Of a DNA stretch of 42,115 bases, positions 1 to 42,115 are shown one piece after another. Where the stretch lies: assembly GCA_001788415.1 (NCBI GenBank), contig MGBV01000262.1, positions 1-42,115 on the forward strand, in the 5' to 3' direction. This DNA is from Candidatus Rokubacteria bacterium GWC2_70_16. GTDB taxonomy: Bacteria > Methylomirabilota > Methylomirabilia > Rokubacteriales > CSP1-6. Under the pieces are notes generated by a model. It did not search any database and had not been told where the DNA came from. It was given only the letters and a program-made list of their open reading frames with translations. Both the position numbers and the translations under genes were made by a program. Position 1 is the first letter of the stretch, and every line of letters starts with the position of its first letter.

Positions 1-48
1 TTCCATCCGGATGGTGCGCAGCTGGACCGGCAGCTTCTGGTCGCTCAC
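1..48 (-). CDS. 5' end of a CDS running off the left edge (VSDQKLPVQLRTIRME...), product unknown
   Basis: GTG start at 48 overlaps the stop codon (45-47) of the upstream minus-strand gene (GTGA overlap); only 16 codons visible. Confidence 0.45.
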   Translation of the reverse strand, partial: MSDQKLPVQLRTIRME

Positions 49-833
49 TGGGCTCTGACCTCCTTGAGGGTTCGGATGATCTCGTCGTGGATCGTCCCGT
101 TGGAGGCGACCACGGCGGGGGTGGCGGGATCCACCGGGCCGCCCTCCAGGCTCGTGACACGCCCCCCGGCCTCCTCCACGAGCAGCGCGCCGGCGGCCAC
201 ATCCCAGGGGCCCAGGACGAGCTCCCAGAAGCCGTCGAGACGTCCCGCCGCCACGGAGGCGAGGCTCAGGGCCGCGGAGCCCAGCTCCCGCACGATGCGG
301 CTCCGGCGCGTCAGGGCCGCGTGTTCGGCGAGATTGTTGTCGGCGGCGGCGCGCACGTCGTAGGGGAAGCCCGTGGCGAGCAGGCTCTCGCCGAGCGTCG
401 CCGTGGAGGAGACGCGGAGCGGCACCCCGTTGACGCGGGCGCCGCGACCGCGCTCGGCGGTGAAGCACTCCCCGAGGTTCGGATCGAAGACGACGCCCAC
501 CACCGCGCGCCCGTCCACCTCGAGGGCGACGGAGACGGCGAAGAGCGGCAGGCCGTGGACGAAATTGGTGGTGCCGTCAAGCGGGTCGACGATCCAGCGG
601 TGGGTGTGCGAGCGCTCGAGCGCGCCACCCTCCTCCGCGAGGATCGAGTGCCCGGGGAAGTGGCCGTGGATGGTGTCGACGACGAGGGCTTCCGCGCCGC
701 GGTCGATATCGGTGACGAGGTTGATGGGGCTCGACTTGGTGGAGACAGTGAGGGCGGCGCCGCGGTGCTCGAGGAGCAAGGCCCCCGCGCGCCTGGCCGC
801 CTCGACGGCGACCTCCAGGAACGATGCTGTCAT
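45..833 (-). CDS. Inositol monophosphatase family protein
   Basis: Protein from MTASFLEVAVEAARRAG...; motifs EEGG and WIVDPLDGTTNFVHGLP are typical of the IMPase family, as is the C-terminal GPWDVAAGALLVEEAGG. Start trimmed from the ORF track (1064) to the ATG at 833. Confidence 0.92.
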   Translation of the reverse strand: MTASFLEVAVEAARRAGALLLEHRGAALTVSTKSSPINLVTDIDRGAEALVVDTIHGHFPGHSILAEEGGALERSHTHRWIVDPLDGTTNFVHGLPLFAVSVALEVDGRAVVGVVFDPNLGECFTAERGRGARVNGVPLRVSSTATLGESLLATGFPYDVRAAADNNLAEHAALTRRSRIVRELGSAALSLASVAAGRLDGFWELVLGPWDVAAGALLVEEAGGRVTSLEGGPVDPATPAVVASNGTIHDEIIRTLKEVRAQ

Positions 834-993
834 ACCGCGCCGAGCGTAGCACGGCCGCGGCTTGACAACCACCGCGCGCGCCCCGCAAAGTGACGGCGGC
901 TGAGATCGGGCGGCGGAAGTCGGACAGCGCGAACATCCGGCGGGCGCGGGTGGGCCACAGCCAGGGTGCCCGCGCCGGGTCAAGGAGATCCGC

Positions 994-1971
994 ATGAAGG
1001 GCGTGGTCGACTGCGCGGCGTACGCCGACGGGCGGCGGGTGGCGGATGTTGCGATCGCGGACATCAGCGAGGCGCTCGAGCAGCCCGACCGCTTCGTCTG
1101 GATAGGCCTGCACGAGCCCGACGAGGCGCTGCTGCGAGAGGTCCAGCAGGAGTTCGGCCTGCACGACCTGGCGGTGGAGGACGCCCACCGGGCCCATCAG
1201 CGCCCCAAGCTTGAGCGCTACGGCGACTCGCTGTTCGTGGCGCTGCGGACGGCCCGGATGAACCCGACGACCCGCCGGGCCGACTTCGGCGAGACGCACA
1301 TCTTCGTGGGGCCCCGCTACGTGGTGTCGGTTCGCCACGGGGCGTCGCTCTCCGACGCGGAGGTGCGGGGCCGCTGCGAGGCCACCCCCCAGCAGCTGCG
1401 CAAGGGCCCCGGCTACGTCCTCTACGCGCTCATGGACTTCATCGTGGACCAGTACTTCCCCATCGTGGAGGCGCTCGAGGAGGACCTCGACGGGCTCGAG
1501 GAGGAGATCTTCGGTCGGCCCTTCGACCGTGAGACCACCGCGCGGATCTACCGGCTGAAGCGCGATCTGCTGGAGGTGAAGCGGGCGGTCTCGCCGCTGG
1601 TGGATGTCTGCAACCGCCTGACGCGGTTCGAGGACGAGCTGATCCCGGACGACACGCGGCTGTACTTCCGCGACGTGTACGACCACAGCATCCGGATCAA
1701 CGAGATGGTGGATACCGCACGCGAGCTCCTCGCGACGGCCTTCGAGGCCAATCTCTCGCTGATCTCGGTGGGGCAGAACGAGTCCATGAAGAAGCTGGCC
1801 GCCTGGGCCGCGATCCTCGCAGTGCCGACCATGATCGCGGGCGTCTACGGGATGAACTTCCAGCACATGCCCGAGCTTGGCTGGGCGCTCGGCTACCCGG
1901 CGGTCATGGCCATCATGCTGGGGACCTGCATCGGCCTCTACGTCCACTTCAAGCGAGTCGAGTGGCTGTGA
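994..1971 (+). CDS. corA: Magnesium/cobalt transporter CorA family
   Basis: C-terminal GMNFQHMPELGWALGYP (GMN signature) followed by a second TM helix. Confidence 0.93.
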   Translation: MKGVVDCAAYADGRRVADVAIADISEALEQPDRFVWIGLHEPDEALLREVQQEFGLHDLAVEDAHRAHQRPKLERYGDSLFVALRTARMNPTTRRADFGETHIFVGPRYVVSVRHGASLSDAEVRGRCEATPQQLRKGPGYVLYALMDFIVDQYFPIVEALEEDLDGLEEEIFGRPFDRETTARIYRLKRDLLEVKRAVSPLVDVCNRLTRFEDELIPDDTRLYFRDVYDHSIRINEMVDTARELLATAFEANLSLISVGQNESMKKLAAWAAILAVPTMIAGVYGMNFQHMPELGWALGYPAVMAIMLGTCIGLYVHFKRVEWL

Positions 1972-1994
1972 AGGCTTGAGAGGAGCGCGCGCGG

Positions 1995-2912
1995 ATGCGG
2001 ATCGTCGTCATGGGCAGCGGGGGAACGGGAGGCTACTTCGGCGCCAAGCTGGCGCGCGCCGGCGAGGACGTCACCTTCGTGGCCCGCGGCAAGCACCTGG
2101 CCGCGATCCAGGCCAGCGGCCTGCGGGTGCGCTCGGCCATGGACGGGGAGTGGACCGTGACGGCGCCCGCGGTGGAGCGGCTGGACGGGTTGCCGCCGGC
2201 GGACCTCGTGCTCTTCTGCGTGAAGGCCTTCGACACCGAGACCGCGGCGGCGGCGATCCGGCCGGTGGTGGGGCCGGACACCGGCGTGCTGTCCATCCAG
2301 AACGGGGTGGAGAGCGAGGAGAGGCTGGCGCGGATCCTCGGCCCGGGGCATGTGCTCGGCGGCGCAGCCCAGGTGCTGGCCACCATCGAGGCCCCCGGCG
2401 TCATCGCCCACACGGTGATGGGGCGCATCGTCTTCGGCGAGATGGACGGCCGCGAGACGTCCCGGGCCCGGGCGTTCCTGGAAGTGTGCCGGCGCGCCTC
2501 GATCCCGGCGGAGATCTCCGCCGACATCGTTCGGACGCTCTGGGAGAAGTACGTGATGATCGTCGCCCACTCTGGCATGACCGCGGTCACGCGCTGTCCC
2601 GCCGGCATCATCCGGGCGCTGCCCGAGACACGCCGCATGTACCGGCTGCTGCTCGAGGAGATGGCGGCGCTGGCCCGCGCGGCGGGCAGCGGCGTCGAGA
2701 GCGGGATCATCGAGGCGGTGCTGCGTCTCCTGGACAGCCAGCCGGGCGGCTTCTATTCCTCGCTCCACCACGACCTGACCCGCGGCAATCGGCTGGAGCT
2801 CGAGACGCTGCAGGGCCATGCCGTGCGGCTCGGCGAGCGGCTGGGGGTGCCGACGCCGACGCTGTTCGCCGTCTACGCCGCGCTCCGCCCCCACCTCGAC
2901 GGCCCCCCCTAG
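1995..2912 (+). CDS. panE: 2-dehydropantoate 2-reductase
   Basis: N-terminal MRIVVMGSGGTGGYFGAKLARAG nucleotide-binding motif; IQNGVES; ketopantoate reductase layout. Confidence 0.88.
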   Translation: MRIVVMGSGGTGGYFGAKLARAGEDVTFVARGKHLAAIQASGLRVRSAMDGEWTVTAPAVERLDGLPPADLVLFCVKAFDTETAAAAIRPVVGPDTGVLSIQNGVESEERLARILGPGHVLGGAAQVLATIEAPGVIAHTVMGRIVFGEMDGRETSRARAFLEVCRRASIPAEISADIVRTLWEKYVMIVAHSGMTAVTRCPAGIIRALPETRRMYRLLLEEMAALARAAGSGVESGIIEAVLRLLDSQPGGFYSSLHHDLTRGNRLELETLQGHAVRLGERLGVPTPTLFAVYAALRPHLDGPP

Positions 2913-2914
2913 TG

Positions 2915-3053
2915 GGGGTCAGGTCTTGCATCAACCCATCGGCAGGCGTGCGGCCTTGCATTGGGATGCGGGTCAGGGCATTGGTCATTGGTACCGCTGG
3001 GAGCGCACCAGAGGTGGGGCCGGGCGGCGTGTTGGATTTCAAGACCTGACCCC
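2915..3053. repeat. Putative REP/MITE-like non-autonomous element with 14-bp perfect terminal inverted repeats
   Basis: GGGGTCAGGTCTTG at 2915-2928 and CAAGACCTGACCCC at 3040-3053 are perfect reverse complements; intergenic. Confidence 0.65.
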
Positions 3054-3088
3054 GTAGTGCGCGAGCGGCGGGCGATATACTGAGGGGC

Positions 3089-4834
3089 ATGTCTCCCGCT
3101 CGACGGCTGTTCCGCTACCTGCTGCGCTATCGCCTCCGCTACCTGACCGGCGCCGCCTGCCTCTTGCTGGCCACCGTGTTCTCGCTGGGCATCCCCTGGA
3201 CGGTGAAGGCGGCCGTGGACGCCATGGGGGCGGGGCGCGATGCCACGGTCGTGACGCTCCACGCCGCCGTCATCGTGCTCCTGGCCGCGGCGCACGGGAC
3301 GGCGCGGCTCGGCTCGCGCTTCACGATGATCGGCGCCGGGCAATGGGTCGAGCACGATATCCGGCGCGATCTCTACGCCCACCTGCTGCGGCTGCCGCCG
3401 GTCTTCTACCACGGCCACCGCACGGGCGACCTCATGTCGCGGGCCTCCAGCGACATCGCGGCGGTCCGGACGCTCGCGGGGTTCGGAACCACCATGGTGG
3501 TGTCCACCTCGCTGGCCTTCGCGGGCACGCTCATCGCCATGTGGAGCATCGATCCGTGGCTGACGCTCTACGCCCTGGCGCCCTCCCCCATCCTCATCCT
3601 CGCCGCGAGACGCTTCAGCCGCACCGTGAACCGGCAGTCCACGGCGGTGCAGGAGCTGCTGGGGACGCTCTCCGCCAAGGTGCAGGAGAACCTCACCGGC
3701 ATGGCGGTGGTACGTGCCTACACCATGGAGGCGCGGGAGAACGAGGCCTTCGGGCGGCTCAACGGCGAGTACCTGCGCCTGAGTGCCGGGCTCGCGCGCA
3801 CCCAGGCGGGCTTCTGGCCCCTCATGGGGTTCATCACCGGCCTCGGCACGCTCGCCGTCCTCTGGCTCGGCGGCAAGGCGGTGATGGACGGCCGCATCAC
3901 GCTCGGGGCCTTCGTCGCCTTCAACGGCTACCTCGCCTATCTGGCGTGGCCGACGGTGGCGCTCGGCTGGACCCTCGGGAATGTCCAGCGCGGGCTCAGC
4001 GCCATGCAGCGCATCGCCGGGGTGCTCGACGCGCCGGCGGCTGCCGAGCCCGACGGGCTGGCGGAGGGAGCCGAGGCCGTGCCGCTCCGGGGGCGCGTCG
4101 AGTTCCGCGGGCTCTCCTTCGCCTACGAGGGGCGGGGGCCGGTGCTGCACGAGGTGAGCTTCGCGGTGGAGGAGGGTGCCCTCGCGGTGGTCGTGGGGGC
4201 CACGGGAAGCGGCAAGTCCACCCTGGGCGCCTTGGTCTGCCGGCTCTTCGAGCCGCCGCGCGGGACGCTCTTCGTCGGCGGGGCAGACGTGCGTGATCTG
4301 CCCCTCGGCCGGCTGCGCCGCGCCGTAGGCTACGTGCCGCAGGAGGCGTTTCTCTTCTCGCGCTCGCTCAGGGACAACCTGCTGCTGGGTGACGGGGCGG
4401 CCGGCCACGAGCGGCTGTCCGCGGCGGCCGCCGCCGCCGGGCTCGCCGCCGAGGTGGAGGGCTTCCCCGAAGGCTGGGACACGGTGGTGGGGGAGCGCGG
4501 GCTCACGCTGTCCGGGGGCCAGCGCCAGCGCGCGGCCCTGGCGCGGGCGCTGGTGGGCGAGCCGGCATTTCTCATCCTGGACGATCCCTTCGCGTCCGTG
4601 GACCCCGGGAAGGAGTGGGAGATCCTCCAGGCCCTCCGCGGCGCGCGGCGCGGACGGACGACCCTCCTGATGACGCACCGACTGCTCGCCGCCGAGGAGG
4701 CCGACCTCGTGGTGGTCCTCGACGAGGGGGAGGTCGTCGAGCAGGGCCGGCACGCGGAGCTCCTGGCGGCAGGCGGAGCCTATGCGCGCCTCTGGCGCAT
4801 CCAGCAGATCGAGGACGAGCTTGAGCCAGACTGA
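3089..4834 (+). CDS. ABC transporter ATP-binding protein/permease, degenerate-site subunit of a heterodimeric exporter
   Basis: TM domain then Walker A GATGSGKS, LSGGQRQR, Walker B LILDDPF (D in place of the catalytic E), H-loop THRL. Confidence 0.92.
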   Translation: MSPARRLFRYLLRYRLRYLTGAACLLLATVFSLGIPWTVKAAVDAMGAGRDATVVTLHAAVIVLLAAAHGTARLGSRFTMIGAGQWVEHDIRRDLYAHLLRLPPVFYHGHRTGDLMSRASSDIAAVRTLAGFGTTMVVSTSLAFAGTLIAMWSIDPWLTLYALAPSPILILAARRFSRTVNRQSTAVQELLGTLSAKVQENLTGMAVVRAYTMEARENEAFGRLNGEYLRLSAGLARTQAGFWPLMGFITGLGTLAVLWLGGKAVMDGRITLGAFVAFNGYLAYLAWPTVALGWTLGNVQRGLSAMQRIAGVLDAPAAAEPDGLAEGAEAVPLRGRVEFRGLSFAYEGRGPVLHEVSFAVEEGALAVVVGATGSGKSTLGALVCRLFEPPRGTLFVGGADVRDLPLGRLRRAVGYVPQEAFLFSRSLRDNLLLGDGAAGHERLSAAAAAAGLAAEVEGFPEGWDTVVGERGLTLSGGQRQRAALARALVGEPAFLILDDPFASVDPGKEWEILQALRGARRGRTTLLMTHRLLAAEEADLVVVLDEGEVVEQGRHAELLAAGGAYARLWRIQQIEDELEPD

Positions 4835-6611
4835 GCCCGACCACGAGGTCCTCGGACGGGCCTACGACGGGCGGCTCATGGCGCGACTCTGGGCGGTCAC
4901 GCGCCCGCACCGTCCGCTCGTGATCCTGTCCATGGCCCTGTTCCCCCTGGCCGCGGCCGCGGAGCTGGTGCAGCCGTACCTCGTCAAGGTGGCCATCGAC
5001 GAGCACATCCTCCGGGGCGACTGGGTGGGGCTCGGCCGCCTGGCGGCCCTCTTCCTCCTCACGCTCCTGACCCTGTATCTGCTGCGGGCGGCGCAGTCCT
5101 ACGTGACCCAGATCACGGGCCAGCGCGTCATGCACGACCTCCGGGAAGCGCTCTTCGCGCACCTGCAGCGCATGCACGCGGGCCACTTCGACCGGAACCC
5201 GGTGGGCCGCCTGATGACCCGCGTGCTCAACGACGTGGAGGCGATCAACGAGCTATTCACCAGCGGCGTGGCCGCCGTGGTGGGCGACGTGGTGACGCTC
5301 GCGGGCGTGGTGGTCATCATGCTCTCGATGAACTGGCGGCTTGCGCTCGTCACCTTCGCGCTGGTGCCCGTGCTGGTGCTGGCGGCGGGGACCTTCAGCC
5401 TCAAGGCCCGCGAGAGCTACCGCCTCGTGCGGTCGCGACTGGCGCGGCTCAACGCGTTCCTGCAGGAGTCGCTTCAGGGGATCACCGTGATCCAGCTCTT
5501 CGCCAGGGAGCGGGAGGAAGCGCGGCTCTTCGGAGCGCTGAACGGCGACCTCCGCCAGGCGCAGTTCCGCTCGACCTTCTTCGAGGCCTCGCTCTACGCC
5601 GGCGTGGAGGCCCTCGGCTCCACCGCCGTGGCGCTGCTCCTCTGGTATGGCGGAGGACAGGTGGTGGCGGGGGCGCTCACCTTCGGCGGGCTGGTGGCCT
5701 TCCTCGAGTACACGAGCCGTTTCTTCCTGCCCATCCGGGACCTCGGCGCCAAGTACACCGTGATGCAGGCGGCGACGGTCGCCTCGGAGCGCGTCTTCGG
5801 CCTGCTGGACACGCCCCCCGCGATCGCGAGCCCGGCCGGCCCCGCCCGCCCCGCCGCCGCCGGCGCCGACACGCCCGCCGCGGAGTTCCGGGGCGTGTGG
5901 TTCGCCTATCACGGCGAGCAGTGGGTGCTGCGCGACTGTTCCTTCACGCTCGGGCGCGGGGAGCACGTCGCGCTGGTGGGGCCCACGGGCGAGGGCAAGT
6001 CCACCATCGCGCGCCTCCTGACCCGCGCCTACGACGTGACGCGGGGTCAGGTGCTGGTGGACGGGGTGGACGTGCGCGAGTGGGACCTGAGGGCGCTCCG
6101 GCAGCACGTGGGTCTGGTGCCGCAGGAGGTGTTCCTCTTCGCCGGCACCGTCGAGGAGAACCTGACGCTGGGCCGCGACGGCGCGGTGCCGCCGGCGGAG
6201 CTGGCGCGCGCGCTGGAGCGCGCCAACGCCGCGCGGCTCGTGGAGGCACTGCCGCGCGGTCTCGCGGAGGAGATCCGCGAGCGCGGCGTGAACCTCTCCG
6301 GCGGCCAGCGTCAGCTGCTGGCCATTGCCCGCGCGCTCATCTATAATCCTCGTGTCCTCGCCATGGACGAGGCGACGTCCAGCGTGGACGTGGAGTCCGA
6401 AGCGCTGATCCGCTCCGCGATGGGCGAGCTGCTCGAGGGGCGCGCCAGCCTGGTCATCGCCCACCGCCTCTCGACGATCCAGAGCGCGGACCGCATCCTC
6501 GTGCTCCACAGGGGGCGGGTGCGGGAAGCGGGACGCCACGCCGAGCTGCTCGCCGCGCAGGGCATCTACGCCAGGCTGTACGAGCTCGAGCTGGGGCGCG
6601 AGCGGCGGTGA
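4821..6611 (+). CDS. ABC transporter ATP-binding protein/permease, canonical subunit of a heterodimeric exporter
   Basis: Walker [17 protein letters not shown], canonical Walker [13 protein letters not shown]; likely TTG start at 4821 overlaps the upstream stop by 14 nt. Confidence 0.92.
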
Positions 6612-6991
6612 CGGCGAGGGCCGCGACGCCGGCCGGAGCCCGCGGGATGCGGTTCCGCCGGGCCGTGTGGGCGCTGGTCCGCGGGATCCCGGCGGGCCGG
6701 GTCGTGACGTACGGGCAGATCGCGGCGCTGCTGGGCCACGAGCGGGCGGCGCGGGCGGTGGGCCAGGCCATGAAGCGCTGCCCGTCCGGCGTGCCCTGGC
6801 ACCGGGTGGTGAACGCCCGCGGCGGGATCAGCCGCCGGGCGAACGTGGGGAACATGCTCACTCAGCGGATTCTTCTCCAGCAGGAGGGGGTCCGGGTGCG
6901 AGGAGGGATCGCGGCGCTTTCCCGACATCGCTGGGACGGCCCGCGCGGCTCCCGGCTCCCAAGGAGGACACCTCGATGCGCCTCGGACTGA
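6608..6991 (+). CDS. MGMT-family alkyltransferase-like (ATL) DNA-binding protein
   Basis: MGMT DNA-binding fold [27 protein letters not shown]...; active-site PCHRV replaced by PWHRV. Confidence 0.85.
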
Positions 6992-8004
6992 ACATCGGCT
7001 ACTCCGGCTCCAACCTGGGCGTCGACCTGCCGCTGATCCAGGAGGCGGATCGGCTGGGCTTCCACTCGGTCTGGTCGGCCGAGGCCTACGGGTCGGATGC
7101 GGTGACGACCCTCACGTGGGTCGCGGCGCAGACCCAGCGCATCCGGGTGGGCACGGCGATCATGCAGATCCCGGCGCGGACGCCGACCCTCACGGCCACC
7201 ACCGCGCTGACCCTGGATCAGCTGTCCGGGGGGCGCTTCCTGCTGGGCTTGGGCGTCTCCGGCCCGCAGGTGGTCGAGGGGTGGCACGGCGTCCCCTTTG
7301 GCAAGCCGCTCCAGAAGACGCGCGAGTACGTGGAGATCGTCCGCGCCGTGTGGCGGCGGGAGAAGCCGCTCACCTTCAAGGGCGAGTACTACCAGATCCC
7401 CTACGCGGGGCCGGATGCCTCGGGGCTCGCCAAGCCGCTCAAGTCCATCCTCCACGGCCGGGCGGACATCCCGATCTACCTCGCCGCCGTGGGCCCCAGG
7501 AACGTGGCGCTGGCCGCCGAGATCGCCGAGGGCTGGCTGCCGGTGTTCTTCTCGCCCCAGCGGATGTCGGTGTTCCGGCCGTCCCTCGAGGCGGGCTTCG
7601 CCGCGGCCGGCGGCGGCAAGTCGCTCCGCGGCTTCGACGTGGCGCCGACGGTGCCCGTCGTGGTCGGCGACGATGTGGCGCTCTGCCGGAACGTGGTCAA
7701 GCCGAGACTCGCGCTCTACGTGGGTGGCATGGGCGCCCGCGGCAAGAACTTCTACAACGAGCTGGTCCGCCGCTACGGCTACGAGGCCGCGGCCGCGCGC
7801 ATCCAGGATCTCTACCTCTCCGGGAAGAAGGACGAGGCCGCGGCGGCCGTGCCCGATGCGCTCGTGGACGAGGTGGCGCTCTGCGGGCCCAGGGAGCGGA
7901 TCCGGGAGCGGCTCGGCGCCTGGCAGGACGCGGGCGTGACGACGCTGATCTGCGGGGTCGGGCAGCCTGAGGCGGTGCGGACCATGGCGGAGCTGGTCCT
8001 CTGA
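6976..8004 (+). CDS. LLM class (F420-dependent-like) flavin oxidoreductase
   Basis: [48 protein letters not shown]...; luciferase-like monooxygenase fold; start trimmed to ATG 6976. Confidence 0.9.
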
Positions 8005-8762
8005 AGCTCAGGGACAGGGTGGCGCTCGTGACGGGAGCAGGCTCGGGTATCGGCCGGGCCGCCGCGCTGCTCTTCGCCCGCGAGGGCGCGCGCGTGGCCG
8101 TGGTGGACATCGACGAGGCCGCCGCCAAGGCGACAGCCCAGCAGATCGAGCAGGGGGGAGGAGAGGCGATTCCGCTCCGCTGCGACGTCTCGAAGGCGGC
8201 CGACAACCAGGCGGCGGTGGAGCGGACGCTGGCCCGCTGGGGGCGGCTCGACGTCTTCTACGCCAATGCGGGGGTGCCGCAGTGGCCCACGCAGGTGGAG
8301 AACGTGGAGGAGGCCACCTTCGACCGCATCCTGGCGGTCAACGTCAAGGGGGTGTTCCTCGGCGCCAAGTACGCGCTCGGGGTGATGAAGCGTCAGAAGC
8401 GCGGTGTCTTCCTCGTCACCGCCTCGACGGCGGCGATCCGCCCGCGCCCGGGCGGGCAGTGCTACGCCGCGTCCAAGGGCGCCGTGGTGAGCATGACGAA
8501 GAGCCTGGCCATCGAGTGCGCGCCCTTCGGCGTCCGCGTCGTCTCCATCGCCCCCGTGGCCACGGAGACCCCGATGCTGCCCACGTTCATGGGCAAGACG
8601 GCGGTGGACGACGAGGGGCGAGCCCGCTACATCGCCACGGTGCCGCTGGGGCGGCTCAACACCCCGGAGGACATCGCGAGAGCCGCCCTGTTCCTCGCCT
8701 CCGACGACGCCGCCATGGTGACGGGGAGCTGCGTCGAGGTGGACGGCGGCCGCTGCATCTGA
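8001..8762 (+). CDS. SDR family oxidoreductase
   Basis: [16 protein letters not shown] (TGxxxGxG), NAG, YAASKGA (YxxxK). Track start is GTG 8019; N-terminus LKLRDR upstream suggests a CTG start at 8001. Confidence 0.9.
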
Positions 8763-9709
8763 TGAAAATCGTCCCGCTGGCGGCCGAGTCGCTGGGCGTG
8801 CGCTCCGTGGCGACCTACGTCGAGTGCGGGGCGACCCGGCTCGTCATCGACCCGGGCGCCTCGCTGGCCCCGAGCCGCTTCAACCTCCCCCCGGCCGACG
8901 CCGAGTGGGAGGCGCTCAAGCGGGCCAACGACCGCATCTCCGGCTACGCGGCGCGCGCCGGGTGGGTGTTCGTCAGCCACTACCACGAGGACCACTTCCG
9001 CTACGATCCGGCGCTCTACCGGGACCGCGGCGTGTGGGCCAAGGATCCCGCGCGGATGATCACCCCGAGCCAGGAGGGGCGGGCGCGGGAGCTGTGGAAG
9101 GCGCTGGAAGGGCAGTGCCGGCTTGACGCCGCCGAGGGGCGGCGCTACGAGACGGCGGATTGCGTGCTTCACGCCTCGCCTCCGCTGGCCCACGGCGTCG
9201 AGGGCAGCGGCCTCGGCTACGTGGTGGCGCTGACCGTGACGGACCGCCGCGAGGGCTTCCGCTTCGTCCACGCCTCGGACGTGCAGGGGCCGCTCTCCGC
9301 CGTGGCCGCGGCGTACCTGACGCGCGAGCGCCCGAGCCTGCTGTACCTCTCGGGTCCGCCGGCCTACCTGGAAGCGCGCCTCGGGCGCGCGCTCATCGAG
9401 CAGGGGGTGGAGCATCTGCTGCGAGTGATGGATCGCACGGGGTGCCGCGTGATCATGGACCATTACGCCCTGCGGGACGACGGGTACCCCGAGCGGTTCA
9501 GGCGGCTCTGGGAGACGGGCCGGGTCGTGACGGCGGCGGGCTTTCTCGGGCTCGAGGACCAGCCGCTGGAGGCCCGGCGGCGGCGCCTCTGGGAGATCAC
9601 GCGGAAGCCCGCCGGACGCATGCAGCCGCGATTGAAGAGCGACAGGGCGTCGGGTAAGATGGCGGCGCCTCACCCATCCCGGCGCACGAAAGGGGGACGA
9701 TCCGGATGA
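8762..9709 (+). CDS. MBL-fold metallohydrolase-like protein, UPF0282-type
   Basis: [21 protein letters not shown]...VIDPG...VFVSHYHEDHFR (HxHxDH-like) resembles UPF0282; ATG at 8762, start trimmed from the track ORF. Confidence 0.8.
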   Translation: MKIVPLAAESLGVRSVATYVECGATRLVIDPGASLAPSRFNLPPADAEWEALKRANDRISGYAARAGWVFVSHYHEDHFRYDPALYRDRGVWAKDPARMITPSQEGRARELWKALEGQCRLDAAEGRRYETADCVLHASPPLAHGVEGSGLGYVVALTVTDRREGFRFVHASDVQGPLSAVAAAYLTRERPSLLYLSGPPAYLEARLGRALIEQGVEHLLRVMDRTGCRVIMDHYALRDDGYPERFRRLWETGRVVTAAGFLGLEDQPLEARRRRLWEITRKPAGRMQPRLKSDRASGKMAAPHPSRRTKGGRSG

Positions 9710-10173
9710 GCGACGCCAAGACGCTCGGCATCGGAGATGCGGCTCCCGACTTCACGCTGAAAGGCATCGGCCTCAAGGAAGTGAGCCTCAGAGACTTCCG
9801 CGGCAAGACCGTCGTCGTGCTCTTCTATCCGCTGGACTGGACGCCCGGCTGATCTACCTGCATGCCCGCCTTCGACAAGCGTGTGAAGGACTTCGAGGCG
9901 GCCAATACCCAGGTGCTGGGTATCAGCACGGACAGCCCCTTCAGCCACGAGAACTGGGCGAAGTCGGTCGGCATCTCGAACTACCCGCTGCTCGCGGACG
10001 TGCACCGGAGCGCGGCGAAGGACTGGGGCGTGTACTGGCCCGACTGGAACGCCAACGTGCGCGCGACCTTCATCGTGGACGGCGACGGCACGGTGCGCTT
10101 CATCGAGCGTTACGCCAAGGGCCAGCTCCCCGACCCGGACAAGATCCTGGCCGAGGTCAAGAAGCTCGGCTAG
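9706..10173 (+). CDS. Peroxiredoxin, candidate selenoprotein (in-frame TGA at 9850-9852 = Sec49 in TPG-U-STC)
   Basis: ATG 9706 gives MSDAKTLGIGDAAPDFTLKGIGLKEVSLRDFRGKTVVVLFYPLDWTPG-[TGA]-STCMPAFDKRVKDFEAAN...KKLG in one frame; TGA sits at the peroxidatic Cys position of the TPxC motif; hairpin follows at 9869-9889. Confidence 0.85.
9869..9889 (+). promoter_or_regulatory. Candidate bacterial SECIS hairpin downstream of UGA
   Basis: CCUUC (9869-9873) pairs with GAAGG (9885-9889); 11-nt apical loop GACAAGCGUGU begins with G and starts about 21 nt after the UGA. Confidence 0.55.
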
Positions 10174-10420
10174 CGCCGGGCCAATGAACTTCGCCATGGC
10201 TCGCTCACGCTCGCCGGATTCCCATGTCCGCTCGCCTCACCTACGGCTGCGGCTCGCCCGGCCGGGTTCTCGGTCGGCGCGGGCGCTCAACGTACACCCA
10301 CGTACGCCTCGCGCCCGCGCCGGCTCGCTCCGCTCGCCCGCATGCCCCTTGTCGCTCGCCTCGCCTGCGGCTCCGGCTCGCCCGGCGGGGCCTCGTCTGG
10401 CTCGTTCCTTGGCCCGGCGC
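10173..10420. repeat. Copy 1 of a ~245-bp structured interspersed element (12-bp TIRs, two internal direct repeats, central hairpin)
   Basis: GCGCCGGGCCAA (10173-10184) and TTGGCCCGGCGC (10409-10420) are perfect reverse complements; similar along its length to 26503-26744. Confidence 0.85.
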
Positions 10421-10430
10421 GTGTGACCCG

Positions 10431-10571
10431 GGCCGGGGCGGGGGCCCTCCCCGCGGAACCGTGGCTTCTGCGCGATGCCGGAGCCGAGGCGCTCGGTCTC
10501 GTGGCTCCCCAGGAGGCATCGCCACGGGAGGCGACTCAGCGTGTTCCGCGGGGAGGGCCCCCGCCCCGGCC
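10431..10571. repeat. 141-bp foldback element with 29-bp perfect inverted-repeat arms
   Basis: GGCCGGGGCGGGGGCCCTCCCCGCGGAAC (10431-10459) is the exact reverse complement of 10543-10571; further pairing inside the 83-bp centre. Confidence 0.85.
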
Positions 10572-10583
10572 GGCCCTGCGGGT

Positions 10584-10612
10584 TTGACGCCTGCGGCACG
10601 GCTGCATATGAT
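10584..10612 (+). promoter_or_regulatory. Sigma70-like promoter for the SRPBCC gene
   Basis: TTGACG, 17-bp spacer, TATGAT, 12 nt before ATG 10625. Confidence 0.6.
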
Positions 10613-10624
10613 AGCGCCGCGCGC

Positions 10625-11125
10625 ATGGCCGACCACGTGCTCGAGTCCCGCGTCTGGCTGCCCTGTCCCCGCCCGCAGGTCTTCGAGTTCTTCGCGGACC
10701 CGCGCCACCTGGCGCTCGTCCAGCCGCCCTCGGCGCAGCTCGCCTGGCTGGCCCCGCCTGCGGCGCGGCTCGAGGCGGGGGCGGTGCTCGATTTCGCGGT
10801 GCGCGTCCTGGGCCTCCCCGTTCGCTGGCGCGTCATGATCCGGGAATTCGACCCGCCGTACCGCTTCGTGGACGCGCAGCTCCGCGGCCCCTTCGCGCGC
10901 TGGGAGCACCGGCACCGCTTCCTCGAGGGTCCCGAGCGGGAGGGGGGCACAGGTCCTGCCGGCACGTGGGTGGAGGATCGCGTGACCTATCGACTGCCGG
11001 CGGGCCCGCTGGGTGTCGTCGCTCATGCGCTCTTCGCTCGACGGCGGATCGTGCGACTCTTCGCCCACCGGCAGTCGCGGCTGCGCGAGCTGCTCTCCTC
11101 GCCCTTGACTAGCGGGAGCGCGTGA
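10625..11125 (+). CDS. SRPBCC family protein
   Basis: MADHVLESRVWLPCPRPQVFEFFADPRHLALVQPP...; typical SRPBCC/CoxG-like N-terminus; start trimmed to ATG 10625. Confidence 0.8.
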   Translation: MADHVLESRVWLPCPRPQVFEFFADPRHLALVQPPSAQLAWLAPPAARLEAGAVLDFAVRVLGLPVRWRVMIREFDPPYRFVDAQLRGPFARWEHRHRFLEGPEREGGTGPAGTWVEDRVTYRLPAGPLGVVAHALFARRRIVRLFAHRQSRLRELLSSPLTSGSA

Positions 11126-11684
11126 CACCCACGCGAGGGCAGAGGTCCCGCACCGGGCAGATCGAGCACTTCGGGGAGACGGGTAGGCAGAGGTTCTGGC
11201 CGAAGGCCACCAGCAGGTCGTTGTAGCCGATCCAGTGGCGGCGCGGTAGCCGGGCCCGGAGCGCCATCTCGCTCTCCTCGGGCGTGCGGGTCCTCACGTA
11301 GCCGAGCCGGTTGGAGATGCGGTGGACGTGGACGTCCACGCAGATGCCCGGCTTGTGGAAGCCCACGGTGACCACCAGGTTGGCCGTCTTCCTGCCGACG
11401 CCCTTGAGGGTCAGGAGCGCGTCGATGGTGTCGGGCACCCGGCCGTCGAAGCGCTCCAGCAGGTCGCGGCAGACCCCGAGGAGGACGCGGGCCTTGGTGC
11501 GGTAGAAGCCCACGGGGAAGATGGCGCGCTCGATCGAGGACGGCGCCAGACGCAGCATGGCGCCGGGCGTGTCGGCCAGGGCGAAGAGCCGCTCGGCGGC
11601 GGGCCCCGTCGTCTCGTCCTTGGTGCGGAGCGAGAGCAGGCAGGCGATGAGCACGCGGAACGGGTCGCGACGGCGCTGGGCCAC
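11109..11684 (-). CDS. nth: Endonuclease III-like HhH-GPD DNA glycosylase with 4Fe-4S cluster
   Basis: LKGVGRKTANLVVTVGF HhH, VDVHVHRISNRLGY, C-terminal CLPVSPKCSICPVRDLC cluster; N-terminus probably extends upstream of the GTG at 11684. Confidence 0.9.
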   Translation of the reverse strand: MAQRRRDPFRVLIACLLSLRTKDETTGPAAERLFALADTPGAMLRLAPSSIERAIFPVGFYRTKARVLLGVCRDLLERFDGRVPDTIDALLTLKGVGRKTANLVVTVGFHKPGICVDVHVHRISNRLGYVRTRTPEESEMALRARLPRRHWIGYNDLLVAFGQNLCLPVSPKCSICPVRDLCPRVGVTRSR

Positions 11685-11782
11685 CTCGGCCAGCGCCGTC
11701 GGGCGCCAGCGGGGGTAGTCCTTCCGGAGGCGGGCGATGATCCGGCCGATGGCCGGCCGGGAGCGAGGCGGGCGGGGTCCCT

Positions 11783-12526
11783 TCAGGAGCGGTCCTTGAT
11801 GGAGTCCAGGATCTCGCGGGCCTGCCTGGAGTCCTTGACCGTCCAGTCCGCCGGATTGCGGGGCGCCTTCTCGTCGAGCACGGCCCGGAGCTCCCGCCGC
11901 GCCTCGTCGAAGCGCTTCTTCTTGATGAGGGTCTTCGCCAGCCCCACGCGGAGTCCCGTGTACCTCGGGTCCAGCTCGAGCCCCTTGCGAAACATCTCCT
12001 CGGACTTGTCGAGATCGCCGCCGAAGAGACCGGGGACCTCCGCGTACACGCTGCCTGCCAGCGAGTAGGCGCCCACCAGCTTGGGGTCGAGCTCGAGCGC
12101 GGTGCGCATGCCCTCCTTCACGGTGGGCACGAGGAAGAGCGAGCGCATGACCCCCTTCGTCTGTCCCCAGCGCCCGGCGTTGGTGGCGTGCCAGAAATGG
12201 GCCAGCGCGCTCCGGGGGGCCAGCTCCACGGCGCGCTTGGCCGCCTGGCGGCCGCGGTCATAGGCCTCGAGCTTCTCCTCAGGGGTTTTCGCGCGGACGT
12301 CCCCCCACATGTAGGAGATCTGGGCGAGCGCGAGGAAGTTGTCGAGGTGCGAGTCCGTTTTCAGCGCCTCGGTGAGGCCCTGGTAGAGGCGGTCGAGACG
12401 GGCCGGGTCCTCGTGGTAGCGGGTGTCCCAGGTCCGCAGCTCGGCCACCAGCGGGGACTGGGCGGAGGCCCCCCCGGCCGCGGTGAGGACGAGGAGCGCT
12501 GCCAGGAGTGCGCGCACGTGGCCCAT
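11783..12526 (-). CDS. Secreted TPR-repeat protein (TRAP TatT-like)
   Basis: Signal peptide MGHVRALLAALLVLTAAGGASAQ then TPR-like repeats (ALELDPKLVGAY, GLELDPRYTGLR); start trimmed to 12526. Confidence 0.72.
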   Translation of the reverse strand: MGHVRALLAALLVLTAAGGASAQSPLVAELRTWDTRYHEDPARLDRLYQGLTEALKTDSHLDNFLALAQISYMWGDVRAKTPEEKLEAYDRGRQAAKRAVELAPRSALAHFWHATNAGRWGQTKGVMRSLFLVPTVKEGMRTALELDPKLVGAYSLAGSVYAEVPGLFGGDLDKSEEMFRKGLELDPRYTGLRVGLAKTLIKKKRFDEARRELRAVLDEKAPRNPADWTVKDSRQAREILDSIKDRS

Positions 12527-12599
12527 GCTAGGGCGGCCGTGGCCGGGTGTCAACGACGTCGCTTGAACCGCCGGGCGGCTCCCGATATGGTAGGGGCGC

Positions 12600-13076
12600 A
12601 TGCGACAGCTCACGATTGTCGCCACGACGTTGTGGCTCGGCGCCATGGGGTTCTTCGCCTTTGTGGCGGCCCCCGCGGCCTTCGGAGTGCTGGGGCGCGA
12701 GTCGGCGGGGCGCCTCATCGCGGCCCTGATGCCCCGCTACCACTGGATCGGCCTGGCGCTGGGGGGGCTGGCGCTGTGCGGGATTATCGGCCGCTGGGGG
12801 CGCGCGGGAGCGGCCCTGCTCGACCGGCTCCCCCTCGCGCTCGTGCTCCTGATGCTTGCCCTCACGGCGTGGTCCTTGTTTGTGCTGCTCCCTCAGGTGG
12901 ACTCGCTCCGGCTGGCGCTGCCACCCGGGCGCGCCACCGAGGCGCTCGCCGCCTCTCCCGAGGCGGCGCGTTTCGCGCGGCTGCACACGCTGTCCACCCT
13001 CCTCGGGCTCAGCGTCATGGCCGCGGGGATCGGCGTGGTGCTCCTGGAGGCGCTGCGCGGCGGGCCCGGGCGCTGA
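12600..13076 (+). CDS. DUF4149 domain-containing membrane protein
   Basis: Four predicted TM segments; MRQLTIVATTLWLGAMGFFAFVAAPAAF resembles the DUF4149 N-terminus. Confidence 0.7.
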   Translation: MRQLTIVATTLWLGAMGFFAFVAAPAAFGVLGRESAGRLIAALMPRYHWIGLALGGLALCGIIGRWGRAGAALLDRLPLALVLLMLALTAWSLFVLLPQVDSLRLALPPGRATEALAASPEAARFARLHTLSTLLGLSVMAAGIGVVLLEALRGGPGR

Positions 13077-13084
13077 CCCGGGCC
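13063..13084. terminator. Possible bidirectional terminator hairpin between convergent genes
   Basis: GGCCCGGG-cgctga-CCCGGGCC perfect 8-bp stem spanning the stop codon; no clear U tract. Confidence 0.3.
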
Positions 13085-13088
13085 GGGC

Positions 13089-13655
13089 TCAGCCCGCGAC
13101 GCACGGTGGGGCAGGCGCCGCCAGGGCCAGCAGCGCGCCGACGATGCGGGCAGGGGGCACAGGTCCCCCGTGGCTCGGCGCCTGGAGCAGGCAGCCCTCC
13201 GCGGCGCCGAGGATGATGGCCGCGCAGGCATCGGCGTCGAGATCAGAGCGGAAGGCACCCCGGGCCACACCCTCGGCCAGGATCTCCCTGAGGGAGAGCC
13301 GGCTCTGCTCGCGGAGCCACGCCATCGTCAGCCGATGCTGCTTGTCCTCGCGCGCGCGCGTCCAGCCGGTGAGGAGCAGGCCAGAGAACTCCGGGTCGCT
13401 CTCGCCGTAGGCGCCGAAGAGGATCTCGAGCGCGCCCTCGAGCTTGACCCCGGGCGCCTCGCCGCCCCGCGCCACCCGGGCGAGCTCGCGGACGATGGGC
13501 AGCCCGCGCTCCTCCACCGCCTGGGCCCCCGGCGGCCGCGGTCGGCGGCCGGGGACAGCGGCCCGCCGCCTCGCGCCTGGCGTCGCGCTCGCCGCCCGCT
13601 TCGCGCGCTTCGCTGCCTTCACGGGCTGATTATCCCATGCCCGCGCGCGCTGCAT
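13089..13655 (-). pseudogene. TetR-family regulator lacking the N-terminal HTH domain (apparent in-frame deletion)
   Basis: C-terminal ligand-binding part present (VEERGLPIVRELARVARGG...LDADACAAIILGAAEGCLLQ) but no HTH; N-terminus is only a basic tail KAAKRAKRAASATPGARRRAAVPGRRPRPPGA. Confidence 0.6.
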
Positions 13656-13690
13656 TGCGCCCCGGGGAGGCCGCGGGCTAGAATCGTCGC

Positions 13691-13974
13691 ATGGACTTCA
13701 AGCTCTCGCCCGAGGAAGAGCGGTTCCGCGACGGGCTCAGGCGCTGGCTGGAAGCCAGCTCTTCTTCAGCGAGACATGGCAGCGGCTGCTGGAACTGGGG
13801 CTCGAGCTGCAGGGGCCCTACGGAACGCTCTGGCAGGGAAGCGAGCGCGCGGTGGCCGATGGCTGGTGGCAGTTCAGGCATCTCCGCTCGCACGGGGACA
13901 CCATCGCGGGCGGGACGTCGGAGATCATGAAGAACATCCTCAGCGAGCGGGTGTTAGGTTTACCAAAAGACTGA
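13691..13974 (+). pseudogene. Acyl-CoA dehydrogenase remnant with large internal deletion and frameshift
   Basis: N-terminal MDFKLSPEEERFRDGLRRWLEAS, then in another frame LFFSETWQRLLELGLELQGPYGTLWQGSERAVADGWWQFRHLRSHGDTIAGGTSEIMKNILSERVLGLPKD, the typical ACAD C-terminus. Confidence 0.85.
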
Positions 13975-14000
13975 CCTCCGTCCCCTCGGGGACGGAGGTC
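13973..14000. terminator. Bidirectional terminator hairpin
   Basis: GACCTCCGTCCC-CTCG-GGGACGGAGGTC, perfect 12-bp stem with 4-nt loop between convergent genes. Confidence 0.65.
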
Positions 14001-14391
14001 ACGGGCTCTGGGTCCCTCCGGGCGCAGCGATCTGGTAGGCCTCGACGCTCACCCTGAAGCGGCGCTCCCGCCCGGCCGAGAGGAGACGCACCTCGAACGG
14101 CGCCGATCCCCGGGGCGGGACGGTCCCCGCCACATAGGTGCGCCCGCGGCTCACCGCGCCCCCCCCCTCGTCGAGTCCCTCGGCCAGCAGCACCACGTGC
14201 TCGTAGGGCACGTTCGAGGCATTCCTGACGTCCCCGAAGATGAGGACGCGGGAGGCGCCCATGCGCTCGGACTGGAAGCTGACGGAGAGGCCCGCGGCGG
14301 ACTGAGGCGTGAAGACCTGCGCGCCGGCGGGGCCGGCGCCGAGGGCGAGCGCGAGGGACAGCCCCAGCAGCGCCAGGAGGCGCGCCATCAT
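13999..14391 (-). CDS. Secreted FxLYD-like domain protein
   Basis: [25 protein letters not shown] signal peptide; MGASRVLIFGDVRNASNVPYEHVVLLAEGLDEGG FxLYD-like pattern; start overlaps the stop of the MacB-like gene. Confidence 0.68.
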   Translation of the reverse strand: MMARLLALLGLSLALALGAGPAGAQVFTPQSAAGLSVSFQSERMGASRVLIFGDVRNASNVPYEHVVLLAEGLDEGGGAVSRGRTYVAGTVPPRGSAPFEVRLLSAGRERRFRVSVEAYQIAAPGGTQSP

Positions 14392-15620
14392 TCGTACCTG
14401 AGGGCCTCGATGGGGTTGAGCAGCGCGGCCTTGCGGGCCGGGTAGAAGCCGAAGAAGATGCCCACCGTGGCGGAGAAGCCGAAGGCGAGCAGGATCGCCT
14501 GGGCGTTGATGAGGGTGCGCCACGCGGCGAGATAGGCGATGGCGTAGGAGCCGACCAGCCCCATCACGATCCCGATGATCCCGCCGATGAGCGACAGCGT
14601 CACCGCCTCCACGAGGAACTGGGTGAGGATGTCCCGCCCCCGGGCGCCCACGGCCATCCGGAGCCCGATCTCGCGCGTGCGCTCCGTCACCGACACGAGC
14701 ATGATGTTCATGATCCCGATGCCGCCCACCAGCAGCGACACCGAGGCGATGGCGGCCAGCAGCATGGTGAGGATCCGCGAGGACTCCTCCTCGGCCTGGA
14801 GCATCTCCGACAGGTTGCGTATCCAGAAGTCGTCCTCCTGGTAGGCCTGCAGCCGGTGGCGCTGCCTGAGGAGCTGCCGCATCTCCTCCTCCACGGCCTT
14901 CATGTTCTCCCCGTCCCGGACCCGCACGGTGATGACGTTCACCGAGTCGGCCCTGGGGTGGGACGGGCCCAGCACGCGCTTCTTTGCCGTGGTGAGCGGG
15001 ATCACGACGGTGTCGTCCTGGTCCTGGCCCCAGTTGCTCTGGCCCTTCCGCTCGAGGACGCCGATCACCGTCAGGGGAGTCTCGCGGACCCGGATGACCT
15101 GTCCCACGGGATCCCCGCCCCCGAAGAGGTTGGCGACCACGGTTTGCCCCACGAGGACGACCTTGGCGGCTCCCTCCACCTCCTCCTGGGTGAACCAGCG
15201 CCCGGAGGCCGCCGCCCACTGCCGCGTCTCCTCGAGGTCGGGGGTGGTGCCCTGGATCACCGAGGCCCAGTTCTGGTTGCCGATGATCACCTGTCCGGTG
15301 CCCCGGCGCACCGGCGCCACGGACTGGATGGCCGGCACCTCCCGGGCGACGGCGCGCGCGTCGTCCTCGGTGACGGTCGGCCGGCTGCCCAGGCCCATGC
15401 GAATCCCGCTGGACCAGACGCTGCCCGGCAGGACGATGATGAGGTTGGAGCCCAGCGCCCGGATCTGCTCGGCCACGCGCTCCTGGGCCCCGGCGCCCAC
15501 CGAGACCATGGCGATGACGGCGCCCACTCCGATGATGATGCCCAGCATGGTCAGCACGCTGCGGAGCGGGTTGGCGCGGAGCGCCCGCAGCGCGATCCGC
15601 GTGCCGACCAGGATGTTCAT
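14388..15620 (-). CDS. macB: MacB-type ABC transporter permease (FtsX-like)
   Basis: [30 protein letters not shown]...[24 protein letters not shown]...[17 protein letters not shown]. Confidence 0.9.
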
Positions 15621-16366
15621 GCCGCCGCCGCCTCGGCCTCGGCCGGGGGTAGCCGCCTCGCCTCGGCCTCGGCATCGCGCGGGCCCGCGATGCAGGCGTC
15701 GCGCCCGAGGACGCCGTCACGGAAGTGCAGGATCCGGCCCGCGAACTGCGCGATGTCGGCCTCGTGGGTGACGAGCACGATGGTGATGCCCTGGCGGTTC
15801 AGGTGCTGGAGCAGCGCCATGATCTCGATGCTCGTCCGCGTGTCCAGGTTCCCCGTGGGCTCGTCGGCGAGGATCAGGGAGGGGCCGTTGACGAGGGCCC
15901 GCGCGATGGCGACGCGCTGCTGCTGCCCGCCGGAGAGCTGGCTGGGCTGGTGATGCCCGCGGTCGGCCAGCCCGACGGCGCGCAGCGTCGTCCGCGCCCG
16001 CTCGCGGCGCTCCGCGGCGGGGATCTTGCCGTACATGAGCGGCAGCTCCACGTTCTCCAGCGCGCTGGCGCGGGCCAGCAGGTTGAAGCCCTGGAAGACG
16101 AAGCCGACCTTCTGGTTCCGGATGCGGGCGAGCTGGTTCACTCCCAGGGCCGAGACGTCGTCGCCGTCCAGGAGATAGCGCCCCGAGGTGGGGCTGTCGA
16201 GACAGCCCAGCAGGTTCATGAACGTGGACTTGCCGGAGCCGGAGGGGCCCATGACCGCCACGAACTCGCCCGTCTCGATGCTGACCGTGATGCCCCGGAG
16301 CGCGTGGACAACCTGGCTGCCCAGCCGGTAATCCTTGGTGAGCTTCGCCGTCTCGATGATCGCCAT
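15617..16366 (-). CDS. ABC transporter ATP-binding protein (MacB/LolD type)
   Basis: Walker [34 protein letters not shown]. Confidence 0.93.
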
Positions 16367-16371
16367 GCCGG

Positions 16372-18048
16372 CTACAGCCGCCCTGGCGCGCCGCCGGCCG
16401 GCGCCGACGCGGGCCGGGGACCCGACCCGGCGGCTCCTGGCGACACTGCTCCGACGATGACCTCCTGGCCTTCCTTGAGATCCCCTCCGCGCAGCTCGGT
16501 GGCCGTGCCGTCGCTGATCCCGAGGCGCAGGGCGATGGCCCGCGGCTTGCCGTCGGCGGCCACGATGAACGCCCGCCCGGCTCGCTCGCCGGCTCCGGCC
16601 CTGGCGGGCTGGCCCGAGGGCAGCTGGTCGTAGACGGTTTGCTGCTCGGGACTCAGCAACGCGCGGATCTTCTGCCGGCTCTCCTCGCGGATGCGCAAGG
16701 CGGCCGTGCGCCGCTGCTGCTGGGGCACGCGCGCCAGCGCCCGGAACTGGCCGTAGCTCTCCTCGAGGATCGGCTCGAGACGCTTCTGCTGCTCCTCGGT
16801 GAGCTTGAGCTCGCGGACCAGCCGCTCCCGGGTCTGCTCGATGGTGGGGAAGCCGCCGCCCTGAGGAGACGGGCCGCTGCCGGGGGCTCCCAGCGGCGCC
16901 TGGGCGGGGGCGGGGGCCTCTTCGCCGGGAGGGCGGAAGCGGAGCGCCGCGTTGGGCACCTTGACGACGGCGGGGCGGGACTCCACGACGATGCGGACAT
17001 TGGCCGTCATGCCGGGCAGGAGCTTCTGCTCGGGGTTGTCCACCGCCACGACGACGTTGTAGGTGACCACGTTGGCGACGGGTCGCGGCGCCTTCCGGAT
17101 CTGGACCACCTGGCCGGAGAAGGTCTCGGTGGGGAAGGAATCCACGGTGAAGCTGACGCGCTGGCCCACCTGGGTGCGCCCGATGTCGGCCTCGTCCACG
17201 TTGGTGTCCACCTGCATCTTGGTGAGGTCCTGGGCGATGGTGAAGAGCGTGGGGGCGGACAGGCTGGCGGCCACGGTCTGTCCCACGTCCACGTTGCGCG
17301 CGACCACCACGCCGTCCACGGGGGAGCGGATGGAGGTGTAGTCGAGGTCCACCTGGGCCTGCTGGAGCGCCGCGCGCTTCTGGCGCACCGTGGCCTCCGC
17401 CGTCTTCTGCTGCGCCTCCGTCACCTTGAGCTGGGCCTCCGCCGCGCGGATCCCCGAGGCCAGCGCCTGCGCCTGGGCCCGGGCGGACTCGAGCTGGGCC
17501 GCCGCCGCGTCGTGCACCGCCTGGGCCGTGTCCAGCTCGCTGCGGGCGATGAGCTCGCGCTTGAAGAGGTCGCGCTTGCGGTCGAGATCGCGCCTGGCGT
17601 CGAGCAGGCTGACCTCCGCCTTGGCCGTCTGCGCCCTGGCCGAGGCCAGCGCCGCCCGGGCATTGTCCACGTCGGCACGGGCCCGCTCCACCTGGGCCCG
17701 CTGGTTGAGGACGCTGGCCTCGGCGGCCTCCATCTCGGCGCGGGCCTGGCTGACCTTGGCCTCGAAGGCGGAGGGATCGATCCGGGCGATGAGCTGGTTG
17801 CGCTTCACCTGCGAGTTGAAGTCGACGAACAGCTCCTTGACCTGGCCGGAGACCTGGGAGCCCACCAGGACCGTGATGACGGGGTTGAGGTTCCCCGTGG
17901 CCGACACGGAGGCGACGAGGTCGCCCCGGGTGACGGTGGCCGTCCGGAAGCGCGGGGCGCTGCCGCCGCTCTGCGAGTAGAGGTAGGCTCCGGTGATCGC
18001 GGCGGCGACGAGGAGGATGGCGAGGGCCAGGCTGAGCCGGCGCTTCAT
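16372..18048 (-). CDS. macA: MacA-type periplasmic adaptor (HlyD/RND-MFP) with an embedded LTxxQ-like segment
   Basis: [37 protein letters not shown]...; long coiled coil; [23 protein letters not shown]; insert [23 protein letters not shown]...[12 protein letters not shown]. Confidence 0.88.
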
Positions 18049-18081
18049 GGCTGTGAGACGCCCCGGGGTGCGCGCATATTC

Positions 18082-19491
18082 CTAACGGCGTCCCAGGGCC
18101 CGCTCGAGCCGGGCGATGGCGATCCGGTAGTCCGTGAGGGCCTGCGCCTCCACCGACTGGGCCCGGGTGAGCGCCAGCTGGGCATCGGTGAGCTCGATGA
18201 TCGTCCCCACGCCCGCGTCGAAGCGCCCCTGGCCCAGCCGGAAGTTCTCCTGGGCGGACTCCACCGCCTTCCCGGCCGCGCCGATGCGCTCCTCGGCCTC
18301 GATGAGGCTCACGTGGGCCTGCTCCACCTGCTGCCAGATGGACAGCTCGGCGTCGCGGATCCGCGCCTGGGCGGCGTCCCGGGCCGCCAGCGACTCCCGG
18401 TACTTGGCAATCTTGTTGCCGCCGTCGAAGATGCTCCAGTTCAGCTGCACGCCGAAGCTGTAGATCTCGTTCATGTCGGGGCGCTGGGCGCCGTAGGTGC
18501 CGCTGGCCACGACGTTGGGGAAGAAGTCGCGGAAGGTCTGGCGGGCGGTCGCCTCGGCCGCCTCGAATCGCACCTTGGCCTGGCGGTGCTCCGGCCGGCG
18601 GCTGAGGGCCTCGGCCACCAGGCTCTCGCGGTCCAGCGTGAACACCTCGTAGGCGAGGATGTCCTTCACGCGGGTGGGCGCGTTGACCGCGATGCCCATG
18701 GCGGTGTTGAGCGCGATGCGCGCCAGGCTCACCGCGTTCTGCGAGCGGATGAGATCCAACCGGGCGTTGGCGACGTCCACCTCGGCCCGGGTCACGTCGA
18801 ACTTGGGCCGTGTGCCCACCTCGAAGAAGCCGCGCGCGCTCCGGAGGTTGAGCTCGGCGCGGTCCACGGCCTGGGCGTTGACCACCACCAGGCGGGCTGC
18901 GAAGAGTTGGTTGAAGTACGATTCCTTCACGGCCAGCGCGATCAGGTCCTTCTGCAGCTCGACGTCCTGGCGGGAGGACTCGGCGCCGGCTCTGGCGGCA
19001 TCGGTGGCGGCCCAGGTCTTTCCGAAGTCCCAGAGAAGCTGCGAGGCCGTGATGCTGGCCGTGGTGGAGACCGACTGCGAGGTGGCCGTCACCGTGCGCC
19101 GCATGGACACCGGCACGCCGGCGGTGGCGGACGGGGTGCTCTGGCTCACGGTCTGGTTCTCGAAGCCGTTCCAGAGCCCGCTGAGCTGCGGCAGGAGCGG
19201 CGACAGCGCCTGCGCCACCCGCTGCTGGGCCGCCAGGTAGTCGCCGACCCGCGCCAGGATCTGCGGCTGGTTGTCCAGCGCGATGGCCACGGCCTCCTCC
19301 AGCGTGAGCTCGCGCTCGGCGATCTGGGACGGGGTGACGAAGGGGCGCAGCCCGGCCGGGGCGGGCAGCGGCTCGCGCGGCTTCATGGGATCCGCCGCGG
19401 TGGGCTGCGCGACGGCCACGGCGGGGCAGGCGGCGAGCCCCAGCAGGAGGCCGGTCACGATCCGGCGAGCGCGGGCGCGGAAGGCGGTCAT
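18082..19491 (-). CDS. TolC family outer membrane efflux protein
   Basis: [29 protein letters not shown]...; [26 protein letters not shown]; track ORF of 1523 aa trimmed to ATG 19491. Confidence 0.88.
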
Positions 19492-22400
19492 GCGATCTCT
19501 CCTTGCGGGGTCGGTGCCCCGGAGGGCTCCGGGACGCGGCGCGGGAAGCGCGCCTCCAGCATGACGTAGAGCGTCGGGATCAGGATGAGCGTGAGCACGG
19601 TGGACACGGCCAGCCCTCCGATGACGGCGCGGGCCAGGGGGGCGTTCGCCTCGCTCCCCACGTCGATGCCCAGCGCCATGGGGAAGAGGCCGGCCAGCGT
19701 CGTCAGCGTGGTCATGAGGATGGGGCGGAGGCGGGTCCGCCCCGCGTTCACCACGGCGTCGAGGAGCTCCTGGCCCTGGCGGCGCAGCTCGTTGATGTAC
19801 TCCACCAGGAGCACCCCGTTGGAGACCACGATGCCCACCATCATGATGATGCCCATGAACGAGGTGACGTTGAGCGTCGTGTGCGTCAGGAAGAGCGCCC
19901 AGATGACGCCGATCATCCCCAGCGGCACCGAGAACATGATGATGAACGGGTCCAGCAGCGACCGGAACTGGGAGGCCATGACCATGTAGACCAGCAGGAG
20001 CGCCAGGATCGTGGTGAACCGGAGGCTGCCGAAGGCCTCGCGCTGCTGCTGCGTCTGTCCGCCGAGCTGGAGCGAGAACCCCGGGGGCAGGGGCAGGGCC
20101 TGCAGCCGTTCCTCGATCTCCTCGGACAGGGTGCCCAGATCGCGCCCGGTGGGGTTCGCCGAGATCTTCACGATGCGCTGCTGGTACTTCCGCTCGATCA
20201 TGACGGGCCCGGTGCCCTGGCGGATCTCGGCCAGGCTCCCCAGGAGCACCGGCCGGCCGCCGTCGCCGATCACGAAGATGCGGCCCAGGTCCTCGGCCCG
20301 CGCGCGGAACTCCTCGTCGAGCTGCACGACGGCGTTGTACTGGTTGCCCGTGCGCGGGTCCGTGAAGACCGAGGGGTTCACGCTGATGTTGCTGTTGAGC
20401 GAGACCAGCGCCGCCTGCGCGATGTCCCGCTGGCTCACGCCCGCCGTCGCCGCCTTCTCGCGGTCCACCACGATGTCGAACTGCGGGTAGTTCTCCTCCC
20501 GGCTGACGAAGACGTCGGTGATCCCGGCGGTCTCCTGCATCGCCTTGACCACGTCCTGCGCCACCGTGCGCGCCTCGCCCAGCTCGTAGCCGAGCTGCTC
20601 CACCTCGATGGCCTGCTGGGCGCCGAAGTTGAGGACGCGGCTCACGATGCCGCCGAACTGCACCTGGTAGGTGGTGCCCGGGAACTGGCCCCCGAGCTTG
20701 GGTCGGATGGCGGCGACGATGTCGCGGTCGTTCCGCTGGCGGCGGTCCGGCGAGATCAGGTACACCTGCAGCTGCGCCGCGTGGGGCCCCGTGTTCTGGG
20801 AGAAGAGGCCGGAGCGCCCCTGGGGCACGCCCACGGTGGCGACCATGGAGGTGTACTCGCCCGGCCTGAGAGCGCTCCGCACGATGCCCTCCATCGTCGC
20901 GATCAGGCGCTCCGTCTCCTCGACGCGCGTGCCCACCGGGGCGCGCACCCGGATGATGAACTGGCTCTCGTCGGAAGGCGGGAAGAACTCGGTGCCGATG
21001 AGCGGCACCAGCCCGAGGGTGGCCACGAGGATGCCGAGGATGCCGCCCACCACGAGCCTGCGGCGGCCCAGCGCCCAGTGAAGAGCCCGCTGGTAGACGA
21101 CGTCCAGGCGCTCCAGGGTGTGCGAGCTCCAGCCGAGGACCCTGGAGAAGGGGTTCCGGGGTCGGGGCCCGGCCTCCGGACCCGTCTTGAGCCAGTGCAG
21201 GCACAGGAGCGGGGTGACGGTCCGCGAGACGAGGAAGGAGGCGAAGAGCGAGCAGGAGATGGTGAAGGTGAGGGGAATGAAGAGGAGGCGCGCCTGCCCC
21301 TCCAGGAAGACCGTGGGGAGGAAGACCACGATGGTGGTGATGGTGGAGACGAAGATGGGCATCGCCACCTCGCGGGCGGCGTCCAGCACCGCCAGGCGGC
21401 GGGGCTTGTCGGCCATGGCGAGGTGGCGGTTGATGTTCTCCAGCTCCACGATGGAGTCGTCCACCAGGCGGCCCACGGCCAGCGCGAGCCCCCCGAGCGT
21501 GAAGACGTTGAGCGTCTGCCCCAGGAGGTACATGGCGATCATCGTGAGCAGCAGCGAGAGCGGGATCGCGATGGAGATGATCAGCGTCGAGACCAGCGAC
21601 CGGAGGAAGAAGAGGATGACCAGGAAGGCCAGCACCGAGCCCATGGCCGCCTCGTGCCACAGGCTCCGGATGGACTGCTTGATGTAAAGCGACTGGTCGA
21701 AGGTCACGTTGACGGCGACCCCCGGGGGCACGCCGAGCAGCCGGGGCACCAGCGCCTTGATCGAGTCCACCAGCTCGACGGTGTTGGCGCCCGGCTGCTT
21801 GTTGACCCGCAGGTAGACGGCCCGCTCGCCGTTGACGCGCACGATGGACTGCTGCGTCTCCCACGAGTCGTCCACGCGCCCGAGGTCGCGCAGGCGGATG
21901 GGCGTGCCGCTGCTCCGGCGGACCACGATGCTCTCCATGGGCTCCACCACGGAGAACTGGTTGTTGGTGAAGACGTTGTAGTCGAGCTGGCCGAGCTTCA
22001 CGTCGCCCGAGGGGAGGAGGAAGTTGGAGTCGTTGACGGCCCGGGCGACCTCGGTGACGGAGATGCCCTTGGCGTAGAGGAGGTCGCGGTTCAGGTTCAC
22101 GGTGATCTGGCGGATCTTGCCGCCGTCCACGTTGGCCGAGGCGACGCCCGGCACCCGCTCCAGCTGAGGCTCGATGGTGTTGTAGGCGAGGTCGTAGAGC
22201 TGCTTCTCGTCCAGCCCGCCGGCCGAGACCGTGACGAGGCAGACCGGGATGTTCGAGAGGTCGAACTTGAGGATGAACGGCTGCTGCACGCCCGCGGGCA
22301 GCGCGTTCATGATCTGCTGGATCCGCTGGACCACCTCCGTGAGCCCGGCGTCCAGATCGTACCCCCACTGGAAGGTCACCTCGACGACCGAGATGCCCTG

Positions 22401-22655
22401 CCGCGAGCGCGATTCCACGTGCCGCACCCCGGCCACCGCCGAGACCGCCTTCTCGATGGGGTAGGTGACCGTCCGCTCCACGTCCTGGACATTGGCCCCC
22501 TTGTAGATGGTGCCGATGCGGATGGAGGGGAAGTTGATGTTGGGGAAGAGGTCGATGGGCATCCGGCTGAGCGAGGTGGCCCCCAGCAGCACGATGGCCA
22601 GCGAGGCCATGAGCACCGCGATGCCGTTGCGGAGGGCGAGGAGGGTGAGCCACAT
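19488..22655 (-). CDS. RND efflux pump permease (AcrB/MMPL-HAE family)
   Basis: 1055 aa; [64 protein letters not shown]; typical RND TM4/TM10 regions. Confidence 0.95.
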
Positions 22656-22662
22656 GGGGCGG

Positions 22663-24075
22663 CTACCCCCCCGTCGCGGGTACGGCCCGCACCTTCTGCC
22701 CCGGCTTCACGAGATCCTTGCCCTGGACGATGACCTGGTCGCCCTCGGTGAGACCCCCGACCACCTCGACCCAGCCCCCGTCGGCCACGCCGACGTCCAC
22801 GGCCACGGACTGCGCCACCCCGCCGCGGACGGCCATCACGGAGGGCTTGCCCTCGCCGAGGCGGAGGGCCTCCACGGGGATGACCAGCGCGGCCGGGCGC
22901 CTGTCCACGACCAGGTCCACACGCGCGAACATCCCGGGCTTGAGCCGGCCGTCCGGATTGGGGATGTCCACCTCGATCCCCATGGTGCGGCTGCGGGGGT
23001 CGAGGTTCTGGACGACCCGGGCGACGGTTCCCTTGAAGACCTCGCCCCGGTAGGGGTCCACGCCGAGGCGGACCGTGAGCCCGGGGCTGATGCGCGCGAT
23101 CTGGCGCTCCGGGACCTCCACCTGCACCTTCACGCTGGCGATGTCCTGGAGCATGAGGATCCCCAGGGAGGAGGTGTTGGTGCCCGACGACCCGGCACTC
23201 ACGGAGGCGCCCGGATCGAGATTCCGCTGGGAGATGTAGCCGGTGAAGGGAGCCAGGAGCCTGGTATTGGAGAGATTGGTCTCCGCCAGGTGGAGCGTGG
23301 CCCGGTAGGTCTCCACCTGGGCCTGCGCCAGACGCACCTGGCTCTCGGAGGTCGCGATCTGCGTCTCGGCGACGAGCAGCTGGGCCTCGGCCGACTGCAC
23401 GCCCGCGCGCGAGGACTCGGCCACGGTCCGGGCATTGTCCCAGTCCGTGGCGGCCACGAGGCCGCGCTCGAACAGCGTCTTCATCCGCTCCGCCTGGCGG
23501 GCGTCGTTGGCGGCCACGGCCCGCGCTCGGCTCAGGTTGGCGCGCTGATTCTCGAGGCTCGCCTTGTTCCCGTCGAGCGTCGAGCGCGCCATCTGGTGCG
23601 ATGCCTGGCCGCTCAGCAGGCCGGCCCGCGCCTGCTGGACCTGCGCCTGAAGCTCCTGATCGTCGATCTCGACGAGGAGCTGGCCCTCGCGGACGAGCTC
23701 GCCCCGGTCCGCGTGGATGCGCCGGATATAGCCCGACACCTTCGAGAAGATGGCCGCCTGCTTGGCCGGAAGGATGTCGGCCGTCGAGGCGAGCTTCACC
23801 TCGAGGTCGCGGCGCGCCGGCACGATCACGCCCACCAGGGCGTCGCCCCGGGGTCGCTGCACGGCGCGCGCCTGCTGGTCCTGCAGCCGGTAGGCGACGA
23901 GAACCCCGAGGATGATCGCCAGGCCCAGCAGGGCCAGGCCGACCCGGAAGCGTCTCAGCCCGCCCACAGGCGTCTCCCTGGGCTGGACGCCCGGATGCAG
24001 GTTGCGGCGGACCGCCTCGAGCGCCGGGGCGGGGACAGGGGAGAGCTCATGGGACTCTGACGACCATGGCTCCAC
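22663..24075 (-). CDS. RND efflux periplasmic adaptor subunit (MFP)
   Basis: LARRDLEVKLASTADILPAKQAAIFSKVSGYIRRIHADRGELVREGQLLVEID...ARIEVDIPNPDGRLKPGMFARV; start codon uncertain. Confidence 0.88.
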   Translation of the reverse strand: MEPWSSESHELSPVPAPALEAVRRNLHPGVQPRETPVGGLRRFRVGLALLGLAIILGVLVAYRLQDQQARAVQRPRGDALVGVIVPARRDLEVKLASTADILPAKQAAIFSKVSGYIRRIHADRGELVREGQLLVEIDDQELQAQVQQARAGLLSGQASHQMARSTLDGNKASLENQRANLSRARAVAANDARQAERMKTLFERGLVAATDWDNARTVAESSRAGVQSAEAQLLVAETQIATSESQVRLAQAQVETYRATLHLAETNLSNTRLLAPFTGYISQRNLDPGASVSAGSSGTNTSSLGILMLQDIASVKVQVEVPERQIARISPGLTVRLGVDPYRGEVFKGTVARVVQNLDPRSRTMGIEVDIPNPDGRLKPGMFARVDLVVDRRPAALVIPVEALRLGEGKPSVMAVRGGVAQSVAVDVGVADGGWVEVVGGLTEGDQVIVQGKDLVKPGQKVRAVPATGG

Positions 24076-24196
24076 ATTCTAGCCATTCCGCGGCCGCACG
24101 CAAACGTCGAAGTTCCCGGAGGAAAACGGCGGGAAGCCCGGCGGCCGTGTGCTAGGCTGATCTCATGCTCCTCACCGTGGGGGCAGGAGCCCTTCC

Positions 24197-26503
24197 ATGG
24201 ACCGCCCCCTGATGTCCGAGGACAGGCCGGCCAAGACCGGCCGCTGGAGCGAGGCCGCCCTCCGGGTGCTGCGCGAGCGCTACCTCTCCCGCGAGAAGGG
24301 CGAGGTCGTGGAGACGCCGGAGGAGATGTGCTGGCGGGTCGCCCACGCCATCGCCGCCGCCGAGGAGCGCTTCGGCCGGAGCCCTGCGGCGATCCGCGAG
24401 GTGGCCGCGGCCTTCTACGACGTGATGGTGGAAGGCCACTTCCTGCCCAACTCCCCGACGCTGATGAACGCGGGCAAGGACAACCAGCTCCAGTACTCCG
24501 CCTGCTACGTGCTGCCCGTGGGCGACTCCATGGAGGAGATCTTCGAGTCCGTGAAGGCCGCTGCCATCATCCACCAATCCGGCGGGGGCACGGGCTTCGC
24601 CTTCTCGCGCCTCAGGCCGAAGAACGACTTCGTGCGCTCCACGGGCGGACGGGCCTCGGGACCCGTGTCCTTCCTGCGCGTGTTCAACAGCGCCACCGAT
24701 GCGGTGAAGCAGGGGGGGATGCGTCGCGGGGCGAACATGGGCATCCTGCGCGTGGACCACCCCGACATCCTGGAGTTCGTCGAGTGCAAGCTCGACGGGG
24801 GCATCACCAACTTCAACATCTCGGTGGCGGCCACCGATGCCTTCATGGACGCGCTGGCGCGCGGCGGGGACTACGAGCTGGTCAACCCGCGCACGGGCTT
24901 GCCGACGGGGCGGCTGTCGGCGCGCGAGGCCTTCGATCGCATCGTGCGGGCCGCGTGGCGCTCGGGCGACCCGGGCATGATCTTCCTCGACCGCATCAAC
25001 GCCAGCGCGGCCAACCCCACGCCGGAGCTGGGCCTCATCGAGGCGACGAATCCATGCGGCGAGCAAGCTCTCGGGCCCAACGACGCCTGCAACCTCGGCT
25101 CCGTGAACGTCTCGCGGCTGGTCCGCGAGACGGCGCCGGAGGGGTGGAGCATCGACTGGGAGGAGCTGGAGCGCGTGGTGCGCCTGGCCGTGCGCTTCCT
25201 CGACGACGTGATCGAGGTGAACCCCTACCCGCTGCCGCAGATCGACGCCATGGTGAAGGCCAACCGGCGCATCGGGCTGGGGATCATGGGCTGGGCCGAC
25301 CTGCTGTTCACGCTCGGCATCCCCTACGACAGCCAGGAGGCGCTGGACCTCGCCGAGCGGCTCATGGCCTTCGTGAACGACAGGGGGCACGATCAGTCGG
25401 CGCGGTTGGCCGAGGAGCGCGGCCCCTTCCCCAACTGGAGCCACTCCATCTATCGCGCCGGTCGTCCGCTGCGCAACGCCACGGTGACGGCCATCGCCCC
25501 CACAGGCACGATCTCCATGATCGCCGGCTGCTCCTCCGGCATCGAGCCGGTGTTCGCGCTGGCCTTCGAGCACCGCGTGAAGGGCGCCGACGGCGATCGG
25601 GTCCTGCCCTTCGTGAGCGAGACCTTCGGGCGCCTGGCGCGGGCGCGGGGATTCCACTCCGAGGCGCTCATGGCCGAGGTGGCGCGCCGCGGCTCCATCC
25701 AGGGCCTCCCGGGAGTGGACGAGGCGACGCGGGGCGTCTTCAAGACCGCCCACGAGATCGACGCCCGCTGGCACGTGCGCCACCAGGCCGCCTTCCAGCG
25801 TCACACCGACAACGGCGTGTCCAAGACGATCAACCTGCCCCAGGAGGCGACGGAGGGCGACGTGGCGCAGGCCTATCTCCTGGCCCGGGAGGAGGGCTGC
25901 CTTGGCATCACGGTGTTCCGCGACGGCTGCAAGGGGACGCAGGTGCTCAACGTCGGGGTGGGCCCGGGCCGGGGCGGCGAGACGGACCCTTCGGTGCTCG
26001 GCGAGCGCGTGGTCAAGCCGCGCCCCCACAGCCTGGCCGGACACACGTACCGGATGGAGACGCCCATCGGCACCGCCTTCGTCACGGTGAACGACACGGA
26101 GAGCGGCGAGCCCTTCGAGGTCTTCGTCCAGGTCGGGAAGGCGGGCTCCGACACCATGGCGGTGGCCGAGGCGCTGGGACGGCTGGTCTCGCTCGTCCTG
26201 CGGCTGCCCTCTCCGCTCTCGGCGCAGCGCCGGCTGGAGGAGGTCATCAGCCAGCTCTCGCGGATCGGCGGCGGCCAGCCCACGGGCTTCGGGGCCTCCA
26301 AGGTGCTGTCGCTGCCGGACGCGCTCGCGCGCGTCCTGGGCGAGCACATTGGCTACGGCGCCCGTCACGGGAGCGGCGCGGCGCGCGCCGGACAGCCCCC
26401 GCTGCGCCAGGTCGGCGACCTCTGCCGGGAATGCGGCCAGGCCACGGTCATCTACGAAGAAGGCTGCAGGAAGTGTCTGTCCTGCGGCTTCAACGAATGC
26501 TAG
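24197..26503 (+). CDS. nrdJ: Adenosylcobalamin-dependent (class II) ribonucleoside-diphosphate reductase
   Basis: LPNSPTLMNAGKDNQLQYSACYVLPVGDSMEEIF; NPCGEQ; APTGTISMIAGCSSGIEPVFAL; C-terminal zinc-ribbon CRECGQATVIYEEGCRKCLSCGFNEC. Confidence 0.95.
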   Translation: MDRPLMSEDRPAKTGRWSEAALRVLRERYLSREKGEVVETPEEMCWRVAHAIAAAEERFGRSPAAIREVAAAFYDVMVEGHFLPNSPTLMNAGKDNQLQYSACYVLPVGDSMEEIFESVKAAAIIHQSGGGTGFAFSRLRPKNDFVRSTGGRASGPVSFLRVFNSATDAVKQGGMRRGANMGILRVDHPDILEFVECKLDGGITNFNISVAATDAFMDALARGGDYELVNPRTGLPTGRLSAREAFDRIVRAAWRSGDPGMIFLDRINASAANPTPELGLIEATNPCGEQALGPNDACNLGSVNVSRLVRETAPEGWSIDWEELERVVRLAVRFLDDVIEVNPYPLPQIDAMVKANRRIGLGIMGWADLLFTLGIPYDSQEALDLAERLMAFVNDRGHDQSARLAEERGPFPNWSHSIYRAGRPLRNATVTAIAPTGTISMIAGCSSGIEPVFALAFEHRVKGADGDRVLPFVSETFGRLARARGFHSEALMAEVARRGSIQGLPGVDEATRGVFKTAHEIDARWHVRHQAAFQRHTDNGVSKTINLPQEATEGDVAQAYLLAREEGCLGITVFRDGCKGTQVLNVGVGPGRGGETDPSVLGERVVKPRPHSLAGHTYRMETPIGTAFVTVNDTESGEPFEVFVQVGKAGSDTMAVAEALGRLVSLVLRLPSPLSAQRRLEEVISQLSRIGGGQPTGFGASKVLSLPDALARVLGEHIGYGARHGSGAARAGQPPLRQVGDLCRECGQATVIYEEGCRKCLSCGFNEC

Positions 26504-26744
26504 TGCCGGGCCGATTGACTTCGCCATGGCTCGCTCACGCTCGCCTGATCTCCATATCCGCCCGCCTCGCCTGGGGCTGCGGCTCGCCGAACCACGTTCT
26601 CGGTCGGCGTGGGCGCTCAACGTACACCCACGTACGCCTCGCGCCCGCCGCTTCGCTCACCTCCCGGTTTCGCTCGCCTCGCCTTCGGCTGCGGCTCGCA
26701 CCCCAATCCTCGGGCCTCGTCTGGCTCGTCACTTGGCCCGGCAC
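26503..26744. repeat. Copy 2 of the ~245-bp structured interspersed element
   Basis: GTGCCGGGCC (26503-26512) and GGCCCGGCAC (26735-26744) are perfect reverse complements; shares the central 40-nt hairpin with copy 1 at 39/40 positions. Confidence 0.85.
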
Positions 26745-26823
26745 GGCGCGGTCACTGGCATGGGATCGGCGAAACTCGCCGGAGCCGGACTAGTGCGCCG
26801 CGGGGTGCCGGCGGAGGTGAGGC

Positions 26824-27141
26824 ATGTTCTCGCAGGGTGAGCGGGAGGAGGTGGAGCGGTGGCTCAGGAACTTCGTGACCTCCCACGCCAAGCGCGAGAG
26901 CCCGCGCGTGGAGGTGGTGGTCGCGGCGGAAGGCCCGCGTGACGGCCGGTGCTACGCGGTCCGGCTCCGACTCGGCGAGCGCTCGGCGCCGTCCCCGGGG
27001 GAGGAGGCCTTGGAACTACCCTTCGCCGAGGTCGCGGAGGGGCGGAGCCGCATGGCCTGGTGCGAGGGGCTCGCCGCCCGGGTGAGGGCCATGGCGCGGG
27101 AGCTCGGCGAAGGGGGGCGCGGGGAGCGCAAGTCCGCGTGA
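26824..27141 (+). CDS. Hypothetical protein
   Basis: ATG 26824, stop overlapping the GTG start of the next gene (GTGA); no family recognised. Confidence 0.6.
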   Translation: MFSQGEREEVERWLRNFVTSHAKRESPRVEVVVAAEGPRDGRCYAVRLRLGERSAPSPGEEALELPFAEVAEGRSRMAWCEGLAARVRAMARELGEGGRGERKSA

Positions 27142-28727
27142 CGGCTCGGTCGGCGAAGGCGGCCCGCTGGTACGCGTCCGGCGACTGGAACGCCTTCTTC
27201 GGGCTGGCCCTCGACAACATGACCCAGCTGGTCATCCTGTCGAGCCTGCTCATCGGCGTCTTCAAGTTCCCGAGGGACCTCGTGCTCTATACCATGGTCC
27301 CGGGCACGGCGGCGGGCGTGCTCGTGGGCGACCTCGTCTACACCTGGCTCGCCCTCCGGCTCATGCGCCGTACCGGGCGGCCCGACGTGACGGCCATGCC
27401 CTTCGGCATCGACACGCCGTCCCTCTTCGGCGTCGTGTTCGGAGTGCTCGGGCCGGCGATGCTCGTGACTCGCGATCCCGTCCTGGCGTGGAAGATCGGC
27501 ATGGGCGTCACCGTGGCCATGGGGGCGCTGAAGCTCGTCCTGGCCTTCGCCGGGGACTGGGCCCGGCGCGCGATCCCCAGAGCGGCGCTCCTCGGGTCCA
27601 TCGCCGGCGTGGCCATTCTCCTCATCGCCTTCCTGCCGGCGCTCAAGGTGTTCGGCGATCCGATGGTGGGACTCGTGTCGCTCACCATCGTCCTGGTGGC
27701 GCTGGTGGGGCGGGTGCGGATGCCGTGGGGCCTGCCCGGTGCCTTCGCCGCCGTGCTGGCGGGAGCCGTGATCTTCTGGGGCCGCTGGCTTGCCGGGGGC
27801 GCCGGCGCAGGCCTGCCGGCCGACCCGGGCGCAGCGCTGTCCGCGTTCCGGCTTGCCATCCCGTGGCCGACCCTGGCCTGGGTGGATGCCCTCGACAGCC
27901 TGAGCGTCTATCTGCCGCTGGCACTGCCCTTCGCGCTGGCCACGGTGATCGGAGGCGTCGACAACACCGAGTCCGCGGTGGCGGCGGGCGACGAGTACCG
28001 GACCCGCGACATCCTGCTCACCGAGGCCGTCGCGACCGTGGCGGCCGGCTGCTGCGGGGGCGTCATCCAGAACACGCCGTATATCGGGCACCCGGCCTAC
28101 AAGGCCATGGGGGCGCGCGCGGGGTACACGCTGGCCACGGGGCTCGTCATCGGGCTCGGCGCCGCCGTCGGAGTGATCTCCCTCCTGGTGAGCCTCCTGC
28201 CCGAGGCCGCGGTGGCTCCCATCCTCATCTTCATCGGTCTCGAGATCACGGCGCAGGCCTTCCTGGCCTCGCCCCGCCGTCACGCGGCGGCCGTGGCGGT
28301 GTCGTTCATCCCCGCCGTGGCTGCCCTTCTGCTGATCCAGGGCCAGAGTCTTCTGGGGGGAGTGGGCAAGAGCGCGGCGGAGCTGACGGGGGAGGCGCGG
28401 CTCGCATTCGACTCCCTGCTGGTGCTGGGCAACGGCTTCATCGTGACCGCCCTCTTCTGGGGGTCGGTCGTGGTGTGCATCGTCGACCGCAAGCTTGCGC
28501 ATGCCGCCATGGTCTTCGGGATGGCGAGCCTGGCGACGCTCTTCGGGGTGATCCACTCGCCGCTGCCGGGTGGAGCGCTCTTCTGGCCGTGGGCCCCGCC
28601 CAGCGGGACGCCGCTCACCCTTGCGGGCGCCTACGGGCTGGCCGGTACCCTCCTGCTGGCCCTCCGCGGCGCCGGGGCCATGGGTCCCGCGGCCGTCGGA
28701 GAGGATGAGCCTCCCCGCCCCGGATGA
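27138..28727 (+). CDS. NCS2-like (xanthine/uracil permease family) membrane transporter
   Basis: Polytopic; DNMTQLVILSSLLIGVF, DVTAMPFGIDTPSLFG, NTPYIGHPAYKAMGAR; start trimmed to GTG 27138. Confidence 0.72.
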   Translation: MTARSAKAARWYASGDWNAFFGLALDNMTQLVILSSLLIGVFKFPRDLVLYTMVPGTAAGVLVGDLVYTWLALRLMRRTGRPDVTAMPFGIDTPSLFGVVFGVLGPAMLVTRDPVLAWKIGMGVTVAMGALKLVLAFAGDWARRAIPRAALLGSIAGVAILLIAFLPALKVFGDPMVGLVSLTIVLVALVGRVRMPWGLPGAFAAVLAGAVIFWGRWLAGGAGAGLPADPGAALSAFRLAIPWPTLAWVDALDSLSVYLPLALPFALATVIGGVDNTESAVAAGDEYRTRDILLTEAVATVAAGCCGGVIQNTPYIGHPAYKAMGARAGYTLATGLVIGLGAAVGVISLLVSLLPEAAVAPILIFIGLEITAQAFLASPRRHAAAVAVSFIPAVAALLLIQGQSLLGGVGKSAAELTGEARLAFDSLLVLGNGFIVTALFWGSVVVCIVDRKLAHAAMVFGMASLATLFGVIHSPLPGGALFWPWAPPSGTPLTLAGAYGLAGTLLLALRGAGAMGPAAVGEDEPPRPG

Positions 28728-28854
28728 CCCGGAGCCTCACTGGATCCGCGTCGCTGGGCGCCGGCCCGCGGCCGGGAACCTCTCGGCGGGGCGCGAGTTG
28801 GCAAGGCAAGACCCCGTGAGTGCAGTGCAGAGCGAGAGGCGCGCCTGAAGGGGC

Positions 28855-28884
28855 TTGACCGTCGGAGCCGGGGCGGTGTCTAAT
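28855..28884 (+). promoter_or_regulatory. Sigma70-like promoter upstream of the cytochrome c gene
   Basis: TTGACC, 18-bp spacer, TCTAAT. Confidence 0.45.
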
Positions 28885-28941
28885 AGCCTGGTTGTGAAGC
28901 CAGTCACACGAGCCACGGGCTCAAACTCAGGGAGGAAACCG

Positions 28942-29346
28942 ATGAGGAGATCCATGCTATGTGGCGCCGTCGCGGTGGGCTTGGCCGCGGGCCTTGCCAT
29001 CAGCACGGGGGCCTGGGCCCAGGCGGCCTGGGTGGCGCCCGCTGCCGAGAAGGCCAGGAAGAACCCCGTCGCCCACGGAAAGAAGGCGGAGGAGCAGGGC
29101 GAGAAGGTGGCCAAGGTGAACTGCGTCTCCTGTCACGGCGCCAAGGGCAAGGGTGATGGGGCCGCCGCTGCCGCCCTCAATCCCAAGCCCGCGGACTGGA
29201 CCTCGAAGAAGGTGCAGGACGAGACGGATGGTTCGCTGTTCTGGAAGATCTCGAACGGGCGCGGTGCCATGCCGCCCTGGAAGCACCTGCCGGAGAACGA
29301 GCGCTGGGCGGTGGTCCACTTCATCCGCTCGGTCAAGGGAAAGTAG
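28942..29346 (+). CDS. Secreted monoheme cytochrome c
   Basis: Signal peptide MRRSMLCGAVAVGLAAGLAISTGAWAQ; CVSCH heme motif; GRGAMPPWKHLPENERWAVVHFIRSV; start trimmed to ATG 28942. Confidence 0.9.
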   Translation: MRRSMLCGAVAVGLAAGLAISTGAWAQAAWVAPAAEKARKNPVAHGKKAEEQGEKVAKVNCVSCHGAKGKGDGAAAAALNPKPADWTSKKVQDETDGSLFWKISNGRGAMPPWKHLPENERWAVVHFIRSVKGK

Positions 29347-29371
29347 TCTCTGTCGATTTCGTCACGCTCGA

Positions 29372-29411
29372 GGGGCGCGCCTCTTCCGGTGATCGAGCCG
29401 GGGCGCGCCCC
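29372..29411 (+). terminator. Possible terminator hairpin after cytochrome c
   Basis: GGGGCGCGCC (29372-29381) pairs with GGCGCGCCCC (29402-29411), followed by a pyrimidine-rich stretch. Confidence 0.35.
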
Positions 29412-29623
29412 CCGCGCTTTCTCTCTGTTGTGGCTGCGGCTTCCTCGGTGAGCCGGCCTATGCTATTGAGGAGCGTGGCAGAGGGCCCTTGCGGAAGGCC
29501 GGACGTCGGAAAATCTTACGGTTCGACCCGAGCGCCAATGCCGGCGGCGCCGGGGCCTCTCGCGCTCGGCTGAAGCTCGCATGAAATCGGCAGGTTGCAT
29601 CAGGCGCCCGGCGCGCCTGGATC

Positions 29624-29640
29624 TTGGCACGCCCGGTGCT
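29624..29640 (+). promoter_or_regulatory. Sigma54-type (-24/-12) promoter candidate upstream of the histidine kinase
   Basis: TTGGCACGCCCGGTGCT matches YTGGCACG-N4-TTGCW except one base in the -12 box; GG/GC spacing kept. Confidence 0.45.
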
Positions 29641-29709
29641 CTGATTACCGGGACTGCCACGACAGCCATGACCATCGCTGCTTCCGCGTTCTAGGCTTCG
29701 GCACTGGCG

Positions 29710-32052
29710 ATGAGCGCCGAGCCGCCCCACGACCCGGAGCCTCCGGAGCTGGGAGCGTCGCTCTCGGAGATCAGCCGCGAGCTGGAGAGTCTGCGGAACC
29801 GCCTCCAGCGGCTCGGGGGACTCGAGGCCGATCGCCCCCAGGCACTCGAGCCTCGCACCGACACGATCGGCGCCGTGGACCCGGCGCTGCTCGGCAGCCT
29901 GCAGGACGCCCTCGCGCTGCCGTCCAGCGGGTACGCTCCCGGAGAGATGTTCGGGATCGCCATGGACAGGACGGCCCGGCTCCTCGAGGCGGATCGCTCC
30001 ATGCTGTTCCTGCTCGATCCCGAGCGCGGCCAGCTCCAGCCGGCGGCGGCGCGGGGCTTCCGGCGCGACGATCTGGGCGGCGTCTCCATCGCGCCCGGAG
30101 AGGGGCTCGTGGGGCGCTGCTTCCTCGAAGGCCGCGCCCTCTGCTACGGCCGGCCCGCCGAGGCGACGCCCAGCGACCCGTTCGTCGCCCGCTTCCCCGT
30201 GCGCGATGCCGTGGCCGTCCCCGTCCGCGCCGACGGGGAGGTGCTGGGCGTGCTCTACGCCGGGCGCCGGGGCCGCAGCGTGCCCTTCACCCCCGAGGAC
30301 ATGCAGCTGCTGCTCGTGATCGCCGATCGGGTGGCCACGGCCTGCGCCCACCAGCGCCTCGTCGATCGTGCCGTGGACCACGTGGCCCGCCTCCGGGAGA
30401 TCGAGGCGTTCTCGGGCCAGGCCCTCGTGGGGCAGGATTTGAGCGAGACCCTGGCGCGCGCCTGCGAGACGGCCTGCCGGCTGCTCCGCGCCAGCATGGC
30501 GGCGCTCGGCGTCCCGGATGGCCAGGGCGGGCTCAGGCTCGCGGCCGCCTCGGGCCTGCCGGCGGCGGCGGCGGAGGCATGGCCGGTGCGGCCCGACGAG
30601 GGGCTGCTTCGCGAGCTCTTCGCGACCGCTCGCCCGGTGGCCAGCCGCGATCTCCGCGAGCGGGCGGCAGCCCCCGAGGCATTCCTCCAGGCCCTGCACC
30701 TGCGCGGGTGCCTGCTCGTGCCGCTGCGGATCCACGACCGGATGGTCGGGATCCTCTACCTGGGCGACGAGCGGGCGCGGGACTTTTCCGCCGACGAGGT
30801 GGAGGCGGCGCAGGTGCTGGCCTCTCTCATCGCGCTGGCCCTGGAGAACGAGCGGCTCTACGGGGAGGTGCGGAGCGCCTTCCAGGCGCTCGGCTCGGCC
30901 CAGGAGCGGATGATCCAGAGCGAGAAGGTGCGGGCGCTCGGCGAGATGGCGGGCGGCGTCGCGCACGAGTTCAACAACATCCTGGCGATCATCCTGGGGA
31001 AGGTCCAGCTCATGCTGGCCAGGGGGGCGGAGGAGAGCTTCCGCGAAGGCCTGGGCCAGGTCGAGGAGGCGGCCTGGCGCGCGGCGGACATCGTGCGCCG
31101 GCTGCAGGCTTTCGCCTCCACAAGGCTGGATGACGCCACGGCCATGACGGACCTGAACACGCTGGTGCACGACGCGGTGACCCTCACCCGAGGACTCTGG
31201 AAGGACGAGGCCGAGACCCGTGGCGCCCGCATCGAGGTGACGACGGATCTGGAGGAGACGCCGCCCGTCTCCGGCAGCACGGCGGAGCTGCGCGAGGCCG
31301 TGACCAACCTGGTCCTCAACGCCATCGACGCGATGCCGCGCGGCGGGCAGCTGCTGCTCTCGACCCGGGCGCGGGAGGGGGGCGTCGAGCTGAGCGTGAG
31401 CGACTCGGGAGAGGGCATGCCGGACGAGGTGCGGCGCCGCGTCTTCGATCCGTTCTTCAGCACGCGCTCGCCGCTCCGGACGGGGCTGGGACTCTCCGTC
31501 GTGCACGGAACCGTCTCCCGTCACCGCGGGCGGATCGAGGTGACCAGCGAGGAGGGGCGGGGCACCACGGTCACCCTCTGGCTGCCTGCGGGGCCGTCCC
31601 CGGGCACGGCGCCCGCGACGCCGGCCCCTGCGGCGGACCCGCCGGAACGGCGAGAGCGGGCGGGGGACGAGGGGGGCCGCGGGGCCTCGGTGCTCGTCCT
31701 CGAGGACGAGGAGCAGATCCGCGAGATGGTGGTGGAGGCGCTGGCGCAGGCCGGGTACCGCGTGGACTCGGCCGGCGACGGGCTCACCGGGCTCGCGCGC
31801 TTCCAGCGGGAGCCCTGCGACGTGGTGCTCACGGACCTCTCGCTCCCCGAGCGCTCGGGGCTCGAGGTGGCCCGCGCCGTCAAGCGCATGAGTCCCGAGA
31901 CGCCCGTAGTGCTCGTGACGGGATGGGGGCACCTGCTGGATCCCGTGCGGCTGCGCGAGAGCGGCGTGGACCTGACCCTGGTGAAGCCCTTCCGACTGGA
32001 GCGGGTGCTCGCCGTCGTGGCCGAGGCGGTGCGACTGCGCCGCCCGGCGTAA
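29710..32052 (+). CDS. GAF-domain hybrid histidine kinase with C-terminal receiver domain
   Basis: Two GAF-like regions; H-box GGVAHEFNNILAIILGKVQLML; N-box NLVLNAIDAM; DSGEGMP; GLGLSVVHG; receiver VLVLEDEEQIREMV...DVVLTDLSLP. Confidence 0.92.
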   Translation: MSAEPPHDPEPPELGASLSEISRELESLRNRLQRLGGLEADRPQALEPRTDTIGAVDPALLGSLQDALALPSSGYAPGEMFGIAMDRTARLLEADRSMLFLLDPERGQLQPAAARGFRRDDLGGVSIAPGEGLVGRCFLEGRALCYGRPAEATPSDPFVARFPVRDAVAVPVRADGEVLGVLYAGRRGRSVPFTPEDMQLLLVIADRVATACAHQRLVDRAVDHVARLREIEAFSGQALVGQDLSETLARACETACRLLRASMAALGVPDGQGGLRLAAASGLPAAAAEAWPVRPDEGLLRELFATARPVASRDLRERAAAPEAFLQALHLRGCLLVPLRIHDRMVGILYLGDERARDFSADEVEAAQVLASLIALALENERLYGEVRSAFQALGSAQERMIQSEKVRALGEMAGGVAHEFNNILAIILGKVQLMLARGAEESFREGLGQVEEAAWRAADIVRRLQAFASTRLDDATAMTDLNTLVHDAVTLTRGLWKDEAETRGARIEVTTDLEETPPVSGSTAELREAVTNLVLNAIDAMPRGGQLLLSTRAREGGVELSVSDSGEGMPDEVRRRVFDPFFSTRSPLRTGLGLSVVHGTVSRHRGRIEVTSEEGRGTTVTLWLPAGPSPGTAPATPAPAADPPERRERAGDEGGRGASVLVLEDEEQIREMVVEALAQAGYRVDSAGDGLTGLARFQREPCDVVLTDLSLPERSGLEVARAVKRMSPETPVVLVTGWGHLLDPVRLRESGVDLTLVKPFRLERVLAVVAEAVRLRRPA

Positions 32053-32062
32053 TCGCGCCCGG

Positions 32063-32989
32063 GTGAGGCGTCTGGCGACCATCGACCTCGGCACCAACAC
32101 GGTGCGACTGCTGGTGGCCGAGGCCCAGGGACAGGCCTGGCGGCCGCTCCTGGAGAGCCAGCGGGTCACCCGGCTCGGCCAGGGGCAGGCCGCGGCCGGC
32201 CGGCTCTGCGAGGCGCCCATGGACCGGACCCTGGGCGTGCTGACGGACTTCGTGGCCGCCGCCGAAGGGCTCGGCGCCGCGCCGATCCGCATCGTTGCCA
32301 CCAGCGCCGTGAGGGAGGCCCCGAACGGCGCCGACTTCGCGGCGCGGGTCCGGGCGGCGACGGGCCATGCCGTGGAGATCCTCTCGGGAGAGGACGAGGC
32401 GCGGCTCACGCTCCTCGCGGTGCGCCGGAGCCTGCCCTGGATCCCGGAACCGTTCGTGCTCCTCGACATCGGCGGCGGGAGCACCGAGTTCGTCCTCTGC
32501 AGCGAGGGCCGGCCGGCCGCGGCGGTCAGTCTGACGCTGGGGGTGGTGCCGCTCACCGAGGAGTTCATGGACGCCGGAGCCGTGGACTGGACGCGCCTCG
32601 CGGTGATGCGCCGGCGGATCCAGGAGCGGCTGGCCCGCGAAGTCCCGGCGGCGATCGCCGCGGCCGGAGCCCGGACGCTGGTGGGAACGGCGGGCACCGT
32701 GACGGCGCTGGCGGCGCTGGATCTCGGGCTCGCAGCATATGACGCCGATCGCGTTCACGGGCATCGGCTGACGAGAGCGGCGGTGGAGGCTCTCCTGGCG
32801 CGGCTGGGCGGGCTGACGCTCGAGGAGCGGTCGCGGCTGCCTTGCCTCGAGCCCGGACGAGCGGACGTGCTGATCCCGGGCATCGCCCTCTGCCTGGCGG
32901 CGGTGGACCGCCTGGGCTTCGACTCGCTGCTCGTGAGCGACCGCGGGCTCCGCGAGGGGATCCTGTGCGAGATGCTGGCGCTGTCATGA
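32063..32989 (+). CDS. Ppx/GppA family exopolyphosphatase/pppGpp phosphatase
   Basis: RRLATIDLGTNTVRLLVAEAQG; DIGGGSTEFVL; GTAGTVTALAALDLGL; GTG start 32063. Confidence 0.9.
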   Translation: MRRLATIDLGTNTVRLLVAEAQGQAWRPLLESQRVTRLGQGQAAAGRLCEAPMDRTLGVLTDFVAAAEGLGAAPIRIVATSAVREAPNGADFAARVRAATGHAVEILSGEDEARLTLLAVRRSLPWIPEPFVLLDIGGGSTEFVLCSEGRPAAAVSLTLGVVPLTEEFMDAGAVDWTRLAVMRRRIQERLAREVPAAIAAAGARTLVGTAGTVTALAALDLGLAAYDADRVHGHRLTRAAVEALLARLGGLTLEERSRLPCLEPGRADVLIPGIALCLAAVDRLGFDSLLVSDRGLREGILCEMLALS

Positions 32990-33150
32990 GGGGGGCGGCC
33001 ACGGCGCCCCTGGCTCTCGGCCGCCCCCAGGGGAGCAGATGTGATCTGGGTGACAGGCTGTGCGCCCCGGCTGTTCGCCTGCTGACACCGGACCCCGACG
33101 GTTTCCTCGCAAGTACCTGAAAGACTAGATCCCACAGCCTGCCCGGCAAT

Positions 33151-33166
33151 GGCACGGCGCATGCCT
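33151..33166 (+). promoter_or_regulatory. Sigma54-type (-24/-12) promoter candidate
   Basis: TGGCACGGCGCATGCC: TGGCACG-N4-ATGCC, GG/GC spacing kept, 42 nt before ATG 33208. Confidence 0.4.
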
Positions 33167-33207
33167 CTCCAAGGGGCAAGAACAGGCCGGAATGGGAGGG
33201 TCAAGTC

Positions 33208-33639
33208 ATGCAGATCGCGCTCAGGGCTCGCTACCGTCGATGGCTCGAAGTGGCGCTGCCGGGGTACTCGGTGGCGGTGCTCTTCGCCTACTTCCGTCCC
33301 GAGTACCTGCCGCGCGCCGAGGGCGGGGAGACCCTGAGCGAGTGGATCATGCCCTGGGCGATCTGGGGGGTCGCGGGAGCCATGAGCGGGGTGCTCGCGC
33401 TGTCCGGGCTCGTGGTGGCCTTCTTCCTGCTGTACTCGCCGCTCTATCTGGCAGCCCGGAGCCTGGCGCTGGTGGGCACGGGCGGCTGGGTGGACAGGCG
33501 AGAGCTGCGCTTCTACACCGCCTGCTTCATCCTCCTGTGCTTCCTGGCGGGCCTCGCGGTGTGGAACCCGTTGCTCGCGGCCTCCGCGTTCGTCCTCCTG
33601 GCCGGCTGCGCTCACCTCGTGTGGCGCGCCTTCGTCTAG
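33208..33639 (+). CDS. Hypothetical membrane protein
   Basis: Several hydrophobic segments (WGVAGAMSGVLALSGLVVAFFLLYSPLYLAA; FYTACFILLCFLAGLAVW); GGAGGGTCAAGTC upstream. Confidence 0.65.
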   Translation: MQIALRARYRRWLEVALPGYSVAVLFAYFRPEYLPRAEGGETLSEWIMPWAIWGVAGAMSGVLALSGLVVAFFLLYSPLYLAARSLALVGTGGWVDRRELRFYTACFILLCFLAGLAVWNPLLAASAFVLLAGCAHLVWRAFV

Positions 33640-33660
33640 CCGGCCCGGCCGCCCAGCGAG

Positions 33661-33689
33661 TTGACAGGGCGGGGCGGCCTGAATATCCT
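33661..33689 (+). promoter_or_regulatory. Sigma70-like promoter for the HNH gene
   Basis: TTGACA, 17-bp spacer, TATCCT; -10 box ends 11 nt before ATG 33701. Confidence 0.65.
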
Positions 33690-33700
33690 AACGGAGGTAT

Positions 33701-34231
33701 ATGGATGACTTAGCCGTGCTGGTGCTGAACTACACCTACGAGCCGCTGCACTTCACCCACGCCAAACGGGCCATCACCCTCCTCCTGAGCGGCAAGGCCG
33801 AGGGCGTCGAGGCCTCCCCGCGAGTGATCCGCTCCCCGTCGCGCGCCTTCCCGCTCCCCTCGGTGATCCGGCTGGCCGTCTATATCCGGAAGCCCTTCCT
33901 GGAGCGCGTCGCGTTCAACAAGAAGAATATCCTGCGGCGGGACGGGCACACCTGCCAGTACTGCAGCCGTCGCGGCGAGAAGCTCACGGTGGACCACGTG
34001 GTGCCCCGCTCCCGGGGCGGGCAGACCACCTGGACCAACGTGGTCGCCGCGTGCCTGCGCTGCAACCTCCTGAAGGGCAACCGCACGCTGGACGAGGCGC
34101 GGCTCAGACTCATCCGGGAGCCGGTCCACCCGCATTTCCTCTTCTCCGCGCACCTGCTGCGTCACCCGCACGCCACCTCCTTCCTGGATTCCTGGCGCAA
34201 GTACCTGGTCGCCGTCCCGTCCAGCCTGTAA
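33701..34231 (+). CDS. HNH endonuclease family protein
   Basis: [48 protein letters not shown]/zinc motif. Confidence 0.9.
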
Positions 34232-34236
34232 CGCCG

Positions 34237-36261
34237 TTGTTCAGACTCGCCTCCGACTTCCTGCCGGCGGGCGACCAGCCTCACGCCATCGAGCGGCTCG
34301 TAGGCCTGCTCGGGGAGGGCCGCCCGCACGCCGTGCTGCTGGGCATCACGGGGAGCGGCAAGACCTTCACCCTGGCCAACGTGGTGGGCCGGCTCCGGCG
34401 CCCGGCGCTGGTGATCTCGCCCAACAAGACCCTGGCGGCCCAGCTCCACGGCGAGTTCAAGTCGTTCTTCCCCGACAGCGCCGTGGAGTACTTCGTCTCC
34501 TACTACGACTACTACCAGCCCGAGGCCTACATCCCCCAGTCCGACACCTACATCGAGAAGGACGCGCTGGTGAACGACGAGATCGACCGCATGCGCCACT
34601 CGGCCACGACGTCGCTCTTCGAGCGGCGCGACGTGGTCGTGGTGGCCTCGGTCTCGTGCATCTACGGCATCGGCGAGCCGGAGACCTATCGCGGGATGCA
34701 CGTGGGGCTCGAGGCGGGGCAGAGCGTGGCCCGGGAGGCGCTGATCCGGGACCTCGTGGCCATCCAGTACGAGCGCAACGACTACGACTTCCGCCGGGGC
34801 ACCTTCCGGGTGCGCGGGGACGTCATCGAGATCTTCCCGGCGGCCGCCGACTCGCAGGCGCTGCGGGTCGAGCTCTGGGGCGACACCATCGAGCGGCTGG
34901 TCACGCTCGACCCGCTGCGCGGCACGACGGCGGGGGTCGTGCCGAACGCGCGCATCTATCCGGCCAGCCACTACGTGACGCCCGCGGAGCAGCTGGAGCG
35001 GGCGCTCGGCGGCATCCAGGAGGAGCTTCGGGAGCGGCTGGCCTTCTTCCGGACCCGCGGCCGCCTCTTGGAGGCCCAGCGGCTGGAGCAGCGCACGCTC
35101 TTCGACATGGAGATGCTGCGGGAGATCGGGTACTGCCACGGGATCGAGAACTACTCCCGCCACCTCTCCGGACGCAAGCCGGGGCAGAACCCGCCCACCC
35201 TCATGGATTACCTGCCGAGAGACACCCTCGTCATCATCGACGAGTCGCATGTCACCGTGCCCCAGATCCGCGGCATGTACCCCGGCGACCGCTCGCGGAA
35301 GGAGGCGCTGGTGGAATACGGCTTCCGGCTTCCCTCGGCCTTCGACAACCGCCCGCTGACCTTCGACGAGTTCCGGGCGGGCGTGACACAGGTGCTGTAC
35401 GTCTCAGCGACGCCGGGGGCCTACGAGCTGGAGCTGGCGGGCGCCGTGCGCGAGCCTGGCGGGCGCGCCTGGGCGGGCGGCGCGGTGGCGGAGCAGATCA
35501 TCCGCCCCACCGGGCTCATGGACCCCAGGATCACCGTGCGCCCGGCTGCCGTCCAGGTGGACGACCTCATGGCCGAGGTGCGGGGGCGGGCCGAGCACGA
35601 CGAGCGGGTGCTGATCACCACGCTCACCAAGCGCATGGCCGAGGACCTGACCGAGTACTACCAGCAGAACGGCCTGCGCGTGCGCTATCTGCATTCCGAC
35701 ATCGACACGCTGGACCGCGTGGCGGTGATCCGCGACCTGCGGCTCGGCAAGTTCGACGCGCTGGTCGGCATCAACCTGCTGCGCGAGGGTCTGGACCTGC
35801 CGGAGGTGTCGCTGGTGGGGATCCTGGATGCCGACAAGGAGGGCTACCTGCGCTCGGCCACCTCCTTGATCCAGACGGCGGGGCGGGCCGCGCGGCACGT
35901 CAACGGCGAGGTCCTCATGTACGCTGATCGCGTCACCGGCTCCATGCGGGAGGCCCTGGCCGAGACCGAGCGGCGGCGCGCGGCCCAGGCCGAGTACAAC
36001 CGCGCCCACGGCATCACGCCGGAGTCCATCAAGAAGTCCATCCGCGAGCTGCTGCAGACCGTGCCCGAGCGGGACTACTACACGGTGGAGATCCCGGAGG
36101 GCTCCGGGCCCGGGTGGGAGAACCCCCAGGCCCTGGCCGCCGAGATCGCCGAGCTGGAGGCGGCCATGCGAGAGGCGGCCAAGCGCCTGGACTTCGAGCG
36201 GGCCGCCGACCTCCGGGACCGCGTCAAGGCGCTCCGGAAGCTTGACCTCGAGGTCCGGTGA
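34237..36261 (+). CDS. uvrB: Excinuclease ABC subunit UvrB
   Basis: [20 protein letters not shown]...[40 protein letters not shown]-terminal UVR motif; likely TTG start 34237. Confidence 0.96.
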
Positions 36262-36475
36262 GCCGGTGGGCATCTTCAAGTGGGCGCTGGTACTCTTCGG
36301 CAGCCTGACGCTCGGGCTCGCGGTGGTGTCGAAGGTGCTCGGCTTCCTCAACCCGCCGCGCCCGGGCCGGCCCGAGCCGCGCCTGCTGGCCCGGACCCGC
36401 CGCGCGCTCCGCTGGTCGGTCCTCTTCCCCGCGCTCCTCGGGCTCGCCATCCTCGCCGCCACGTTGCTGAGGTAG
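36242..36475 (+). CDS. Small hypothetical membrane protein
   Basis: Two hydrophobic helices between uvrB and uvrC; exact start uncertain. Confidence 0.5.
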
Positions 36476-36481
36476 GCGCGC

Positions 36482-38317
36482 GTGACGCTTCGGGAAAAGG
36501 TCGAGCAGGCCCCGGACCGGCCCGGCGTCTACCTCTACGCCGACGCCAGGGGGCAGATCCTCTATGTGGGCAAGGCCGCCTCCCTGCGGAATCGCGTGCG
36601 CTCCTACTTCCAGGAGTCCCGCACGCGAGATCCCAAGACGGACGCCCTCGTGGCGCATGTCCGCGACGTGGAGTACATCGTCACGGCCAACGAGCTGGAA
36701 GCCCTGATCCTGGAGTCCAACCTGGTCAAGAAGCACCGGCCCCGCTACAACATCATCCTCCGCGACGACAAGCACTACCCCTTCCTCAAGCTCACCACCG
36801 GCGAGGACTTCCCCCGGCTCGTGGTGGCCCGCCGGGTGCAGAAGGACGGCGGCGCCTACTACGGCCCCTTCTACCCCGCCACGGCCATGCGGGAGACGCT
36901 GCGCCTGGTGCGCCAGCTCTTCCCGCTGCGCACGTGCCGGATCAAGATCGACGGCCAGCTGCCGCGGCCGTGCATCCAGTACTTCATCCACCGGTGCCAC
37001 GCGCCGTGCGCGGGCCTGGAGACGCGGGAGGCGTACAGGCGGACCGTGGACGCCGTGCAGCGCTTCCTCGAGGGGAAGGACGAGGAGCTGGCCAGGGAGC
37101 TGACGCGCGAGATGGAAGCCGCCGCGGCGGCGACCAGGTTCGAGCAGGCCGCGGCCCTGCGCGACCGGATCCAGGCGCTCAACACGGTGCGGGAGCGCCA
37201 GAAGATCATCTCGACGGAAGACATGGAACAGGACATCGTGGGGGTGGTGCGCCAGGGATCGGAGGCTTGCGTCCAGATCTTCTTCGTCCGGAAGGGGAGG
37301 CTCCTGGGACGGGAGTCGTTCTTCTTCGACCGGGTCTCGGGCTGGACGGACGGGGAGATCCTGTCGGCCTTCGTCCACCAGTTCTACGCCCGTCAGGTCA
37401 TGCCCCCGCCGGAAATCCTGCTCTCGGCGGAGCTGCCCGACGCGGCCCTCACCGCGGCCTGGCTCGGCCAGAGCCGGGGCGGGCGGGTGGAGCTGTCGAC
37501 GCCGCAGCGGGGCCGCCGGCGAGAGCTGGTGGCCATGGCCGAGGAGAACGCGGCGCTGGCGCTCCGGACCCACCTCCTGTCCCGGGGGAGCCGCGGGCAG
37601 GCGGTGCTGGAGGGGCTCGAGCGGGCGCTGGGCCTGCCGGGGCCGCCCCACCGCATCGAGGCCTTCGACATCTCGACGATCCAGGGCAGCGAGACGGTAG
37701 CCTCGATGGTCGTCTGGCAGAGCGGGGACATGAAGAAGGACGAGTACAAGCGCTACAGGATCCGCACCGTGACCGGCACCGACGATCTCGCGTCGATGCG
37801 CGAGGTGCTGACGCGGCGCTATGCGAGGGCGCTCGAGACCGCGGCCCCGCTGCCCGACCTGATCCTCCTCGACGGGGGGCGCGGACAGCTGGCGGTCGGC
37901 AGCAAGGTGCTCGAGGATCTGGGCCTGGACTATCTGGCCATCGCGGCCCTGGCCAAGCGCGCCGAGGAGGTCTATGTGCCGGACCGGCTCGCCCCGCTCC
38001 TCCTGGAGCTGGGATCGCCGGCGCTCCAGACGCTCCAGAAGATCCGGGACGAGGCGCACCGCTTCGCCATCACCTATCACAAGACGCTCCGGCGCCGGCG
38101 CACCATCAGCTCCGAGCTCGACCGGATCCCCGGGGTGGGCCCCAGGCTCCGGACCAGCCTGCTCCGGAGCCTCGGCTCGGCCCGCGGGGTGCGCGCGGCG
38201 TCCGTGGCCGAGCTGGCGGCGGTGCCGAAAATCACGCCCAGGCTGGCGCAGCGCATCCACGACTTCTTCCGCCCGACCCCGCAGGCCGGGGAACCGGGAA
38301 GCGGCTCTGGCAGTTAG
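36482..38317 (+). CDS. uvrC: Excinuclease ABC subunit UvrC
   Basis: GIY-YIG-like N-terminus PGVYLYADARGQILYVGKAASLRNRVRSYF; LPDLILLDGGRGQL; C-terminal HhH. Confidence 0.96.
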   Translation: MTLREKVEQAPDRPGVYLYADARGQILYVGKAASLRNRVRSYFQESRTRDPKTDALVAHVRDVEYIVTANELEALILESNLVKKHRPRYNIILRDDKHYPFLKLTTGEDFPRLVVARRVQKDGGAYYGPFYPATAMRETLRLVRQLFPLRTCRIKIDGQLPRPCIQYFIHRCHAPCAGLETREAYRRTVDAVQRFLEGKDEELARELTREMEAAAAATRFEQAAALRDRIQALNTVRERQKIISTEDMEQDIVGVVRQGSEACVQIFFVRKGRLLGRESFFFDRVSGWTDGEILSAFVHQFYARQVMPPPEILLSAELPDAALTAAWLGQSRGGRVELSTPQRGRRRELVAMAEENAALALRTHLLSRGSRGQAVLEGLERALGLPGPPHRIEAFDISTIQGSETVASMVVWQSGDMKKDEYKRYRIRTVTGTDDLASMREVLTRRYARALETAAPLPDLILLDGGRGQLAVGSKVLEDLGLDYLAIAALAKRAEEVYVPDRLAPLLLELGSPALQTLQKIRDEAHRFAITYHKTLRRRRTISSELDRIPGVGPRLRTSLLRSLGSARGVRAASVAELAAVPKITPRLAQRIHDFFRPTPQAGEPGSGSGS

Positions 38318-38353
38318 ACCTGTCGGACCGTACCCGAAAGGAGGTGACGCGGC

Positions 38354-38602
38354 ATGAAGAAGGTGCTCATGGCTCTCGTCATGGTCGCTGTGACGGCGGG
38401 ACCGGCGCTGGCGTTCCAGTGCCCCTTGCTGATCAAGCAGATCGAGGACGCGACGGCGGGCAAGAGCGACGCCGACTCCGCCAAGGCGAAGGAGCTCGCG
38501 GCCGAGGCCAAGTCGCTGCACGCCGCCGGCAAGCACGCCGAGTCGATCGCCAAGGCCGAGGACGCGGCGAAGGCGATCAAGCTGGCCCTCAAGAAGAAGT
38601 AG
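38354..38602 (+). CDS. Small secreted Ala/Lys-rich helical protein
   Basis: Signal peptide MKKVLMALVMVAVTAGPALA, mature part about 60 aa; GAAAGGAGGTGACG RBS upstream; strong terminator downstream. Confidence 0.7.
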   Translation: MKKVLMALVMVAVTAGPALAFQCPLLIKQIEDATAGKSDADSAKAKELAAEAKSLHAAGKHAESIAKAEDAAKAIKLALKKK

Positions 38603-38609
38603 CCCGTTC

Positions 38610-38645
38610 GCTCCCCCGGGGACCCGGTGAGGGTCCCCGGGGAGC
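38610..38645 (+). terminator. Rho-independent-like terminator
   Basis: GCTCCCCCGGGGACCC-ggtga-GGGTCCCCGGGGAGC stem with one bulge, followed by CGTTTCTTG. Confidence 0.7.
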
Positions 38646-38691
38646 CGTTTCTTGCGTCCTCCTGCTGAGTGTGCTTAACATCAGCCCTGAC

Positions 38692-41190
38692 ATGTCCACC
38701 GACGATCGGTCCGATCGCTATCCCTTCGCCGAGATCGAGGCCAAGTGGCAGCGGGTGTGGGAGGAGTCCAGGCAGTTCAAGGCCAGCGAGGACCCGAGCC
38801 GCCCGAAGTTCTACTGTCTCGAGATGTTCCCGTACCCGTCCGGTCGCATCCACATGGGGCATGTCAGGGTCTATGCCATCGGAGACCTGCTGGCCCGTTA
38901 CAAGTGGATGCGCGGCTTCAACGTGCTCCACCCCATGGGCTGGGACGCCTTCGGGCTGCCCGCCGAGAACGCCGCCATCAACAACGGCGTGCACCCTGCG
39001 GTGTGGACGCACGAGAACATCGCCAACATGCGCAGCCAGCTGCGGCGTATGGGCATCTCCTATGACTGGGACCGCGAGCTGGCCACCTGCGATCCCGCCT
39101 ACTACCGCTGGGAGCAGCTCATCTTCATCCGCATGTTCGAGCGGGGGCTGGCGTACAAGAAGCGCTCGACCGTGAACTGGTGCCCGGCGTGCCAGACCAT
39201 CCTGGCCAACGAGCAGGTGGAGGCCGGGCGCTGCTGGCGCTGCGACTCCGAGGTCGGCACCAGGGACATCGAGGCCTGGTTCTTCAAGATCACGCAGTAT
39301 GCGGACGAGCTCCTCGACTGGTGCGACCGGCTACCGGGCTGGCCCGAACGGGTCATGACCATGCAGCGCAACTGGATCGGCAAGAGCGAGGGGGCCGAGT
39401 TCGACCTGCCGGCGGTGGGCCGTCCCCAGCTCAAGATCCGCATCTTCACCACGCGCCCGGACACCTCCTTCGGCATGACGTATGCCGTGCTGGCTCCCGA
39501 GCATCCGCTGGTGGACGCGCTGGTGACGGACGGCGTCGAGCGAGCCCGCGTGCAGGCCTTCAGGCAGGAGGTGGCGCGGGAGTCGGAGATCGAGCGCCTG
39601 GCTGCGGACCGGCCCAAGCGGGGCCTCAGGCTCAGCGCCAGGGCCCTGAACCCGTTCAATGGCCAGGAGATCCCGCTGTTCCTGGCCGACTACGTGCTCA
39701 TGGGGTATGGGACCGGCGCCATCATGGCGGTGCCGGGCGAGGACCAGCGGGACTGGGACTTCGCCAAGCAGCACGGGCTGCCCATCATCCCGACGGTGGA
39801 GCGGCCGCAGGGCTGGGAGGAGACGCAGGCCTACACCGGGGAGGGCGTGAAGATCAACTCGGGCTTTCTCGACGGGCTCGGCATCGCCCAGGCCAAGCGG
39901 CGGGCCATCGACTGGCTCGTGGAGCGCGGGCTGGGCGAGGCGAAGGTGAATTACCGGCTCCGGGACTGGGGGATCAGCCGGCAGCGTTACTGGGGCGCGC
40001 CCATCCCGATCCTGCACTGCGCGTCCTGCGGCATGGTCCCCGAGCGCGAGGACCGGCTGCCCGTGGTCCTGCCGGAAGACGTCCAGATCAGCGGCAAGGG
40101 GGGCTCGCCGTTGGCGGAGGTGGCCAGCTTCGTCAACGCCGCCTGTCCCCGCTGCGACGGTCGAGCCCGGCGCGAAACCGACACCATGGACACCTTCGTG
40201 GAGTCCGCGTGGTACTTCCTGCGCTACTGCTCGCCGCACTACGCGGAGGGGATGTTCGATCCGAAGGCCGCGGCGTACTGGATGCCCGTGGACCAGTACA
40301 TCGGCGGCATCGAGCACGCGGTCCTCCATCTTCTCTACGCCCGCTTCTACACCAAGGTGCTGCGGGACCTGGGCCTCACGACGGCGGACGAGCCCTTTCG
40401 GGCGCTGCTCTCCCAGGGCATGGTCATCAAGGACGGCGCGAAGATGTCGAAGGCCAGGGGCAACGTGGTGGACCCGGACGGGCTGATCCGTCGCTACGGA
40501 GCGGACACGGCGCGGCTCTTCTCCCTCTTCGCGGCGCCGCCCGAGAAGGACCTCGACTGGAACGACCGCGGCGTGGAGGGGGCCTCCCGCTTCCTCAACC
40601 GCCTCTGGCGCTTCGTCCACGCGCACGCGGAGGAGCTGCGCGCGGCGCTCCCGAGGGGCGAGGCGGGGCTGTCGCCCGCGGGCCGCGTCTTCCGGCGCAG
40701 CATCCACGAGGCCATCCAGCGCGTCACCCAGGACATCGAGAGGGACTTCCACTTCAACACGGCGATCAGCGCCATCATGGAGCTGGTGAACGCCCTCGGC
40801 GACTTCGAGCGCGAGTCCATGGACACGGTGAGCCGGGAGGAGCGGCAGGGGTTGCTGCGCGAGGCCGTGGAGACCACGCTCCTCCTCCTGGGGCCCGTGT
40901 GTCCCCACATCAGCGAGGAGCTGTGGGCGGCGCTGGGCCACTCCGAGAGCCTGTTCGGGCAGCCGTGGCCCACGCCGGAGGCGGCGGCGCTCAGGCGCGA
41001 GGAGGTGGAGATCGTCGTCCAGGTGGACGGCCGGGTGCGCGGCCGCGTCACGGTGGACGTCTCGGCGCCGGAGCAGGAGGTGCAGGACCGGGCGCTGGCC
41101 GACGCGAAGGTGCGCTCGTGGCTCAGCGGTCGCGAGGTCGCCAAGGTCGTGGTGGTCCCGGGGCGCCTCGTGAACGTCGTGACGCGCTGA
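38692..41190 (+). CDS. leuS: Leucyl-tRNA synthetase
   Basis: FYCLEMFPYPSGRIHMGHVRVY (HIGH-like), VIKDGAKMSKARGNVV (KMSKS), editing domain; start trimmed to ATG 38692. Confidence 0.96.
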   Translation: MSTDDRSDRYPFAEIEAKWQRVWEESRQFKASEDPSRPKFYCLEMFPYPSGRIHMGHVRVYAIGDLLARYKWMRGFNVLHPMGWDAFGLPAENAAINNGVHPAVWTHENIANMRSQLRRMGISYDWDRELATCDPAYYRWEQLIFIRMFERGLAYKKRSTVNWCPACQTILANEQVEAGRCWRCDSEVGTRDIEAWFFKITQYADELLDWCDRLPGWPERVMTMQRNWIGKSEGAEFDLPAVGRPQLKIRIFTTRPDTSFGMTYAVLAPEHPLVDALVTDGVERARVQAFRQEVARESEIERLAADRPKRGLRLSARALNPFNGQEIPLFLADYVLMGYGTGAIMAVPGEDQRDWDFAKQHGLPIIPTVERPQGWEETQAYTGEGVKINSGFLDGLGIAQAKRRAIDWLVERGLGEAKVNYRLRDWGISRQRYWGAPIPILHCASCGMVPEREDRLPVVLPEDVQISGKGGSPLAEVASFVNAACPRCDGRARRETDTMDTFVESAWYFLRYCSPHYAEGMFDPKAAAYWMPVDQYIGGIEHAVLHLLYARFYTKVLRDLGLTTADEPFRALLSQGMVIKDGAKMSKARGNVVDPDGLIRRYGADTARLFSLFAAPPEKDLDWNDRGVEGASRFLNRLWRFVHAHAEELRAALPRGEAGLSPAGRVFRRSIHEAIQRVTQDIERDFHFNTAISAIMELVNALGDFERESMDTVSREERQGLLREAVETTLLLLGPVCPHISEELWAALGHSESLFGQPWPTPEAAALRREEVEIVVQVDGRVRGRVTVDVSAPEQEVQDRALADAKVRSWLSGREVAKVVVVPGRLVNVVTR

Positions 41191-41729
41191 TGCCCCGGCC
41201 GCCGCGGCGGCGCGCCGGGCGTGGCCCCTGGCTTCCCGTGGCGGGCGCCCTCCTGGTAGGACTCCTGCTGGGCGGCTGCGGCTACAGCCTCCGCGGGAAC
41301 CTGCCGCCCCACATCAGGACGGTTGCCGTTCCCACCTTCCAGAACACGACGCAGGAGTCCGGGGTGGAGAACACGGTCACCGCGGCCGTGGTCAGCGCCT
41401 TCGCGAGCAGCGGCAAGCTCAGGGTGGTCTCGCCGGAGGAGGCGGATGCGATCCTGGAAGGGGAGATCGTCGGCTACCAGATCCAGTCCATCGCCGTGGA
41501 CCGGACGCTCAACGTGCGCGAGTACCGGCTGCTGGTGACCCTGAACATCCGGTTCCGGGACGTCCGCAAGGGCGAGATGCTCTGGCGCCAGGAGGGGCTG
41601 CAGGAAAAGGCCGACTTCCGCGTCCCGGGACAGGTGTCCGCGACGATCAGCCGCGAGGAGGCCGCCGTGCGGGAGGCGGCCGTGGACATCGGCCGGAAGA
41701 TCGTGAACCTGGTGGTGGACCGCTTCTAG
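41190..41729 (+). CDS. lptE: LPS-assembly lipoprotein LptE
   Basis: Lipobox LLLGGCGYSLRGNLPPHIRTVAVPTFQNTTQESGVEN; start overlaps the leuS stop by 1 nt (TGATG). Confidence 0.85.
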   Translation: MPRPPRRRAGRGPWLPVAGALLVGLLLGGCGYSLRGNLPPHIRTVAVPTFQNTTQESGVENTVTAAVVSAFASSGKLRVVSPEEADAILEGEIVGYQIQSIAVDRTLNVREYRLLVTLNIRFRDVRKGEMLWRQEGLQEKADFRVPGQVSATISREEAAVREAAVDIGRKIVNLVVDRF

Positions 41730-42115
41730 TGGACTACGCGGCGTTCATGAGGGCGGTGGGATCGGGGCGCACGCCGCCCGTGGTCCTGCTGCACGGCCCC
41801 GAGCCGCTCCTGCTGGACGATGCCGTCGCCGCTGTCACGCTTGCGCTCTTCCCCGACCCCTCACTGGCGGCCCTCTCGCGGGAGGTTCTCGAGGCGAAGG
41901 AGGCGGGGGTCGAAGAGATCCTCCGCTCGGCGCTCACGCTCCCGTGCCTCACGCCGTCGCGGCTCGTGGTGGTCCGCGGGGCCGATGGCCTGCCCGCCCG
42001 GCAGGCGGAGCCGCTCGCCGCGTACTGCAAGGCACCCAATCCCTCCACCGTGCTCCTGCTGCTCGCCGACGAGACACTCCCGGCAAGCCACTGGCTGCTC
42101 CGGCTGCCGCCGCCC
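41729..42115 (+). CDS. holA: DNA polymerase III subunit delta, N-terminal part (runs off right edge)
   Basis: Not in ORF track; GTG 41729 overlaps the lptE stop: VDYAAFMRAVGSGRTPPVVLLHGPEPLLLDDAVAAVTLALFPDPS...SRLVVVRGADGLPARQAEPLAAYCKAPNPSTVLLLLADETLPASHWLLRLPPP. Confidence 0.85.
   Translation, partial: MDYAAFMRAVGSGRTPPVVLLHGPEPLLLDDAVAAVTLALFPDPSLAALSREVLEAKEAGVEEILRSALTLPCLTPSRLVVVRGADGLPARQAEPLAAYCKAPNPSTVLLLLADETLPASHWLLRLPPP

Follow-up and report, generated by a model that had tools for sequence, protein, structure and literature searches.

Palindromic repeats of Rokubacteria with co-varying arms, a centre found in both orientations and a probable transposon origin

The hairpin locus

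The window analysed here is the whole 42,115-nucleotide stretch of contig MGBV01000262.1 from Candidatus Rokubacteria bacterium GWC2_70_16. Within it, the spacer between a peroxiredoxin gene and a gene for a polyketide cyclase/SRPBCC-like protein is occupied by two adjoining non-coding elements. The features of the locus are as follows.

9706-10173, + strand: upstream gene, peroxiredoxin (AhpC/TSA), with an in-frame TGA at 9850-9852, probably selenocysteine
10173-10420, + strand: adjacent element from a second family, with end repeats 94% complementary and ends related to TGCCGGGCCAA / TTGGCCCGGCA in CTAG sites
10431-10459, + strand: left arm of the palindrome, 29 bp, identical in the ortholog of sister species G002
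10460-10542, + strand: 83-bp centre in the 'plus' (CGTGGCTTCTGCG) orientation, as in G002; the segment is inverted at other orthologous loci
10460-10472, + strand: conserved core segment 1, CGTGGCTTCTGCG, from copy comparison
10497-10505, + strand: conserved core segment 2, TCTCGTGGC, from copy comparison
10531-10542, + strand: conserved core segment 3, GCGACTCAGCG and an unpaired T, from copy comparison
10543-10571, + strand: right arm, exact reverse complement of the left, one difference in the G002 ortholog
10584-10612, + strand: promoter-like hexamers TTGACG-17-TATGAT shortly after the hairpin, by consensus match only
10625-11125, + strand: downstream gene, polyketide cyclase/SRPBCC-like protein

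An inverted-repeat search recovered exactly the 141-bp foldback that a first-pass annotation had described, with two 29-nt arms that are 100% complementary and 83 nt between them. This arm pair is the longest inverted repeat in the window with a span of at most 200 bp and is far beyond chance, the longest arm in 60 Markov-1 shuffles of the whole window being 15 bp versus 29 bp in the real sequence. The RNA fold of positions 10425-10580 has a free energy of -123.8 kcal/mol (z = -7), and z is about -7 on either strand. The additional pairings proposed for the centre (GATGCC with GGCATC, and GGAGCC with GGCTCC) are indeed part of the fold predicted here, but only this copy has GGCATC, and the helix is not kept in others. 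We looked for a run of T 3' of the stem and found none, so the hairpin in the window is not a canonical intrinsic terminator.

The reading of the spacer as a stack of two elements holds, as the neighbouring 245-bp element belongs to a different family and starts at the peroxiredoxin stop codon TAG (10171-10173). That repeat (10173-10420 and 26500-26745 in the window) represents a second MITE-like family, which occurs at about 35 places in the genome, directly behind stop codons. The suggestion that the hairpin is a recent insertion was contradicted by the sister species G002, in which the same locus is occupied and the flanks are about 89-93% identical; the hairpin is therefore not recent and has been inherited vertically. 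Orthologs in other assemblies likewise refute an assembly artefact as the source of its presence. Both elements are missing from this locus in the sister genome G001 (L214, C134), which keeps about 15 bp of the left end of the 245-bp element. This remnant looks like a deletion of both elements and gives no polarity for insertion. In orthologs from other genera (L215, L217) the same peroxiredoxin gene is followed by different GC-rich hairpins.

The in-frame TGA of the peroxiredoxin gene lies in the context TPG-U-STC and is conserved in orthologs of several genera, and the genome contains a tRNA-Sec scoring above the Rfam cut-off. The protein is therefore probably a selenoprotein, whose gene ordinary annotation would split at the TGA.

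Copies of the palindrome in Rokubacteria

A search for other copies, as the first-pass annotation had recommended, returned about 20 in the genome of origin, many of them 75-88% identical across the whole 141 bp. We then used a covariance model on 57 genomes from 24 genera of the Rokubacteria taxonomic family, and found the palindrome in 25 of these genomes and 13 of these genera, some genomes carrying at least 20 copies. Of the low-scoring hits in distant genera, at about 55-79 bits, five were read by eye. In a sample of the phylum, no match at E <= 1e-7 was obtained outside this taxonomic family. Rfam scans returned no family above the gathering threshold, and the microRNA matches to the long stems are due to chance. 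This palindromic repeat family is previously uncatalogued; we found no earlier description in the open-access literature, which does not prove absence.

All genomes used are short-read-type draft MAGs. Contigs end inside several copies (L014, L015, L017, L022), and one further copy (L208) is bridged by N. The contigs C200 and C236 each start within a copy (L014/L087 and L015/L088) and share the same variable centre, so the assembly has probably broken a single element in two.

Covariation of the arms

In 39 aligned copies, 96.5% of the stem cells are standard pairs, two-sided changes occur in 27 of 36 arm pairs, and the arm covariation score is 0.344, versus 0.100 for shuffled alignments and at most 0.074 with slid partners. 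When the inner 25 pairs were scored in 98 copies from 11 genomes, 2341 of 2424 cells were Watson-Crick and the others comprised 48 G-U, 11 A-C and 24 further mispairs; these covariation counts take related copies as separate. The 98 copies contain 78 distinct left arms, and in 41 of them the stem is perfect over all 25 pairs. Distinct mispair events, counted by genus and position on the core-sense strand, number 26 for G-U versus 11 for A-C (p = 0.02, the events being not fully independent). This excess of G-U suggests that pairing at the RNA level is important on that strand. The perfect stem in the window had been attributed to active maintenance as an alternative to recent insertion, and this is borne out both by the covariation of the arms in about 100 copies and by the centres that flip in place at other loci, described below.

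Conservation of the centre

The centre consists of three conserved segments, CGTGGCTTCTGCG, TCTCGTGGC and GCGACTCAGCG, separated by variable sequence. In six ortholog pairs within the genus, changes are found at 11 of 238 positions that are conserved in other genera versus 30 of 252 elsewhere (odds ratio 0.36, p = 0.005); the corresponding test on all copies gives p = 1e-7 and is partly circular. These comparisons indicate that the core is kept by selection after insertion. Such conservation makes a further role plausible, most likely that of a transcript-end hairpin.

Several possible identities of the centre were considered and rejected. No single fold accounts for all of it, as RNAalifold and single-sequence folds disagree and only a CGT/GCG and a 3-bp helix recur. 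One reading frame is open in most copies from the same genus (WLLRDAGAEDLDLVAP), but it contains a stop in L046 and its variation is not codon-like. No match in motif was found to the ribozymes compared.

Inversion of the centre at orthologous loci

Eight orthologous pairs were available for comparison of the orientation of the centre, a feature that is error-prone for assemblers between perfect arms, all genomes here being drafts. Orientation is kept in five of them (L075/L105, L076/L103, L079/L106, L142/L176, and L092/L186, in which L092 is truncated), and the centre is flipped in two clean pairs and one truncated pair. In the clean pairs, L089/L187 and L085/L108, the flanks are collinear and the centres opposite, matching after inversion. 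L090/L100 is inverted likewise, with less certainty as L090 is truncated by a contig end. Comparison of the inverted centres of L089 and L187 shows about five differences, and at this locus a two-sided change has converted one arm pair from T-A to G-C. The segment is thus found in both orientations between inverted repeats, the arrangement expected of an inverton, in a comparison between species.

Template switching between inverted repeats is documented both to homogenise the arms and to invert the spacers (PMC8604942, PMC8794818). For this reason we attribute the homogenisation of the arms and the flipping of the centre to template switching, which we regard as their likely agent.

Probable transposon origin

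Of 200 flanks, 34 contain CTAGTGTCCTGTCTCAGA as a terminal repeat (at least 12 of 18 positions matching), where 1.0 was expected. These repeats cluster 39-43 nt outside the arms and in many copies resemble CTAG-TGTCCTGTCTCAGA. One copy, L077, carries the repeat with 18 of 18 matches at both ends, with CTAG adjoining both, and CTAG also adjoins many single ends of other copies. With its ends the element measures about 235 bp and has no coding capacity, the reading frame in the centre being broken in some copies such as L046. A search for target-site duplications, also recommended earlier, thus succeeded with CTAG at copies with intact ends and failed at the window copy, where neither a terminal repeat nor a target duplication is recognisable. 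The window copy has lost the MITE terminal ends, and it is therefore placed in the family by its homologous hairpin and core.

A 1.16-kb insertion sequence in genome G020 (L206) is bounded by the same terminal sequence next to CTAG, and its protein contains DDE_3 and helix-turn-helix domains, which identifies it as IS630 type. IS630 inserts preferentially at the TA in CTAG, according to the title of the Tenzen and Ohtsubo (1991) paper that PMC2170065 cites. At the family level we find shared terminal inverted repeats, a CTAG target and a short non-coding multicopy form, as in IS630-type MITEs. Since the terminal repeats lie at a fixed distance, the targets are CTAG and the ends are IS630-like, an IS630-type MITE offers the best interpretation of the family, whose MITE nature we consider highly probable. 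The palindrome family was probably spread by a transposon. Transposition by an IS630 transposase would be consistent with one locus at which an element lies directly behind a stop codon in G071 and G074 and is absent in G004, a candidate empty site. For L077 no direct empty site was found in the sister genomes, where the flanks were unmatched and only other copies matched. Clear terminal repeats are largely confined to genera g1 and g22; elsewhere it is the shared core alone that links the palindrome to the transposon. At L207 (1220-1320) we also observed a short element that has these terminal repeats and CTAG but no hairpin centre, possibly an internal-deletion derivative.

Location of copies at gene ends

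No copy lies inside a gene predicted by our simple codon-score script. After merging of pairs and orthologs, 70 independent loci were obtained, 30 between convergent, 38 between tandem and 2 between divergent genes; the corresponding numbers for element-free neighbouring gene pairs are 37, 294 and 35. TAG stops are enriched beside the copies (49 of 92, versus 199 of 561 genes overall). As CTAG reads TAG on both strands, much of this pattern is accounted for by insertion into CTAG at stop codons, and the CTAG preference alone could explain why copies lie 3' of genes. Relative to tandem genes, the core has the same orientation in 21 cases and the opposite orientation in 23, which means that any function is probably independent of orientation.

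Proposed origin and maintenance, and possible role

We propose that an IS630-type MITE would have spread the palindrome into CTAG sites, mostly at stop codons and between convergent genes, and that the window copy is a fixed, vertically inherited member of the family spread in this way. Template switching during replication would copy one arm from the other, by which the arms would stay perfect and change together, and the same event could invert the centre. Selection also keeps the core and seems to tolerate G-U more readily than A-C in the stem; from core selection and G-U tolerance taken together we infer that the hairpin is probably also read in RNA. To this explanation as a whole, MITE origin with template switching and a probable RNA role, we assign a probability of about 0.68. 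The most likely role, which we put forward tentatively and at somewhat below even odds on the basis of sequence comparison, would be that of an orientation-independent 3'-end hairpin, acting as a transcript end or terminator. This would fit the location, the stability of the stem, the tolerance of G-U and the retention at orthologous sites. Two observations speak against it, namely the lack of a T-run and the core conservation, which such a role leaves unexplained.

The explanation that survives best beside this one, although we consider it unlikely, is a structured non-coding RNA family or a binding site for an RNA-binding protein, in which compensatory mutations repair the stem and inversions are incidental. 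Conservation of the core over many genera, the 26 versus 11 mispair events on the core-sense strand and the position of the elements where transcription would reach them all agree with it. However, mispairs are rare, and the 41 of 98 stems perfect over 25 pairs exceed what a stem of that stability needs. The centre has no consistent fold and no Rfam match, and an RNA of fixed sense, made from the upstream promoter, is not kept when orientation to the upstream genes is random (21 versus 23) and the centre flips in place. A further reading, less probable again in our view, takes the conserved core as the mark of a hairpin RNA or a protein-bound 3'-end element of a new class in Rokubacteria, carried and spread by a MITE and having a function that tolerates or uses inversion of the centre in place.

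It is improbable that the inversions are assembly artefacts, arising where a short-read assembler, faced with perfect arms, placed the centre in either direction at random. The contigs ending inside L014, L015, L017 and L022 and the N-bridged L208 would be in keeping with such errors, but five of the eight ortholog pairs agree in orientation. In addition, mismatches limit the perfect arm in the flipped pairs to about 22-36 bp, which is shorter than a read and than the usual final k-mers, and the 141-bp element fits within ordinary read pairs. A pure terminator family, spread through its benefit to genes and with no transposon past, is very unlikely: copies do lie just behind stop codons and between convergent genes, and L215 and L217 do have other GC-rich hairpins behind the same peroxiredoxin gene, but it accounts neither for the terminal repeats and CTAG at fixed distance nor for the candidate empty site, would not need a conserved core, and lacks the T-run. 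Least likely of all is a programmed switch in which a site-specific recombinase, by acting on the arms, inverts the centre and so alters the expression of neighbouring genes, since despite inverted repeats around a segment found in both orientations at orthologous loci, the 78 distinct arms are unlike a conserved recombinase site, divergent (promoter) regions are avoided and the centre has no evident promoter.

Under the proposed MITE origin with template switching, about 100 hairpins form a natural series in which homogenisation of arms and inversion of centres can be read directly, some at fixed loci. Strong stem covariation is usually taken as proof of a selected RNA, and our results suggest that it may come at least partly from replication. 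The ratio of G-U to A-C mispairs, together with the record of inversions, offers a way to separate selection on RNA from replication. The family would also document how, in a phylum that has been little studied, a transposon-derived palindrome becomes a permanent feature of gene ends.

Comparison with known repeats

Examples of IS630-family MITEs include the ISY100-related elements of cyanobacteria and RUP of pneumococcus. The Rokubacteria repeat resembles this class in being a short non-coding repeat with IS630-type terminal inverted repeats and CTAG/TA insertion. It differs in its 30-bp near-perfect inner palindrome, in a core shared across genera and retained after loss of the ends, and in a centre that flips in place.

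Simultaneous two-sided stem changes and inverted loops are shared with template-switch hairpins (PMC8794818, PMC8604942), although those cases have small loops and lie in rRNA stems and short yeast repeats, whereas here an 83-bp centre and a whole repeat family are involved. Rickettsia palindromic elements (RPE) are likewise palindromic mobile repeats of about 150 bp; they lie in frame inside genes (PMC10969869), unlike the Rokubacteria repeat, with 0 copies inside predicted genes.

REP sequences are extragenic, lie 3' of genes and between convergent genes, show G-T pairing in their stems and occur as pairs in opposite orientation (PMC3733652). The Rokubacteria repeat is similar to REP/BIME and REPIN in its extragenic position 3' of genes and between convergent ones, in the G-T pairing of its stems and in the opposite-orientation pairs of genus g19, but is 141 bp long with stems of 25-30 bp, compared with a palindrome of 20-40 bp, and lacks the GTAG/CGTC tag. 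A link to RAYT and REP was considered and is unsupported: no hairpin was found within about 1.5 kb on each side of Y1_Tnp (RAYT) genes in the five loci examined, and three genomes that carry the hairpin had no Y1_Tnp match. Single Y1_Tnp (RAYT-like) genes do occur in some genomes (L225-L229), with no hairpin copy nearby. The palindromes of genus g19 (L166-L173, L115) form pairs of opposite orientation at a spacing of about 65-110 bp, and every copy has its own arms.
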